Shown one piece after another: positions 1 through 64,000 of a DNA stretch of 64,000 nt. The stretch is from an uncultured Methylococcaceae bacterium (GTDB lineage: Bacteria > Pseudomonadota > Gammaproteobacteria > Methylococcales > Methylomonadaceae). A model generated the notes under the pieces. The model had not been told where the DNA came from, searched no databases, and saw nothing but the letters and a program-made list of their open reading frames with translations. The stretch spans positions 1 to 64,000 of the forward strand of contig CAIXAE010000002.1 in the NCBI GenBank assembly GCA_903917345.1, read 5' to 3'. Numbering within the stretch: position 1 is the first letter of the stretch; the number at the start of each line of letters is the position of its first letter. The translations under genes and the position numbers were made by a program.

Positions 1-56
1 AGTCTGAGATTATTGAATATGCGATGGATTGTATTGAAAACATTATGAAGGATTAA
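1..56 (+). CDS. C-terminal fragment of an unidentified protein cut by the window edge
   Basis: Frame 3 is open from the window edge and ends at TAA 54-56, giving the tail EIIEYAMDCIENIMKD. The tail looks like an ordinary amphipathic helix, and with only 17 residues visible the family cannot be named. It could be the end of a real upstream gene or a chance open stretch. Nothing else is recognisable between it and the toxin-antitoxin operon that converges on it at 265. Confidence 0.3.
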   Translation, partial: SEIIEYAMDCIENIMKD

Positions 57-264
57 TTTGTTGGTTTAGTAGTTGGTGCTAATGATTAAGAAATTTTGCG
101 TATATGAATTTAGTAAAGAAAAGATTGCCAATTATCTAATCAATTTGTAATACCCTCTACTCGCCTGTCTTAGCCTAATAGCAGGGTTGAGCGGCCAATT
201 TAGTTATACTTTTATCCCAGTTATGCAGTGTCGGTTCATGCATAGCTGGAATAGATTCTTTTAT

Positions 265-576
265 TTAATGTCCTATTTGAGAGCGCAGCATAGCTTCTCG
301 TAAAATGGCATTAAGACGAGTTTGGTATCCATTACCTTGGCTCTTTAGCCAGGCTAAAACATCAGAATCTACACGTACCGTAGTAGATGTCTTTGTTGGT
401 TTGTAGAATGGATTTCTTACAGCATTTTTCCAGAATGCATCATCTAGTGGCGGAATGTCACTAAAGTCTATTTTGCTGTCAGGCATTTCGGACAGCGCCT
501 TGAGACCAGATTTCTGCTCTTCAGTTAGTGGTGGTAGGTTGTTAAGGTCAATTTCAAAACGAAAGTTCTTGCTCAT
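265..576 (-). CDS. brnA: BrnA-type antitoxin
   Basis: A 103-residue protein, normal for BrnA. BrnA is the DNA-binding antitoxin that neutralises the BrnT ribonuclease and represses its own operon. The N-terminal half is acidic and proline-rich (toxin-binding region). The C-terminal part, TVRVDSDVLAWLKSQGNGYQ followed by a helix with LNAILREAM, is the ribbon-helix-helix-like segment typical of BrnA. Its start overlaps the toxin stop by 4 bases (ATGA), so the two are translationally coupled in the usual toxin-first order of brnTA. Autoregulation is expected from the family; no operator was resolved. The identification is good. Confidence 0.9.
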   Translation of the reverse strand: MSKNFRFEIDLNNLPPLTEEQKSGLKALSEMPDSKIDFSDIPPLDDAFWKNAVRNPFYKPTKTSTTVRVDSDVLAWLKSQGNGYQTRLNAILREAMLRSQIGH

Positions 577-851
577 AGTGTTTCCTCTTTCGGTTCGGCG
601 CGACGTGCCGAAATAATACGAATAACTTCAGTGCCGTCCACATCGACACGAACGGTATGGGCTACCAATATTAAAAGATAGCCATCTACTAGGCCTAAGG
701 TTTGCCAGCGGTGCTCACCGTTTTCAATGCGGTCCTGCTTAACCAATGCGAATAAGTCTGCAAATACACGAGTAGCAATTTCGAAGCTAATGCCATGCTT
801 TCTAAGATTACTTTCAGCTTTTGCCTTATCCCATTCAAATCTTATTTTCAT
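573..851 (-). CDS. brnT: BrnT-type toxin (ribonuclease)
   Basis: A 92-residue BrnT-family toxin. BrnT folds like RelE and cleaves RNA to arrest growth until bound by BrnA. Diagnostic segments are the N-terminal FEWDKAKAESNLRKHGISFE, then ATRVFADL, the central GEHRWQTLGLVDG, and the C-terminal VIRIISARRAEPKEE. All family landmarks and the full length are present, so the toxin is probably intact. It is first in a two-gene minus-strand operon with brnA. The region just upstream (852-900) is AT-rich and is where the autoregulated promoter should lie. Confidence 0.92.
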   Translation of the reverse strand: MKIRFEWDKAKAESNLRKHGISFEIATRVFADLFALVKQDRIENGEHRWQTLGLVDGYLLILVAHTVRVDVDGTEVIRIISARRAEPKEETL

Positions 852-1035
852 ACATTAATGTTACTACATATATGTTTATACAGAAAATCCGCGATAGAAG
901 TGATTTGAGACTATAAAATCAAAAAATATTGGGTGAGTTTGAGGGGATTTGCCAATTTGCTTAAACTTTTACCCCGGTTATGCAGCATATTATATGCATA
1001 GCAGGGATAGATACTGTTACAAATCAATTGTTAAG

Positions 1036-1320
1036 TTAAATGCGTTTGTCAGCATCTTGATAGACTTTTTCTTTATCCCTTTTACCGATGGCAATAACTG
1101 TTACAGATACAATATAGTCGTCTACTCGATAAACCATTCTATAGCCCAACTGCCTTAGTTTTATTTTATAGCAATCTTTCATTCCAGAAAGGGCAGATGA
1201 CTGCACACGCGGCTGTTCTAGTCGTTCCGTAAGTTTCTTTTTAAATTGGGATTTTATACTACCATCCAATTTATTCCATTCAGTTAATGCTAATTCGTGA
1301 AACCTTAATTTATAGGTCAT
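1036..1320 (-). CDS. relE: RelE/StbE-family toxin
   Basis: A 94-residue RelE-superfamily toxin; such proteins cleave mRNA in the ribosomal A site. Visible landmarks are the N-terminal YKLRFHELALTEWNKLDGSI, the basic helix QFKKKLTERLEQP, the conserved DCYKIKLRQLGYRMVYRVDD strand region, and the terminal VIAIGKRDKEKVY, which carries the basic and tyrosine residues expected at the active site. It overlaps the upstream antitoxin by 11 bases, as in relBE/stbDE operons. RelE and StbE are close relatives, so the sub-name is approximate. It appears full length. Confidence 0.9.
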   Translation of the reverse strand: MTYKLRFHELALTEWNKLDGSIKSQFKKKLTERLEQPRVQSSALSGMKDCYKIKLRQLGYRMVYRVDDYIVSVTVIAIGKRDKEKVYQDADKRI

Positions 1321-1555
1321 CTATGCTTAACTCAATGAATGGCCCGTTAGCCCGTTCAAGAACAAGTTGCTTATCCTCTAGATCTTCAATTTTGGCTAAA
1401 AGGGTTTCATAAAATTTTGCGGATAATAAATAGGATTCAGGTCTATTGTGATTAAGAATGGCAATAGGACTTTCATCCGTTTCTTTGATTATAGAGGCAT
1501 AATTGCGCTTTAGTTCTGTAACGCTGACAGTTGTATTGGCAAACACAGTATCCAT
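1310..1555 (-). CDS. Phd/YefM (StbD)-type antitoxin
   Basis: An 81-residue antitoxin of the Phd/YefM/StbD class. The N-terminal half, VSVTELKRNYASIIKETDES followed by PIAILNHNRPESYLLS, is the Phd-like DNA-binding and dimerisation fold. The C-terminal helix, LEDKQLVLERANGPFIEL, should wrap the toxin. It is promoter-proximal and overlaps the RelE-like toxin gene, which is the usual arrangement for coupled expression and negative autoregulation. The protein appears complete. The choice between the RelB and StbD names is uncertain. Confidence 0.85.
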   Translation of the reverse strand: MDTVFANTTVSVTELKRNYASIIKETDESPIAILNHNRPESYLLSAKFYETLLAKIEDLEDKQLVLERANGPFIELSIDDL

Positions 1556-1841
1556 GATGACTCCAATTTAATGCTAATTTAGGTGTTTAATATAGCATCT
1601 TTTTGTTATGATCGATAATGTTTTAGTTGGTTTTACCGCAGAAGGTTGCCCAGTCTTGCATCAATCACCTTTTGTATTATTTTCATATATAATTTCTGCG
1701 GTATTAATCTATCGTATACCTTATATATACAACTAATATTTTGGATTAAATATAGGTAAAAATTACAAGTGTGTCCGAAATTGTGTCTTTTTGAGATTAT
1801 TCTTTATTTATTATTTTAAATATCATATATATAGAAGATAA

Positions 1842-1863
1842 TTCAAGTCCGGCCGCCGTACCA
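1842..1863 (+). other. tRNA 3'-end-like segment, possible attachment-site scar
   Basis: TTCAAGTCCGGCCGCC followed by GTACCA reads like a T-loop, the 3' half of the T stem, an acceptor strand and an encoded CCA. The sequence upstream cannot supply the rest of a cloverleaf, so this is not a functional tRNA. It is one base shorter than the standard T-loop-to-CCA distance. A 3'-end copy followed by a terminator is what an attR left by a tRNA-targeting integrase looks like. This is inference; the full tRNA would have to lie outside the window. Confidence 0.35.
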
Positions 1864-1871
1864 AATAGTAG

Positions 1872-1908
1872 AAACCCGCAAGCCGTATGGCTTTGCGGGT
1901 TTTTTTTT
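1872..1908 (+). terminator. Intrinsic terminator
   Basis: The arms AAACCCGCAAGCC and GGCTTTGCGGGTTT pair around a GTAT loop with one bulge, followed by a run of T. This is a strong rho-independent terminator for plus-strand transcription. Its place just after the tRNA-like 3' end fits a former tRNA terminator. Confidence 0.8.
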
Positions 1909-1983
1909 GTGTTCAATATCAGAGTTATTGCAGTATTTTAAGTAGTATATAAGCCTACAAATGCTCTAATAGGTTAGTCAGTT

Positions 1984-2388
1984 TTAGAGATGTTGAGCAA
2001 TTAATTTCTTACAATCATTTCGCCATAAACAAGGTTCGTCTTGATCGCAATGATGGAACGAGTGATTATCGTAGCAAGGTTGATTTTTCATAATGATTTG
2101 AATCGCATGAATCAATTCTTCTTTTTGGTCAAAGGTGTCGGCATTTTCAATTCCTAGTAACTTTGCGAAGCGCATTATTGCAACCCGCGTTAAGCCACCA
2201 TCTTCTGTAGAAACAATATGGTAATTTGAAGTTAGTGTTTTTATAAACTCCCGTTCGGCACAAAGCCAGTCATCTAATTCAAATCCTGACTTAAAGTCTC
2301 TACTCATCGCTTTATAAAAAGCCGCTTCGGAAATCCATTGGTGACGATATTCGTATTCTGTTTGATTTTCAGTCAGAGGGGTGATCAT
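1984..2388 (-). CDS. DUF2934 domain protein with C-terminal cysteine cluster
   Basis: A 134-residue soluble protein of unknown function. Residues 14-50 match the DUF2934 pattern: YRHQWISEAAFYKAMSRDF followed by ELDDWLCAEREF. The second half has a SAP/Rho-N-like helical stretch (TRVAIMRFAKLLGIENADTF) and then a cysteine/histidine-rich tail containing CYDNHSFHHCDQDEPCLWRN and a last cysteine, which could bind metal. DUF2934 proteins are found in many proteobacteria without a known role. The gene stands alone, with a terminator to one side and a long non-coding stretch on the other. Function is unknown. Confidence 0.75.
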   Translation of the reverse strand: MITPLTENQTEYEYRHQWISEAAFYKAMSRDFKSGFELDDWLCAEREFIKTLTSNYHIVSTEDGGLTRVAIMRFAKLLGIENADTFDQKEELIHAIQIIMKNQPCYDNHSFHHCDQDEPCLWRNDCKKLIAQHL

Positions 2389-3104
2389 GTCTTATTTACG
2401 GGTTAAGCCCATTAGTATGTAAGTAAGTTCGGAAAAATAGCCAGTTATTTTTAAACAGTGCTTACAGCGTATTTTTATTTAACTGTTCGCTATAGTAGCC
2501 CAATTATATTTAGAATTTATGACGGGCAATCAGTTGCTTAAAAGTCTTTTGCTGTTGATTCACAGTGATGGGTAGTTTAAAAGATATAAACTGCAATGGG
2601 GTGCTCGTTTTTCTAAGGTTTTACGAAGCATCCAGCTGAACATAAATCGTAAAAACTGACTAACGAGCGCACTCTAACACGTTATTTATGAGTGAGTGTT
2701 AAATATAAATTAACGTGGCTTCTTTAAATCAAAGTCTCAAGATGTAAACAGGCGTCACAGCATTTTGTTCAAGCTGTTTGGGGACTTAATAAGTCGGCTA
2801 GTGGAACTGGAGAGGCGTCTCGCGGATTAGTTAACAGGGTTCCACTCTCTGTTGACACGTCTAGCTATGCTTGAAGGATGTCTCAAACATATCACGACAC
2901 GCCGCAAAATGTAGTGGGCATATATTTTATGTTGGCGAGACGTGTCGCAAGGAGTGCCAGGCGTGTCTCAGACTACTCGACATGTGTCGACAAATGCTCA
3001 AACTCTGTCAACAGGTACTCGAGACATGTCGTTAGAGGGTGGGACAGTGTAATGAGGTCTGAGTATCGTCGTAAAATGTCCCAGTAGTTTAATTAAAACA
3101 CGCG
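2389..3104. other. 716-bp intergenic region without a convincing gene
   Basis: The first 350 bases are AT-rich with no recognised signal beyond the promoter region of the DUF2934 gene. From about 2800 the composition changes and a cluster of GAC/GTC-centred motifs appears (separate entry). One plus-strand open frame at 2878-3087 exists, but it has no ribosome-binding site and its arginine/serine-rich product reflects the repeats; it is not called as a gene. Confidence 0.6.
2801..3080. repeat. Cluster of GACRYGTC-like near-palindromes
   Basis: Related short motifs recur: GAGGCGTCTC (2812-2821), GACACGTC (2854-2861), GATGTCTC (2878-2885), GACACGCC (2896-2903), GAGACGTGTCGC (2937-2948), GGCGTGTCTC (2960-2969), CGACATGTGTCGA (2978-2990) and TCGAGACATGTCG (3019-3031). 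A longer inverted repeat, AGTGGAAC/GTTCCACT, spans 2800-2846. The motifs share a GACRYGTC core and differ in spacing, so this is not a simple tandem array. Binding sites for a regulator or replication/partition-type factor are possible; nothing in the sequence names the protein. Confidence 0.55.
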
Positions 3105-3740
3105 TTAGTGGATCTGTTGATTCAGACAGCCCTTTAAAAAAAGTGCCGTCCGTTGGCGCACCCAGGTATCAATCTCATTAATCGTAGGGGGAGGCTCAAT
3201 CCCTAATTGGAGTTTTTGTAAGCGCTCATTACGAAGACTGCTTAAGTAATGATCTGCAAGTGCATGCGGGTCATGATCTTCAAAATACCCAGCTTTTTGT
3301 TGTTTTATAAAAAATTCTTCTAGGTGATTTAAAGTGCGTTGAGGGCCTTGTTCATAAAATTGTACGGCAAGGTCAGGAAAACGGAGCGATTCCCCCATCA
3401 TGATGCTGCGCATGCGAAGAACTTCGGGTTGGGTAATGCCGGCTATAAATTGCTTACCAAAAGTGATGAGCGCCTCTTCAGGATGACCGGTTAGAGCGCT
3501 TTCTTCAGCTAAGGTGCTTACAAAGGGATCGCTGTAGCGTTTGATGACCGCACCAAATAAACCGGCTTTGCCATCAAATTCATTATAAAGCGTGCGCATC
3601 GATACATGGGCCGTTTTGGCGATGCTTTCTAAGCTAACACTGCCGTAACCATTCTCTAAAAAAAGGCTCAGAGCGCCATCCAGTAATCGCTGACGGCTAG
3701 AATCTTCTTCGCCTTTTCGTGGTCGTCCACATTTAATCAT
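3105..3740 (-). CDS. TetR/AcrR-family repressor of the RND efflux operon
   Basis: A 211-residue TetR-family regulator. The N-terminal helix-turn-helix is clear: RQRLLDGALSLFLENGYGSV, then LESIAKTAHVSMRTLYNEF and the following KAGLFGAVI helix. The C-terminal 140 residues are the divergent ligand-binding and dimerisation domain. The gene is divergent from the efflux operon, 102 bp away, with a 6-bp-arm inverted repeat between them. By family precedent it represses the pump and itself until an inducer binds. The inducer cannot be predicted. Confidence 0.9.
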   Translation of the reverse strand: MIKCGRPRKGEEDSSRQRLLDGALSLFLENGYGSVSLESIAKTAHVSMRTLYNEFDGKAGLFGAVIKRYSDPFVSTLAEESALTGHPEEALITFGKQFIAGITQPEVLRMRSIMMGESLRFPDLAVQFYEQGPQRTLNHLEEFFIKQQKAGYFEDHDPHALADHYLSSLRNERLQKLQLGIEPPPTINEIDTWVRQRTALFLKGCLNQQIH

Positions 3741-3758
3741 GGCGTTTTAAAACATAAG

Positions 3759-3797
3759 TTGACATAGGATAAGATCATACCGTAGATTATAACGGTA
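3759..3797 (+). promoter_or_regulatory. Efflux operon promoter overlapped by a TetR-type operator
   Basis: A perfect inverted repeat, TACCGT-AGATTATA-ACGGTA, occupies 3778-3797 between tetR and the membrane-fusion gene. A consensus -35 TTGACA lies at 3759-3764 and a weaker -10-like TAGATT at 3783-3788, inside the repeat. Repressor bound there would block RNA polymerase. The divergent layout makes TetR control the simplest reading; binding itself is inferred. Confidence 0.65.
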
Positions 3798-3842
3798 AGA
3801 GTTATTACCATTTAATTTTATTTTGAAGTACAGGCTGAAGGC

Positions 3843-5021
3843 ATGCATAAAAGATCGTTTATCAACGTATTACCATTGAGTTTTGTCATGTTTATTTCAC
3901 TCGTTATGGCGGCCTGTGATTCTAATACGGCTTCTAATGCACAACTGCCCGTTATGCCACCTGCTAATGTAAAAATGGCCCAGCCTGTGGTGCAAAATGT
4001 AACGGAATGGGATGAATACACCGGCCGTATAGAATCAATGAGTAGCGTTGATGTGCGCGCTAGGGTGAGCGGTTATTTAGACAAAGTAAATTTTAAAGCC
4101 GGTGCCAAAGTAAAAAAGGGAGATTTATTATTTGAGATCGATCCTAAACCCTTTAATGCTCAATTACAGTATGCCCAAGCTGAGTTAGAGCGCGCTAATG
4201 TAAAATTAGAGTTAGCTAAAAATGATTTAGAGCGTTCAGAGCGCTTATTTAAAGGTAAAGCGATTTCTGAAGAAGAGCATGATGCGCGCAGTAAAGGTGC
4301 ACGTGAAGCCTCTGCGGCAGTTCAGTCGGCACACGCTAATTTAGAAACGGCCAAATTGAATTTGGAATATACCAAAATTCGCGCACCGATAGACGGCCGT
4401 ATTGGACGTGAGTTAATCACGGCAGGTAACTTAGTGAGTGGCGGCGGGGCAGAAGCTACCCTATTAAGCTTTATTGTATCTACCGACCCTGTTTATGTGT
4501 ATGTCGACGTGGACGAGCATTTGGCCCTTAAATATCGTCGTCAAGCGTTACAAGCGCAGCATAAATCGACTATTGCTGAACCGATACCTGCGCAATTAGC
4601 GTTGTCTGATGATGTGGGTTTTCCTCATAAAGGTGTCATTGATTACAGTTCTCCGCGTGCGGATATTAAAACGGGTACCGTATCACTGCGGGGTGTATTT
4701 GCAAATACAGATGATTTATTAAGCTCTGGTTTTTTTGCGCGCTTACGTGTGCGGGCTAGTGCCCCTTATTCTGCGCTATTAATTCCTGATCGGGCTATTG
4801 CGACAGACCAAGGCCAGCACTTTGTGTGGGTGGTTAATCCTGAACAAAAAGTGGAGTATCGTTCGATAGCATTAGGTGCTCATATCGGACAGTCCAAAGT
4901 GATTGTGAGTGGTTTAAATCCGGACGAATGGGTGGTTGTGGATGGCTTACCTAAATTGATGCCGGGCCGTCAGGTTAATCCAGAAAAGGTGGTGCTGTCT
5001 GAATCTCAAGGTGAGAACTAA
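3843..5021 (+). CDS. RND efflux periplasmic adaptor (AcrA/MexA type)
   Basis: A 392-residue membrane-fusion protein. The N-terminus is a lipoprotein signal with lipobox VMAAC, placing the mature lipid-anchored cysteine at about residue 25. It continues with the adaptor fold: EWDEYTGRIESMSSVDVRAR, the split lipoyl halves (GAKVKKGDLLFEIDPKPF and LNLEYTKIRAPIDGRIGREL), a coiled-coil hairpin between them rich in A/E/L/K, and a beta-barrel domain. The protein links the inner-membrane pump to the outer-membrane channel. It is the first gene of a tight operon (2-bp gap to the pump). The substrate is unknown. Confidence 0.95.
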   Translation: MHKRSFINVLPLSFVMFISLVMAACDSNTASNAQLPVMPPANVKMAQPVVQNVTEWDEYTGRIESMSSVDVRARVSGYLDKVNFKAGAKVKKGDLLFEIDPKPFNAQLQYAQAELERANVKLELAKNDLERSERLFKGKAISEEEHDARSKGAREASAAVQSAHANLETAKLNLEYTKIRAPIDGRIGRELITAGNLVSGGGAEATLLSFIVSTDPVYVYVDVDEHLALKYRRQALQAQHKSTIAEPIPAQLALSDDVGFPHKGVIDYSSPRADIKTGTVSLRGVFANTDDLLSSGFFARLRVRASAPYSALLIPDRAIATDQGQHFVWVVNPEQKVEYRSIALGAHIGQSKVIVSGLNPDEWVVVDGLPKLMPGRQVNPEKVVLSESQGEN

Positions 5022-5023
5022 GC

Positions 5024-8000
5024 ATGAATAGATTCACGCACTTCTTTATTGATCGGCCTATCTTTGCGGCCGTTTTATCTATATTAATCGTATTGGTGGG
5101 GAGTTTAGCGCTCATCACTTTACCCATTACCCAATACCCTGAGATAGCCCCTCCCACCGTGCTGATTAGTACGAATTATGCGGGTGCAAACTCTCAGGTG
5201 GTTGCGGAAACAGTCGCAACGCCGATAGAACAAGAAGTGAATGGTGTGGAAGACATGTTGTATATGTCTTCACAGTCCACTAATAGTGGCAGTATGGCTT
5301 TAACCGTGGCCTTTAAACCTGGTACTAATTTGGATAAGGCCCAAGTTTTAGTACAAAACCGTGTGGCTTTGGCCGAACCTAGGTTGCCAGAAGAAGTTAG
5401 ACGGCAAGGGGTGAGTGTTAAGAAGCGAAGTCCAGATTTAAGTATGGTGGTTAATTTGGTGTCACCTGATAAACGCTATGACAGTGTTTATTTAAGTAAT
5501 TATGCCTTATTACAAATTAAAGATACCTTGGCGCGATTGCCTGGCGTCGGTGATATTACCGTTTTTGGTGCGCGTGATTACAGTATGCGACTTTGGTTAA
5601 ATCCAGAAAAAATTGCCGCCCGTGGTTTAACAGCCAGCGATGTTATTAATGCTATTCGGGATCAAAATATACAGGTCGCGGCGGGTGTCGTGGGGCAGCA
5701 ACCTAGTCATAAAAATGCAGATTTCCAATACACCATTACGACTTTAGGTCGCTTAATGGATGCCGAACAATTTGCGGATATTGTTATTAAAAAAGGGTCC
5801 AATGGTCAGGTCACTTTACTTAAAGATGTGGCGCGCATTGAATTGGGAGCAAAGGATTACAACTCAGGGTTGCTATTAGATGGTGAGCCTACGGTCGGTT
5901 TAGCGATTTTTCAGTTACCGGGGTCTAATGCCTTAGATACTAAGAAAGCCGTAGTGGAAGCGATGTCGAAGTTAAAAACCCGTTTTCCAGAAGGGTTGGA
6001 TTATAAAATGATTTACGACACCGTCGTTTTCATTCAGCAATCTATTAAGGCGGTAGTCATCACTTTATTTGAGGCCTTGTTGTTAGTGGTCTTAGTGGTT
6101 GTTATTTTCTTACAAAATTGGCGAGCCACTATCATTCCTTTGTTAGCCGTGCCTGTGTCTTTAATTGGCACCTTTGCGGTGATGTCTGCGATGGGTATTT
6201 CTTTAAATACCTTGTCATTATTTGGTTTGGTTTTAGCGATTGGTATTGTGGTGGATGATGCGATTGTGGTGGTTGAGAATGTTGAACGCCATATCGGTTT
6301 AGGATTGTCTGCAAGAGACGCGACCCGAAAAGCGATGAGTGAAGTAGTGGGGCCTATTATTGCAACGGCCTTAGTTTTGGTAGCGGTGTTTGTGCCGACA
6401 GCCTTTATTACGGGCGTATCTGGTGCATTTTACAAACAGTTTGCTTTGACTATTGCTGTTTCAACGGTTATTTCGGCTTTTAATTCTTTAACTTTAAGTC
6501 CCGCTTTATGTGCGTTGCTATTAGATCGTGCGCACGGTGATAAAGATAAATTTACGCGCGTGATTGATTATTGCCTGGGTTGGTTTTTTAGGGCGTTTAA
6601 CACGTTCTTTGAGCGGTTTGGACACTCTTATTCACGATTAGTCGGGCGACTCATTCGTATGACGAGTATCGTCTTGCTGATTTATGCAGGCCTATGTGGC
6701 TTAAACTTTTGGGTATTTGAAAAAGTACCAACGGGATTTATTCCGCAACAAGATCAAGGCTATTTGATTCTGTATGCACAATTACCGGACGCGGCCTCTT
6801 TAGCAAGAACACAAGCGGTTGTAAAAGAAGCCACCGATATTATTTTAAAAACAGACGGTGTTAATCACGTTAATGCTTATTCGGGGTTTTCAATATTAAG
6901 TGGCGCAAGTCAATCTAACGTTGCGACCTTGTTTGCAACACTGGAAAGTTTTGATGAACGTGCGGATCAGCCTAATTTACATGCCAATAAGGTGATTGAG
7001 GATCTTAAAGCACGTCTTTCTGTGGTGGATGATGCTTATATTGCTGTATTTGCACCACCGCCGATTAGGGGAATGAGTTCGGTAGGTGGGTTTAAATTAC
7101 AAATTCAAGATCGCGGTAATGCCGGTATAGATGCTCTAAAAAAGGTGAACGGTGATTTAGTCGCTTCAGGTAATAAAGAATCGGGCCTAGTGGGTCTATT
7201 TACAACGTTTAGAGCGAGTGTTCCGCAGTTATTTTTAGATGTGGATAGAACACGCGTTAAATCGATGGGTGTCGCTTTAAAAGATGTATTTGATACCTTA
7301 CAGATTTATTTAGGCTCTTTGTATGTAAATGATTTTAATCGTTTTGGCAGAACGTATCAGGTAACGGCGCAAGCGGATGCCGAGTTTAGAATGAATCCAG
7401 AGGATATTGTTAAGTTAAAGACCAGGAATTCTGATGGGGGTATGGTGCCCTTAGGATCTTTGATCGATATTAAGGAGCTTAATGGGCCTGATAAAATCAC
7501 CCGCTATAACATGTATCCGGCAGCTGAAATTAATGGCAGTACGTTGCCGGGTGTTAGTTCTAGCCAAGCGATCGATACGATGGATAAATTGATGGCTAAA
7601 GAGTTGCCGCCAGGGTTTGATTATGAATGGACTGAACTCAGCTTACAGCAAGTGTTAGCGGGTAATGTGGCGTTTTTAGTGTTTCCGTTAAGTGTTATCT
7701 TTGTATTTTTAGCCTTGGCGGCTCAATATGAGAGTTGGTCATTACCCTTTGCGGTTATCTTAATTGTACCGATGTGTATTTTGTCTTCTATGATCGGTGT
7801 GTGGATGAGTCATATGGATAACAATATCTTTACGCAAATCGGGTTTATCGTTTTGGTCGGTTTGGCGAGTAAAAATGCCATTCTGATTGTTGAATTTGCT
7901 AAGCGGCGTCAAATGGAAGGTTTGACTGCTTTTGATGCAGCTAAAGAAGCGGCCAGTACCCGTTTAAGACCTATTTTAATGACTTCCTTTGCTTTTATTA

Positions 8001-8209
8001 TGGGGGTATTTCCTTTGGTAATCGCAACGGGGGCGGGTGCTGAGTCTCGACAAATATTGGGTACGGCCGTGTTTAGCGGTATGTTGGGTGTGACCTTATT
8101 TGGCTTGTTGTTAACGCCAGTTTTTTATGTGTGGGTTTTATCTTTAGCAAATCTTATCAAGCCTCAGCCGTCTAAGAAGCCAGATAATCATACAGGGATA
8201 GAACTATGA
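5024..8209 (+). CDS. RND multidrug efflux pump, AcrB/MexB (HAE-1) family
   Basis: A 1061-residue inner-membrane proton/drug antiporter, the full HAE-1 length. It has the typical N-terminus FFIDRPIFAAVLSILIVL, a large periplasmic loop, and TM4 with the proton-relay pair in GIVVDDAIVVVENV (D411 and D412). A second loop and the second six-helix bundle follow, with LVGLASKNAILIVEFAKRRQ. The twofold internal duplication is visible. It works as a trimer with the adaptor and the channel encoded on either side. Its stop overlaps the next start (ATGA). Key residues are intact, so it should be functional; the substrate range cannot be read from sequence. Confidence 0.96.
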   Translation: MNRFTHFFIDRPIFAAVLSILIVLVGSLALITLPITQYPEIAPPTVLISTNYAGANSQVVAETVATPIEQEVNGVEDMLYMSSQSTNSGSMALTVAFKPGTNLDKAQVLVQNRVALAEPRLPEEVRRQGVSVKKRSPDLSMVVNLVSPDKRYDSVYLSNYALLQIKDTLARLPGVGDITVFGARDYSMRLWLNPEKIAARGLTASDVINAIRDQNIQVAAGVVGQQPSHKNADFQYTITTLGRLMDAEQFADIVIKKGSNGQVTLLKDVARIELGAKDYNSGLLLDGEPTVGLAIFQLPGSNALDTKKAVVEAMSKLKTRFPEGLDYKMIYDTVVFIQQSIKAVVITLFEALLLVVLVVVIFLQNWRATIIPLLAVPVSLIGTFAVMSAMGISLNTLSLFGLVLAIGIVVDDAIVVVENVERHIGLGLSARDATRKAMSEVVGPIIATALVLVAVFVPTAFITGVSGAFYKQFALTIAVSTVISAFNSLTLSPALCALLLDRAHGDKDKFTRVIDYCLGWFFRAFNTFFERFGHSYSRLVGRLIRMTSIVLLIYAGLCGLNFWVFEKVPTGFIPQQDQGYLILYAQLPDAASLARTQAVVKEATDIILKTDGVNHVNAYSGFSILSGASQSNVATLFATLESFDERADQPNLHANKVIEDLKARLSVVDDAYIAVFAPPPIRGMSSVGGFKLQIQDRGNAGIDALKKVNGDLVASGNKESGLVGLFTTFRASVPQLFLDVDRTRVKSMGVALKDVFDTLQIYLGSLYVNDFNRFGRTYQVTAQADAEFRMNPEDIVKLKTRNSDGGMVPLGSLIDIKELNGPDKITRYNMYPAAEINGSTLPGVSSSQAIDTMDKLMAKELPPGFDYEWTELSLQQVLAGNVAFLVFPLSVIFVFLALAAQYESWSLPFAVILIVPMCILSSMIGVWMSHMDNNIFTQIGFIVLVGLASKNAILIVEFAKRRQMEGLTAFDAAKEAASTRLRPILMTSFAFIMGVFPLVIATGAGAESRQILGTAVFSGMLGVTLFGLLLTPVFYVWVLSLANLIKPQPSKKPDNHTGIEL

Positions 8210-9651
8210 GGTATTTAGTCTTTAAACCTGCTATGGCCTTTATTGTGTTTGGTATAGTTCTTTTGAGTGCTTGTGCGGTAGGGCCTGACTATAAAGTACC
8301 AACTACTGAAATACCCCAATCATTTGCCAGATCCTATACCGAAGAGTTCTCTGCGCAGACCATAGAAGTGAGTTGGTGGACTTTATTTCAAGATAAACCA
8401 TTAAATGAGTTAGTAAATCAGACAGTCCAGCATAATCTTGATTTAAAAGCGGCACGAGCTAATATTACCCAAGCGCGTGCATTGTATTTGCAAACGGCGC
8501 TTAATTTAGCGCCTATTATCAGTTCGCATGCTAATTACATTGATCAAGAGCGTAGTATGGGGGCTTTGAATAATCGTTCTTATGTGCCCCGTGGTATACA
8601 GCTCTACAATGTGGGGTTTGATGCGCAGTGGGAATTGGATATTTTTGGTCGTGTTAGAAGAAGTGTCGAAGCCAGTAATGATCAAGTCGAAATGCAAGAA
8701 GCTACGTTACGCGATTTAAGCGTCAGTTTGGCTGCAGAAGTTGCTCGAAATTACTTTGAATTACGTGGTTTACAAAATCAGTTAGAGGTCGCCAAAAAGA
8801 ATACTGAAAACCAAGTTAAAACCTTAGATATTACTAAAATCAGATTAGCGGGAGGAAGAGGCACAGAACTAGATACATCTAGAGCTTCTGCGCAATTAGA
8901 TTCCACTCGGGCTCTGATTCCGCCTTTAGAAGCTGGTATTTATCGAGCGATACATCGCTTAAGTGTACTGACGGGGCAAATGCCAGATACATTGACGCAA
9001 TCGCTATCTCAAGTTGCACCCTTACCTAAGATTCCAGAAACGATTCAGATTGGACATCCGGCTGAATTATTGCGTCGACGCCCTGATATAAGGATTGCCG
9101 AGCGTAACTTAGCATCGGCTACGGCAAATATTGGTATTGCAACGGCTGATCTGTTTCCACGTGTTACTTTTGTCGGCTCACTTTCATTAGAGGCTAGTAA
9201 GCTGTCAGCAGTGGGTGCGTCGGGGTCTGATAGTTATTCTTTTGGCCCTAGAATTACTTGGCCTGCATTAGATTTAGGTCATGTTTATACACGAATTAAA
9301 GCGGCGAATGCTAATGCGGAAGCGAGTTTGGCGCAGTATCAACAAACGGTGTTGACTGCATTAGAAGAAACGGAAAATGCCTTAATTAATTATAATCGTG
9401 CCCGTGCGCGTCAGGCTTATTTGGAATCAGCTGCGCAAGCGAGTGTTAGAGCAGAAGAATTGGTTCATTTACGTTTTGATGAGGGTGTGAGTGATTTTTT
9501 AACGGTATTAGATACCGAGTTACGATTATTAGATGATCAGGAAAAGTTGGCCCAGAGCCAAACTGCAACAGCGACCGCTTTGGCCGCTGTTTATAAAGCC
9601 TTAGGGGGCGGTTGGGAGTTGATGTCCGCCGAGCAAGTTTCTATCCGTTAG
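8206..9651 (+). CDS. Outer-membrane efflux channel lipoprotein (OprM/NodT family)
   Basis: A 481-residue TolC-like outer-membrane factor. The lipoprotein signal ends in LLSACAVGPDY, the classic NodT/OprM start with the acylated cysteine at about residue 23. The protein shows the internal duplication of the family, with long helical repeats and the paired motifs ELVNQTVQHNLDLKAARANI and HPAELLRRRPDIRIAERNL. It completes the tripartite pump. Its 3' end overlaps the convergent heme A synthase gene by 11 bp, and no terminator lies between them. Confidence 0.94.
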   Translation: MRYLVFKPAMAFIVFGIVLLSACAVGPDYKVPTTEIPQSFARSYTEEFSAQTIEVSWWTLFQDKPLNELVNQTVQHNLDLKAARANITQARALYLQTALNLAPIISSHANYIDQERSMGALNNRSYVPRGIQLYNVGFDAQWELDIFGRVRRSVEASNDQVEMQEATLRDLSVSLAAEVARNYFELRGLQNQLEVAKKNTENQVKTLDITKIRLAGGRGTELDTSRASAQLDSTRALIPPLEAGIYRAIHRLSVLTGQMPDTLTQSLSQVAPLPKIPETIQIGHPAELLRRRPDIRIAERNLASATANIGIATADLFPRVTFVGSLSLEASKLSAVGASGSDSYSFGPRITWPALDLGHVYTRIKAANANAEASLAQYQQTVLTALEETENALINYNRARARQAYLESAAQASVRAEELVHLRFDEGVSDFLTVLDTELRLLDDQEKLAQSQTATATALAAVYKALGGGWELMSAEQVSIR

Positions 9652-10621
9652 TTGATAGATTTGGTTTTTTTTCTGCGTATCTCAAACAACTAAAGAGAAA
9701 GAATTGTGCGCCAAAGATAAGATTAGCCATCAATAGATGTATGGGTTGCACAATGGCAGGTACGCCAAGTCTGTCTAGGCTGATGCCGGCAATTATCGCT
9801 ACAACAACTAATATAATTTGGACGAGTCCAGTTTTAAATAAGAGTGTTGATGGCGCGACTGATTGCTTTATTTTCCAAACTAACCATAGATTCGTGAATA
9901 AAATAATCGACGAAAAAGAGCGATGGATATAAAAGATGATAGGGAAATCCTCGCGCCAATATTCACGACCTATGTTGGTTTTAGCAATAAAATCAACTGC
10001 CTCTCTGACTTGTGTGCCCATGGCTATCTGTAATAAAGTCATGATCATTGCAACGGCAAGTATCTTTTTAAATTTATTAGGTAATAAATGCGTGTCAATT
10101 TGGCTCAGGAAATCACGTTGTGATCGAGCTATGGTGTAAATTAGTAATCCGACGATAACCAAAGCTAAGAGCATGTGTAAGGTAATCATAAAGGGTTTTA
10201 GATTGCTCGCAACCACGTGGGACCCTAGCCAGCCTTGAAATCCAACCAGAAAGAAACTACTTAACGCCAAGTAAAATATAGTTTTATCTGTTTTAAGAAA
10301 AATGCGTGATGACCATGCGGTTAGAAAAATTAAAAATCCAATAGTCACGCCGACCAATCGATTGGTGTATTCAGTCCAGGTTTTTATTGGATTAAACTGT
10401 GTGTTTTCATAACCCCGTTGCGCATAAGTTTCATGGTAGTTAGGCGGTAATTGCGCTTCTTCAGTTGGTGGAATCCATTGCCCAAAGCAAGTTGGCCAGT
10501 CGGGACAGCCCATTCCAGCGCCTGAGGCTCTCACTATACCGCCCATTAAAATGACGACATAAACGGCAAAAATGGTGATGATGCCAAGGCGACGAAATTT
10601 TAAAATAGCGGGTGAGTTCAT
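9641..10621 (-). CDS. ctaA: Heme A synthase (COX15/CtaA family)
   Basis: A 326-residue polytopic membrane protein that oxidises the C8 methyl of heme O to give heme A for aa3-type cytochrome oxidases. The N-terminal segment GGIVRASGAGMGCPDWPTCF is the family signature after the first helix. Later segments include EYTNRLVGVTIGFLIF, the conserved histidine region GSHVVASNLKPFMITLHMLL, and the second-half IHRSFSSIILFTNLW and QPIHLLMANLIFGAQ. Eight membrane helices are expected. It overlaps ygfZ by 4 bp. Its oxidase partner genes are not in the window. Presence implies aerobic respiration with a heme-A oxidase. Confidence 0.92.
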   Translation of the reverse strand: MNSPAILKFRRLGIITIFAVYVVILMGGIVRASGAGMGCPDWPTCFGQWIPPTEEAQLPPNYHETYAQRGYENTQFNPIKTWTEYTNRLVGVTIGFLIFLTAWSSRIFLKTDKTIFYLALSSFFLVGFQGWLGSHVVASNLKPFMITLHMLLALVIVGLLIYTIARSQRDFLSQIDTHLLPNKFKKILAVAMIMTLLQIAMGTQVREAVDFIAKTNIGREYWREDFPIIFYIHRSFSSIILFTNLWLVWKIKQSVAPSTLLFKTGLVQIILVVVAIIAGISLDRLGVPAIVQPIHLLMANLIFGAQFFLFSCLRYAEKKPNLSTNG

Positions 10622-11628
10622 AGCGATTCTGCCAATAAAGTAACTGGGATAAGTGGTTCTGATTTTATTATAAGATTGTAATTAGCATTTTCTGCCACTT
10701 GCAATACGATGAGCATTGTTTGTTTGATAGGCTCATTATTTGTTTGTGCTGATGTAGGCATGGCAAATAAGACTTTAGCAATGGCTTGGTCTGTATCGGT
10801 ATCAAGAGAGTAAATACTTGAATTAGGCGGTGGCGTGTCAGCTGACTGACATTCGGCTAAAAAGAGGGCTCTTTTAGCTTTACCTAGATAATGGGTGCGC
10901 GCTACGATTTCTTGGCCGGTGTAACAGCCTTTTGTATAGCTAATGCCGCCAAGTTCATCCAGATTAAGCATTTGAGGGATAAATTCTTCAGAAGTTTCGC
11001 TGGTTATCCAGGGTATTCCTGCTAATAGGTCTAAATATCGCCAGTAGTTAGAATTAGTCGGTTTAAAACCTGTTTCTGTGTTGTAATGCGTCCATAGCTT
11101 AATAGCTGACTCGGGTTTAGCAATAATGAGTTGCTGTTGTTGAGAAGGGCATAGATTGACGCTAATGTAATCGGTCTGACTGGTGCTAAAACGCTCTACA
11201 TCATAAGGGTTTTTTGCTACATTTAAACCGAATAAGCTAAGCTGTTCTGAATAGTTCTCTATGGTAACAGCCGATCTTAAGATATACATTTGCAGTCTTT
11301 TTTGGATGCTGTCTAATAAATCCTTAGGTAGTATCATTAGAAAATCATCAGCTGATTTAACCAGTAAAAAAGTACTGAGCACCCTGCCTTTGGGATTACA
11401 TAGGGCGCCTATACTACTTTTCGCGTGACTTATATCGTTAATGTTGCAGGTTATTTGGCCTTGTAATGATTTAGCGGCGTCGTTACCACTAATTTTTATA
11501 ATACCTAAGTAAGTGACAGGGCAAAGCGCTTTATCAGGCTGTATTGTAGTGTCTGTAAAAGTAATGGTTGTCTCACTTTTAAAAGTTGCCTTCGCGCTAA
11601 GCAGAAAGTTTTTCCAATCGGGATTCAT
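10618..11628 (-). CDS. ygfZ: tRNA-modifying / Fe-S assembly protein YgfZ (folate-binding)
   Basis: A 336-residue GcvT-like folate-binding protein. YgfZ supports repair or assembly of a subset of Fe-S enzymes such as MiaB, using tetrahydrofolate. The signature KGCYTGQEIVARTHYLGKAK contains the conserved cysteine, and the N-terminal GIIKISGNDAAKSLQGQIT and NPKGRVLSTFLL match the family. It is transcribed with ctaA and is divergent from ygfX. In enterobacteria ygfZ and ygfX flank sdhE (ygfY); here the 79-bp gap between them has no room for sdhE. Confidence 0.9.
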   Translation of the reverse strand: MNPDWKNFLLSAKATFKSETTITFTDTTIQPDKALCPVTYLGIIKISGNDAAKSLQGQITCNINDISHAKSSIGALCNPKGRVLSTFLLVKSADDFLMILPKDLLDSIQKRLQMYILRSAVTIENYSEQLSLFGLNVAKNPYDVERFSTSQTDYISVNLCPSQQQQLIIAKPESAIKLWTHYNTETGFKPTNSNYWRYLDLLAGIPWITSETSEEFIPQMLNLDELGGISYTKGCYTGQEIVARTHYLGKAKRALFLAECQSADTPPPNSSIYSLDTDTDQAIAKVLFAMPTSAQTNNEPIKQTMLIVLQVAENANYNLIIKSEPLIPVTLLAESL

Positions 11629-11707
11629 AGCTCATTAAAGATGGGATTAAAGAGAGCCAAATTATATAGCAACTGTAGTAGCAGGGTACACGCATGTTAT
11701 TAAAGAA

Positions 11708-12151
11708 ATGAACAGAAGTGAAAGCGGCAATTTGTTGCTGACATTTAAAAGATCAAAGTTATTAAAACAGTATTTCTTATGTTTACATGCTTTAGTATTT
11801 GTAGCTGTTATTGCAAATGACTTAGCTTTGTTGATTAAACTAGCACTCGCTACAAGTGTCATTCTTCATGCAGGATTTTTTCTGTATCGCCGCCAAAAAT
11901 CCATGACGGCTATCAAGTATACTGAGGCGATGGGTTGGGAGATTTCGACAGGAAATGGTTTTATGCCTATTGACGTATTAAAATCAACCGTTATAACCAC
12001 TCAGGCATTGTTTTTACATTTTAAGATTAAATCGAACGTTTTAATTTTAAATCGATGGCGAAAAAGAGTTTTTTTAGTGGTGTGTGATATGCTTTCAGAC
12101 CAAGATTATCGGTACTTGCTTGTTAAATTGCGTATGACAGGAATAAAATAA
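11708..12151 (+). CDS. ygfX: YgfX-like inner-membrane protein
   Basis: A 147-residue protein with two adjacent hydrophobic helices near the N-terminus (about residues 22-60: FLCLHALVFVAVIANDLAL and LIKLALATSVILHAGFFLY) followed by a cytosolic beta-rich domain with WRKRVFLVVCDMLSDQDYRY. This is the architecture of YgfX/CptA, first described as the toxin of the CptAB pair. That role is disputed; a role with SdhE/FAD assembly is also proposed. Position opposite ygfZ supports the call. SdhE, its usual partner, is not encoded beside it. Confidence 0.75.
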   Translation: MNRSESGNLLLTFKRSKLLKQYFLCLHALVFVAVIANDLALLIKLALATSVILHAGFFLYRRQKSMTAIKYTEAMGWEISTGNGFMPIDVLKSTVITTQALFLHFKIKSNVLILNRWRKRVFLVVCDMLSDQDYRYLLVKLRMTGIK

Positions 12152-12269
12152 GTATAAAACAACAAGTGTCTGATAAAATAAAATTATAGTAATGAAAGTT
12201 TAATAGTTTTTGACTTGTCATTGCGGGTATCATAAGTTCCAATTAATTAAAATAATAAGGAGAAAGCGG

Positions 12270-12509
12270 ATGTCAAAAGGCCAAAATTTACAGGATAATT
12301 TTTTAAATTCACTTAGAAAAGACCATACTCCTGTATCAATTTTTCTAGTTAATGGCATTAAACTACAAGGAAAAGTAGATTCGTTTGATCAATATGTCAT
12401 TATGCTTAAAAACACCATCAGTCAGATGGTTTATAAACATGCTATATCTACTATTGTACCGAGTAAAGCAGTTAAAATGACGCGTGAGGATGAGGTTGTC
12501 GAGGAATAG
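12270..12509 (+). CDS. hfq: RNA chaperone Hfq
   Basis: A 79-residue Sm-like hexameric RNA chaperone that pairs small RNAs with mRNAs. The start at 12270 is chosen because AAGGAG sits at 12257-12262 and the product then begins [18 protein letters not shown], as in other Hfq proteins. An upstream in-frame start at 12210 would add 20 unrelated residues. The Sm1 motif ([20 protein letters not shown]) and Sm2 motif ([14 protein letters not shown], containing the YKHA core) are intact. The C-terminal tail is very short. It leads the hfq-hflX-hflK-hflC series. Confidence 0.96.
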
Positions 12510-12563
12510 GCGCTTCATTAGATGTTGTCCCTGATCCTTTAGATTTATCCTTGGAGTATTTTA

Positions 12564-13832
12564 TTGTTTGATCGTCCAGATTCTGGTGAGCGAGCTGTTC
12601 TTGTTCATCTAACCATGCGTTCCGGACAGGAAGATCTATTAGAGCTGAAAGAACTCGCTAAATCTGCCGGAACAGATCCTGTTTATGTTGTCACTGGGAC
12701 GCGGAAACGTCCAGATTCAAAATATTTTGTTGGCACAGGTAAGCTTGATGAGCTTAAAGCGGCTGTAGAAGAATACAGTGCCGATGTCGTCTTATTTAAT
12801 CATCCCTTAGCCCCAAGTCAGGAGAGAAATCTTGAAGGATTTCTGGGTGTTCGAGTGGTTGATAGAAATGGATTAATCCTTGATATATTTGCTCAGCGTG
12901 CTCAATCTTTTGAAGGTAAGTTGCAAGTCGAGTTGGCGCAATTAAAGCATTTATCGACTCGTTTAGTGCGTGGATGGACGCATTTGGAGCGTCAAAAAGG
13001 CGGTATAGGGTTACGTGGCCCTGGTGAGACTCAGTTAGAAACAGATAGACGTTTACTGGGTTTGCGTATCAAGCAGATTCAACAACGCTTAGATAAGGTT
13101 GATAAGCAACGACACCAAGGACGTAGTAAACGTAAAAAAGCTGAGATTCCTTCTGTATCATTGGTGGGATATACCAATGCGGGTAAGTCCACTCTATTTA
13201 ATGCCTTAACAGGGGCAAACATCTATGCGGCGGACCAGTTGTTTGCAACTTTAGATCCCACATTACGCAGTTGTCAGTTACCCAATAGTACAGAGATAGT
13301 TTTAGCCGATACCGTTGGTTTCATTAGACATTTACCACACGAACTAGTGGCGGCTTTTAAATCTACATTGCAAGAAGCCAGTGAAGCAGATCTATTGTTG
13401 CATGTCGTTGACTCTTTTAGCGAAGAGCGCGATGAAATTATGCTTCAAGTTAATAATGTTTTAAAAGATATTCAGGCCGATAAAGTCAGGCAACTAGAAG
13501 TTTTTAATAAGATAGACTTATTAGAAAATATACAGCCACATGTTGATAGAGATGAGTTAGGTAATCCTATTCGTGTATGGGTTTCAGCGGAGTCAGGTGC
13601 GGGTATTGATTTATTAAATGAGGTATTGGCAGAGATTTTTGCCAATACCAAAGTTAAGAGGCGTTGTTATTTAAGACCGGATCAAACTCAGATTAGAGCA
13701 AAACTATTTACTTGCGCAAATATAATTGAAGAGCATATTGATGAATCCGGTGCCAATGATTTAATTATAGAAATCGATGTTAGGTATTTGGGATTGTTGA
13801 AAGATGTAAAAAATGAAGAAATAACTGCATAA
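12564..13832 (+). CDS. hflX: Ribosome-associated GTPase HflX
   Basis: A 422-residue GTPase that binds and splits stalled ribosomes. The start is TTG, with GGAG at 12553-12556 giving a good spacing; the product begins MFDRPDSGERAVLVHL, like other HflX. The N-terminal HflX domain precedes a glycine-rich linker (GGIGLRGPGETQLETDRRLL) and the G domain, with G1 GYTNAGKSTLFN, G3 DTVGFIRHLPH and G4 NKID. The gene lies between hfq and hflK as in many gammaproteobacteria. The non-ATG start may lower its translation relative to hfq. Confidence 0.95.
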   Translation: MFDRPDSGERAVLVHLTMRSGQEDLLELKELAKSAGTDPVYVVTGTRKRPDSKYFVGTGKLDELKAAVEEYSADVVLFNHPLAPSQERNLEGFLGVRVVDRNGLILDIFAQRAQSFEGKLQVELAQLKHLSTRLVRGWTHLERQKGGIGLRGPGETQLETDRRLLGLRIKQIQQRLDKVDKQRHQGRSKRKKAEIPSVSLVGYTNAGKSTLFNALTGANIYAADQLFATLDPTLRSCQLPNSTEIVLADTVGFIRHLPHELVAAFKSTLQEASEADLLLHVVDSFSEERDEIMLQVNNVLKDIQADKVRQLEVFNKIDLLENIQPHVDRDELGNPIRVWVSAESGAGIDLLNEVLAEIFANTKVKRRCYLRPDQTQIRAKLFTCANIIEEHIDESGANDLIIEIDVRYLGLLKDVKNEEITA

Positions 13833-13968
13833 CTGTCGTTAATACAACTAGAGATGATAATTAGGTTAAAGGCCTGCTTTTCACTTTTATAGCGATATAC
13901 GATAGAATAAGCGTTATTGATGTCCCAAGGGATAAAATTAATTAAGTAATCCAATATGGAGCATAAGT

Positions 13969-15195
13969 ATGTCGTGGAATGAGCCTGGTGGTGATAATAA
14001 AGACCCATGGAGTGGTCGAGGAGACCAAAAAGGGCCTCCTGATTTAGATGAAGTCGTTCGCTCTCTACAAGAAAAGATCGGTAAATTTTTTGGCGGTGGT
14101 AATGGCGATAATAATCAGGGCTCGCCTAGCAATTTTTCATTTAAAACTTCATCCACAGGCATTGGTTTTGTTGCTGGTGGGGTTGTATTTCTATGGGGTT
14201 TAAGCGGTTTTTATATCGTAGATGAAGGTAATCATGGTGTTGAAACTCGCTTTGGCCAATACATTGGTACTACTCAATCAGGTCTAAATTGGCATTTACC
14301 GGCGCCAATAGAACACGTTGACATAGTTAATGTGAAACAACAACGTTTTATTGAAGTGGGTTATCGTACTGCTGGTGGGGAGCAAGTAGCATCTGTCCCT
14401 AAAGAAGCGTTAATGTTAACTAAAGATGAAAATTATGTAGATGTGCGTTTAGCTGTGCAGTATCAAGTAAAAGATGCTAAGCAATTTTTATTCAATGTCG
14501 TTAATCCCGCTTTAACATTAAAACAAGTGACAGAAAGTGCTTTAAGAGGTGTCGTCGGTAGTAGTGCTATGGACTTTGTTTTGACGCAAGGTCGTAGCGA
14601 GATTGTGACGCTGATTAAAAAAGAAATCCAAGATGTAATGGATAGCTACGAATCAGGCATTCAAATTACTAGCGTGAATCTTCAGGATGCTCAGCCACCC
14701 GAACAGGTTCAAAACTCATTTGAAGATGCTATTAAAGCGCGTGAAGATGAGCAACGTTTAATTAACGAAGCAGAAGCCTATTCTAATGATGTGGTGCCCA
14801 AAGCACGTGGTGCAGCAGCTCGTAAAATTCAAGAAGCTGAAGGTTACAAAGAGCAAGTGATTGCGCAAGCTCAAGGTGAAACCAGTCGATTTACGCAATT
14901 GCTCGGGCAGTATACTAAAGCACCCGATGTGACGCGTAAGCGTCTTTATATTGAGTCAATGGAAGCCGTGTTATCAGAATCTAACAAAGTGTTAGTGGAT
15001 GCTAAAACAGGCAGTAATTTTTATTTACCATTAGATAAATTGTCGCAATCACCAGCAGCTGCGTCATCTGCACCCACAACTAGCGGTTCTACAGCAACTG
15101 TTGATCAACCTCAAGTTCAGCAACAGCCCGTTGTTATTCCAGAGCCCATTGTTGAACGAAATACAACGCGTAGCCGTGATGGAAGAGGTCGCTAA
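13969..15195 (+). CDS. hflK: FtsH-protease modulator HflK
   Basis: A 408-residue SPFH/band-7 protein that forms a membrane cage with HflC and restrains the FtsH protease. It has a glycine-rich cytosolic N-terminus (SWNEPGGDNKDPWSGRGDQK), one membrane helix near residues 64-84 (GIGFVAGGVVFLWGLSGFYI), and the SPFH domain beginning VDEGNHGVETRFGQYIGTTQ. A coiled coil rich in A, E, K and R follows, then a low-complexity tail of S, T, P and Q. The start has GGAG upstream. Its stop overlaps the hflC start, so the pair is translationally coupled. Confidence 0.95.
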   Translation: MSWNEPGGDNKDPWSGRGDQKGPPDLDEVVRSLQEKIGKFFGGGNGDNNQGSPSNFSFKTSSTGIGFVAGGVVFLWGLSGFYIVDEGNHGVETRFGQYIGTTQSGLNWHLPAPIEHVDIVNVKQQRFIEVGYRTAGGEQVASVPKEALMLTKDENYVDVRLAVQYQVKDAKQFLFNVVNPALTLKQVTESALRGVVGSSAMDFVLTQGRSEIVTLIKKEIQDVMDSYESGIQITSVNLQDAQPPEQVQNSFEDAIKAREDEQRLINEAEAYSNDVVPKARGAAARKIQEAEGYKEQVIAQAQGETSRFTQLLGQYTKAPDVTRKRLYIESMEAVLSESNKVLVDAKTGSNFYLPLDKLSQSPAAASSAPTTSGSTATVDQPQVQQQPVVIPEPIVERNTTRSRDGRGR

Positions 15196-16052
15196 TGATG
15201 AACCAAAACAAAATTTTAGTAGGGCTTGCGGGTATCGTATTAGTCAGTTTTATGAGTGTTTTTTCAGTGAGTCAAACTGAAAAAGTCATTAAATTCCGTT
15301 TAGGCGAGATTGTTAAGAATGACTATGAACCTGGATTGCACTTTAAAATCCCATTTATCAATAATGTCAAAAAATTTGACGGTCGTATTCAAACAATGGA
15401 TGCTAAGCCAGAGCGCTTTTTAACGGCGGAAAAAAAGAATGTTATTGTTGATTCTTTTGTAAAATGGCGCATTGGAAATGTAAGTACTTTTTATACTACT
15501 GTAGCCGGTGATATTGACCAAGCCAATTTGCGGTTGGATCAGATTATTAAAGACGCTTTCCGTAGTGAGTTTAGTAAACGTAATATTAAACAACTCATAT
15601 CTACTGATCGAAGTGCCATTCGTGAAATACTCACTAATAACTCAAAAGCGGTTGCAGCTGAATTGGGTATGGAAATTGTTGATGTGCAAGTCATGCGTAT
15701 TGATTTACCTCCCGAAGTGAGTAGTTCGGTATTTCGTAGAATGGAAGCTGAAAGAGAAAGAGTGGCGAGAGAGTTTCGTTCTCAAGGTGCGGAAGCAGCA
15801 GAAAGAATTAGAGCGGATGCCGATAGACAACGTGTAGTGACTTTAGCCAATTCTTTCCGTGACGCTGAAAAGTTACGAGGGGAAGGTGATGCGGCTTCAG
15901 CTGAAATTTACGCAAATGCTTTTGGTGCAGATACTGAATTCTTTACCTTTTACCGTAGCTTGAATGCGTATAAAAAGAGTTTTTCTAGTTCAAGTATGAT
16001 GGTATTAGATCCAAACTCTGATTTCTTTAAATATTTTAAGTCACAGAAGTAA
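15195..16052 (+). CDS. hflC: FtsH-protease modulator HflC
   Basis: A 285-residue SPFH protein, partner of HflK. One N-terminal membrane helix (ILVGLAGIVLVSFMSVFSVS) is followed by QTEKVIKFRLGEIVKNDYEP, the band-7 domain and an alanine/glutamate/arginine coiled coil (QGAEAAERIRADADRQR). The first ATG at 15195 overlaps the hflK stop; a second ATG directly follows and could equally serve. It is the last gene before a strong intrinsic terminator, which marks the end of the hfq-hfl transcription unit. Confidence 0.95.
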   Translation: MMNQNKILVGLAGIVLVSFMSVFSVSQTEKVIKFRLGEIVKNDYEPGLHFKIPFINNVKKFDGRIQTMDAKPERFLTAEKKNVIVDSFVKWRIGNVSTFYTTVAGDIDQANLRLDQIIKDAFRSEFSKRNIKQLISTDRSAIREILTNNSKAVAAELGMEIVDVQVMRIDLPPEVSSSVFRRMEAERERVAREFRSQGAEAAERIRADADRQRVVTLANSFRDAEKLRGEGDAASAEIYANAFGADTEFFTFYRSLNAYKKSFSSSSMMVLDPNSDFFKYFKSQK

Positions 16053-16128
16053 GATTCTTTGGTAAATTAAGAGAGTGTTAGTGATTTAAATAGTATTTAT
16101 AGTCAGTTCTATTTTTTAATGAAATATC

Positions 16129-16160
16129 AAAACGCTCCGCCTAGGCGGGGCGTTTTGTTT
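16129..16160 (+). terminator. Intrinsic terminator after hflC
   Basis: Arms AAAACGCTCCGCC and GGCGGGGCGTTTT enclose a minimal TA-containing loop with one G-T pair, followed by a T-rich tract. It lies immediately upstream of the hisZ ribosome-binding site, so it probably separates or attenuates transcription between hflC and hisZ-purA. Confidence 0.8.
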
Positions 16161-16174
16161 GAGTGGATATACAA

Positions 16175-18671
<2,497 letters not shown>

Positions 18672-18701
18672 GGCCGAATTTATTGATTGAAGATTAGGCT
18701 T

Positions 18702-19187
18702 ATGTCAAAAATAAAAGTGCTCTTTGTTTGCATGGGTAATATTTGTCGGTCACCGACTGCAGAAGGTGTTTTTGTAAAATTGCTCAAAGATCGCAAGTTA
18801 GAAGAGCGCTTTATAATCGATTCGGCGGGCACCCATGCTTATCATGTGGGTGAGCAGCCGGATCTTCGATCACAAGAAGCCGCGCTAGAAAGAGGTGTTC
18901 ATCTAGCTCATTTACGCGCTAGAAAAGTGATTATGGGTGATTTTGAAGATTTTGATTATTTATTAGCCATGGATGATGATAACTATCAAACATTGATCAA
19001 TGTCTGTCCTGAAACGCATCTATACAAAATTAAATACTTTTTGGATTACGCACCGCATTTGTCGGTTAGGGAGGTGCCCGATCCTTATTATGGAGGTAGG
19101 TTTGGGTTTGAAAAGGTTTTAGATTTGATAGAGGTTGCTTCGGAAGGATTCTTAGAAGCATTAGTTATTGATAAAGTAGTTAAATAA
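18702..19187 (+). CDS. Low-molecular-weight protein-tyrosine phosphatase
   Basis: A 161-residue LMW-PTP. The catalytic P-loop is VCMGNICRSPTAEGVF (C-X5-R with the nucleophilic cysteine), and the acid/base aspartate is in VPDPYYGG. The start at 18702 is chosen because the P-loop then falls about ten residues from the N-terminus, as usual; the upstream TTG at 18687 would only add five residues. Such enzymes dephosphorylate tyrosine kinases or other phosphoproteins. No kinase or exopolysaccharide gene is adjacent, so the substrate is open. Confidence 0.92.
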   Translation: MSKIKVLFVCMGNICRSPTAEGVFVKLLKDRKLEERFIIDSAGTHAYHVGEQPDLRSQEAALERGVHLAHLRARKVIMGDFEDFDYLLAMDDDNYQTLINVCPETHLYKIKYFLDYAPHLSVREVPDPYYGGRFGFEKVLDLIEVASEGFLEALVIDKVVK

Positions 19188-19199
19188 TAAGGTTTCATT

Positions 19200-19925
19200 G
19201 TGGCTATAATTTCTAATACAGTCAGTTATTTAGAGGGTGATGTTTTATTAGAAGGATTTTTTGCCTTTGATGATGCTATACAAGGACAAAGGCCAGCGGT
19301 ATTAATCAATCATGCTTGGGCGGGTAGAGACGAGTTTGTAGGAGAAAAGGCTAAGAAATTAGCTGAGCTTGGTTATTTGGGGTTTGCTGTTGATATGTAT
19401 GGCAAAGGTGTTTTAGGTGCGAGTGCAGATCAAAACTCAAAGCTAATGCAACCTTTTATGGAAAACCGCCAGCTGATTAGTCAAAGAATGAAAGCTGCTT
19501 ATAATGTAGTTAAACTAATGCCTTGGGTAAATGATAAACAAATAGCTGTTATGGGTTTTTGTTTTGGTGGCTTATGCGCACTAGACTTTGCAAGAACCGG
19601 CATTGATATCAAAGGTGTTATTAGTTTCCATGGATTGTTAGGTGCGCCTCAATGTGATAACCCTACTGAAATAAAAGCTAAAATCCTCGCTTTACATGGG
19701 CATGATGATCCGATGGTGCCCGTTTCACAAGTTAATGCTTTTCAAGAAGAAATGACCCAGGCCGGTGCTGATTGGCAGTTTCATACATTCGGAAACACGA
19801 TGCATGCTTTTACTAATCCAATGGCTAATGATCCTAACTTTGGTACTGTTTATCAAATTGATGCGGACCAGCGTTCTTGGAAATTAACGGTTAGTTTTTT
19901 AAGTGAGATATTCACCCCGTCATAA
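19200..19925 (+). CDS. Dienelactone hydrolase family protein
   Basis: A 241-residue alpha/beta hydrolase. The nucleophile elbow GFCFGG carries cysteine rather than serine, as in dienelactone hydrolases; the catalytic aspartate is probably in LHGHDDPMVP and the histidine in NTMHAFTNP. Start GTG at 19200 is supported by AAGG at 19189-19192. The protein sits 12 bp after the phosphatase gene and is likely cotranscribed. Many family members have no role in chlorocatechol breakdown, and no such pathway is visible, so the physiological substrate is unknown. Confidence 0.88.
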   Translation: MAIISNTVSYLEGDVLLEGFFAFDDAIQGQRPAVLINHAWAGRDEFVGEKAKKLAELGYLGFAVDMYGKGVLGASADQNSKLMQPFMENRQLISQRMKAAYNVVKLMPWVNDKQIAVMGFCFGGLCALDFARTGIDIKGVISFHGLLGAPQCDNPTEIKAKILALHGHDDPMVPVSQVNAFQEEMTQAGADWQFHTFGNTMHAFTNPMANDPNFGTVYQIDADQRSWKLTVSFLSEIFTPS

Positions 19926-19938
19926 ACTATCAAGACTT

Positions 19939-19967
19939 TCGACTCGTCATCTATAATTTGCTATAAT
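19939..19967 (+). promoter_or_regulatory. Probable gyrA promoter
   Basis: -35 TCGACT (19939-19944) and a perfect -10 TATAAT (19962-19967) are separated by 17 bp, followed by GCAGGG. A second TATAAT lies at 19952-19957. This leaves a leader of about 115 bases before the gyrA start. Confidence 0.6.
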
Positions 19968-20088
19968 TGCAGGGTTTTTAAAGTTATAGAGTCGCAATTG
20001 TTGAATGGATACCTCCATTGTGAACTTATATTTAGTTAAATCATTACGCCGATGTATTTTTGTTGGTAAACAGTTTATATAGGGATCA

Positions 20089-22740
20089 ATGTCAAACTTC
20101 GCAAAAGAAATAATTCCTGTTAATCTCGAAGACGAGATGAAGCAATCCTATCTCGATTACGCAATGAGCGTTATCGTAGGTCGAGCCCTGCCAGACGTTA
20201 GAGATGGTCTAAAACCAGTTCATCGACGTGTTTTATATGCGATGAGTGAGTTGGGTAATGATTGGAACAAGCCTTATAAAAAATCAGCGCGTATTGTCGG
20301 GGATGTTATCGGTAAATATCATCCGCATGGTGATACGGCAGTTTATGACACTATGGTGCGTATGGCGCAACCATTTTCTATGCGTTATATGTTGATTGAT
20401 GGCCAAGGTAACTTTGGCTCAGTCGATGGTGATCCCCCAGCTGCTATGCGTTATACAGAAGTACGTATGGCGAAAATTGCACATGAATTGTTAGCTGATT
20501 TGGATAAAGAAACAGTTAACTTCATTCCTAACTACGATGATTCGGAAACTCAGCCTGAGGTTCTGCCGACTAGAGTACCCAATTTATTAGTTAATGGCTC
20601 TTCAGGTATTGCTGTGGGAATGGCTACTAATATTCCACCTCACAACATGGGTGAAGTGGTTAGCGCCTGTTTGGCAATGATTGATAATCCTAATGTGACC
20701 ATTTATGATTTAATGTCACACATTCCTGGTCCAGATTTCCCTACTGCTGGATTCATCAATGGTTCTGCAGGTATCTATAGTGCTTACACAACAGGGCGTG
20801 GCAAAATTTATCTACGTGCGCGTTGTCATTTTGAATCGATTGGTGATTCCAGTCGTCAAGCAATCATTACTACAGAGTTACCTTATCAAGTCAACAAAGC
20901 GCGTTTGCTAGAGAAAATCGCCGAGTTGATAAAAGAAGGTAAGCTTGAAGGTATTTCAGGTTTGCGTGATGAGTCTGATAAAGACGGCATGCGTATGGTT
21001 ATTGAATTACGTCGTGGCGAAGTTCCTGAGGTGGTGTTAAATAATCTCTATAAACAAACTCAATTCCAAACGGTGTTCGGTATCAATATGGTGGCCTTAT
21101 TAGATGGTCGGCCACATTGCATGAACTTGCTTGAAATTTTAAGTGCATTTATTAATCACAGACGTGAAATTGTTACTCGTAGAACAATTTACAATCTACG
21201 TCGTGCTAGAGAAAGAGCGCATGTATTAGAAGGTTTAGCGGTTGCGTTAGCTAATATTGATGTGATGATTGAATTGATCAAAACATCAAGTAATAGAGAG
21301 CAAGCGAAAGAAGGTTTATTAGCTAGAACTTGGAATGCGGGGTTGGTGTCGTCTTTATTAGAAAGAGCAGATGCAACGCGTTCTAGACCGGAAGACTTAG
21401 CAGAAGAGTTTGGTATTCGTAATGGTTTTTATCGGTTATCAGAGACTCAAGCTCAAGCTATCCTTGATTTACGTTTACATCGCTTAACAGGTTTAGAGCA
21501 AGACAAGATAGTTAATGAATATAAACAATTATTAGAGCAAATTGACGAGTATTTATATATTTTGGCTAGTGATGTTCGTTTGATGGAAATCATCAGAGAA
21601 GAACTAGTGGCGATTAAAGAGGAATATTCTGATCCGCGACGTACCGAAATCATTCAAAATCAGTTAGATCTATCAGAACAAGATTTAATCACAGAAGAAG
21701 ATATGGTTGTGACTATGTCTCATGAAGGTTATGTGAAGTCACAACCTCTAAGTGATTATAAAGCCCAGCGAAGGGGGGGGCGAGGTAAGTCAGCGACGGC
21801 TACTAAAGAGCTTGATTATGTTGATAAATTGATTGTTGCTAATACACACGACACTATTTTGTGCTTTTCTTCTTTAGGAAAAGTATATTGGTTAAAAGTA
21901 TATCAATTACCTGTGGCAAGTCGTGCGGCGCGAGGAAAACCTTTTGTTAATTTATTGCCTTTAGAAGCCGGTGAGAAAATTAATGCGTTATTACCGATCC
22001 GTGAGTTTACAGAAAATAAATTTATTTTTATGGCGACTTCTGCGGGGACAGTTAAAAAGACGCCTCTAAATGAGTTTGAGCGTCAACGGGCCAGTGGCAA
22101 AATTGCAATTGATCTAAAAGAAGGCGATACCTTAGTCGGTGTTGCTGTTACTGATGGTAAGCAAAACGTCTTATTGTTTGGTAGTACAGGTAAAGCGGTT
22201 TGCTTTAATGAAGAAGATGTTCGCTCAATGGGTAGAACAGCGGCTGGCGTTAGAGGTATGCGCTTACAAGAAGGTCAAAGAATTATTTCATTGATCATTG
22301 CGACTGAAGGTACTGTGCTTAACATCACTGAAAACGGTTATGGTAAACGGACGAAGTTAGAGGAGTTTACTTGTCATAAACGGGGTGGACAGGGCTTAAT
22401 AGCTATTCAAACATCTGCGCGAAATGGTGCTGTGGTTGGCGCTGTATTGGTTAATGATACCGATGAGATCATGTTAATCACCGACGGCGGTACTTTAGTC
22501 CGTACTCGCGTTGACGGTATTTCTGTTGTAGGCAGAAATACCCAAGGTGTAACGATTATTCGTTTAGATAAAAAAGAAAAAGTAATCGGTGTGGATCGTA
22601 TTGATGGCTTATCAGGCGTTGATGACGAAGATGATGATGAGCTTAATCCAGTGGTGGTGGCTGATTTAAATATTGCAGAATTTGATGATGAAGAAGCGGC
22701 AATTGATACCGAAACTGATAATGACGATGAGACTGAATAA
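20089..22740 (+). CDS. gyrA: DNA gyrase subunit A
   Basis: An 883-residue GyrA, the breakage-reunion subunit that introduces negative supercoils with GyrB. The N-terminal domain has the catalytic tyrosine at Y122 (AMRYTEVRM). The quinolone-determining region reads [16 protein letters not shown], with T83 and D87. The C-terminal beta-pinwheel contains the GyrA box [10 protein letters not shown], and an acidic tail ends the protein. Threonine at 83 is wild type in several genera and is not by itself evidence of resistance. It heads the run gyrA-serC-pheA-hisC-tyrA/aroA-cmk, a conserved gammaproteobacterial order. Confidence 0.97.
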
Positions 22741-22774
22741 GTGTTGTTAAGTCTTCATGATCACGAGATAGACA

Positions 22775-23854
22775 ATGTCTGAGATTTATAATTTTAGTGC
22801 GGGTCCTTCTGTATTTCCAAAATCAGTATTGTTGCAAGCTCAGCAAGAATTATTAGATTGGCAAGGTTCTGGTCAATCTGTGTTGGAAATGAGTCATCGA
22901 GGCAATTATTTCCCCACTATTGCAGAGCAATTAGAAAGTGATTTAAGAGCTTTGATGGCGATACCTGACAATTATAAATTATTGTTTTTACAAGGTGGAG
23001 CATCAGCACAGTTTTCATTAATACCGCAAAATATTCTTAGAGGCAAATCGAGTGCTTGTTATGTAAAAACAGGCGCTTGGTCAGAAAAAGCAGTCATTGA
23101 TGCGCAAAACTTTTGTGATGTATTGGTGAGTGCGAGTTCTGAAAATAGTGGCTATACCACCGTTCCAGAAGAATCTACTTGGGTGTTGGATGAGCAAGCT
23201 GCTTATTTACATTACACGACTAATGAAACAATTCACGGCGTAGAGTTCTCAAAAATTCCTAATGCTAAAGGACTCCCTTTAGTCGCTGATATGTCATCCA
23301 ATATTCTTTCAAGAGTGATTGACGTTAGTCGCTATGGTTTGATTTATGCAGGGACTCAAAAAAATATGGGTCCTGCGGGCGTTACTGTTGTTATTGTTAG
23401 AGAGGATTTGTTGGGTTATGCCAGTAAAACGACGCCCCCTGTTTTTGATTATCAAGAACAAGCTAAAAGTCATTCAATGTTAAATACCCCCGCTACCTAT
23501 AACTGGTATTTGGTAGGCCTGGTGCTTAAGTGGTTAAAAGCGCAAGGCGGTGTAGCAGCTATGGAGCAATTTAATAACGCTAAGGCGGCAAAGCTTTATC
23601 AAGCCATTGATCAATCTACCTTGTATTCAAATCCTGTTGATGTTTCTTATCGCTCACGAATGAATGTGCCTTTTATCTTGGCAGATGCGAATTTAGATCA
23701 GGTGTTCTTAAAGTCTGCCGAAACTCAAGGTTTATTTGAATTAAGAGGACATCGTTCAGTAGGTGGGATGAGAGCAAGTATTTATAATGCAATGCCAGAG
23801 GCTGGTGTTAAGGCTCTGATTGATTTTATGATTGAATTTGAACGCACCCATTAA
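22775..23854 (+). CDS. serC: Phosphoserine aminotransferase
   Basis: A 359-residue class V PLP aminotransferase that makes 3-phosphoserine, and also acts on the vitamin B6 precursor 3-hydroxy-4-phosphohydroxythreonine. It begins IYNFSAGPSVFPKSVLLQAQ; the PLP lysine is in YAGTQKNMGPAGVTVVIV. FELRGHRSVGGMRASIYNAM near the C-terminus provides the phosphate-binding H-R residues. The length is standard. The place between gyrA and pheA is common in gammaproteobacteria. Confidence 0.96.
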   Translation: MSEIYNFSAGPSVFPKSVLLQAQQELLDWQGSGQSVLEMSHRGNYFPTIAEQLESDLRALMAIPDNYKLLFLQGGASAQFSLIPQNILRGKSSACYVKTGAWSEKAVIDAQNFCDVLVSASSENSGYTTVPEESTWVLDEQAAYLHYTTNETIHGVEFSKIPNAKGLPLVADMSSNILSRVIDVSRYGLIYAGTQKNMGPAGVTVVIVREDLLGYASKTTPPVFDYQEQAKSHSMLNTPATYNWYLVGLVLKWLKAQGGVAAMEQFNNAKAAKLYQAIDQSTLYSNPVDVSYRSRMNVPFILADANLDQVFLKSAETQGLFELRGHRSVGGMRASIYNAMPEAGVKALIDFMIEFERTH

Positions 23855-23883
23855 ACTTAATAATCTTATACCGAGCACTAGAT

Positions 23884-24969
23884 ATGTCATTAGTCACCCC
23901 ATTAGCTGAGTTAAGAGAAAAAATTGACGCTATTGATGCGCAGATTTTGCAATTAATTAACCAGCGAGCTGCTTGTGCAATGGAGGTTGCAAAAACTAAA
24001 ATAGCGGAAGGTGAGCAAGGTACTTTTTATCGTCCCGATAGAGAATCATTAGTTTTAAGACGTATCATGGAGTTGAATCAAGGTCCTTTGGAAGATTTAA
24101 CAGCGGTGCGTTTTTTCAGAGAATTAATGTCTGCGTGTTTGGCATTAGAAAAACCCATGGATATTGCTTTTTTAGGGCCAGAGGGCACTTTTACTCAACA
24201 AGCAGTATTTAAACACTTTGGTCATGCGGTCAAGAGCTTCCCCGTTATTACCATCAATGAAATTTTTAGTGCAGTTGAATCAGGTAAATGTCAGTTTGGT
24301 GTAGTGCCGGTAGAAAATTCTACAGAAGGTGTCATTAGCCACACTTTGGATCGTTTTTCTACGTCAACGTTAAATATTTGCGGTGAGGTTGAGATACGCG
24401 TTCATCAAAATTTGATGGGGCTTAATAGCAATTTGGCAGAGATCTCTGAAGTATTCTCTCATCAACAATCGTTAGCTCAATGTCGCCAATGGTTAGATAA
24501 TCATCTTCCTGGTGTAAAACAAACGGCTGTTAATAGTAATGCAGAAGCTGCGCGATTAGCTGCTTTAAATAAGCACGCTGTTGCTATTGCAGGTATTGCT
24601 GCAGCTGATGTTTATCATTTAGAAATTATCGAAAGTAATATTGAAGATGAGCCTAATAATACCACTCGCTTTATTATTATCGGTCAACAATCCCCTACGC
24701 CTACAGGCAATGATAAAACGTCATTGGTGGTGTCTACAGGTAATCAACCGGGCGCGTTACACAAAATCTTAGAGCCTTTTGCAAAATTTGGTATTGGTAT
24801 GGTTAATATCGAATCGAGACCATCAAGACAAGGCTTGTGGGATTATTTGTTCTTTATCGATATTGAGGGGCACAGTGATGATAGAGCCGTTTCTGAAGCC
24901 TTAGACACGGTCAAAGAGCGCGTTAAAATGTTCAAGCTATTAGGGTCTTATCCAAAAGCAGTGCTTTAG
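23884..24969 (+). CDS. pheA: Bifunctional chorismate mutase / prephenate dehydratase
   Basis: A 361-residue P-protein. Residues 1-90 are the AroQ chorismate mutase (LREKIDAIDAQILQLINQRA, then FYRPDRESLVLRRI). Residues 95-270 are prephenate dehydratase (IAFLGPEGTFTQQAVFKHFG, VVPVENSTEGVISHTLD). Residues 275-355 are the ACT domain for phenylalanine feedback (TGNQPGALHKILEPFAKFGI with the ESRPSR motif). It converts chorismate via prephenate to phenylpyruvate. All three domains are complete. Confidence 0.97.
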   Translation: MSLVTPLAELREKIDAIDAQILQLINQRAACAMEVAKTKIAEGEQGTFYRPDRESLVLRRIMELNQGPLEDLTAVRFFRELMSACLALEKPMDIAFLGPEGTFTQQAVFKHFGHAVKSFPVITINEIFSAVESGKCQFGVVPVENSTEGVISHTLDRFSTSTLNICGEVEIRVHQNLMGLNSNLAEISEVFSHQQSLAQCRQWLDNHLPGVKQTAVNSNAEAARLAALNKHAVAIAGIAAADVYHLEIIESNIEDEPNNTTRFIIIGQQSPTPTGNDKTSLVVSTGNQPGALHKILEPFAKFGIGMVNIESRPSRQGLWDYLFFIDIEGHSDDRAVSEALDTVKERVKMFKLLGSYPKAVL

Positions 24970-25009
24970 TTTAGGCTTTGATCTTAAAAATACAGTTTAT
25001 TAAATTACC

Positions 25010-26110
25010 ATGAACAATACTATTTATAACCTTGCCTCATTGGGTGTTCAACAACTCATTCCCTACAAAGCAGGTAAGCCAATTGAAGAGTTAGAACGTG
25101 AATTAGGTCTAACGAACATCGTTAAATTAGCGTCTAACGAGAACCCTATAGGACCAGGAAAAAAGGCTTTAGCCGCTATTCAACAAGCCTTATCAGGTTT
25201 GGCCTTATATCCAGATGGAAGTGGATTTTCTTTAAAACAAACCCTATCAAATAAGTATTCTGTTTCTCCAGAACAAATTACTTTAGGGAATGGTTCTAAC
25301 GAATTGTTGGAATTAGTTGCAAGAGCGTTTTTAACTCCAGTGCATGAAGTGGTATTTTCTCAACATGCTTTTGCCGTTTATCCCATCGTGACGCAATCAG
25401 TGGGTGCTAAAGCAGTCGTCGTTCCAGCGCTTAACTATGGTCATGATTTAGATGCCATGTTAAAAGCTGTTACGGATAAGACACGCATAGTTTTTATAGC
25501 TAATCCAAATAATCCAACGGGCACATTATTATCACAAGACAGCGTGGAGCGTTTTATTAAGGCTTTACCAGATACTTGTATTTGTGTGTTGGATGAAGCG
25601 TATTTTGAATTTGTGAGCACATTAGAGGCTATTGATTCTATTGAATGGCTAAAGAAATTCCCTAATTTATTAATCACACGTACTTTTTCAAAAGCCTATG
25701 GTTTAGCAGGCTTAAGAGTAGGGTATGGGTTATCTAGCCCAGAAATGGCAGATATTCTTAATCGTGTACGACAACCTTTTAATAATAATACCTTGGCTTT
25801 GGTTGCTGCAGAAGCAGCACTTAATGACGAAGAGCATTTGCAAGAAACGATTCGAGTTAATGCGTCAGGCATGTTGCAGTTAACCGAAGGATTTAAAGCG
25901 TTAAATCTTGAATGGATCCCTTCATCAGGTAATTTTGTTTTAGTGGATATTAAACAGTCAGGACAAGACATTTATGAAGCTCTGCTCAGGAGAGGCGTTA
26001 TCGTCAGACCGGTAGCTAACTATGAATTACCCCATCATTTGCGTATTAGTATTGGTACTGAAACGGAAAATAAAGTTTTTCTAAAAGCTTTGGCAGAAAC
26101 GCTTAAATAA
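25010..26110 (+). CDS. hisC: Histidinol-phosphate aminotransferase
   Basis: A 366-residue fold-type I PLP aminotransferase. The PLP lysine lies in LITRTFSKAYGLAGLRVGYG, and the cofactor pocket includes NPNNPTGT and LDEAYFEF. In aromatic gene clusters of this order the enzyme often also works on aromatic keto acids, so it may supply transamination for phenylalanine and tyrosine as well as histidine. That is inferred from context. The stop overlaps the next start (TAATG), indicating coupled translation with tyrA/aroA. Confidence 0.94.
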   Translation: MNNTIYNLASLGVQQLIPYKAGKPIEELERELGLTNIVKLASNENPIGPGKKALAAIQQALSGLALYPDGSGFSLKQTLSNKYSVSPEQITLGNGSNELLELVARAFLTPVHEVVFSQHAFAVYPIVTQSVGAKAVVVPALNYGHDLDAMLKAVTDKTRIVFIANPNNPTGTLLSQDSVERFIKALPDTCICVLDEAYFEFVSTLEAIDSIEWLKKFPNLLITRTFSKAYGLAGLRVGYGLSSPEMADILNRVRQPFNNNTLALVAAEAALNDEEHLQETIRVNASGMLQLTEGFKALNLEWIPSSGNFVLVDIKQSGQDIYEALLRRGVIVRPVANYELPHHLRISIGTETENKVFLKALAETLK

Positions 26111-28305
26111 TGTTTGATAGCTTATGTATTATCGGTGTGGGCTTGATGGGCGGCTCAGTTGCTCAGGCTGCTAGATATTATGGCTTATCAAAGCGAATAG
26201 TAGGTTTTGGTCGAGAAGAAGATAAAGAAAATTTACAGAAGGCAAAGGAATTAGGGGTTATAGATGACTATTATCTGCAAATAGAACAGGCTGTTAAAAA
26301 TGCCGACTGTGTTCTGATTGCTACCCCTGTTGCAGCCTTAGAAAATATATTTGAACAGCTCAAACCGTATTGGTCAGATCAAACAATATACACCGATGTC
26401 GGCAGTACTAAAGCCAGTATTGTTGATGCAGCACAACACGTTTTTGGTGTCGTTCCAGATAATTTAATCCCTGCACATCCCATTGCGGGTGCTGAACAAA
26501 GTGGTGTCGAAGCCTCATTTTATGATTTGTTTTTAAACAGACGATTAATCATAACGTCACTCATAAATACTGATCTTAAAGCATTAGACAAAATTAAATT
26601 ATTTTGGCAACGAATAGGTTCAGATGTTTCAGTGATGTCTGTGAGTCGTCATGATGAAATCTTGGCGGCGACGAGTCATTTGCCTCATATACTTGCATTT
26701 GCTTTAGTTAATATGTTGGGTCACAAAGACCAGCAGTCTGAGATCTTTAAATATGCGGCGGGCGGTTTCAGGGATTTTACCCGCATTGCTTCCAGCGATC
26801 CGACTATGTGGCGGGATATTTGCCTGCTCAATAAGAACGAAATAATTCCATTGCTTCAGCAAACAAAGCAGCAATTAGATAAAATACAGGATTTGCTGGA
26901 AAATGATGATAGCCAGCAACTTTTATCAACCTTTGCGTATGCCAATACTGCGCGGCAACGCTTTCTTAATCAGTTTGAAGGAAATATGTCTAAATCAATC
27001 ACATTTCAAGTTCAACCCGGCGGTTCGTTAAAGGGTGAGGGCCGAGTTCCTGGCGATAAATCAATGTCTCATCGCTCAATCATGTTGGGCTCTTTAGCGG
27101 ATGGCGTTACCCATGTAAAAGGCTTTCTTGAAGCTGAGGATGCATTGGCAACTCTCCAAGCTTTCCGTGATATGGGTGTTGAAATTGAAGGGCCTGAGAA
27201 TGGTTGTTTGACAATTCACGGTGTAGGTAAACATGGTTTAAAAGCGCCTAAAAATGAACTGTATCTTGGTAATTCAGGTACTTCAATGCGCTTATTGAGT
27301 GGTTTATTAGCCGGCCAGGCTTTCGATTCTGTTTTGACAGGTGATAAATCATTATCGGGTCGTCCGATGAAGCGTGTGACTGGCCCCTTGGCAACAATGG
27401 GTGCTGATATCAAAACAACAGAAGCAGGCACAGCACCACTTTATATCACAGGTAAATCAGGGCAGTTAACAGCCATAGATTATGAAATGCCTATGGCAAG
27501 TGCTCAGGTTAAATCATGTTTATTATTAGCAGGTATGTACGCAGAAGGTAACACAAGTGTCGTAGAGCCGGCACCAACACGCGACCATACTGAACGTATG
27601 TTGTCAGGATTTTCATATCCAGTTCATAAAGAAGGTAGCAAAGTCACTATCAATGCTAAAGGTAAGTTAACGGCATGTGATATTGATGTGCCAAGTGATA
27701 TCTCATCGGCGGCATTCTTTTTAGTAGGTGCGTCAATAGCACCAGGATCAGATTTATTATTGAAGCATGTGGGTATTAACCCAACGCGAACAGGCGTGAT
27801 CGATATTTTAAGATTGATGGGCGCTAAAATTGAAGTGCTTAATGAGCGTACTGTCGGTGGTGAGCCCGTGGCAGATTTGCATGTGATTTATAGTCCTTTA
27901 AAAGGCATCGATATACCAGAAGACTTAGTGCCACTTGCGATTGATGAGTTCCCTGTCTTGTTTGTGGCTGCCGCTTGTGCAGAAGGTCAAACCCGTCTAA
28001 CCGGTGCGGAAGAGTTAAGAGTAAAAGAATCTGATCGTATTCAAGTTATGGCGGATGGTTTACAAATTTTAGGTGTTGATGCCCGGTCGACTGAAGATGG
28101 TATGGTTATTCAGGGTGGATCAATAGGTGGTGGGGTGGTGACGTCACATGGTGATCATCGCATTGCTATGTCATTCTCAATTGCTGGGTTGCGTGCAACT
28201 GCTCCTATCACAGTACTTGATTGTGCCAATGTAAATACCTCGTTCCCTGAGTTTAAAGACCTTGTTAAGAGTTTTGGTTTAGATTTGGTGTGTGAGGAGT
28301 CTTAA
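26110..28305 (+). CDS. tyrA-aroA: Fused prephenate dehydrogenase / EPSP synthase
   Basis: A 731-residue two-enzyme fusion. Residues 1-290 are a NAD-dependent prephenate dehydrogenase (Rossmann start LCIIGVGLMGGSVAQAARY; HPIAGAEQSGV). Residues 293-731 are 5-enolpyruvylshikimate-3-phosphate synthase (GRVPGDKSMSHRSIMLGSLA; LGNSGTSMRLLSGLLAGQ; GDHRIAMSF). Such fusions are known in gammaproteobacteria including Pseudomonas and Acinetobacter. An internal ATG (26986) at the domain joint has GAAGGA at 26977-26982, so separate translation of the second half is possible. The two steps lie on either side of chorismate. It overlaps both hisC and cmk by one base. Confidence 0.96.
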   Translation: MFDSLCIIGVGLMGGSVAQAARYYGLSKRIVGFGREEDKENLQKAKELGVIDDYYLQIEQAVKNADCVLIATPVAALENIFEQLKPYWSDQTIYTDVGSTKASIVDAAQHVFGVVPDNLIPAHPIAGAEQSGVEASFYDLFLNRRLIITSLINTDLKALDKIKLFWQRIGSDVSVMSVSRHDEILAATSHLPHILAFALVNMLGHKDQQSEIFKYAAGGFRDFTRIASSDPTMWRDICLLNKNEIIPLLQQTKQQLDKIQDLLENDDSQQLLSTFAYANTARQRFLNQFEGNMSKSITFQVQPGGSLKGEGRVPGDKSMSHRSIMLGSLADGVTHVKGFLEAEDALATLQAFRDMGVEIEGPENGCLTIHGVGKHGLKAPKNELYLGNSGTSMRLLSGLLAGQAFDSVLTGDKSLSGRPMKRVTGPLATMGADIKTTEAGTAPLYITGKSGQLTAIDYEMPMASAQVKSCLLLAGMYAEGNTSVVEPAPTRDHTERMLSGFSYPVHKEGSKVTINAKGKLTACDIDVPSDISSAAFFLVGASIAPGSDLLLKHVGINPTRTGVIDILRLMGAKIEVLNERTVGGEPVADLHVIYSPLKGIDIPEDLVPLAIDEFPVLFVAAACAEGQTRLTGAEELRVKESDRIQVMADGLQILGVDARSTEDGMVIQGGSIGGGVVTSHGDHRIAMSFSIAGLRATAPITVLDCANVNTSFPEFKDLVKSFGLDLVCEES

Positions 28306-28961
28306 TGCCAATTCCAGTCTTAACGATTGATGGGCCAAGTGGGGCAGGGAAAGGTACCGTAAGCCGTTTAGTGTCAAAAAAATTAGGATGGCACTATTTA
28401 GACAGTGGCTCTATTTATAGATCATTAGCGATTGCTATTCAAAAGGCGTCGGTTCAAGTAAGCGATGTTGATACCATCGTAGAAGTCGCTAGTGCAATGA
28501 CGTTAGAGTTTGATTGTGGTGATGAGCTTATTGTTAAACTTAATGGTGAAAATATCACAAGTCAATTAGGCTTAGAAAGTACAGGTAGTATAGCCTCTCA
28601 GATTGCTGCTTACCCTGCCGTACGTGGGGTATTGCTGAAAAAACAACAGGACTTTAAGCAGTTACCTGGTTTGGTGGCGGATGGTCGCGATATGGGAACG
28701 GTGGTTTTTCCTGAGGCTGAATATAAGGTTTTTTTAACGGCAAGTGCAGAGAAAAGAGCCGCTAGACGTTACAAACAGTTGATTGAAAAAGAAATCGATG
28801 CTAATATTGATGAAATAACTAGCGAGATAGAGGCGCGAGATCGTCGTGATAGGGAGAGAGAAACAGCTCCTTTAGCTATGGCGGCTAATGCCCTTTATAT
28901 CGATTCTTCTGACTTGACGATAGATCAGGTTATAGAAGAAGTAATAAATTTAATCCATTAA
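28305..28961 (+). CDS. cmk: Cytidylate kinase
   Basis: A 218-residue (d)CMP kinase. It starts with the P-loop VLTIDGPSGAGKGTVSRLVS, continues with WHYLDSGSIYRSLA, and has DGRDMGTVVFPEAEYKVFLT and the lid region RDRRDRERETAPL. It recycles CMP and dCMP to the diphosphates. The start overlaps the upstream stop (TAATG). A short intrinsic terminator separates it from rpsA, its conserved neighbour. Confidence 0.96.
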   Translation: MPIPVLTIDGPSGAGKGTVSRLVSKKLGWHYLDSGSIYRSLAIAIQKASVQVSDVDTIVEVASAMTLEFDCGDELIVKLNGENITSQLGLESTGSIASQIAAYPAVRGVLLKKQQDFKQLPGLVADGRDMGTVVFPEAEYKVFLTASAEKRAARRYKQLIEKEIDANIDEITSEIEARDRRDRERETAPLAMAANALYIDSSDLTIDQVIEEVINLIH

Positions 28962-28974
28962 GGATTATTGGCTG

Positions 28975-28998
28975 ACCACAATAATGTGGTTTTTTTTT
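28975..28998 (+). terminator. Intrinsic terminator between cmk and rpsA
   Basis: The stem ACCACA-ATAA-TGTGGT is followed by eight T. It is short but perfect. It either ends the gyrA-cmk unit or attenuates read-through into rpsA. Confidence 0.7.
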
Positions 28999-29053
28999 AA
29001 CTTTGATAAAGAAAAGGTTTGTTTGAGTTCTAACAAACTTGGGAAATAATATA

Positions 29054-30715
29054 ATGAGCGAAAGCTTTGCTGAGTTACTTGAAGAAAGTTTAACCAAGAC
29101 CAAAATGAGTCCTGGTGCAATGTTGATTGGTACTGTAATTGATATCGAAAACGATATGGTTATCGTAAGTACCCATTCAAAATCTGAAGGCGTTATTCCA
29201 AAATGGCAATTCTTAAACAACAACGGTGAATTAGAAGTATCTATCGGTGATGAAGTTGAAGTTGCGTTGGATTTATTTGAAGACGGCCTAGGAGCTACTC
29301 TTCTTTCTCGTGATAAAGCGAAGAAAAATAAAGCTTGGTTTGAACTTGAAACAGCATTTGAAAAAGAAGCAACTATTATCGGTGTTATCACAGGTAAAGT
29401 TCGCGGCGGTTTCACTGTATCGGTTGGCGCATTACGTGCTTTCTTACCCGGTTCATTAGTTGACGTTCGTCCTATTAGAGACACTACTTTCTTAGAAAAT
29501 CGTGATCTTGAATTCAAAGTCATTAAAATTGACCAAAAACGTAATAACGTTGTTCTTTCACGTCGTGCAGTAGTTGAAAAAGAATACAGCGCAGAAAGAG
29601 ATGAATTACTCAAAACACTAGACGAAGGTGCAGTAGTTACAGGTGTTGTTAAAAACCTTACAGATTACGGTGCGTTTATTGATCTAGGTGGTATTGATGG
29701 CCTATTACACATTACAGATATGGCATGGCGTCGTGTTCGTCACCCATCTGAGTGTGTTGAAATTGGTCAAGAAATCAATGTAAAAGTTCTAAAATACGAC
29801 AAAGATAAAAACCGTGTTTCATTAGGTATGAAACAAATGGGTGAAGATCCATGGCAAAACATCGCGCGTCGTTACCCAGCGGGCACTCGTGTATTCGGTA
29901 AAGTAAACAACTTAACTGATTACGGTTGCTTCGTAGAAATTGAAGAAGGCGTTGAAGGTTTAGTTCACGTTTCTGAAATGGATTGGACTAACAAAAACGT
30001 TAACCCATCTAAATTAGTACAATTAGGTGATGACGTTGAAGTGATGGTTCTTGAAATTGATGAAGAACGTCGTCGTATTTCTTTAGGTATGAAACAATGC
30101 AAAACTAATCCATGGGATGAATTTGCAGCAACTCATAACAAAGGCGATAAAATTTCAGGAAAAATCAAATCTATCACAGACTTCGGTATCTTTATCGGTC
30201 TTGATGGTGGTATTGATGGTTTGGTTCACATGTCTGATATTTCTTGGGCAGATGAAGGTGAAGCATCAGTTCGTGAGTTCAAGAAAGGTGATGAATTAGA
30301 AACTGTTATCTTAGCAGTTGATTCTGAGCGTGAACGTATCTCTTTAGGTATCAAGCAACTTGAACAAGATCCTTTCCAAAACTTCTTAGCGACACAAGAA
30401 AAAGGTAGCTTAGTAAAAGGTACTATTAAAGAAGTAGATGCTAAAGGTGCAGTTGTAATTTTAGCTGACAATGTTGAAGGGTACTTACGTGCTTCTGAAA
30501 TTCAACGTGATCGTGTAGAAGATGCACGCACTTTGTTGAAAGAAGGCGATGAACTTGAAGCTAAATTTATCGGTGTTGATAAAAAAACCAAAACTATCTC
30601 TTTATCAATTAAAGCGAAAGATCAAGACGAAGAAACACACACTATTAAGGATCATGCGCAACAATCAGTTGGCACACCTACAATGGCTGACTTATTTAAG
30701 CAGTTAGAAAAATAA
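29054..30715 (+). CDS. rpsA: 30S ribosomal protein S1
   Basis: A 553-residue S1 made of six OB-fold S1 repeats, the standard gammaproteobacterial number. S1 unfolds mRNA at the ribosome for translation initiation. Start 29054 gives [20 protein letters not shown], matching S1 N-termini; a TTG 15 bases upstream adds only MGNNI and overlaps the likely GGGA ribosome-binding site. Repeats are visible as [20 protein letters not shown] and [20 protein letters not shown] and similar units. Codon choice shifts to CGT, AAC, TTC and TAC compared with neighbours, as expected for a highly expressed gene. Confidence 0.97.
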
Positions 30716-30729
30716 GAATGTGTCTGCTT

Positions 30730-30760
30730 GGGGTATGTCTCCTGACATACCCCTTGTTTC
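30730..30760 (+). terminator. Perfect hairpin between rpsA and ihfB (terminator or attenuator)
   Basis: A perfect 10-bp stem, GGGGTATGTC-TCCT-GACATACCCC (30730-30753), is followed by TTGTTTCTTT. The hairpin ends 12 bases before the ihfB ribosome-binding site. The broken T tract suggests partial termination, allowing lower ihfB expression from the rpsA transcript. Confidence 0.6.
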
Positions 30761-30776
30761 TTTACAGGGGATAAAA

Positions 30777-31082
30777 GTGAATAAATCGGAATTAATTGAC
30801 GCTATTGCTTTAAAGCAATCACATCTACAACTTAAAGATGTAGAGTTGGCTGTTAGATGCATAATTGAAGGGATGAATGTTTCTTTATCTTCAGGCGATA
30901 GAATCGAGATAAGAGGTTTTGGTAGTTTCTCACTCCATAATCGTCCTGAGCGTATGGGTCGTAACCCTAAAACAGGTGAACCTGTCGCACTTGGTGCAAA
31001 ACATGTCCCACATTTCAAGCCTGGCAAAGAAATGAGAGAAAGAGTTAACGTTTCAAGTAGTGAATATCAAATTTTAGATTAA
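30777..31082 (+). CDS. ihfB: Integration host factor subunit beta
   Basis: A 101-residue HU/IHF-family DNA-bending protein that pairs with IhfA. The GTG at 30777 is chosen, with AGGGG at 30766-30770, giving [20 protein letters not shown] as in other IhfB. The longer frame from 30720 would run through the hairpin upstream. The beta-arm region [20 protein letters not shown] and NPKTGEPV with the intercalating proline are intact, as is [13 protein letters not shown]. The rpsA-ihfB order is conserved in gammaproteobacteria. Confidence 0.95.
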
Positions 31083-31090
31083 ATTGAGTT

Positions 31091-31137
31091 AAAGTAATAA
31101 TGAGTTAAAGTTAACTCGTTGTTACTTTGATTTTTTA
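31091..31137 (+). terminator. Intrinsic terminator after ihfB
   Basis: AAAGTAATAATGAGTTAA pairs with TTAACTCGTTGTTACTTT over 18 positions (two G-T pairs), followed by a T run. The symmetric sequence around the loop is also nearly palindromic. It closes the rpsA-ihfB unit. Confidence 0.75.
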
Positions 31138-31283
31138 ATCGATCAAAGTTGTTCCTCTCATACTCCCGCTGTTTATAAAGCTTAATACATAGCTATTGAG
31201 CCACTCCTTGTTTAAATGAGTACCACTCTTTAGTCATAATCCCTTCTATCTAAACGATAAAACACACCTCAAATTAACTTGTT

Positions 31284-31332
31284 TTGATTACATAAGAATG
31301 TATGATATATTTCATTAATGAGAATGATTATT
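31284..31332 (+). promoter_or_regulatory. feo promoter with Fur box
   Basis: -35 TTGATT (31284-31289), 16-bp spacer and -10 TATATT (31306-31311) precede a 19-bp element at 31314-31332, ATTAATGAGAATGATTATT. It matches the Fur consensus at 14 of 19 positions by direct comparison. The box covers the expected transcription start, so iron-loaded Fur should repress feoABC. Confidence 0.7.
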
Positions 31333-31381
31333 GATTACTTCTTGCGATTGCAAAGATGTACATACACTTTAGGTTGAATAT

Positions 31382-31618
31382 ATGGCTATCAGTTTTAAAA
31401 ATCTAATGGTGGGTGATTTTGGCAAGATTGTTGGCTTTGAGCAAAGTGGCAAGGCTTATCGTAAGCGTTTATTAGCGATGGGATTAACGCCGGGTACAGA
31501 GTTTAGCGTGATTCGTTTTGCACCGATGGGTGATCCGGTAGAGATAAAACTCAGAGGTTTTTCATTAACCTTACGAAAAGATGAGGCCTCAATATTGTTA
31601 ATAGAGAAGGTCCTATGA
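31382..31618 (+). CDS. feoA: Ferrous iron transport accessory protein FeoA
   Basis: A 78-residue SH3-like cytosolic protein. FeoA-family landmarks are GDFGKIVGFEQSGKAYRKRL, LLAMGLTPGTEF and DPVEIKLRGFSLTLRKDEA. It is needed for FeoB-dependent Fe(II) uptake, probably by contacting FeoB. It is the first gene of the feoABC operon; its stop overlaps the feoB start by 4 bases. Confidence 0.95.
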   Translation: MAISFKNLMVGDFGKIVGFEQSGKAYRKRLLAMGLTPGTEFSVIRFAPMGDPVEIKLRGFSLTLRKDEASILLIEKVL

Positions 31619-33933
31619 AATCCCATTTCATAGTGGGCGTTGTAGGTAACCCCAATTGCGGTAAAACGACCTTATTTAATGTACTGACTGGATCAAAACA
31701 GCATGTCGGTAATTGGCCGGGTGTAACGGTTGAGAAAAAGACGGGCGAATATAGCCATGATCATCAACTCATTGAATTGGTAGACTTGCCAGGCACCTAT
31801 TCATTAGAGGCAGCAGATGATCAGGTATCCCTCGATGAAAAAGTAGCTAGAGATTATGTGGCCTCAAAAGAAGCCGATTTAATCATTAATATCATTGATG
31901 CTTCAAATATAGAAAGAAACCTCTATCTCACATCTCAACTGATTGAAATGCGCGTACCAATGTTGGTCGTGCTAAATATGATGGATGCCGTTAAACAACG
32001 CGGTATAAAAATTGATGCTGAATACTTAGCAGAGCAACTGGGTTGTCCTGTTATTCCGATATCAGCGTCTGCTAAATCAGGCATTTCGCATTTAAAAGCC
32101 GTCATCAATAAAGCGGCTGTTGATAAACCTATCCCAAAAGTCAGCATTGAATACGACAGTATTTTAGAGTCGGCTATCAGTGAACTATCACATGCTTTAA
32201 TACCCATTGCAGAACAGTATCAATGTGCCTTACGTTGGCTTGCGCTTAGAGCGTTAGAGTCAGATACATTGGCAAAAGAAATGGTAGGGGAGGCTTTATG
32301 GCCTCTTGTTTGTGAATTACAAACAAAAGTTGAAGCTGACACAGCGGATGAAATAGATATACTCGCTGCAGATGCGCGTTATGGCTTTGTAAACCTAATG
32401 ATTAAATCTGCCGTTTGTCGTTTAGATGAAGTCAGTCGTCATAAAACAGAAAAGATAGATACCCTCGTCCTAAATCGTTATTTAGGTATCCCTATTTTCT
32501 TGTTAGTGATGTATACGATGTTCATGTTTACCATAAATTTAGGGACTGCATTTGTTGATTTCTTTGATCAATCCGTAGGTGCATTATTAATCGATGGTTT
32601 AGGTGTTGAGCTTAAGTCTATTTATTGTCCTGAGTGGTTAATCGTTCTACTTACAAAAGGCGTTGGGTCGGGTATACAAGTGGTTGCGACATTCATCCCG
32701 ATCATAGGATTGTTGTTTATGTTTTTGTCAGCCTTAGAAGATTCAGGCTATATGGCAAGAGCAGCTTTCGTAATGGATCGATTTATGCGCATGATTGGCT
32801 TGCCGGGTAAATCCTTCGTGCCCATGATTGTAGGATTTGGATGTAATGTTCCGGCCATTATGGCAACAAGAACCTTAGAAAATAAGCGGGATAGAATTTT
32901 AACGAATTTAATGAATCCCTTTATGTCATGCGGTGCTCGTTTACCGGTCTATGCTTTATTTGCGGCTGCTTTCTTCCCCGTTGGCGGACAGAATCTGGTC
33001 TTTGGGTTATATTTAGTGGGCATAGCCGTCGCAGTATTAACAGGCTTAATTATGCGTCATACGCTATTTAAAGGGGAGTCAGCGCCTTTTATTATGGAAT
33101 TGCCCGCTTATCATATGCCGACCTTACAAGGCGTTATGATACGCACCTGGGATAGATTACAAGCTTTTATAATGAATGCGGGTAAGGTTATTGTGCCTAT
33201 GGTGATCGTATTAAATTTTTTAAATGCTTTAGGTACAGACGGTAGCTTTAATCAAGAAAATAGTAATAAATCGGTCCTCAGTGAAATAGGGCGTACATTA
33301 ACCCCCGCTTTTAAACCCATGGGTATAGAGAATGAAAACTGGCCAGCCACAGTCGGTATCTTTACAGGCGTATTGGCAAAAGAAGCGGTTGTCGGGACCC
33401 TAGATGCATTGTATAGCCAAATATTAACAACTGAACCCCAGCAACAAACAGCGTTTAATCTTAAAGATAGTCTACTGGCCGCGTGTGCAACCATTCCTGC
33501 CAACTTAACTAAATTGGCGGATCATGTTTTAGATCCATTGGGGTTAAACATTGGGAAGGTTGATGATTTAAGCGCGGCAGCCAGTGAGCAAGCCGTTAAT
33601 GCAAATACCTTTGCCGCTATGCAGCAAAGTTTTGATGGTAAGGCAGGTGCTTTTGCCTATTTGTTGTTCATCTTACTCTATGCACCTTGTGTTGCAGCAA
33701 CGGCGGCCATTTATAGAGAGACTAGTGCGGGTTGGGCTGTATTTGTTGTTTTTTGGACGACAGGTATCGCCTATTCAACGGCAACAATATTCTACCAATC
33801 GGTTACTTTTGCCCAGCACCCGGTTTATTCGAGTACGTGGATTACTGCTTTGCTGATGATATTTACAACGGTTATAGCGGGCTTATGGTGGAGTGGTAAA
33901 CTTCAGCAAAAAGCGGCTACTTCGGGCATTTAA
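31615..33933 (+). CDS. feoB: Ferrous iron transporter FeoB
   Basis: A 772-residue inner-membrane Fe(II) transporter. The N-terminal G-protein domain has G1 GNPNCGKTTLFN, a threonine-containing G2 region (GNWPGVTVEKKTG), G3 DLPGTYSL and G4 NMMD. A GDI-like helical domain follows, then two Gate domains with the core motifs GFGCNVPAIMATRTLENKRD and MSCGARLPVYALFAAAFF. The length is typical. It lies between feoA and feoC with overlapping or 2-bp junctions. It should work under low-oxygen or reducing conditions, where Fe(II) is available. Confidence 0.97.
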   Translation: MKSHFIVGVVGNPNCGKTTLFNVLTGSKQHVGNWPGVTVEKKTGEYSHDHQLIELVDLPGTYSLEAADDQVSLDEKVARDYVASKEADLIINIIDASNIERNLYLTSQLIEMRVPMLVVLNMMDAVKQRGIKIDAEYLAEQLGCPVIPISASAKSGISHLKAVINKAAVDKPIPKVSIEYDSILESAISELSHALIPIAEQYQCALRWLALRALESDTLAKEMVGEALWPLVCELQTKVEADTADEIDILAADARYGFVNLMIKSAVCRLDEVSRHKTEKIDTLVLNRYLGIPIFLLVMYTMFMFTINLGTAFVDFFDQSVGALLIDGLGVELKSIYCPEWLIVLLTKGVGSGIQVVATFIPIIGLLFMFLSALEDSGYMARAAFVMDRFMRMIGLPGKSFVPMIVGFGCNVPAIMATRTLENKRDRILTNLMNPFMSCGARLPVYALFAAAFFPVGGQNLVFGLYLVGIAVAVLTGLIMRHTLFKGESAPFIMELPAYHMPTLQGVMIRTWDRLQAFIMNAGKVIVPMVIVLNFLNALGTDGSFNQENSNKSVLSEIGRTLTPAFKPMGIENENWPATVGIFTGVLAKEAVVGTLDALYSQILTTEPQQQTAFNLKDSLLAACATIPANLTKLADHVLDPLGLNIGKVDDLSAAASEQAVNANTFAAMQQSFDGKAGAFAYLLFILLYAPCVAATAAIYRETSAGWAVFVVFWTTGIAYSTATIFYQSVTFAQHPVYSSTWITALLMIFTTVIAGLWWSGKLQQKAATSGI

Positions 33934-33935
33934 GT

Positions 33936-34163
33936 ATGATCTTGTCTGATTTAAGAGATTATCTCAAACAAAGGCCTAGCGTCGCACTAGCGGACTTGGT
34001 TAATCATTTTAACTGTGATGCAGACGCCCTACGCGGCATGATGCAGCGCTGGATAAATAAAGGCAGTCTGCTTAAGTTATCCAATGATAAAGCCTGTGGA
34101 ACCAGCTGTTGTAAATGTGATCCGACGTTAACAGAAATCTATCAATGGATCGATACTAAATAA
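33936..34163 (+). CDS. feoC: FeoC-like winged-helix protein
   Basis: A 75-residue protein beginning MILSDLRDYLKQRPSVALAD, a winged-helix fold as in FeoC. The C-terminal half carries the cysteine cluster CGTSCCKCDP, which in FeoC proteins can bind an oxygen-sensitive Fe-S cluster. FeoC modulates FeoB stability or opening. Position 2 bp after feoB makes the assignment firm. The gene ends 5 bp from the convergent mepA gene. Confidence 0.9.
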   Translation: MILSDLRDYLKQRPSVALADLVNHFNCDADALRGMMQRWINKGSLLKLSNDKACGTSCCKCDPTLTEIYQWIDTK

Positions 34164-34167
34164 AAAT

Positions 34168-35022
34168 CTATTGATGCAAGACCGCTTCACAAAGCTTGGG
34201 TAACTCTGCGGGTTTAGTTAAGATAGGGCTAGGAGTAGGGTGTTTTGCCTCTTCAGTAAACCACCATGCCAGTCCTGCATCACAGCCATTCCCTGCGGGC
34301 AAAGCTTCTTGAGTTTGGCAGTTCGGATTTCCAACAGGACACTTTAAACGCACATGAAAGTGATCATCATGATGCCACCAAGGGCGAATTTTTCGTAACC
34401 AATCTTCTTTGTAATATTTCATACAAAGCTCACGTTTAATACTGGGATTCACAAAAATCCGATCCACTTCTGGTCTTGAGGCGGCAGCCGCTAGAACGGA
34501 TTCATTCGTTTTTGACCACTGTCTAGGGTCTAGGTAAATAGTGTTTTTTAAGAGGACAGACGGCGCTGACCAACTTTCTCTTTCATCATAACTGAGCGTG
34601 TGCGTGTTGGCATGTTGAGATGATAAAAACCAAATATCTACATCTAAGCCTGTTTGATGACTCCGGTGACCACTAACAGTAGGTCCGCCACGGGCTTGCC
34701 CTAAATCGCCGATTAATATATTTCCTAAATTTTGATGGCTGGCGGTTTGTCCTAAATTAACAATAAAGTTTTTAAGCTCAGGATGTCCAAAAGCGCGCTT
34801 TCTAGAAGGGCGCATGATTTGATAACCCATACCAGTGGCAGGTACTAAAACGGCTCCACTAATACAGCCCGAAGTATAAGTGCCAATGCTTTGGGGGGAG
34901 GAGGTTAATGTAGGTTGGGATACTTGAGACCAGCGTAGCGCGATAGGGTCGGCGGCTAAACAGTGGGTGCTTAAAGCGCTCAATAAGACTAAGGTATAGC
35001 CGGGCAGATTAATATTTAGCAT
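34168..35022 (-). CDS. mepA: Penicillin-insensitive murein endopeptidase MepA
   Basis: A 284-residue periplasmic LAS-family metallopeptidase that cuts D-Ala-mDAP crosslinks in peptidoglycan. The signal peptide is hydrophobic and ends near THCLAADPI. Zinc ligands are visible in GHRSHQTGLDVDIWF (H and D) and WWHHDDHFHVRLKCP (HxH), and cysteines for disulfides are present (CISGAV, CDAGLAWW). The stop is 5 bp from feoC on the other strand. An unassigned RNA-like unit lies directly upstream in the same direction, so mepA could be its downstream gene. Confidence 0.95.
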   Translation of the reverse strand: MLNINLPGYTLVLLSALSTHCLAADPIALRWSQVSQPTLTSSPQSIGTYTSGCISGAVLVPATGMGYQIMRPSRKRAFGHPELKNFIVNLGQTASHQNLGNILIGDLGQARGGPTVSGHRSHQTGLDVDIWFLSSQHANTHTLSYDERESWSAPSVLLKNTIYLDPRQWSKTNESVLAAAASRPEVDRIFVNPSIKRELCMKYYKEDWLRKIRPWWHHDDHFHVRLKCPVGNPNCQTQEALPAGNGCDAGLAWWFTEEAKHPTPSPILTKPAELPKLCEAVLHQ

Positions 35023-35060
35023 CGTTATACCTCTTTAAACAGTTAGAAACTAACGGGCAT

Positions 35061-35241
35061 AAAAAAGCCCACCTATAGTGGGCTCCGTCCTGTATTTTTT
35101 ATTGTATGGACGACTGCTGGGTGCATAGCAGTTTCAATTAAGTAGCGATTTTTCTTGTTATTTTGCCAAATCAATCTGGCCGCTTTCCTCCTCCTATAGA
35201 AGGACAAAGTTCCTTAAAAACTTTGGTACCTCTCTTAAGGT
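35061..35241 (-). ncRNA. Candidate small RNA or structured leader upstream of mepA
   Basis: On the minus strand a sigma70-type promoter (35248-35276) is followed by about 181 bases ending in a textbook terminator: AGCCCAC-TATAG-GTGGGCT (35066-35084) then a T run. Inside are short hairpins: CAAAG/CTTTG around AAGGA, TCCT/AGGA, GCCA/TGGC and CTGCT/AGCAG. Several GGA motifs occur, including AGGAGGAGGAAAG and AGGACGGAG. No open frame or known riboswitch motif was recognised. The terminator ends 39 bases before the mepA start, so this is either an independent small RNA or an attenuating leader. Confidence 0.55.
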
Positions 35242-35247
35242 GTGTGC

Positions 35248-35276
35248 ATTCTAAAGTAAAGAAATTCGCTTGTCTA
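35248..35276 (-). promoter_or_regulatory. Promoter of the candidate RNA
   Basis: On the minus strand -35 TAGACA (35271-35276) and -10 TAGAAT (35248-35253) are separated by exactly 17 bp. This places the start near 35241. It lies immediately downstream of the rep terminator, so the unit has its own start. Confidence 0.6.
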
Positions 35277-35277
35277 C

Positions 35278-35302
35278 AAAAAAGTGCGACAATTTGTCGC
35301 AC
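35278..35302 (-). terminator. Intrinsic terminator after rep
   Basis: The perfect stem GTGCGAC-AAATT-GTCGCAC (35284-35302) is followed on the minus strand by six T. It ends minus-strand transcription coming from rep. Confidence 0.85.
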
Positions 35303-35400
35303 ATAAAAAATAATGAATTAACAGTGCTAAAACGTTTTGTTTTTGGCGGGTTTAAATGTTTTAAATCAGTTTGTTATAGCTTTGTATCAAAACAATCTAA

Positions 35401-37404
35401 TTACGAAAGCATCGATTTTAAATTAGCTAGATTAGCCTTACCGCGCTCTTTAATCACTTCCGGAGCGAGTTGGTTTTTATTAATCCACTCTAAATCTTCG
35501 GCAGGGAGTTCATTTAAAAATCGGCTGGGTTCGCATTCAGTGATTTCGCCATAGCGTTTACGATGTGTGCAATAGCTAAAAGTACAGGTGCGTTGCGCGC
35601 GGGTAATGCCCACATAAGCTAAACGCCGTTCTTCTTCAATATTATCTGTTTCAATACTGTTTTGATGCGGCAGAATATTTTCTTCAATACCAATTAAAAA
35701 TACATGCGGAAACTCCAAGCCCTTAGCCGCATGTAAGGTCATTAAGCTGACTTGCTCTATTGCTTCCTCTTCTTGGTTTCGCTCCATAATATCCATCAGG
35801 AGTATTTTGGCGACGATTTCTGCTAACGGTTTTTGTTCGGTAGTTTCTTTATCGGCAATGCGTTTTAACCATTCAACCAGCTCAAAAACGTTCTTAATCT
35901 TACGGTCTGCCGCTTCTTTGGATTTACTGTCTTCTTTTAAAAACTGCTCATAGCCAATTCGAGCAATAAAGTCTTCAATCACCTCAAAAGTATCACCGCG
36001 CTCAATCTGTTGTGTAGTCTCAGTGATTAACTCTTTAAATTTATGTAAACGCTGGATCGACTTCTCAGAGAGTTTTTGACTTAAGCCCAACTCAGAGCTT
36101 GCGGCAAATAAACTAATATGACGTTCGTTGGCATAACCGCCCAGCTTTTCTAAGGTAGTGGGGCCAATTTCTCTTCTGGGAGTATTAATCACCCGTAAAT
36201 AGGCGGCATCATCATCGGGGTTAACAAACAAACGCAAATAGGCCAATACATCTTTTACCTCAGAATAAGCAAAAAATGACGTGCTACCACTGATTAGATA
36301 GGGGATGTTATTTTCCCTGAGGCTTTGTTCAAATAAGCGAGATTGATGATTGCCGCGATATAAGATCGCGTAATCCTGAAACCGACTGCCGTTTCTAAAC
36401 TTGTGATGCACAATTTCAGAGACCACTTGTTGCGCTTCCACTTGATCATTCTTATGGCTTAATACTCTGAGTGGATCACCATAGCCTAACTCACTCCACA
36501 AACGTTTTTCAAACGTATGGGGGTTGTTGGCAATTAAATGATTGGCCACTTTTAAAATACGCCCCGTAGAGCGGTAATTTTGTTCTAGTTTAACCACTTG
36601 TAACCGCGCGAAATCTTTCTGTAATTGCGCTAAGTTCTCGGGTTGTGCACCACGCCACGCATAAATAGATTGATCATCATCACCCACCACCGTAAAACGC
36701 CCTAACTTACCGGCAATCAGCTTAACGAGTTGATATTGGGTAATGTTAGTGTCTTGATATTCATCCACTAACAAATACCGGATTTTATTTTGCCACTTTT
36801 CTAAAATAGGCGGATGTTCCTGAAACAGTAACACTGGCAATAAAATCAAATCATCAAAATCGACTGCATTGTAGGCTTTTAAACTTCGGGTATATTCTTC
36901 ATAAAGAATGGCGCTAGGGTATTGCACTGGGGTCGCAAGGCTTAATGCTTGCTCTGGTGTTACAAAGGCATTTTTCCATTGCCCAATCTGCTGCGCATAC
37001 TGCTCCACTTGGTCGATTACACAATCCTTTGCCCCGTAATTAATCAGATTTTTTAATAGTGTTAGTTTGTCTTGCTCATCAAATAAGGTAATCGCGGCTT
37101 TATAGGCTAAGGTCTTATATTCTTTTCTTAAAATATCCAAGCCTAACGAATGAAAAGTAGAGACTCTTAAGCCCCGCGTTTCGGTACTATCTAATAGTTT
37201 AGAAACCCGGCTCTTCATTTCTCTAGCGGCTTTATTAGTAAAGGTAACGGCGGCAATATGGCGGGCGGGTAAGCCTTGTTTAACGAGATAGGCTATTTTT
37301 TCGGTAATAACGCGCGTTTTACCACTGCCAGCACCGGCGAGTACCAATAAAGGATGATCAATTGCTTTAACCGCTGCAAGTTGTTCGGGGTTGAGTTTAG
37401 CCAT
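35401..37404 (-). CDS. rep: ATP-dependent DNA helicase Rep
   Basis: A 667-residue UvrD/Rep superfamily 1 helicase that unwinds 3'-to-5' and clears proteins ahead of replication forks. Motif I LVLAGAGSGKTRVITEKIAY, motif II LLVDEYQDTN, motif III VVGDDDQSIYAWRGA, motif IV LEQNYRSTGRIL, motif V LMTLHAAKGLEFPHV and motif VI RRLAYVGITRAQ are all present. The length fits Rep (about 670) better than UvrD (about 720). It has its own terminator. No frameshift is seen. Confidence 0.93.
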   Translation of the reverse strand: MAKLNPEQLAAVKAIDHPLLVLAGAGSGKTRVITEKIAYLVKQGLPARHIAAVTFTNKAAREMKSRVSKLLDSTETRGLRVSTFHSLGLDILRKEYKTLAYKAAITLFDEQDKLTLLKNLINYGAKDCVIDQVEQYAQQIGQWKNAFVTPEQALSLATPVQYPSAILYEEYTRSLKAYNAVDFDDLILLPVLLFQEHPPILEKWQNKIRYLLVDEYQDTNITQYQLVKLIAGKLGRFTVVGDDDQSIYAWRGAQPENLAQLQKDFARLQVVKLEQNYRSTGRILKVANHLIANNPHTFEKRLWSELGYGDPLRVLSHKNDQVEAQQVVSEIVHHKFRNGSRFQDYAILYRGNHQSRLFEQSLRENNIPYLISGSTSFFAYSEVKDVLAYLRLFVNPDDDAAYLRVINTPRREIGPTTLEKLGGYANERHISLFAASSELGLSQKLSEKSIQRLHKFKELITETTQQIERGDTFEVIEDFIARIGYEQFLKEDSKSKEAADRKIKNVFELVEWLKRIADKETTEQKPLAEIVAKILLMDIMERNQEEEAIEQVSLMTLHAAKGLEFPHVFLIGIEENILPHQNSIETDNIEEERRLAYVGITRAQRTCTFSYCTHRKRYGEITECEPSRFLNELPAEDLEWINKNQLAPEVIKERGKANLANLKSMLS

Positions 37405-37539
37405 TAAGAGGGGGTAACGATTACGGGATAGAGCGTTTGAGGATTTTGCTTATTATAACGTTAAACGAAGGTGTTTTTTTATCAGATAGCCTCTGGTTTG
37501 ATGATCATTTATCCAAACCAAAGGAGGGGGAGGGTTTAT

Positions 37540-38139
37540 CTATTCAACTAACTTTATAACAGGATCTGAGTAATCAGAAACACCTTCTTTAGAAACGGTA
37601 TTAAAACAAAAGTAGTAATAAGTGGCTGGCGTTAAGCCTGTAAACTCATGCTGTGCATAAGTGCTTGTGACCGGCTCAGAATACTTTTCGTCTGATTCTT
37701 TTTTAAAGATAATATTGTAAGCCACTGCACCCTTAACCGCTTTGATATCAACAATAACAATACCGCTACTTGCGCCAGACTTTACGGCTAATTCTGCCTT
37801 TTGATGAGGGGTAGGTACTTTTGATGCGTTGAAGCCACTTTGGGCAATAATCGTCTCATCGCCTTTAGCGACTTTATTGACATAATTGACTAATAGATGA
37901 AACATATCATCGAGTTGTTTTTCTTTATCTTGCAAAAGCAGAGCGGCGATATGACCACCGTCTTTTGCATTTAATATCGCTGTTTCAAACTCATCGATTA
38001 AAGCGTTAATAGTGGCGATAGGGATGTCGATGGTAGGAAAAATGGCCACATTGGCTAATTTACTTGAAACATTTCTGCAGAAAACCAGTTTAAGGGCATT
38101 GTTGAGTTGTATAAAGTCTAGCTTTGCAACTATTGTCAT
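37540..38139 (-). CDS. Hypothetical protein with fibronectin type III-like domain
   Basis: A 199-residue protein with no signal peptide. The N-terminal half is helical and not recognised. The last 90 residues resemble a fibronectin type III fold: GASSGIVIVDIKAVKGAVAY as an early strand, then TSTYAQHEFTGLTPATYYYF and TVSKEGVSDYSDPVIK, with the usual L-tPATxYxF and DYS-P pattern. Such proteins in gammaproteobacteria are often uncharacterised. The gene is isolated between rep and the repeat array. Function unknown. Confidence 0.7.
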   Translation of the reverse strand: MTIVAKLDFIQLNNALKLVFCRNVSSKLANVAIFPTIDIPIATINALIDEFETAILNAKDGGHIAALLLQDKEKQLDDMFHLLVNYVNKVAKGDETIIAQSGFNASKVPTPHQKAELAVKSGASSGIVIVDIKAVKGAVAYNIIFKKESDEKYSEPVTSTYAQHEFTGLTPATYYYFCFNTVSKEGVSDYSDPVIKLVE

Positions 38140-38348
38140 TTGGAACCTCTATAAGATGACAGGGGGGAACAGTCACTATAGGCTCTTAACTTAATATAGC
38201 TATCTTTATCGTTAAACGAGTAAAAATAAATTAATGATTTTTAAGGTTTTTTATCTCAAGCTGCTGTATTCATACATTATTAATATGGAAAATAAAATTA
38301 TTTATTTTCCATAACGAACTATTCAATAGCCGTCTCGACGGCTAAAAA
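38140..38348. other. AT-rich spacer with two perfect hairpins
   Basis: Between the fibronectin-like gene and the tandem array lie two perfect inverted repeats: TATGGAAAATA/TATTTTCCATA (38284-38313, 11-bp stem, 8-nt loop) and TAGCCGT-CTCG-ACGGCTA (38327-38344). Neither has a T run after it on either strand, so they are not ordinary terminators. The second ends five bases before the first array unit. Confidence 0.6.
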
Positions 38349-38831
38349 CACATTAAAGCTTACACTTAGGGATTTATCGCTTTAGTTTGGCTAAAGAAAG
38401 CTTTAGTTCCACACATTATCACGAGCGTATCACCAACCGGAATTTAGGTTAGCCACATTAAAGCGATAATGTTATAGACCCAAGCTTTAATGTTATGAAC
38501 TTAAGCTTTGTTTACTCACATTCTAACGAGAAGTTGATCAATCATGGCTTGGGTTTAAGTAAACAAAGCATTAGTTACACACATTATCACGAGCGTATCA
38601 GCAACCGGCGTTTAGGTTACTCACATTAAAGCTTAGATTGTATAAACCTAAGTCTTAATGTTATGAACAAAGATTTTATTTACGCATATTAAAGCGATAA
38701 GTTGATCATTCATGGTTTTAATGTGGCTAAAGAAAGCTTTAACTTAGGATGTTTTCGCTTTAGTTACCCCCTATCAAAGCCATCATGTCATGAACCTAAG
38801 CTTAGGTTAACCTAAAGAAAGCTTCGGCTAT
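38349..38831. repeat. 483-bp tandem array: 23 degenerate 21-bp units, 168-bp higher-order period
   Basis: The stretch parses without gaps into 23 units of 21 bp. Many contain a central AAAGCTTT or AAGCTT-like core and begin CACATT, CTAAAG or TGAAC. Every eighth unit matches best: ACACATTATCACGAGCGTATCA occurs at 38411 and again at 38579, AAGTTGATCA at 38531 and 38699, and the CTAAAGAAAG-type unit at 38391, 38559 (GTAAACAAAG) and 38727. The offset is always 168 bp (8 x 21). It is not a CRISPR: there are no conserved repeats with unique spacers. In one plus frame it reads as degenerate heptapeptides broken by TAA codons. Confidence 0.85.
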
Positions 38832-38972
38832 AAAACACCTTAATATACGTCACAAACTGTCGCAGCCGTGTCATAACATACAAGTGATTAAGTCAGGCCG
38901 ATAGACAAAAAAATAGTAAAATGCAGCTTATTGAGTTTTAATTGAACTTACTTTATAAACACACCACTACGA

Positions 38973-39002
38973 CTACAGTTGGGCATCAATCCAATAAATC
39001 AT
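38973..39002 (-). pseudogene. Remnant of a toxin gene next to the DUF433 antitoxin
   Basis: A start codon overlaps the DUF433 stop (GCATGA). It opens a frame reading MIYWIDAQL and then stops at TAG. This nonapeptide resembles the N-terminus of DUF5615 PIN-like toxins (pattern M-x-x-W-I-D-A-Q/N-L-x-P), the usual downstream partner of DUF433 antitoxins. Nothing toxin-like follows; the tandem array begins about 140 bp further on. The gene appears truncated by deletion or replacement. The match is short, so this is a moderately supported inference. Confidence 0.55.
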
Positions 39003-39190
39003 GCAACTAATCGCTCTACATTTGCACGACGAGCCTTATATTTAAGACAGGCTTGAATATCAAGTAACTCTAAATTTGGAAAATCTTGCAGGATTTCTTC
39101 TTGGCTTACGCCTTCACCTAACATTTGTAGAATGTCGCTAACGCGAATTCTCATATTACGAACACAAGGCTTACCACCAAAATTTCCCAT
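38999..39190 (-). CDS. DUF433 domain antitoxin, toxin partner lost
   Basis: A 63-residue protein with the DUF433 signature GGKPCVRNMRIRVSDILQML followed by GVSQEEILQDFPNLELLDIQACL, a helix-turn-helix-like fold found in VapB45-type antitoxins. The usual N-terminal ten residues before GGKPC are mostly missing: an in-frame stop lies a few codons upstream, so the ATG at 39190 is the best start. Combined with the truncated toxin it looks like a decaying or orphan module. Confidence 0.75.
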   Translation of the reverse strand: MGNFGGKPCVRNMRIRVSDILQMLGEGVSQEEILQDFPNLELLDIQACLKYKARRANVERLVA

Positions 39191-39329
39191 CTCAATAAAA
39201 ATCGGACATTTCTATTTGTTGCTAACATTTCGATTTAAATAAATAAATTAATCACTAAAAAAAATTGATTTTCTCAAACATCCGATTAAATTGAAGTCTA
39301 ATCTTAATTGCAATTAAACGGTGAATATC

Positions 39330-39656
39330 ATGTCAACACATTCTGAATACAACAATGCCAATCTAGTTTCAACACAAAGTTTAGAAGAAACTTTAGAGAC
39401 AGCGACAAACCCTTTTAAAACCCTCATTATTGGCTTGGTTTGCTTGGGCGCTATTTTGTCGATTTTTGCTTTATTACCTTTGTTCTTTACGTATTTATCA
39501 GAAGGTGATGTTCGTGCCCCTTCAGAATTGCACCCTACAGATAGTGCGATTAAGTTAAGCTTAAAAAGCTCAGGGTATAGCGAATACGCACCGATCGTTT
39601 TTGAAAAACAAACTGTACCACCAAGAAAACACTATAACAACGTTCCTATGGAATAA
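39330..39656 (+). CDS. Hypothetical single-pass membrane protein
   Basis: A 108-residue protein of unknown function. After about 30 polar residues there is one strong membrane helix (TLIIGLVCLGAILSIFALLP, continuing LFFTYL), then a polar C-terminal tail of about 50 residues rich in S, P and K. The ATG at 39330 is preferred; a GTG nine bases upstream is possible, and neither has a strong ribosome-binding site. It stops 7 bp from the end of a convergent gene. Codon use looks native, so it is probably real. Confidence 0.55.
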   Translation: MSTHSEYNNANLVSTQSLEETLETATNPFKTLIIGLVCLGAILSIFALLPLFFTYLSEGDVRAPSELHPTDSAIKLSLKSSGYSEYAPIVFEKQTVPPRKHYNNVPME

Positions 39657-39662
39657 CTCTTT

Positions 39663-40016
39663 CTAATCTTCTAAATCGTGCTCATCAAGATGAAACCTGT
39701 GTAACATTCGATGTGTAACGGGCGCCAAAATAATGCCCATGATGGCGATAAAAATCAAACCACTAAACAGGGCATAAGCCGAGGCAAATAGTTTGGCGCC
39801 GCTTGAAGCTAATGCATTGATAGGGCCCATACCGCCCAGAATCATCGAGGCTTCTAATAGTGAATCAACCCAGTCAAAGCCTGCGATAAAGTGATAGCCC
39901 AAAATACCAATGGTTAAGGCGACGGTAATGAGTAAGAGGGCTATTAATACAGAGGCCAGCATCCGTTTAACAAACACGGATGGTGTGGCGAGTTTTTCAT
40001 GTTTGTTTTCGTACAT
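39663..40016 (-). CDS. Two-helix ion-channel-like membrane protein
   Basis: A 117-residue protein with two membrane helices (MLASVLIALLLITVALTIGI and FASAYALFSGLIFIAIMGII) flanking a re-entrant-loop-like segment, WVDSLLEASMILGGMGPINA. This is the layout of two-helix potassium-channel (Ion_trans_2) modules. The selectivity filter is not the canonical TVGYG; the sequence at that place is GGMGP. The C-terminus is histidine-rich and charged (HRMLHRFHLDEHDLED). Channel function is therefore uncertain. Confidence 0.6.
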   Translation of the reverse strand: MYENKHEKLATPSVFVKRMLASVLIALLLITVALTIGILGYHFIAGFDWVDSLLEASMILGGMGPINALASSGAKLFASAYALFSGLIFIAIMGIILAPVTHRMLHRFHLDEHDLED

Positions 40017-40091
40017 AAATCCCTGTGGGCTATCTAAATCAGCCTATCTTACTATCAAGATAGGCTGAGTGGTTTAAATGACGGGATTTAA

Positions 40092-40844
40092 TTAATTCGC
40101 ATAAGCTTTAATAATATCTTTCACGATACCAGAACGAACTACATCATCGACACCGAATTCAACAACGCCTACTTTACGGGTATGTTGCAATCTTTTAACG
40201 GCATCGGAGAGTCCTGATTGCGTAGTGATATCTTTTTGTTCAATATCTCCATCAATAATGACTTTGCAGTTATCACCAATACGCGTTAAGAATAATTTCA
40301 TTTGGCTGGGGGTGGTGTTTTGGGCTTCATCTAAGATGGCCCAACAGTTTTTAAAGGTACGGCCACGCATAAAGGCGAGGGGCATTGCGCAAATGCGTTT
40401 GTGTTTGATCAGGTAATCCACTTGGGATCGGCCCAGCCTTTCATTAAAAATATCTCTGAAAGGTTCTATATACGGCGCATATTTTTCATCAAGTTCGCCT
40501 GGAATAAAGCCGAACTTTTCTCCTGCTTCAACGCCGGGTCTACTAAGAATAATCCGTTCAATCTTTTTCTCTTTGAGCATATCAGCCGCAAGTCCAGCCA
40601 CCACATAACTTTTACCTGTACCTGCAGGACCAATGCCAAAAGTGATGGTATTGGCAAGTATGGCGTTAATATAGTCACCTTGCGCTTTAGTTAGCGCTTG
40701 CAGAGGGCCAACAGTTTTTCTTTCTACAACGAGGTCTATGATGTTGAGTAATTCAAACTCATCATTTTTTGCGGTTTTTCGACCGTCTCTTCTATGATAA
40801 GACATTTCTCTTTCAGAGGTTTTCATTGCAGCTCTCTTAGACAT
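40092..40844 (-). CDS. PhoH-family ATPase
   Basis: A 250-residue PhoH-like P-loop protein. Walker A is FGIGPAGTGKSYVVAGLAAD, Walker B is NCWAILDEAQNTTPSQMKLF, and the PhoH landmarks LSRPGVEAGEKFGFIPGELD and RIGDNCKVIIDGDIEQKDI are present. The family is linked to RNA metabolism and phosphate or stress responses. No YbeZ-type KH region or ybeY gene is adjacent, so it is more like a stand-alone PhoH than YbeZ. The N-terminal 40 residues are basic and polar. Confidence 0.88.
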   Translation of the reverse strand: MSKRAAMKTSEREMSYHRRDGRKTAKNDEFELLNIIDLVVERKTVGPLQALTKAQGDYINAILANTITFGIGPAGTGKSYVVAGLAADMLKEKKIERIILSRPGVEAGEKFGFIPGELDEKYAPYIEPFRDIFNERLGRSQVDYLIKHKRICAMPLAFMRGRTFKNCWAILDEAQNTTPSQMKLFLTRIGDNCKVIIDGDIEQKDITTQSGLSDAVKRLQHTRKVGVVEFGVDDVVRSGIVKDIIKAYAN

Positions 40845-40962
40845 GCGTTTACTCCCAGTTATCAGGTTAACAATCGGTTAGTTTCTTTTGCATTCGTCGA
40901 ACTTTAAGATTAAGGGTGTGTGGATTTCCTCCAAGTTGTGGCAAAGTGATAGGGGTATAAAT

Positions 40963-41006
40963 AAAAAAACTCTCTGAAATCTTTGGGAGACTTAGAGAGT
41001 TTTTTT
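40963..41006. terminator. Bidirectional intrinsic terminator
   Basis: AAAAAAACTCTCT pairs with AGAGAGTTTTTTT across an 18-nt loop, with A and T tracts on both sides. It could serve either strand. It lies upstream of the phoH-like gene, whose transcription runs leftward from here. Confidence 0.7.
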
Positions 41007-41323
41007 GGAATTTTATGAGGGGGATTTTGTCTTAAGCCGCATTCGGAGTCGATTTGCGGAGTAGTGTCTGCTGTTTGGGCAGTCTTTAATATGTGATAGC
41101 GCGACCTTTGAAAGTCTTTCAGCATAGTCAAACTTCTCTGGCTATTGGTAGGCTCTATTATTAAACGAAAATGATGACAATGTCATGACTATTTTTGCTA
41201 AATAGAAAAAATTTTAATTGAGGTCTGCTATGAATACTATCGTTGGCTTTATGGCTTGAGAATAAGATCGATATTATCTGGATTCTAATTTAAAATAGGA
41301 AATCAATGGTACAGTTTTAGCGT

Positions 41324-41356
41324 AAAAGCCTTACATGTTCATGTAAGGCTTTTTTT
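41324..41356 (+). terminator. Intrinsic terminator upstream of the desaturase gene
   Basis: The perfect 13-bp stem AAAAGCCTTACAT-GTTC-ATGTAAGGCTTTT continues into a T run. It ends 28 bases before the desaturase start. Either it ends an unrecognised short transcript, or it attenuates the desaturase message. Confidence 0.8.
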
Positions 41357-41384
41357 ATGCCTATTTTTTTATAAAGGACCGGTT

Positions 41385-42509
41385 TTGAGTTTACAGAGTT
41401 ATCAATTAGTAGATCGTGATCAATTGGCTTTAGATATTAGCGATATTCATAAACAATCATTAGCCAATACGAGTATTGATGATTTTAAACATTTATCAAA
41501 AATGGAGCGTTGGGGTAAGGTGTGTACGCTTTTAGGGTATGCGACGGCTTGGATTGTACCGAATCCTATTTCTGCCTTATTAATCAGTCAAGGTAGTTTT
41601 ACCCGCTGGACGCAAGTGGGTCATCCGATTAGTCATAGAGCTTATAACAAAATTGCCGGTGAGCAGGTTAACTACACGAGTAAGAAGTTTGCGCAGGGCT
41701 GGAGACGATTTTTAGACTGGCCAGATTGGATGACTTTAGCGGGTTGGCATTATGAGCATGATAATTTACATCATTATCGTTTAGGTGAAACCAAAGATCC
41801 TAATAACGCGCAACATAATATGGAGTGGTTAAGGCAGTCTAAATTACCTATGTGGCAACGGTATTTAATCGTGGCATTTTTTTCGGGTATCTGGAAGATT
41901 GTTTACTACACGCCTAGAACGCACAAAGAGTTGTGTCTAAATGCCGCCCATCAGCAAGGTGAGCCAGAGCCCGAAATGACCCGATTAGGGGCTTGGAGTT
42001 TTTTTACGCAGCAGGGTAGGGCTTTATGGTTGCAGAGTATTGTGCCTTACACGGCTTATCGTTTTATTTTATTGCCGGCCTTGTTTTTACCGTTAGGTTC
42101 CACTGCGGTTATTAGTGTTTTAATTAATTCCATCTTGGCGGAAATATTCACAAATATGCATAGCTTTTTGGTGATGATGCCCAATCATGCAGGTGATGAT
42201 GTTATGGCGTTTGATGATAGGACTGATGGTAAAGGTGAGTTTTATTTGCGCCAAATTTTGGGGTCTGTTAATTATCCTACGGGCTCTAATTTTAATGACT
42301 TTTTCTATGGCTGGTTAAACTATCAAATAGAACATCATTTGTGGCCTGATATGCCTTTAAGTCAATATCAAAAAGTACAACCTAAAGTGAAGGCTTTGTG
42401 CGAAAAACATAATATCCCTTATATCCAGCAATCAGTCTTTAAGCGATTGTTAAAGGCGGTCGATATTATGGTAGGTAAAACATCAATGCTTAAATATCAG
42501 CCTGTTTAA
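41385..42509 (+). CDS. Fatty acid desaturase family protein
   Basis: A 374-residue membrane di-iron enzyme. The three histidine clusters are visible: HPISH (about residue 83), HYEHDNLHHYRLGE (about 124-137) and NYQIEHHLWPDMPL (about 309-322). Membrane segments lie between clusters. It should place a double bond in an acyl chain of lipids; the regiospecificity cannot be read. Start TTG at 41385 is supported by AAAGGA six bases upstream. A strong hairpin terminator stands just before the ribosome-binding site, suggesting control by attenuation. Confidence 0.88.
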   Translation: MSLQSYQLVDRDQLALDISDIHKQSLANTSIDDFKHLSKMERWGKVCTLLGYATAWIVPNPISALLISQGSFTRWTQVGHPISHRAYNKIAGEQVNYTSKKFAQGWRRFLDWPDWMTLAGWHYEHDNLHHYRLGETKDPNNAQHNMEWLRQSKLPMWQRYLIVAFFSGIWKIVYYTPRTHKELCLNAAHQQGEPEPEMTRLGAWSFFTQQGRALWLQSIVPYTAYRFILLPALFLPLGSTAVISVLINSILAEIFTNMHSFLVMMPNHAGDDVMAFDDRTDGKGEFYLRQILGSVNYPTGSNFNDFFYGWLNYQIEHHLWPDMPLSQYQKVQPKVKALCEKHNIPYIQQSVFKRLLKAVDIMVGKTSMLKYQPV

Positions 42510-42525
42510 AATTGGGTGTCGTCTT

Positions 42526-43647
42526 TTGACAAACAAAGGTCATATTACCTATTTAGATAGTATTAGAGGGCTTGCGGCACTCACCGTGATTAATGAGCAT
42601 TTTGTGATTGCTTATGGCTTGCCTTGTAAGAACGCATTATGTCAGCGGATTTTAGATTATTCTCCCTTACATATTTGGTGGGATGGTGGGGCGGCCGTCT
42701 CCATGTTTTTTGTATTGAGTGGCTTTGTTTTATCGCTTAAGTATTTTCGCTCAGGCCAGTCGATTGATCTAAATAACCTGCAGCTGTTGCCTTATATAGT
42801 AGGGCGTTTATTTAGAATTTGGCTGCCTTATATTGCGTTGGTGATTGGCAGTTGTTTTTTATATCGCTATACCCTTGATGCACCCTTCATAAAAACAGTA
42901 TTGCCTTCTACGGATTGGATTAATAATCTATGGCGTAGTCATCCCTTAAATTGTGCAGATGTGCTGCGTGAAAGCTTTTTATTAAAGCTGCCGCCCGTTG
43001 TGGTTTTATTACCCCAGGCGTGGACGTTATCCATTGAGTTGGCTTTATCTTTACTGTTACCGATAGGTTTATTGCTAGTAGAAAAGAGCTTAGCTTGGTT
43101 GGTATTTTTTACCTTGTTAGTGGTTTTTCTGCTCGGTGTCTCGCCCTTTTTAATACATTTTTTAGCGGGTTTAATGCTTGCTCGGTACGCTACCCAGATT
43201 GTGGCTTATTTAAGCCAACGACCTTGGGTGCGTCGTGTTGTTTTGCTGGCGGGTTTGCTTTTATATACCTCCGGCGATACGCTGCCCAAAAGTCTTGGCG
43301 AAACATTCATCTGGCTGAGTTCTGGTTTGGGTGCCAGCCTCATTATTATGGTTGCACTCAGTTCAGTAAGAATCCAGACTGCACTTTCAAATACGCTCTT
43401 ACGCCACATGGGTAAAGTATCTTATAGCGCTTATTTAATACATATAGCGGTATTGATTTGCGTAACGCCCACTTTACTAAGTGGATTAGCATTTTTAACG
43501 GTGAATACTTCTGTGCTCTGGTTGGGTGGTTGGGTGCTGACAGTCATAATGGTGCAATTGATAGCCTGGTTTCTTTATTACGCCCTCGAGATGCCAAGTA
43601 TCAAGCTGGGGCGTACCCTGATGTCTTTTAGACAAGAGCTCTCTTAG
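42526..43647 (+). CDS. Acyltransferase 3 family membrane protein
   Basis: A 373-residue polytopic protein of the acyltransferase-3 (OafB/WecH-like) family, which O-acylates surface sugars or other acceptors. The N-terminal ITYLDSIRGLAALTVINEHF carries the R-G-L motif and a catalytic histidine candidate. SMFFVLSGFVLSLKYF follows, and about ten membrane helices are expected. The start is TTG at 42526 with a weak GGG upstream; MTNKGHITYLDSIRGL is normal for the family. It follows the desaturase by 16 bp and is likely cotranscribed. The acceptor is unknown. Confidence 0.88.
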   Translation: MTNKGHITYLDSIRGLAALTVINEHFVIAYGLPCKNALCQRILDYSPLHIWWDGGAAVSMFFVLSGFVLSLKYFRSGQSIDLNNLQLLPYIVGRLFRIWLPYIALVIGSCFLYRYTLDAPFIKTVLPSTDWINNLWRSHPLNCADVLRESFLLKLPPVVVLLPQAWTLSIELALSLLLPIGLLLVEKSLAWLVFFTLLVVFLLGVSPFLIHFLAGLMLARYATQIVAYLSQRPWVRRVVLLAGLLLYTSGDTLPKSLGETFIWLSSGLGASLIIMVALSSVRIQTALSNTLLRHMGKVSYSAYLIHIAVLICVTPTLLSGLAFLTVNTSVLWLGGWVLTVIMVQLIAWFLYYALEMPSIKLGRTLMSFRQELS

Positions 43648-43692
43648 TTAAGGGGGGGGTAGTGAATAAGGGGCTATCTAGCAGGCAATAAA

Positions 43693-43722
43693 AAAGGCCT
43701 AGATATTTCTATCTAGGCCTTT
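43693..43722 (-). terminator. Terminator after the tRNA-Thr pair
   Basis: The perfect 12-bp stem AAAGGCCTAGAT/ATCTAGGCCTTT with a 6-nt loop lies 7 bp downstream of the second tRNA on the minus strand, and is followed there by further T. It may also stop plus-strand transcription from the acyltransferase gene. Confidence 0.8.
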
Positions 43723-43728
43723 ATGTTA

Positions 43729-43804
43729 TGGAGCTAGTGAGGGGATTCGAACTCCTGACCGGCTGATTACAAATCAGCTGCTCTACCGACTGAGCTACAC
43801 CAGC
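43729..43804 (-). tRNA. tRNA-Thr (anticodon UGU), distal copy
   Basis: The 76-base sequence read on the minus strand begins GCTGGTGTAGCTCAGTCGG and ends with encoded CCA. The anticodon stem is GCTGA/TCAGC around loop TTTGTAA, giving TGT. The T arm with GGTTCGA-type loop (AGTTCGAATCC) and the 7-bp acceptor are complete. It is identical along its whole length to the neighbouring copy 69 bp away. Confidence 0.95.
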
Positions 43805-43873
43805 AACAATGGCTTATTAAGCTTTAAGCTTAACTTTAATATCTAAGACGGTGACTTAGATACTTTAAAAATT

Positions 43874-43949
43874 TGGAGCTAGTGAGGGGATTCGAACTCC
43901 TGACCGGCTGATTACAAATCAGCTGCTCTACCGACTGAGCTACACCAGC
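43874..43949 (-). tRNA. tRNA-Thr (anticodon UGU), proximal copy
   Basis: Identical in all 76 positions to the copy at 43729-43804, with CCA encoded and anticodon TGT. The two are in tandem and share one terminator, so they are processed from a common transcript. The upstream gene on this strand is ygiQ (stop at 43994), 44 bp away. Confidence 0.95.
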
Positions 43950-43993
43950 GAAGAAGCGATATTATACAAGATTAAAATATTTTTTAAAGCGTT

Positions 43994-46165
43994 TTATCTT
44001 TTTTTTGTATTTTTGTTTTTATCCCAGCTTTTTTTAGTTGGCTTGTTATCAAGCCCGGTAAACTTTGTTTTAAATTGCTGTATCTTGCTAGGCGTCTCAG
44101 CAGTCCCTTTGGGTTGAAATGATGGAATTAAATGCTGTTTACCATTGCCAATTAAATCATTACGCCCCATCGCGTTTAAAGCATCTCGCAAAATAGGCCA
44201 ATTTTTGGGGTCGTGATAACGCAAAAAGGCTTTATGTAAGCGGCGTTGTTTAATTGATTTAGGTATTGAAATATCTTCCGCTTTGCGACTAACTTTATGC
44301 AGGGTATCTTTGCCAGAGTGATACATCGCTGTGGCTATAGACATAGGTGAGGGTAAAAATGCTTGTACTTGATCGGCTCTAAAACCATGGCTCTTTAGCC
44401 ATAATGCTAAATTAAGCATGTCTTGGTCAGTTGTACCTGGGTGTGCTGCAATAAAATACGGAATTAAATATTGTTCTTTGCCGGCTTCTTTAGAGTACTT
44501 ATCAAACATCTCTTTAAAGCGGTCATAAGTGCCCATGCCCGGTTTCATCATTTTTGATAAAGGACCACGCTCCGTATGTTCTGGCGCAATCTTAAGGTAT
44601 CCACCGACATGATGGGTCACCAATTCTTTTACATATTCAGGTGATTCAACGGCCAAGTCATATCTAAGGCCAGAGGCAATAAATATTTTTTTAATGCCGG
44701 GTAAGGCACGCGCTCTTCGATACAGTTTAATTAAGGGCGCATGATTTGTATCTAGATTAGGACAAATACCTGGATAGACGCAAGACGATTTCCTACAGGC
44801 TTTTTCAATTTTTTCATCTTTACAAGCCAACCGATACATATTGGCAGTTGGGCCGCCTAAATCAGAAATGTGTCCCGTAAATTTAGGGGAGGTATCACGA
44901 ATGGCTTCAATTTCTTTGATAATAGAATCTTCAGAGCGACTTTGGATAATACGGCCTTCGTGTTCGGTAATAGAACAAAAAGTACAGCCGCCAAAACAAC
45001 CACGCATGATATTCACCGAGTGTTGAATCATTTCAAACGCCGGTACATTTGCATCGCCATAGGCTTTATGGGGTACACGCGAATAAGGTAAATCAAACAC
45101 CCCATCCATCTCTTTAGTAGTTAAAGGAATAGGGGGTGGGTTAATCCATACTTGTCTACTTTCGTGTTGCTGAATTAAAGGCCTAGCATTACCCGGATTG
45201 GTTTCACCATGCATTACTCTAGACGCATGCGCGTATAAAATGGGATCGTCTTTAACGGCCTCATAAGCGGGTAAGCGAATCACCGTTTGTGAGCGAGAAT
45301 CGCGCATCAGTTGTTTAAGATTACCGATACTATTAACCGCTACTGTGATTTCTGCAGGATTAGTGTCTGTATCGGGTTTTTTGTCGCAAGCAGGTTCTTC
45401 TTGATAAGGATTTTGCAGAGGGCTCAATGCACCGGGTTTATCCAGTTCTGTTGAGTCTTTAACGCGAAATCCTTCGGGAATTTGTTTTACAAAATGTACC
45501 GTGCCGCGAATACCTTTAAGATCAGATATCGGTTCACCTTGAGCTAAGCGATGGGTGATCTCAACAATTTGGCGCTCTGCATTACCATAGACCAATAAAT
45601 CTGCTTTTGAATCTAAAAGCACTGATTTACGGACTTTATCAGACCAGTAATCATAATGGGCAATACGTCTTAAGCTGGCTTCAATGCCACCTATAATAAT
45701 CGGTACATCTTTATAGGCTTCTCGGCAGCGGTGAGAATATACATTAACTGCGCGATCTGGACGTTTACCAGCTACACCATCAGCGGTGTAAGCATCATTT
45801 GAGCGGATTTTTTTATCAGAGGTGTAACGGTTAACCATGGAATCCATGTTGCCACCGGTTACGCCAAAAAATAAATTAGGTCGACCTAATGGGGTAAAAT
45901 CTTTAGCGCTCGTCCAATCTGGTTGCGAAATAATGCCGACTCTAAAACCTTGAGCTTCTAGAAGTCGTCCGATTAATGCCATACCAAAACTGGGATGATC
46001 AATGTACGCATCGCCAGTCACCAAAATAACATCACAACTATCCCATCCCAATGCATCCATTTCTGCTCGGCTCATAGGTAATACGGACGCTACACCGAAA
46101 CGATGTGCCCAGTATTTACGATAGCTAAAAAGTCCGGGAGGAGGGGTTAAAGCAGAGGCGCTCAT
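43994..46165 (-). CDS. YgiQ-family radical SAM protein
   Basis: A 723-residue YgiQ protein. The N-terminal domain ([20 protein letters not shown], then [19 protein letters not shown]) is cobalamin-binding-like. The radical SAM core has [20 protein letters not shown], giving the C-X3-C-X2-C cluster ligands, followed by [16 protein letters not shown] and a second cysteine group ([15 protein letters not shown]). The C-terminal 60 residues are basic and disordered. The reaction catalysed by YgiQ is not established. It overlaps the preceding spermidine-synthase-like gene by 4 bp. Confidence 0.93.
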
Positions 46166-46968
46166 TTTTTTATCATGGAGTTAAAGGTGCTGGCATTATG
46201 TTTTTTAAGGTCTCTTAAAAAAGCGGTAAATTCTAATTGGTACTGATCTTCAAGCTCTATAGCTCTTAACCTTAAATCTTTTAGTGTATGGGTTGGTGAA
46301 TAGTCATTAAAAGCGAGGGCAATAATATTCGATTTATCGTGAACGGGTAAAAAGAGGGTCTGCCAATTAAATACGCGACCTAGCCATAATGATATTTGCT
46401 GAAACTCTGGATTGCTGGTTCCACCCCATAAGTTCATTATCAGTATGCCGTCTTTTTTTAATAAGGCTTTACACGCGTCAAAAAATGCTTCGCTTCGCAC
46501 GGAAGGGGCAACACCTTCATGATCGAATGCATCAATGAATATCAAGCTATAGTGCTCTCTATAAGTTTCATAACGTTGGCGAATATAGTCACCCCCGTCA
46601 TCTATGACTATTTTAAGCCGTGGATCTAAAGGTAAGCCGAAATAGCTACGGGCAATTTTAACGACACCTTTTCGATATTCAATTACTTTTAAGTGGCAGT
46701 CGGCAAAGTGTGACAATAAATGTTTCGTTAAAGAACCACCGCCTAAGCCTACTAATAAGGCATGGTCTAAGGTGTCTTTAAATAACAACCAACTGGTCAT
46801 TGCTCTAACGTAACTTAAATGTAATTTATCAGGCTCAGCTAAAAAGATGCTACTTTGCTTAGATCGTGTCCCAAAATGTAAGGATCTAACGCCTTTTTGT
46901 TCCACAATTTCTATAATGCCTTCGTCATCATAGCTTTCGTGAATAAGATGGCCTTCGTATTTGAACAT
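46162..46968 (-). CDS. Spermidine synthase-like (aminopropyltransferase-fold) protein
   Basis: A 268-residue Rossmann methyltransferase-like protein of the spermidine/spermine synthase family. The nucleotide-binding segment is [20 protein letters not shown], and the acidic active-site region is [17 protein letters not shown]. Classic SpeE proteins have a longer N-terminal beta domain and the motif with two close aspartates. Here the N-terminus is short, so true polyamine synthesis is not assured. No speD or other polyamine gene is adjacent. It forms an operon with ygiQ (ATGA overlap). Confidence 0.8.
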
Positions 46969-47186
46969 GGCTTTGTGACGAACGTGTCAGCAAAATTTAA
47001 CAATTAGATATTATTATACACGAGGTTGATAATTAACCGACGTGATACGTAGGAAATACGATGATTAATGCCGGGCATGATTGTTTTCATTTTAAGGTAC
47101 TTTGTCGATGATTTATTGCTTAACTTGATACAATCCTTCTGGTATATTGCACTGAGTATTTGTTTTTACACAAAAAAGGGGGTGGT

Positions 47187-47693
47187 ATGGAAGAGTTAAT
47201 ATTTGTATTATTGGTTATATTTTTGGCTTATGTTGCTTATCAAGTGGTCAATGAGGGCAAAGAGACTTCAACAAAAGAAGAATCAAAGCCAGAAGCGGCT
47301 TCAAAAACTAATTTGGCTGCAGCAGTAAAATCTGAAACAGTGGTTCCAGCTAAAAAACCGACTACTATTAAACCTAAAGTCATTAAAAAAGCGACACCGA
47401 AAGTAGTCGCGGCTAAAGTTGAAACACCTAAAGCTAAAGTAGCGGCAAAAGTAGAAGCGCCTAAAGTGGTTGCTACAGAGCCTGCAAAAAAAGGTTTAAA
47501 GAATCCGTTAACAGGTGAGGTGGCTACTACTTATAGCAACTATCGTTTTACTAAACGTTGGATAAAAGATGCTTTGGTTACAGAAGGTTTATTAGATCAA
47601 GTTTATAAAAATACAGATTTAACTGATGCGGTAGAAGCTAACATTAAAGCGGCTATTATTAAATTAGAAGCATTGGATAACTATAAGCCTTAA
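47187..47693 (+). CDS. Membrane-anchored Ala/Lys/Pro-rich hypothetical protein
   Basis: A 168-residue protein. A single N-terminal helix (ELIFVLLVIFLAYVAYQVV) is followed by about 90 residues of low-complexity A, K, P, V and E (repeats such as VAAKVEAPK), then a compact C-terminal domain, GLKNPLTGEVATTYSNYRFT to the end. The ATG at 47187 is chosen for the strong AAGGGGG just upstream. The layout of anchor, flexible linker and small globular domain suggests a periplasm- or cytosol-spanning tether. No family recognised. Confidence 0.65.
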   Translation: MEELIFVLLVIFLAYVAYQVVNEGKETSTKEESKPEAASKTNLAAAVKSETVVPAKKPTTIKPKVIKKATPKVVAAKVETPKAKVAAKVEAPKVVATEPAKKGLKNPLTGEVATTYSNYRFTKRWIKDALVTEGLLDQVYKNTDLTDAVEANIKAAIIKLEALDNYKP

Positions 47694-47703
47694 TCTTTTT
47701 ATC

Positions 47704-48636
47704 GTGAAAGACCAGCCATTTATTTTTGATCAAATTCACATTGAAGTTGCTCGTAATGCAACGGATGACTTCAATTTATTTCATGATAAACATAAGTGGC
47801 TACAAATAACCCATAACCCTTTTAAAGGGCCTATCGTTTTAGGTTATCAACTTAATACGTTAATAGAATATCAAATGCAGTTGTATCGAGCTGCTCACCA
47901 TGAAAATCAGATTATTGCAGAAAATAATCTACGTTTTAGTAATTATCAAATCACTTTTGTTAACGCGGTTCGCCCCAGAACACCCGTTTATCTGGACATA
48001 AAAAAAACGCTGATTAAAACTATACCTAACTTAACCTTGGGTAATAGAATCTCTATGAAGTCTGATGACAAAACAGTGTTATTGGGTTTTAAAAAAGAAA
48101 CACAAATACCGCTATTTCTGGCGGATACTGATTTAAGTAAACTACCTAATCTTAATGAAATAGATGATTTAACGATGGTGCCTGGTACAGATTATTTTCT
48201 TAAACGTAAGTTTATGAATAATGGATCAGTCAAAAACTTTTTGTCAGGTTCTTTAGCAGAACAATCGGATTATTTTGATGAATTAGCGCATATAGCACAT
48301 TATCCTGAAATTTTTCCTTGCAGTTTAAGTTCTGGAGCCTTGTTAGAAAAAGCGCAATTAGAAAATCATGATTTTAAGTTAAACCCCATGGTCTATACGT
48401 CACATGAGATTTCTGTGGATAGACAGTATGTAGGACAATTAAAAAACAATGACCGTCTGCATATTTTGGTAAAACAATTACCAGAATCAAGGGAAAACAC
48501 CTTGAATCATACCAATATCTTACAAAGAACTTATCATTGTTATGGCTTGTTAGAGAATAACGAAGTGTTATTTAGAATGACTATGAATTTAGTACCTCTT
48601 AAAGAGATTCTCAAAAACTTAGGAAAATCTCTTTAA
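47704..48636 (+). CDS. Hotdog-fold (MaoC-like) protein
   Basis: A 310-residue protein. The N-terminal part, ATDDFNLFHDKHKWLQITHN followed by GPIVLGYQLNTLIEY, resembles the MaoC/R-specific hydratase pattern D-x-N-x-x-H and the glycine turn of a hotdog domain. A second beta-rich half (YVGQLKNNDRLHILVKQLPE and YHCYGLLENNEVLFRMTMNL) could be a second hotdog. Hydratase or thioesterase activity on acyl thioesters is possible but not shown. Start GTG at 47704 has no clear ribosome-binding site, and the gene begins 10 bp after the previous stop, so coupling is likely. Confidence 0.55.
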   Translation: MKDQPFIFDQIHIEVARNATDDFNLFHDKHKWLQITHNPFKGPIVLGYQLNTLIEYQMQLYRAAHHENQIIAENNLRFSNYQITFVNAVRPRTPVYLDIKKTLIKTIPNLTLGNRISMKSDDKTVLLGFKKETQIPLFLADTDLSKLPNLNEIDDLTMVPGTDYFLKRKFMNNGSVKNFLSGSLAEQSDYFDELAHIAHYPEIFPCSLSSGALLEKAQLENHDFKLNPMVYTSHEISVDRQYVGQLKNNDRLHILVKQLPESRENTLNHTNILQRTYHCYGLLENNEVLFRMTMNLVPLKEILKNLGKSL

Positions 48637-48656
48637 GGTAGACAGCTTACTTAAGC

Positions 48657-50531
48657 TTACACAATATTCAGTTCATTCGCTCGACCCATACATAAGCGTT
48701 GAAAGACACGTGCGGCACTGATGCCATTAATCACAAAGGCAATAGTGATAGGCATCGCAAACCATGGTCCTTGGTTGCTAGCATGGGAGAGCAATAAGTC
48801 TTCCCCTAAAAACGCGGGTGATATAGGAAATCCTACCAGTCCTAGAAAACTTAAAAATAGTAATAACGATAATCTAGGCTGAGTTTCAGCAAAGGCGCGA
48901 TAAGCAAAAGGAGTCGCTGCAAAGTTATCATTTTTAAGTAGTTTCATTAGAACTACGATGCCTAATATCCATGCTGGAATAATGCCACTGGCAAATATGC
49001 CTACATCAAATAGAGCCTCTGGATTTAAAAACCAAATCGCCACACCCGCTAATATTGAGCTTAAACCAATCGCATTCCATACGCCAATAGGGTTATGTTT
49101 AATGCTGAATGCACTTAATGAAGTCAGTACCATTAAAGCTGAAACTGGAATTGCAATGTATTCTGTTCCTGAACGAGTAGCAAGAATAACGAGTCCAAAT
49201 AAAGCAAAGGTAGAGCAACCATAGATTAGCTTTAATATGGGCGGTGTTTTGTTAATCCATACGCCTATACTTTTTAGTGGGTGCCAAAGGATTGATCGAA
49301 CCAACAACTCTAAATTACCTTCTTGTAGAGAAAAGACATACAAGGTGTTTTGTAAAACTTCGGGTAATACGTTTCGCAATGAAGCGGGTAAAAACTGAAA
49401 GCGTGAATGACTATCTTGTATATAAAAGTCACTGTCTGTTGAGCCTTCAACGCGCAACATATGTACTACGATAGATGGGGACACCAAAAGTTGGTAGCAG
49501 CGCAAAAAAGCATTACCAACGAAGTGGAGTAACACAAGATCATTTAATCCTAATGCCAATTCCATAAACATAAACCCTACTTGGGTAATAGAGGCATAAG
49601 CCACTTTACCTTTAATGTTGGATTGAGTTTTCTCAGATAGGCTGGCGATAATAACGGTGAGTAAACCGATATTAAAAACGCTTAAGCGCGTTAAATAGTA
49701 ATACGACCATATAGGTTCTGTTCTAAATAATAAAAACACCCCTAGATGGACTGATAATGCGCCATAGAATATAGCACTTGAGGGGGTGGGGCCTTCCATT
49801 GCTCTGGGTAGCCAAAAACAGAAAGGGAATTGGGCAGATTTACCGGAGGCTGCTATCAAGATTAAGGTAGAGACTAACCATAGGGATGCATAGCCCGCAG
49901 GCGGCATGGAAGGGTTGTTAAATAAGTCGGCGAGTTCACTGAAGTGTTGGCTCTCGTGAAACAGTAAGTGACTCATCCATGCGCCTAATAATAAGCCGAT
50001 GTCACAAAACCGATAGATAGTGTAGGCGCGTAAAGCGTTACGCACGGGTTGTACGCGGTGACGGTAAAAAGCGATGAGTAAGAAGGAGGAAATCCCGACT
50101 ATTTCCCAGCCCGCGAATAAGATATCTATAGTGCCTGATAAAACTACCATATTAAGGCCAAAAGCAAAGCTAAAGATGGTCATAAAGAAGCGTTTATAAC
50201 CTTCTTCTCTGTGTAAATAAACGCGGCAATATTTGACGATAATCGAGAAGATTGCCCATACACAAAACAAGTAAACGGCACCGATTTTATCTAGGTAAAA
50301 AATGATCGGAAAGCGATAATCGGCCGTTTGATAAAGGGTAAACCATTCAAACTCATGGCTCGGAAACCCCGCAAATCCCCAAATTAATAATAAAGTAATG
50401 ATACTAATACCCATAGCATGGGTAAACCAAAAGCTAATGTTTGCTATTTTTTGTTCATTTTTCTCAGATAAAAAAATCAACAGAAAGCCTAAGAAGGGTA
50501 AACCTAAGCTGGTTAAGATTAATCCGTTCAT
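48657..50531 (-). CDS. dabB: Inorganic carbon transporter subunit DabB
   Basis: A 624-residue NuoL/ND5-like proton-conducting membrane protein, the partner of DabA in the DAB carbon-uptake system. The antiporter core appears in DILFAGWEIVGISSFLLIAF and SAQFPFCFWLPRAMEGPTPS, with the conserved helix-breaking lysine and glutamate. Fourteen or so membrane helices are expected. A stand-alone ND5 gene directly behind a DabA gene is diagnostic. Known DAB systems couple cation flux to one-way hydration of CO2 to bicarbonate. The start overlaps the dabA stop (ATGA). Confidence 0.92.
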   Translation of the reverse strand: MNGLILTSLGLPFLGFLLIFLSEKNEQKIANISFWFTHAMGISIITLLLIWGFAGFPSHEFEWFTLYQTADYRFPIIFYLDKIGAVYLFCVWAIFSIIVKYCRVYLHREEGYKRFFMTIFSFAFGLNMVVLSGTIDILFAGWEIVGISSFLLIAFYRHRVQPVRNALRAYTIYRFCDIGLLLGAWMSHLLFHESQHFSELADLFNNPSMPPAGYASLWLVSTLILIAASGKSAQFPFCFWLPRAMEGPTPSSAIFYGALSVHLGVFLLFRTEPIWSYYYLTRLSVFNIGLLTVIIASLSEKTQSNIKGKVAYASITQVGFMFMELALGLNDLVLLHFVGNAFLRCYQLLVSPSIVVHMLRVEGSTDSDFYIQDSHSRFQFLPASLRNVLPEVLQNTLYVFSLQEGNLELLVRSILWHPLKSIGVWINKTPPILKLIYGCSTFALFGLVILATRSGTEYIAIPVSALMVLTSLSAFSIKHNPIGVWNAIGLSSILAGVAIWFLNPEALFDVGIFASGIIPAWILGIVVLMKLLKNDNFAATPFAYRAFAETQPRLSLLLFLSFLGLVGFPISPAFLGEDLLLSHASNQGPWFAMPITIAFVINGISAARVFQRLCMGRANELNIV

Positions 50532-53101
50532 GCATGGCTCCTAACAAATTGGTGTACAGGTATAGTAGTGACTTTACCCGCTAAAATGTTCGCTGATGTA
50601 TCGGCTGACGGTACGATGCTACTGTCTGGAAGTGTAACTACTTCCCAACCTTTAGCAGAGTATAGGGCGAGTTCATGGGTGTCTGGGTGACAAGAAACTA
50701 CTCGCACCCATTCGTTATCTAACCATTCTTTAAGTGCGCCTAGTTTTCCTACAGTTTTATCTACAATTTCTTTGCCTTGTTCTATTACGATTAATAAACG
50801 CGCGGGTTGGTGAACTTCTATCATTTGATGAGGTAGACCGGTTCTTAAATCACCTTCTACGCCGTTAGCAACGCCGAGCAAGCCAATAACGTTATGTGGC
50901 AATTTAGTGCCCGCACCATAAACTGAGTTATCAATTCGTGAGAATAAATACTCCAAATTAATACCACCACAGACAGGAATAACCGCACTTAGGATTTTGG
51001 CCATAACGTCTCCTTCGGCATCCGTGTTTGGATCATAGGAATGTAAGAACGCTCTACGGTCCATAAAAAAATCACGGGTTAATTGACGTCTACCGACAAT
51101 GGCGTAAAGATTATTTGAATGATTGTATTCGGGTCTGGGTTCAAAAATAGAGGTAGCACGTTCTCTAACATGGTTATGAGCAATGGTATTGCCTTGCTTT
51201 TGGGGTGCCAATTCAAACCATCTGCAACGTTCCGCGGCATTACGATCTAACGCTTCTGTCATATTTGCTTGAAAGGCAGGCAAATTAGGTGCGGGGTGCT
51301 GATCAAGTAAATGTAGATCAAAATAAGTGATTTCATCACGGCTAGTGTTGTGTAAAGCCGCTACGAAACGTGTGCTATTTGGAATATCAATGCCGCGTTC
51401 ACGTAAAATTTCACGAACAGGTTCATGGTTGGCCATCCAAGCAAATGCTCTTGCATTCGGAGCGCCTGGTTTACCTGAACAAGCACCGCAATCATAAGCT
51501 GCAAAATGTGGATTGTTAACGCTACTAGAGCCATGGGCTATAACTACAACTAAGGGAGCAAAGTGATCCGTTAATCCAATATTTGTTAATAGCCCTGTCA
51601 ATTTATCGGCCATTTCAGTTAAAGAGAAACCTAACAGATGCCCCTCGGGTGTAGGTTCATCAGACTCTCTTAATAAATGCAGTTGAGAGTGAGTATCCAC
51701 TTCGCTTAATGCTCTAATTTTAGGGAGCTTTGAGCCGGGGCTAAAGACATCCCAAGCCATTCTTGCAGCATAACCCAGGCCTAAAGTTTGGGTATAAAAC
51801 AAGCCTCTCAACATAGAGTGAGCGGAGAAATGCATGTGTTTTATTTTCTTTAATTGAGGGTTAGATGTCGGTTTAGGTTTATCAGTCGATTCTGTAATTA
51901 AGTGCTTTGGGGTAATGATGTTTGGGCACTGTGCAACAGGATAGGCGTCATCCAAACCTTGGTAGAAGAAATCAATACCAAAAAAACCTGCCGCACCAAA
52001 TGTTTCAATGGCGGGGTTTACTTCCTCTAAGTTTCGGCGAATAGAGCACTCTCTATCATCGATACAGAATAAGGCTTGTGCTTCTGGTAGATTCGGGTTG
52101 GGTTTTATTGGTTTACTGTTTTTAAGGGCAAGTAATAGCTCACTGTGTAAAGACCATTCCATGGCTTCATGCCATACTTTTAAGCGTAATGGAATTTTAG
52201 GGCTAATGGCACCTTCTTTGAGTAAAGGTGTGTTTTCTGGATGTGACACTTCTGAAATTGCAGTGAATTCATGCCCCTTTTTCTTGATTAAAAACGCTAG
52301 TTCTAAGCAAAGTTCGATGGCTATCAATTCTTTAAGAGAAATTTCTCGATAGGCAAGGAGGGTTTTGGGATTTTGTTCGATGACACTCACCATCCCAGAC
52401 CAGCCTGGATGACCCAGTAGCATTTCTAATAAATATTGTTCGTAGAGAGTTTCATCACCGACTATTTTATTTAAACAGATGTTAATCACATCATCCAGTG
52501 ATTTGTTCAATAAATTAAGGACAAACGGTTCATTGAGAGGATAGAGTGGAATTAAACTATTTTGAGCCAAACGTGTGATACATGCCCAAAAATGTTCTCC
52601 TTCTTTAGGTAAACTCCATCGACTAATACCTTGATCAAGAAAGTTGCTTAGGAGTCTGAATAATACAGGGTGAACTTGTGAGTTAAGATCAAACTCTAAA
52701 TGGGTTAGCCAAGACGTTCTTATACCTTGATTGGCTAAAGAAACAGGGGGGTAATGCCCCGTTGGGTCTTGGTCAAAAAGACTAATTTTAAGTTTTTCTT
52801 GAGTTTTCGCGTCACAACCTGCGTGATCTAATGCCCAAGTCAGCGCATTTTGTTTAATACGGCCTTCTTGATATAAATTTTGATAGTACTCTAGGGCTAA
52901 ATAACTTCGTGCGCCAAAAATTTTGGCAGCAATAGCCACGCCCTCATGAAAGGGGTGGTCTTGTACGGCATGTAATGTGTTGTGATGAATGAAATCTTTT
53001 AGAGGACCTTGAGCAGGTAACCAATGGGATATGTGCGCTATTGAAGCATCAATATTAAAAGCTTTGTGTAAAGCTGCTTCAGCATCTTCGTGAAAAACCA
53101 T
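50528..53101 (-). CDS. dabA: Inorganic carbon transporter subunit DabA (DUF2309)
   Basis: An 857-residue DUF2309 protein with a beta-carbonic-anhydrase-like zinc site. Motifs ALFCIDDRECSIRR and VVVIAHGSSSVNNPHFAAYD followed by CGACSGKPGAPNARAFA carry the expected ligands C346, D348, H523 and C538. These are within a few residues of C351, D353, H524 and C539 of the Halothiobacillus enzyme. Start ATG 53101 is chosen; an in-frame TTG at 53113 directly abuts GAGG and could not use it. With DabB it accumulates bicarbonate inside the cell. A carbon-fixing or carboxylation-heavy metabolism is implied. Confidence 0.95.
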   Translation of the reverse strand: MVFHEDAEAALHKAFNIDASIAHISHWLPAQGPLKDFIHHNTLHAVQDHPFHEGVAIAAKIFGARSYLALEYYQNLYQEGRIKQNALTWALDHAGCDAKTQEKLKISLFDQDPTGHYPPVSLANQGIRTSWLTHLEFDLNSQVHPVLFRLLSNFLDQGISRWSLPKEGEHFWACITRLAQNSLIPLYPLNEPFVLNLLNKSLDDVINICLNKIVGDETLYEQYLLEMLLGHPGWSGMVSVIEQNPKTLLAYREISLKELIAIELCLELAFLIKKKGHEFTAISEVSHPENTPLLKEGAISPKIPLRLKVWHEAMEWSLHSELLLALKNSKPIKPNPNLPEAQALFCIDDRECSIRRNLEEVNPAIETFGAAGFFGIDFFYQGLDDAYPVAQCPNIITPKHLITESTDKPKPTSNPQLKKIKHMHFSAHSMLRGLFYTQTLGLGYAARMAWDVFSPGSKLPKIRALSEVDTHSQLHLLRESDEPTPEGHLLGFSLTEMADKLTGLLTNIGLTDHFAPLVVVIAHGSSSVNNPHFAAYDCGACSGKPGAPNARAFAWMANHEPVREILRERGIDIPNSTRFVAALHNTSRDEITYFDLHLLDQHPAPNLPAFQANMTEALDRNAAERCRWFELAPQKQGNTIAHNHVRERATSIFEPRPEYNHSNNLYAIVGRRQLTRDFFMDRRAFLHSYDPNTDAEGDVMAKILSAVIPVCGGINLEYLFSRIDNSVYGAGTKLPHNVIGLLGVANGVEGDLRTGLPHQMIEVHQPARLLIVIEQGKEIVDKTVGKLGALKEWLDNEWVRVVSCHPDTHELALYSAKGWEVVTLPDSSIVPSADTSANILAGKVTTIPVHQFVRSHA

Positions 53102-53428
53102 ATTATTTTTCAACCTCAGTCATGTTATTGCATAAAGTGATTTTATAGAGCATCTGAAATGTCTAAAATCTGGAGTATCACTAATACCATGCATTAAACG
53201 AGCCAGATTCGTTAGGTTGTGAGACGTAATTCGCTACGAATAGGTAATTTATTGATATGTTGATGGTTGTTAGTTTGGGTTAGCGTATGTATGTGGTTAG
53301 GTTCTTCAGGAACCCAGATAAGAGAGTGGGGTCGAAAGTGAGATGTGCTTGTTTTTTGTGCAAATAAACCGAATTTTTCGGTTTAAATCCCCCAAAGGGT
53401 TACCATTATAATTTCGAATTTATTCAAG
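53102..53428. other. Intergenic region between pgaD and dabA
   Basis: About 327 bp without a gene. A perfect 9-bp inverted repeat, TAAACCGAA-TTT-TTCGGTTTA (53365-53385), lies 44 bp beyond the pgaD stop and could be a weak terminator for pga. GGTTC-TTCAG-GAACC near 53300 is a second short hairpin. The dabAB promoter should lie in the last 100 bp before 53101, but no clear pair of hexamers was resolved. Confidence 0.5.
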
Positions 53429-53881
53429 TTAATGGTTGGAGGTTATGTGATCAGCCAATTGCACGATATGGCCTCGATCATCATAAAACACGGTGATGAG
53501 TTTCGCGTTTCTGCAGTTTTGGAGCTCCGTGTTTTTAACTTGATAAAACTCACAAATGTCTTCGTCGGTCACAACTGTTTTAGCCGTCTTTTTAATATAA
53601 CGGGTTAATAGGTTTCTATAGATAATCCATACAATCCAAAGCCCTGCCATGATTAATAGGGTAATAAAGTAGATCTCTAAAAGTTCTAAAAGACTTTTGT
53701 AACCACCAAACCAACGCATTTCATTGATCATTTTTTTGTCGCCCAATACCCAGCTGGTTAAAGTGACTAAAGGGATTAATAAATAAATCCACATGGCCCA
53801 ACAGATTAGCCAAGCGAAAAAAGCACCTAGGCGTTTTTGTATACTTTGTAATTGGGGGGCATTGATGATGTAAGCTCTCAT
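53429..53881 (-). CDS. pgaD: PgaD-like poly-N-acetylglucosamine synthesis protein
   Basis: A 150-residue membrane protein with two helices (AFFAWLICWAMWIYLLIPLV and LEIYFITLLIMAGLWIVWII) and a basic cytosolic tail. PgaD binds PgaC and, with cyclic di-GMP, turns on polymer synthesis. The N-terminus (YIINAPQLQSIQKRLGAFFA) and position directly after pgaC with a 4-bp overlap support the call; the family is poorly conserved. It ends the pga operon. Confidence 0.85.
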   Translation of the reverse strand: MRAYIINAPQLQSIQKRLGAFFAWLICWAMWIYLLIPLVTLTSWVLGDKKMINEMRWFGGYKSLLELLEIYFITLLIMAGLWIVWIIYRNLLTRYIKKTAKTVVTDEDICEFYQVKNTELQNCRNAKLITVFYDDRGHIVQLADHITSNH

Positions 53882-55206
53882 TTATGTCTTAAACCTCTAT
53901 CAACTGTCACCCAAATAGCACGTTGTCCGCGTTTCTTTAGTACTGCTTTAATGGACCCAAATATAGTGGTACCGACATTCATTAACCAGTACACAATTGG
54001 ATACCAGACCATCCAATAATAATATTTTGCAACGCCACCGGTTTTTTCTTCGTAATGTGAATCGATAAATAAACTGACTCCAAACTGAATAAGACAGGTC
54101 AAGCTTAAGAGCATGCTTGTCCAGCTAGGGCTTAAATCATGTAATGATTTAAGCGTGGACTCTGTCAGTAATTCAAACGGAGCAAAGATTAAATGCATCA
54201 GAATTAAGAAGGCCCAGATGACGCTGATTAAACATTCACTGTATAAAAGCCACATGCCGCGTGAAGACCAGCGAAATAATTTATTAAAGTAACGGAGTAG
54301 TACTTCTGTGCCGCCTTGCGCCCATCGGGATCTTTGTTTCCAAAGGCCTTCTAGGGTTTCTGGCATGAGCACCCAACATAAGGCATTCGGTTCAAAGTAG
54401 ATAGACCAGCCTGCGAGCTGTAGCTTCCAGCTAATATCAATGTCTTCTGTAACCATGTCATTGCTCCAGTACCCCACTTGATGCAAGGCTGATTTACGAA
54501 AACCAGCAATAACGCCTGATACTGTAAATATCTGTCCATAAGACCGTTGTGCTCTTTTAATCATCCCAACAATAGCTGAAAATTCACCCACTTGAATTCG
54601 ACCTAAAAGGGTAGAGCGATTTCTAATTCTAGGGTTACCTGTGACTGCCCCTACTTTAGGATTATCTAAAAAGTGCTTAACCATCCATGCACAAGCTTCT
54701 GGCGCTAAGAGAGCATCACCATCAATACAGACGAGTATTTCACTATTAGCAATTAGAGCACCTGCGCGCAGCCCCATCGCTTTACCTTGGTTTGTATGCA
54801 AGTTAACGACCCGCAACTTTTCATGCTTATTCGCTAGTTCTTGCAAGATGTCGAGAGTATTGTCTTTACTGCCGTCATTGATAGCAATAATTTCATAGTT
54901 AGGGTACTTTTGATGCAACAATATATCGATGGTTTCACGAATGTTGGCGGCTTCGTTATAACAAGGAATTAGAATTGAAACAGGTGGATATTCTTTTAAT
55001 TCAGGCAAATGTTCAGCATTGCCTGTGTTACGCCATTCGAATCTGAAGTAAAAAATAAGCGCACCAAACATCCACACATAGGCCATAAATAAAGGGTAGT
55101 AATAGATAAACCCTTCTATGTTGGCATCTATAGGTGTCCATAAACTGACGAGTGTATGCCAGTGCGATTGGATTGAGTCAGTCCAGTATTGCAAATTAAA
55201 AGTCAT
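53878..55206 (-). CDS. pgaC: Poly-beta-1,6-N-acetylglucosamine synthase
   Basis: A 442-residue GT2 processive glycosyltransferase. Family motifs are PVSILIPCYNEAANIRETID, IAINDGSKDNTLDILQELAN, the UDP-sugar site VCIDGDALL, NPRIRNRSTLLGRIQVGEFS, TVSGVIAGF, EDIDISWKLQLAGW and QRSRWAQGG. Two or three membrane helices flank the catalytic core. With PgaD it polymerises and exports PNAG, a biofilm matrix polymer. The start lies 18 bp after the pgaB stop, and the ATGA overlap with pgaD indicates coupling. Confidence 0.96.
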   Translation of the reverse strand: MTFNLQYWTDSIQSHWHTLVSLWTPIDANIEGFIYYYPLFMAYVWMFGALIFYFRFEWRNTGNAEHLPELKEYPPVSILIPCYNEAANIRETIDILLHQKYPNYEIIAINDGSKDNTLDILQELANKHEKLRVVNLHTNQGKAMGLRAGALIANSEILVCIDGDALLAPEACAWMVKHFLDNPKVGAVTGNPRIRNRSTLLGRIQVGEFSAIVGMIKRAQRSYGQIFTVSGVIAGFRKSALHQVGYWSNDMVTEDIDISWKLQLAGWSIYFEPNALCWVLMPETLEGLWKQRSRWAQGGTEVLLRYFNKLFRWSSRGMWLLYSECLISVIWAFLILMHLIFAPFELLTESTLKSLHDLSPSWTSMLLSLTCLIQFGVSLFIDSHYEEKTGGVAKYYYWMVWYPIVYWLMNVGTTIFGSIKAVLKKRGQRAIWVTVDRGLRHK

Positions 55207-55224
55207 TATTGATGTGTATCTATC

Positions 55225-57135
55225 TTAAGGGATATCGGGGACTGTAAATTTTTCTTGTAAGTCTTTTAATGTAGGATGATTTTCAAAGACATTATCAGGG
55301 TAATAGCCAATATGTTTAACACCGTGTTTTTGTAATAAATTAACTTGGCCTAAAAAAGTTTTCATCGGTATTTTTTGGGCGTTCTTCCAATCAACTGTTT
55401 GTAATTCAAAGACCGTTTTATTTAAACCATATCGATGCGTGGCAGCTTTTTTTACGAGGTCTGTCAGCCATTCGGTTGGATTCTCTGCTTCTTCCATAAA
55501 GGGCATAGCTTCGATTGCGACATAGTCATAATGCGCTAAAAAAGAATCGTAGGATTGGGCGAACCATTCTTCACTGAAAGGTTTTATTAACGGTAAAGAA
55601 TAAAAGTTTCTTGCGGTTTTAATGCCCGGTCTGTAAAAGCGAACTCTATTAGCCAATGCATCTGTAAATTGGTTAATCAATTCTGTTTTGTGTTCACCCC
55701 AACTTAAACTCAGTTTTGGATTCTTATGTATCACGTCAAATTCAGTAGGAAATCCCCAGACTTCTTTACTGTATTCTAAGGCCAAAGGTGATACGTCTTC
55801 AAAATCTGATAAGATGCCATCATCATGAAATAACAAGCCATCAAAGTTACAATAGATAGCTAAATCTTCATAAATATCGGTAATATATTGACGCGCTTCT
55901 GGGTTAAAAGGAGAGAGTCGCGTGTAAATGTGGCTGGAGCTTTGAGGTTTACCATCACGCCATTCTTTAACATACCAAGATTCTGGTATGTCATCTTTTT
56001 GATACGCCAAAATAGGCATCCACGCATAGACTCTTACATCAGCTACTTTCTTTAATTGCCAAGCAACGCGATTAAATAAATCAGCTTTAACCGGTAAGTG
56101 TCGATTAGGAAAGTACAAAGCATCCGCATTACCGTCGCCATCAGGATCTGCATATGCCTGTAAATAGACTGTAGTAATACGCATATCTTTAATGCGTTGA
56201 ATTTCAATGTCAATGTTATGGTTAAGTTGCTCTGGATCTGTGTCATACAGATAGTCCATATCTATATGGGCTATGCGTAATGGTCTATCCGCTCTGAGTT
56301 TTGACACAATCGCAGCAAATTCTTTGATGTTAGGATTATCTGCGATCAGTAAGCGTTTTAAATTTCCTATATCGGCTAAGGTGTTAGCACCATCAATCAA
56401 ACCCATAGTCATGGGCATGCCCGCCTTGCGAGCGGCCATGAGTGTTAATTGATTGTATTCACCATACGGCCAAACCATCACTCTAGGCCTTACACCGGCA
56501 TGTTGAAAAATAAGATTAGCGCTTTTTATTAAATCATTTTGGATTCTTTCTTGGTAATCGGTTGCTGATTCATAAATGAGCATGGGATCATCATAAACAC
56601 GTGTCACTGCGGCGGCTTGGGTATTACCTTGTGGGTTACCTAATACGCCCCTATGTAAGTCAAAACTGTGTGAGGCTATTTCTATTAAACCGGATTGGGT
56701 TAATTCTTTAATCTGAGCCCAATTCATTAAGGGTTTTGTGGGTTTATTCTCATCAGTATTTTCACCCATCCAACTTCCTACTAATGAAACGGTGGCAGGG
56801 TAGTGATGTTTTTTTAAGAGAGGGAATGCTCGGGTATAAAAACTTTGGTAGCCATCATCAAAGGTAATGACAACGGCTTTATTAGGTAATGTGTATTTAC
56901 CTGCAGCCGCATCAAAGATTTGTTGAACACTAATGACTTTGTAGTTATTTTCTTTTAGCCATAGTAATTGTTCTTCAAAGTGTTTTTGGCTTAAATCGAC
57001 GGCATCTTCTTCAGTGCTTTTGTTGTCGATAATGTCGTGATAGTTAAGTACTAAAAAGCTCGATTCTTCGGCTATAGCATTACTTATAAAGCAGCTTAGA
57101 CATAATCCTAAGATGATTCTTTTAAGGATAGGCAT
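55225..57135 (-). CDS. pgaB: PNAG deacetylase PgaB
   Basis: A 637-residue periplasmic enzyme with a signal peptide (MPILKRIILGLCLSCFISNA). The N-terminal NodB-type deacetylase (residues about 30-270) shows LVLNYHDI, AVVITFDDGYQSFYTRAFPL and ASHSFDLHRG. The C-terminal glycoside-hydrolase-like domain (GH153) begins LRIAHIDMDYLYDTDPEQLN and has LQAYADPDGDGNADALYFPN. It partly deacetylates PNAG for export. Start M at 57135 is chosen because it gives a clean signal peptide; ATG 57162 or TTG 57198 are alternatives. No pgaA porin gene precedes it. Confidence 0.93.
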   Translation of the reverse strand: MPILKRIILGLCLSCFISNAIAEESSFLVLNYHDIIDNKSTEEDAVDLSQKHFEEQLLWLKENNYKVISVQQIFDAAAGKYTLPNKAVVITFDDGYQSFYTRAFPLLKKHHYPATVSLVGSWMGENTDENKPTKPLMNWAQIKELTQSGLIEIASHSFDLHRGVLGNPQGNTQAAAVTRVYDDPMLIYESATDYQERIQNDLIKSANLIFQHAGVRPRVMVWPYGEYNQLTLMAARKAGMPMTMGLIDGANTLADIGNLKRLLIADNPNIKEFAAIVSKLRADRPLRIAHIDMDYLYDTDPEQLNHNIDIEIQRIKDMRITTVYLQAYADPDGDGNADALYFPNRHLPVKADLFNRVAWQLKKVADVRVYAWMPILAYQKDDIPESWYVKEWRDGKPQSSSHIYTRLSPFNPEARQYITDIYEDLAIYCNFDGLLFHDDGILSDFEDVSPLALEYSKEVWGFPTEFDVIHKNPKLSLSWGEHKTELINQFTDALANRVRFYRPGIKTARNFYSLPLIKPFSEEWFAQSYDSFLAHYDYVAIEAMPFMEEAENPTEWLTDLVKKAATHRYGLNKTVFELQTVDWKNAQKIPMKTFLGQVNLLQKHGVKHIGYYPDNVFENHPTLKDLQEKFTVPDIP

Positions 57136-57299
57136 TGGCGTGTTAGCAAAAAAATGAGTCATGCAGTGGGAGGCAAAATGAAGTTTGAATGAGTACAATG
57201 TATTTTGAAAGATGTTTAACTCTGCTACTGATTGCTTAACAGATAGAGACTTATATTATCCTAATAAGTTCTATTCGGTGACTTAATAATTTTATGTTG

Positions 57300-58052
57300 T
57301 TAAAACTTAAGAAAATCATCCAAATTTTGTACACTAATCGGGTTTTGTTGCGCTAACAACTTATCATCGAAAGTATTATAGCCCCACAATGCGAAGATGA
57401 GCTTTATAGAAGATAATTCATCTGTTTTGATGACATTAATCAGCGTCGGTAAACGATCTTCAACAAAGATAATAGTTTGCTCAGGATGAGCATTTAAAAG
57501 CATTTTTAAGACTTCGGGTTTGTTCATATTACGATCTAAACCAAAGATACGGCTATCATCTAATTCAATTGAATTGGCCAGTAAGATTTGTTTTACAAAG
57601 CGTTCTTGTTTAGTGGTGACTATATACCAAGTACTTAGCTGACTTAATTTTTGTAGCTTAGAGGCTATGTCCGTAAATAAAGGATTTTTATTAATCCATT
57701 CGGCAAGGTCGCGATCTATCCATTTATCTCGAGTTTTACCAAATAACTGTTTTAAATCAGTAGTGGTCAGCTGAGTTTCCTCTAGTAGTTTTTGAATCAG
57801 TGCTGCGTAGTTTTCATAAATTTCTGATATAGCTGTTTGTTGGTAAAGCAAACGCATCGCGAGTATGGCTTCATAACCTGTTTCTATAATAGGGCGGACT
57901 AATTTAAATTGTTCAATCAAATCTGTTGGCGTAGTGAGTGGCATATCTTTCCAAATACTACAGCCCGCTTTCCAGCCTGTTATAGCTGTTTCAACTGCGC
58001 TGTCACAGATAACACCATCAAAATCGAGTGCATAAATGCTTGAACTGTTCAT
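57300..58052 (-). CDS. HAD-superfamily hydrolase
   Basis: A 250-residue haloacid-dehalogenase-fold protein. Motif I is YALDFDGVICDSAVETAI with the nucleophile and acid aspartates. The conserved STWYIVTTKQERFVKQIL segment supplies the motif II threonine and motif III lysine region, and motif IV is IIFVEDRLPTL. A helical cap domain of about 110 residues lies between motifs I and II. Phosphatase activity on a small metabolite is likely; the substrate is unknown. It lies 25 bp after the GIY-YIG gene in the same direction. Confidence 0.85.
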   Translation of the reverse strand: MNSSSIYALDFDGVICDSAVETAITGWKAGCSIWKDMPLTTPTDLIEQFKLVRPIIETGYEAILAMRLLYQQTAISEIYENYAALIQKLLEETQLTTTDLKQLFGKTRDKWIDRDLAEWINKNPLFTDIASKLQKLSQLSTWYIVTTKQERFVKQILLANSIELDDSRIFGLDRNMNKPEVLKMLLNAHPEQTIIFVEDRLPTLINVIKTDELSSIKLIFALWGYNTFDDKLLAQQNPISVQNLDDFLKF

Positions 58053-58076
58053 GATAAGTTTATTTTTTTACTAGAG

Positions 58077-58340
58077 TTAAGACGTAGAAGTGTTTTTGTA
58101 ATTAATAATGATAGCGGTTTTTTCAGCTTTGCTAAGTTTTTTAATGGCCATTTCACGTTTTGTCGCAGAACTTCGATTATGCCCGGTTTCTAAGTAGGCT
58201 AATTCTTTGGGGCTTCTATTTCTAAAATACTTTGCGCCTAGCCCAGTAGTGTGTTGATTAATGCGTCTATCAATATCAATCGTTATGCCTGTATATAAGG
58301 ACTCATCACTACACAGAATAATATACACAGACCAGTTCAT
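58077..58340 (-). CDS. GIY-YIG nuclease superfamily protein (UPF0213/YhbQ type)
   Basis: An 87-residue single-domain GIY-YIG protein. The signature is split as WSVYIILCSDESLYTGITID, with the conserved arginine in DRRINQHTTG and the catalytic-region GAKYFRNRSPKELAYLE. The rest, SSATKREMAIKKLSKAEKTA, is typical of the YhbQ/UPF0213 group. Nuclease activity and target are unproven for most members. It sits between def and the HAD gene. Confidence 0.9.
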   Translation of the reverse strand: MNWSVYIILCSDESLYTGITIDIDRRINQHTTGLGAKYFRNRSPKELAYLETGHNRSSATKREMAIKKLSKAEKTAIIINYKNTSTS

Positions 58341-58360
58341 GCGTGGCTTTTAAACATCGA

Positions 58361-58897
58361 TTATTGAGTGCGGCTATTCATTAACTTAAAGTATTCACTT
58401 TCGGCAAATATCTCAAGTTTATCTTCAACTCTATCTAAATAAACAATGCCTTGTAGATGATCAAATTCGTGTTGAAAAATTCTGGCAACAAAGCCAGTGA
58501 GTCGAGCGGTGATTTGTTGGTCATTTAAATCTGTATAAGTGATTTCAATGTCTGTGTAGCGGGGCACTAATGCTCTGATACCCGGAATACTTAAACAGCC
58601 TTCCCAATCTTTTTCAGTGTCATCTGAAATAGGCGAAAAGCTCGGGTTTATCATCACGGTGGGCTCCATTAACGGTGCATGCGGGTAGCGCGCTGAAGGT
58701 CGTGAAGCGACAATAATAATGCGTTTTGAAATGCTAATTTGAGGTGCCGCAATGCCAACACCTTGCGTTGAGGCTAAGGTGTCACGTAACGCGGTGATCA
58801 ATGCAAGATTATCTGCACTATTGGTGTGGCACATTGTATCTGCTTGTTGGCGCAGAACTTCTGCGCCTAATTGAGCAATTTCTCTAATATCGGTCAT
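58361..58897 (-). CDS. def: Peptide deformylase
   Basis: A 178-residue metalloenzyme that removes the N-formyl group from nascent proteins. All three motifs are present: GVGIAAPQI (motif 1), EGCLSIPG with the metal cysteine (motif 2), and QHEFDHLQGIVYLDR with HExxD/H-type ligands (motif 3). It is not beside fmt as in many genomes, so it may be a second copy. The start overlaps the ppk stop by one base (TAATG), indicating coupled translation. Confidence 0.93.
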   Translation of the reverse strand: MTDIREIAQLGAEVLRQQADTMCHTNSADNLALITALRDTLASTQGVGIAAPQISISKRIIIVASRPSARYPHAPLMEPTVMINPSFSPISDDTEKDWEGCLSIPGIRALVPRYTDIEITYTDLNDQQITARLTGFVARIFQHEFDHLQGIVYLDRVEDKLEIFAESEYFKLMNSRTQ

Positions 58898-61665
58898 TAA
58901 GGTGCTTGTAATTCATTAAGAATAGCCGTTTGTGCTTGTATTGGAGCATCACTACTATTGTTTAAAAGTTGTAAATAGCTGCCATCTGATTGCAATAACC
59001 AGGCTTGGGTATTATCCTTTAGATATAAATTTAAATCATGCAGAATACGGTTGTATAGTTTTTTACTTTCTATGGGAAAGCAAATCTCTACTCGTCTAAA
59101 CATATTTCGATTCATTAAGTCTGCACTAGATGCATAAACTTCTTGGTTACCATCATTCGCAAATGCATAAATTCTAGCATGTTCTAAAAAGCGGCCAATA
59201 ATAGCGCGGACTTCAATGTTTTCAGAAACTCCGGGGATGCCCGGTCTTAAGCAACATACTCCTCTCACCATGAGTTTAACTTCCACTCCCGCTTGAGATG
59301 CACGATAAAGCGCTTGAATGGCTTGTTCTTCAACAATTGCATTCACTTGTATGATTATTTGAGCCGGTTTTCCATTTTTCGCATGCGTGATTTCACGCTC
59401 TATTTTTTCAAGAATGCCTTTATGTAAAGTGAAAGGCGACTGCAGCAGTTTATTTAATTTAGTTACTTTTCCTAAGCTAGTAAGTTGGGCAAATACACGT
59501 CTGACATCTTCGCCGAGTTCTTTATCACAAGAAAATAAACCATAGTCGGTATAAAGTTGTGCTGTTTTCGGATGGTAGTTGCCTGTGCCTAAATGTACAT
59601 AATTACGAAGTTCTTTGCCTTCTCTACGAAGAATCAAACACATTTTGGCATGTGTTTTATACCCCACAACACCATACACTACATGAACAGCAGCTTCTTG
59701 TAATTTAGAGGCTAAATCAATGTTAGCTTTTTCATCGAAGCGCGCTCTTAATTCAATAACCACAGTGACTTCTTTACCCGCACGTGCGGCTCTAATGAGC
59801 GCAGCAACAATAGGTGAGTCCGAGCCAGTGCGATATAGAGTTTGCTTTATCGCAATTACTTCAGGTGAGGCGGCGGCTTGGCGTAAGAATTCAACAACCG
59901 GAGAGAATGACTCAAATGGGTGGTGCAATAGAATGTCATTACGTTTTATGGCCGCAAAGATATCCTTGTTACGCGATAATTGTGAAGGAGTGCTGGGTTT
60001 AAACGGGATAAATTTAAGATCAGGTCGATCTACTAGGCTATTAATCTCTTGTATTCTATTGAGGTTGACAGGTCCGTTGACTAAGAAGAGTCGATCTTGT
60101 TTTAACTCAAAACGGTCTAATAAAAAGTTAACCGTATCTTCAGGGCAGGCAGCATCAATTTCTAAACGCACCTCGTCACCGTAGTTACGCATGGCTAACT
60201 CACCTTGCACAGCCAGTAATAAGTCATCGATAGCATCATCATCCACAAAGAAATCACTGTTACGTGTGACCCTAAACTGATGACAACCTTTAACCGTCAT
60301 GCCAGTAAACAATTCGCTAACAAAAGCATGAATAATAGACGATAAAAATACGAAATCGTGTGGGCCGCTTTGTGTTTCTTCAGCAGGCAACTTGATAACA
60401 CGAGGTAAAGATCTAGGTGCTTGCAATATAGCTCTGCCACTGTTTCTTCCAAAAGCATCTTTACCTGTCAGCGATATAATAAAATTTAAACTTTTATTGA
60501 GTATGCGTGGAAATGGATGTGCAGAATCTAGCCCTACAGGTGTCAGAATCGGTAAAAGTTCATTGTTAAAATATTGAGTGATCCATTTAAGCTGATCTTC
60601 TGACCATTCATTACGGCGAATAAACCGAATGTTTTCTTCGCTCAGTTGAGGAATTAAAATCTCATTAAGCACTTGGTATTGTTCTTCAACCAACTGATGA
60701 GAATGAATAGAGATTTGCTCTAACTGTTCTTTGGTCGTTAAACCATCTGGGCCCATTGCTTTAGGATCAATAGACGCCATTTCTAAGATACTGGCCACGC
60801 GCACTTCAAAAAACTCATCTAGATTAGAGCAAGAAATACACAGATAGTTAAGGCGCTCTAATAAAGGGACGGATTCATTTTTAGCTTGTGCTAATACCCG
60901 CTTATTAAACTCTAATAAACTCAGATCGCGATTAATATAGAGTTCTGGGCTTTCTAGGTTGATGGCTTCAGCGTTTTCGATAGGGTCCATTTTAATCCTT
61001 AACTTTTCGGGGATAACACCGGTAATAAAAACATGTCGATCACTCATCTGTACGATATTAAAATTTAATTCTGCTTGCGCTAATTGTGCTGTTATCTCTT
61101 TAAGGCTAAAAGCCGCCAGTAAAGAATGATAGAAGTCGTTTTTTAATATGTCAGGTTCATTCTTAACGTAGGTCTCAACTAACTGTCTTGCTTCATCATC
61201 ATTCGCGGGGCGAATGAGATCCATGATGATAACGCGAGTCCCTGGTTTTGAATATTTTATTACGCTCTGCCAAAGTGTCTTAGGGTCAGGTAAGTGGTGT
61301 AATAAACTATTACTAAAAATTATCTCATAATTAGATTGCGGTAATGTGACATGGGGTAAGAGTCCGTGCACAAAGCTAATTCTGTCATTCAGTTTGGGTT
61401 CAATGATTGATTTTGCATAGTTCAACATGGGCTGTGAACCATCAACAGCATCTAATTTACAGAGAGGAAATGTCCTAGCAAAACGGAAGCTGATATCGCC
61501 AGGTCCACATCCCAAGTCTAAGGCATGACCATTAAACTCTGGGTCATTAATAAAGTCAGCGAGTAATTGGATAAATTGGCCATGAGGGACATCAAAATTA
61601 GCCTCGGCATACGCTTTGACTTGTTCATCGTCTTCCATTAACTCAGGTTCTAAAACTCTATTCAT
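58897..61665 (-). CDS. ppk1: SAM-dependent methyltransferase fused to polyphosphate kinase 1
   Basis: One open frame of 922 residues. Residues 1-220 are a class I methyltransferase (HALDLGCGPGDISFRFARTF, then DAVDGSQPML, EIIFSNSLLHHLPDP). Residues 226-922 (697, normal PPK1 length) are polyphosphate kinase: ELYINRDLSLLEFNKRVLAQ, HPFESFSPVVEFLRQAAASP, YVHLGTGNYHPKTAQLYTDY with the phosphorylated histidine, and SSADLMNRNMFRRVEI. The ATG for M226 (60990) has AAGGATT just upstream, so PPK1 may also be made alone. The kinase polymerises phosphate from ATP. A methyltransferase-PPK1 fusion is unusual. Confidence 0.88.
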   Translation of the reverse strand: MNRVLEPELMEDDEQVKAYAEANFDVPHGQFIQLLADFINDPEFNGHALDLGCGPGDISFRFARTFPLCKLDAVDGSQPMLNYAKSIIEPKLNDRISFVHGLLPHVTLPQSNYEIIFSNSLLHHLPDPKTLWQSVIKYSKPGTRVIIMDLIRPANDDEARQLVETYVKNEPDILKNDFYHSLLAAFSLKEITAQLAQAELNFNIVQMSDRHVFITGVIPEKLRIKMDPIENAEAINLESPELYINRDLSLLEFNKRVLAQAKNESVPLLERLNYLCISCSNLDEFFEVRVASILEMASIDPKAMGPDGLTTKEQLEQISIHSHQLVEEQYQVLNEILIPQLSEENIRFIRRNEWSEDQLKWITQYFNNELLPILTPVGLDSAHPFPRILNKSLNFIISLTGKDAFGRNSGRAILQAPRSLPRVIKLPAEETQSGPHDFVFLSSIIHAFVSELFTGMTVKGCHQFRVTRNSDFFVDDDAIDDLLLAVQGELAMRNYGDEVRLEIDAACPEDTVNFLLDRFELKQDRLFLVNGPVNLNRIQEINSLVDRPDLKFIPFKPSTPSQLSRNKDIFAAIKRNDILLHHPFESFSPVVEFLRQAAASPEVIAIKQTLYRTGSDSPIVAALIRAARAGKEVTVVIELRARFDEKANIDLASKLQEAAVHVVYGVVGYKTHAKMCLILRREGKELRNYVHLGTGNYHPKTAQLYTDYGLFSCDKELGEDVRRVFAQLTSLGKVTKLNKLLQSPFTLHKGILEKIEREITHAKNGKPAQIIIQVNAIVEEQAIQALYRASQAGVEVKLMVRGVCCLRPGIPGVSENIEVRAIIGRFLEHARIYAFANDGNQEVYASSADLMNRNMFRRVEICFPIESKKLYNRILHDLNLYLKDNTQAWLLQSDGSYLQLLNNSSDAPIQAQTAILNELQAP

Positions 61666-62578
61666 TAAAGCCTCTTAAGCCTTGTAATCCCCCGGTATGA
61701 ATGGCAATAATGCGTTGACCCGGTTTAAAGGTGTGTTTGCTGATTAGATTGTAAAGTGCATACAGCATTTTACCAGTATAAATGGGCTCGAGTACTATTC
61801 CTGTGATCGCTGCAAATTGTTTAATGAAACACATCAGTTCAGGTGTTGTTTTCGCAAAGCCGCCAAAGTGATAATTTAGATTAATCTGCCAGTTAGAATG
61901 AGGTGCAGGGAGTAGCGCATTAACATCATCTATTAAGAAATGGGCGTTTTTTAAAGCTGCAAAACCTATTACAGATGTATTGTTAGGTGTTGCATTAATC
62001 AGGCCTGCTAAAGTGGCACCTGTGCCGCAGGGTGTACAGAGTATGTCATAAGGCTGATTGATTTCTTTTACTAATTCAGCAACGCCTTGAAGGGCTAATG
62101 GTGATGCGCCCCCTTCAGGTAACCAATATTCGTTGGGCTTAAGGCCGGGTAATGAAAAGTGATCTTGATAGTCTCTTAATGCTCTATAAGCAGAACGCGA
62201 GATATAAGAGAGTTGCATGCCCCAATCTTGTAGGTCTTTTAAAGTGTCGGTTAATGTTTCAGGCTGTTCGCCTCTGATGAAGCCGTGGGTTTTTATATTT
62301 AAGAGTTTGCCGGTGTAAGCTAAAGCGTGTAAATGGTTAGAGTGCGCGCCACCCATGCTAATAATCGTATCTTTGCCTAAGTTTAAAGCGTCATTTAGAC
62401 TGTATTTGAGTTTGCGCCATTTGTTGCCAGAAATAATAGGGTGTAATAAATCATCACGCTTTAACCATAACTCAATACCGTATTTGAGTAATAGTGGGTC
62501 ATTAATGGGGCTAAGGGGAGAAGGGGTGAATAAGTTTTCTAAGTCTCTAAGTGCGGAGTGCGAGGAGGATGGGGTCAT
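61658..62578 (-). CDS. PLP-dependent deaminase / D-cysteine desulfhydrase family protein
   Basis: A 306-residue fold-type II PLP enzyme of the ACC deaminase/D-cysteine desulfhydrase group. The PLP lysine is in ISGNKWRKLKYSLNDAL, preceded by ELWLKRDDLLHP; MGGAHSNHLHALAYTGKLLN and LCTPCGTGATLAGLI bind the cofactor phosphate. Sequence alone does not separate ACC deaminase from D-cysteine desulfhydrase. It overlaps the methyltransferase-PPK gene by 8 bp and probably heads that operon. Confidence 0.85.
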   Translation of the reverse strand: MTPSSSHSALRDLENLFTPSPLSPINDPLLLKYGIELWLKRDDLLHPIISGNKWRKLKYSLNDALNLGKDTIISMGGAHSNHLHALAYTGKLLNIKTHGFIRGEQPETLTDTLKDLQDWGMQLSYISRSAYRALRDYQDHFSLPGLKPNEYWLPEGGASPLALQGVAELVKEINQPYDILCTPCGTGATLAGLINATPNNTSVIGFAALKNAHFLIDDVNALLPAPHSNWQINLNYHFGGFAKTTPELMCFIKQFAAITGIVLEPIYTGKMLYALYNLISKHTFKPGQRIIAIHTGGLQGLRGFNE

Positions 62579-62724
62579 TGGTTTTACAAATGAGATTATT
62601 AAGCGCTGTTATGAGTTGTCCTATAGCGCAAGAATATCATTAATGTAAGAATCAGACTTTAACTCTTAATGAAGAGAAGGTAAGTATTGTGGTTTTTATA
62701 CTTTATTATTCAGTCTATAAACCT

Positions 62725-62766
62725 AAAGACTGTCACGATTATTAATCGCGACAGTCTTTTTTGTTT
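62725..62766. terminator. Intrinsic terminator between the small membrane protein and the desulfhydrase operon
   Basis: AAAGACTGTCACGAT pairs with ATCGCGACAGTCTTT (one mismatch) around TATTA, followed by T on the plus strand and with A to the left for the minus strand. It follows the small membrane protein gene by a few bases on the minus strand, so it most likely terminates that transcript. Confidence 0.75.
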
Positions 62767-62770
62767 AATA

Positions 62771-62938
62771 TCATGAAAGTTGAATGGTGTTTATAGGTTT
62801 GCGGTTGACTTTAATATAACTTGCTATGGCGGTTACAGCAAAGAAGGTGGAAGACAGTATAAATTCGCCGTTAATAAAGCTAATTAGGCCGACTACAAAA
62901 ACTGTCCCTATTAAGATATCTCGGGTTAGTTCGTTCAT
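62771..62938 (-). CDS. Small membrane protein of 55 residues
   Basis: A short frame begins MNELTRDILIGTVFVVGLIS and continues through FINGEFILSSTFFAVTAIAS to a basic tail (YIKVNRKPINTIQLS). It has two predicted membrane helices joined by a short polar loop. GAGGA lies seven bases upstream of the ATG, and a terminator follows the stop, so it is a complete monocistronic unit. Family not recognised. Confidence 0.65.
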   Translation of the reverse strand: MNELTRDILIGTVFVVGLISFINGEFILSSTFFAVTAIASYIKVNRKPINTIQLS

Positions 62939-63096
62939 AAAAAATCCTCATTGATTTGATAGGTTTTTAATACTGCGACTGAACTATAGCGCAGGCTTAT
63001 ATTGTTTACAATGCCACTAAATATAGAATTATTATTTCTTTTTAATAAACAATAAATGAGTGGTTTTTTAAATAAATTTAGTTATAATTCATTAGA

Positions 63097-64000
63097 TTAC
63101 TTGACCTGAAGTAAGTCTTGCCACTGCGTAGTGTAGTTGGGTGAGATTAAGTCCGCTTTAGGTTTCCATGATTTATCAAAGCCCGTGGCTGCAATAGCCA
63201 TTTTTTTTGGGTAGCGTCTATTGATATTATCCATCACTGCCATTAGTGTTTTGTTCTCTGTTGTTGACTCATTTGTTTCAAGCGTAAATAAGTCTAATTG
63301 ATTGTGGGTTAATGCATTCTGGATGTGGCTCAGTTGTATGCCGCATTTTTGATAGTGGTAGCCTGTTTTAAAAATTTCTTTTAATAGTTGATGGGCCTTA
63401 CTAATAATAATTCGCGTATCTTGAGTGGCGCTAGTCAGATGGATACTTGCAGAGCGTTGATATTGAGGTTCTTGCGGGTTAAAAGGACTGGTTCTAATAA
63501 AGATACTGATACAGCTTGTGACGGAGTTTTGCTGTCTAAGCTTTTCTGCTGCGCGACTACAGAATTCGGCTAAGGCTTGAGATAAGGTATTAAAGTCTGT
63601 TAAACGTCGACTAAAACTTCTAGAACAAACAATTTGCTGTTTATTAGTCGGCGACAGGTCTAGCTCAATACAAGACACGCCATTCAGTTCTAGTACGGTA
63701 CGTGCGACTACAATGTTAAACAGGCGTTGAATTCTATCGGGTGATTGGCTGGCTAAATCCCAAACGGTGTGAATATTAAGTTGATTGAGTTTCTTTGTAG
63801 TACGTGAGCCTATGCCCCATATTTCCCCTACCGGTACGATACGCATGAGTTTTTCTCTGCGTTTAATATCAGATAAATCAAGGACGCCTGCGGTTTTTGT
63901 CCATTTCTTAGCCGCAAAGTTAGCTAATTTAGCGAGGGTTTTATTAGGCCCCATGCCGACACAGACAGGGATTCCTGTCGTACGTAATACGGTTTTCTTA
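63097..64000 (-). CDS. umuC: DNA polymerase V catalytic subunit UmuC, C-terminal part
   Basis: The frame is open to the window edge and lacks its N-terminus; the visible 300 residues are the end of a Y-family polymerase. It reads KKTVLRTTGIPVCVGMGPNK, then TLAKLANFAAKKW, the helix-hairpin-helix region VGEIWGIGSRTTKKLNQLNI, and the little-finger and C-terminal domain (SRSFSRRLTDFNTLSQALAE). UmuC with UmuD' does error-prone lesion bypass in the SOS response. The catalytic palm and any umuD are outside. An ATG at 63954 is internal, not the true start. Confidence 0.92.
   Translation of the reverse strand, partial: KKTVLRTTGIPVCVGMGPNKTLAKLANFAAKKWTKTAGVLDLSDIKRREKLMRIVPVGEIWGIGSRTTKKLNQLNIHTVWDLASQSPDRIQRLFNIVVARTVLELNGVSCIELDLSPTNKQQIVCSRSFSRRLTDFNTLSQALAEFCSRAAEKLRQQNSVTSCISIFIRTSPFNPQEPQYQRSASIHLTSATQDTRIIISKAHQLLKEIFKTGYHYQKCGIQLSHIQNALTHNQLDLFTLETNESTTENKTLMAVMDNINRRYPKKMAIAATGFDKSWKPKADLISPNYTTQWQDLLQVK

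Follow-up and report, generated by a model that had tools for sequence, protein, structure and literature searches.

Tandem arrays of 20-22-bp units beside genes for helical-bundle and fibronectin type III proteins: unit length and dyad symmetry tend to last while sequence turns over

Background

The window, the whole 64,000-nucleotide stretch of DNA analysed here, comes from an uncultured Methylococcaceae bacterium and contains at 38349-38831 a degenerate tandem array for which the original prediction offered two readings, a decayed gene of heptad repeats or a phased protein-binding or structural array. The question raised by this locus is which of these it is, if either, and what related loci keep of it. 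Regulatory DNA is normally recognised through conserved sequence. In the arrays described below the sequence turns over, and what tends to last, across two phyla, is unit length, dyad symmetry and adjacency to a gene family. The features of the locus are as follows.

37540..38139, minus strand: gene for a 199-aa cassette protein with an N-terminal helical bundle and a C-terminal fibronectin type III (Fn3) domain; many paralogues
38140..38348, minus strand: leader, presumed to bear a promoter, as -10-like hexamers in the family are commonest 40-80 bp before the gene
38313..39120, no strand: 808-bp segment with a second copy in the same genome (contig C3, ~80453-80935, 94% identical, without the Fn3 gene)
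38328..38343, no strand: inverted repeat AGCCGTC-TC-GACGGCT, read from the sequence, at the gene-proximal end of the array
38349..38831, no strand: degenerate dyad-symmetric array (AAAGCTTT core) of 23 units of ~21 bp each, with a 168-bp higher-order period
38999..39190, minus strand: DUF433 gene on the far side of the array, the only one left in the window of the set of neighbours seen in genome G034

Results

The array in the window and its copies

Both periods of the original prediction, 23 units of about 21 bp and a higher-order repeat of 168 bp, proved real. TRF, the kind of repeat finder proposed as a check, recovers both: the 168-bp period at 38392-38715, in 1.9 copies with 81% matches and a score of 441, and the 21-bp period as a run at 38467-38509. 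Over 38349-38831, lags that are multiples of 21 have a mean identity of 0.417, where 2000 Markov resamples give 0.272 (z 14.6); at lag 168 identity rises to 0.60, where the null maximum is 0.362, and the remaining multiples of 21 up to 252 lie at 0.35-0.45, with an average of 0.264 at other lags. The array had been described as free of indels, which is close to the truth without being exact: 19 of 23 units are best placed in register, units 21-22 are best shifted rightwards by one base and unit 16 leftwards by one, the fit of the final unit is ambiguous, and segmentation gives a 22-bp unit at 38754-38775 and another at the right end. The predicted near-palindromic core was borne out, the consensus unit containing AAAGCTTT with a dyad score of 0.388 against a null of 0.329, as high as in none of 2000 column permutations. 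At 21 bp the cores would indeed lie on one face of the DNA, but this is no general rule, as related cassettes have units of 20 or 22 bp. For arrays of this kind, DNA bent by phased A-tracts was rejected, the W/S autocorrelation being negative at lags 10-11. At the gathering threshold, Rfam gives only two tRNAs in the window, where two adjacent tRNA-Thr(TGT) genes lie on the minus strand at 43729-43804 and 43874-43949; a weak 15-bp tandem repeat (4.3 copies) occupies 47400-47467.

Direct DNA comparison matched 5 of 35 genomes of the genus at E <= 0.001, own genome counted, one of these matches (G020) being 30 bp long with no array visible around it. In the proposed search of the genome and its relatives with the unit profile, 17 of the 35 genomes match at E <= 0.01, and four strongly (E < 1e-10 in G000, G022, G028 and G034 only). 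Six weak matches were read, the others having had TRF at most, and four of the six (G033, G027, G030 and G022:C279) proved to be without an array; that on G022:C101 resembles a decayed array and adjoins hsdR and DUF433, and that in G012 (L052) is a true array of different sequence. In a scan with organism names the relatives fall in Methylococcaceae, a contig of Methylobacter psychrophilus Z-0021 among them. The window's genome is Methylobacter-like, and M. psychrophilus Z-0021, which can be cultured, bears arrays as well.

The surroundings of the array differ among these relatives. In G034 two contigs end in the array, one with the Fn3 gene next to it and the other with restriction, KAP and DUF433 genes; on the latter (L019, 375-8839), a type I restriction system and KAP-type NTPase genes, named by eye, lie between array and DUF433. 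Combining the two contigs suggests for G034 the order Fn3 gene, array, restriction system. G028 retains a short array and, by eye, an apparent hsdR start. The inverted repeat at 38328..38343 differs in the second copy at the outermost base only, and one of its arms is partly changed in G028. In G022, at L065 (7772-8560), a 42/43-bp dimer array lies upstream of an HsdM-like fragment.

The second copy, on C3, adjoins EVE-like and rsmA genes, and at the same place G012 has an array together with an Fn3 gene 81% identical to that of the window; array and gene can thus part. Such parting is among the grounds for regarding the arrays as recombination or mobilisation sites, which a recombinase would recognise to move cassettes in the manner of attC in integrons. 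Recombination sites are usually dyad-symmetric, the cassettes are scattered and patchy, and at the EVE/rsmA locus the gene is missing from the C3 copy and present with its array in G012. We nevertheless hold this to be quite unlikely, since the absence of covariation within units gives no sign of folded single-strand recognition, no recombinase stood out among the ORF lists read, and the queries used drew no family match from plasmids, phages or viral contigs.

A gene family associated with arrays

The gene at 37540-38139 has matches in 25 of the 35 genus genomes, 13 of these matches being in its own genome, and upstream of the paralogues stand period-21 arrays of unrelated sequence. The final set comprises 140 distinct family genes, of which 15 upstream and 11 downstream were dropped for a flank under 420 bp; the loci were picked by homology, with a limit on their number that favours strong protein matches. 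At z >= 7, where z is an ad hoc lag statistic with control ORFs from the own genome as its yardstick, an array of period 20-22 lies upstream of 81 of 125 family genes and of 10 of 541 controls (other ORFs of at least 150 aa, drawn from 860 kb of the own genome only, several of the 10 positives sharing arrays); Fisher's test gives p 7e-60, although shared descent among some of the arrays and genes makes p and z values overstate independence. All 81 upstream signals have period 20, 21 or 22. A downstream array is found in 12 of the 129 family genes with enough sequence. Among the 114 genes readable on both flanks, 85 carry at least one array and 29 none at the threshold, and 12 of the 15 own-genome family genes listed carry one. 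Several draft contigs end near a family gene (e.g. G022:C275, G030:C85 and G022:C69); arrays may break assemblies, and the family may be undercounted in drafts.

Arrays also occur away from the family. A period-21 signal at z >= 7 appears at 11 places in the 860-kb sample, the window included, and nine arrays in that sample have no adjoining first-family gene, one of the nine lying upstream of a gene of a second family. The parting of array and gene accounts for one gene-less array; L191, L205, L207, L212, L220, L193 and L214 fall outside that account. At L214 (232-610) a palindromic array of 22-bp period (ACTACA..TGTAGT type) lies by a PIN-domain-like gene, with no Fn3 gene seen; at L193 (8527-9094) a degenerate 20-bp-period array lies downstream of an rlmN-like gene; and at L220 (9514-9850) a 21-bp array upstream of a trpF-like gene resembles, by eye, that of L103, whose family gene has an internal stop.

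The first family is patchily spread. Its genes were found in one of 274 genomes of the class sample, the own one; in 15 of 151 genomes, from 3 of 44 genera, of the order sample; and in 9 of 395 genomes in the phylum of the Bacteroidota genome G309, two of these matches covering the C-terminal part only and one being weak (E 4e-7). Bacteroidota genes with arrays are L141, L142, six of the seven in G308 and G309, L229-L233 and L237; the C-terminal-only matches of G587 and G622 have no array. Plasmids, phages and viral contigs gave zero family matches with the queries used. The second family was reached via L226, an array without a first-family gene. Of its 26 readable loci, 13 have a period-21 array upstream, and none of 25 has one downstream, gene ends being extrapolated from partial matches. 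Its profile is weakly similar to that of the first family (probability 40%, E 3e-4), and its structural model has helices followed by a beta sandwich matching Fn3 domains. Cassettes of gene and array make up a large set, apparently undescribed, in methane-eating and other bacteria.

The cassette protein

The model of the window protein (mean pLDDT 94.2, pTM 0.60) starts with a helical bundle and closes with an Fn3 domain, residues 115-199 superposing on an Fn3 chain with Z 13.8 and rmsd 1.4 over 84 aligned residues. Its Pfam fn3 match (E 6.9e-5, 23.4 bits) lies slightly under the curated cut-off of 25. At E <= 0.01, the Pfam matches of 61 members were fn3 (16), FN3_DSCAM (2), Pur_ac_phosph_N (1) and nothing else. 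Among the same 61, a defence library gave one weak match (HEC-01A, E 0.007); for family members NCBIfam gave weak, chance-like matches only, and PHROGs matches of the Fn3-type tail-protein kind. Structure searches were filled by Fn3 matches, so that the helical half was barely probed. Two findings tell against the operator reading set out below: no DNA-binding family appears among the Pfam matches of the 61 members, and net charge in the cassette proteins averages -1.3 (range -5 to 5), slightly on the acidic side, for which reason we do not claim that they bind the arrays.

Coding and RNA readings

If the arrays were heptad-repeat genes, selection should have kept a frame open. A stop-free frame on the gene strand does exist in 9 of 32 arrays (e.g. 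L142 and L143), but a reversed nonsense control is stop-free in 19 of the 32. In the best frame stops are more numerous than in nonsense controls, whether reversed or complemented, variability peaks at the third codon position in only 3 of 32 arrays, and several arrays have frame-breaking units of 20 or 22 bp, others keeping period 20 or 22 throughout. The arrays carry no coding signal, the heptad-repeat protein gene is rejected, and the decayed gene of the original prediction is hardly credible.

If transcribed, an array might instead yield a repeat RNA with control over the protein encoded next to it, the arrangement of type III toxin-antitoxin systems. A tandem array adjoining a gene of ~200 aa, constant by group in repeat length and divergent in sequence, recalls ToxI as presented in PMC5086642, and array RNA is more stable than that of column-permuted arrays (mean z -2.37; 40 of 68 arrays), as palindromes would be in any case. 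Against unit-order shuffles the folding energy of the same 40 arrays is not special (z -0.47), and the gene strand is the one that folds less stably. A per-unit hairpin was rejected, halves matching at 0.483 within a unit and about 0.49 between units over a background of 0.27. G.U pairs are not preferred in the arrays (0.0017 +/- 0.0067), which also lack covariation; in a simple scan, terminators between array and gene (3 of 57 leaders) are no commoner than in shuffles (2.7), the opposite strand giving 6; 11 of 68 arrays sit downstream of the gene; and a ToxN-type toxin is absent from the Pfam matches of 61 members. The RNA reading therefore seems distinctly improbable. No CRISPR-like polarity of unit age was seen in 57 arrays.

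Halves that match equally within and between units, with no excess of G.U, are what is expected of half-sites read in duplex DNA, and with the coding, hairpin, RNA-strand and bent-DNA readings failing, two-fold symmetric duplex DNA remains.

Symmetry, period and sequence turnover

Dyad symmetry was examined in 68 arrays (z >= 7.5, at least 150 bp by the region caller), an earlier set of 32 having been taken at z >= 6 and 120 bp; the window's own array, tested separately, is outside the 68. The arrays have about 8-24 units that abut without spacers. Dyad symmetry exceeds z 2 in 49 of 68 arrays and in 3 of 68 simulated random arrays, and 5 of 53 period-21 arrays score below zero; the symmetry is common, not universal. 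Conservation on one side of the dyad correlates with that on the other (r 0.304; a null that keeps the columns and the way of choosing the axis gives 0.049; 68 arrays, z 6.4), and symmetric columns are the better conserved (z 6.3), 50-52 of the 68 arrays lying above their own null.

These results bear on a possible mutational or selfish origin of the arrays, a copying process (slippage on palindromes, unequal exchange) that would yield palindromic arrays of near-fixed step beside these genes, which then decay without any regulatory role. Several observations agree with it: array quality spans near-perfect to very degenerate, 48 of 68 arrays have an even number of units in their best higher-order multiple, array segments without a gene exist (the second copy is one), and look-alike arrays, judged by eye, stand at the unlinked loci L103 and L220. 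A neutrally decaying palindrome in simulation, however, lacks mirror-image conservation, neutral decay does not predict a period linked to clade, and 85 of the 114 family genes readable on both flanks have kept an array. We regard a purely copying origin as rather unlikely.

Period follows the protein tree. On a FastTree tree with many weak forks and several long branches, on which 92 of 140 genes are labelled, period changes 10 times (mean 17.3, minimum 13 in 1000 label shuffles), and period and side together change 12 times against 22.5 in shuffles. Array period is linked to protein clade and not wholly fixed within clades: the clear cases are one clade with 20-bp arrays downstream and one with 21-bp arrays downstream, and period 22 is confined to a distant subfamily, mixed there with 21.

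Unit sequence, by contrast with period, is specific to the locus. Leaders of upstream period-21 cassettes, and the array consensus sequences, were compared with unrelated pairs. Where proteins are 60-70% identical, the 99th percentile of unrelated pairs is passed by 12 of 21 leaders and by 2 of 21 arrays; at 70-80% identity the counts are 12 of 13 and 6 of 13, and above 90% both pass it in all three pairs. For L111 and L101 the leader is 80% identical over 178 bp and the arrays have a similarity of 0.376, where unrelated pairs have 0.344 and a 95th percentile of 0.401. One way to picture such turnover is an identity code, in which each cassette's own protein, or a partner, would recognise its own array only and diversify with it, giving dozens of private addresses per genome with spacing set by clade. 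We think this unlikely.

Discussion

We tentatively favour, at a little below an even chance, arrays of operator-like duplex-DNA sites for a putative dimeric protein, upstream of the cassette promoter. The cassette would have two parts, the array being the cis-acting one, followed by the promoter and then the gene for the helical-bundle and Fn3 protein. Each unit of 20, 21 or 22 bp would offer a dimeric DNA-binding protein a recognition sequence with dyad symmetry, many units in register could permit cooperative binding, and the bound protein would switch or silence the adjacent promoter. Unit spacing would follow the cassette clade, with a recognition sequence that is locus-specific and turns over fast. 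Of the original alternative of a phased protein-binding or structural array, the binding half is thus the one favoured, by dyad symmetry, mirror-image conservation and the lack of the RNA signatures tested, and A-tract bending falls away. Several results speak against operators: the excess of -10-like hexamers is modest (19 of 55 against 12.4 expected), nine arrays of the 860-kb sample lack an adjoining first-family gene and 29 of 114 family genes an array at the threshold, period varies to some extent inside clades, and the arrays of close relatives stay similar.

If functional, the arrays would be a kind of cis-element invisible to motif searches, and would offer a way into a large family, so far uncharacterised, of helical-bundle and Fn3 proteins. 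If not, they point to a copying process with a step of 20-22 bp whose mechanism would be new.

Comparison with known systems

In type III toxin-antitoxin systems (ToxIN, CptIN and TenpIN), as here, a tandem array adjoins a gene, there that of the toxin, and repeat length is near-constant per group; for ToxI, repeats are described as constant in length inside a group and divergent in sequence (PMC5086642). The arrays described here differ in having units of 20-22 bp, not the 34-36 nt of ToxI, in about 8-24 mostly dyad-symmetric copies; in showing no excess of terminators between array and gene and sometimes lying downstream; and in adjoining a gene for a helical-bundle and Fn3 protein, not a ToxN-type nuclease.

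Plasmid iterons are direct repeats of ~18-22 bp, about two helical turns, that bind protein in register and are linked to a replication initiator gene. The present arrays share that direct-repeat length and a presumed protein binding, but there are many per genome, by chromosomal-looking genes and each with its own sequence; no Rep gene was noticed in the ORF lists read, and plasmid records had no match to the query used. CRISPR loci combine a conserved leader with a variable array, unique spacers separating near-identical, partly palindromic repeats. Here too a conserved leader stands by a variable array of partly palindromic repeats, but there are no spacers, the repeat itself varies by locus, and cas genes were not noticed in the ORF lists read. 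In higher-order repeats of the alpha-satellite type, several copies of a short unit recur together as one block, which points to unequal exchange; the block of 8 x 21 in the window array is alike, but these arrays are short, intergenic and bacterial, and are tied to a gene family.

A search of open-licence PubMed Central papers, by title or abstract start, found no description of such arrays, and the original judgement that the array fits no standard repeat class stands for the classes tested. With arrays of operators the elements share dyad-symmetric units (49 of 68, z > 2) and mirror-image conservation (z 6.3-6.4 over 68 arrays). Judged from sequence, they appear to lie outside every class tested, and would be new in that period and symmetry persist while the sequence itself is expendable.
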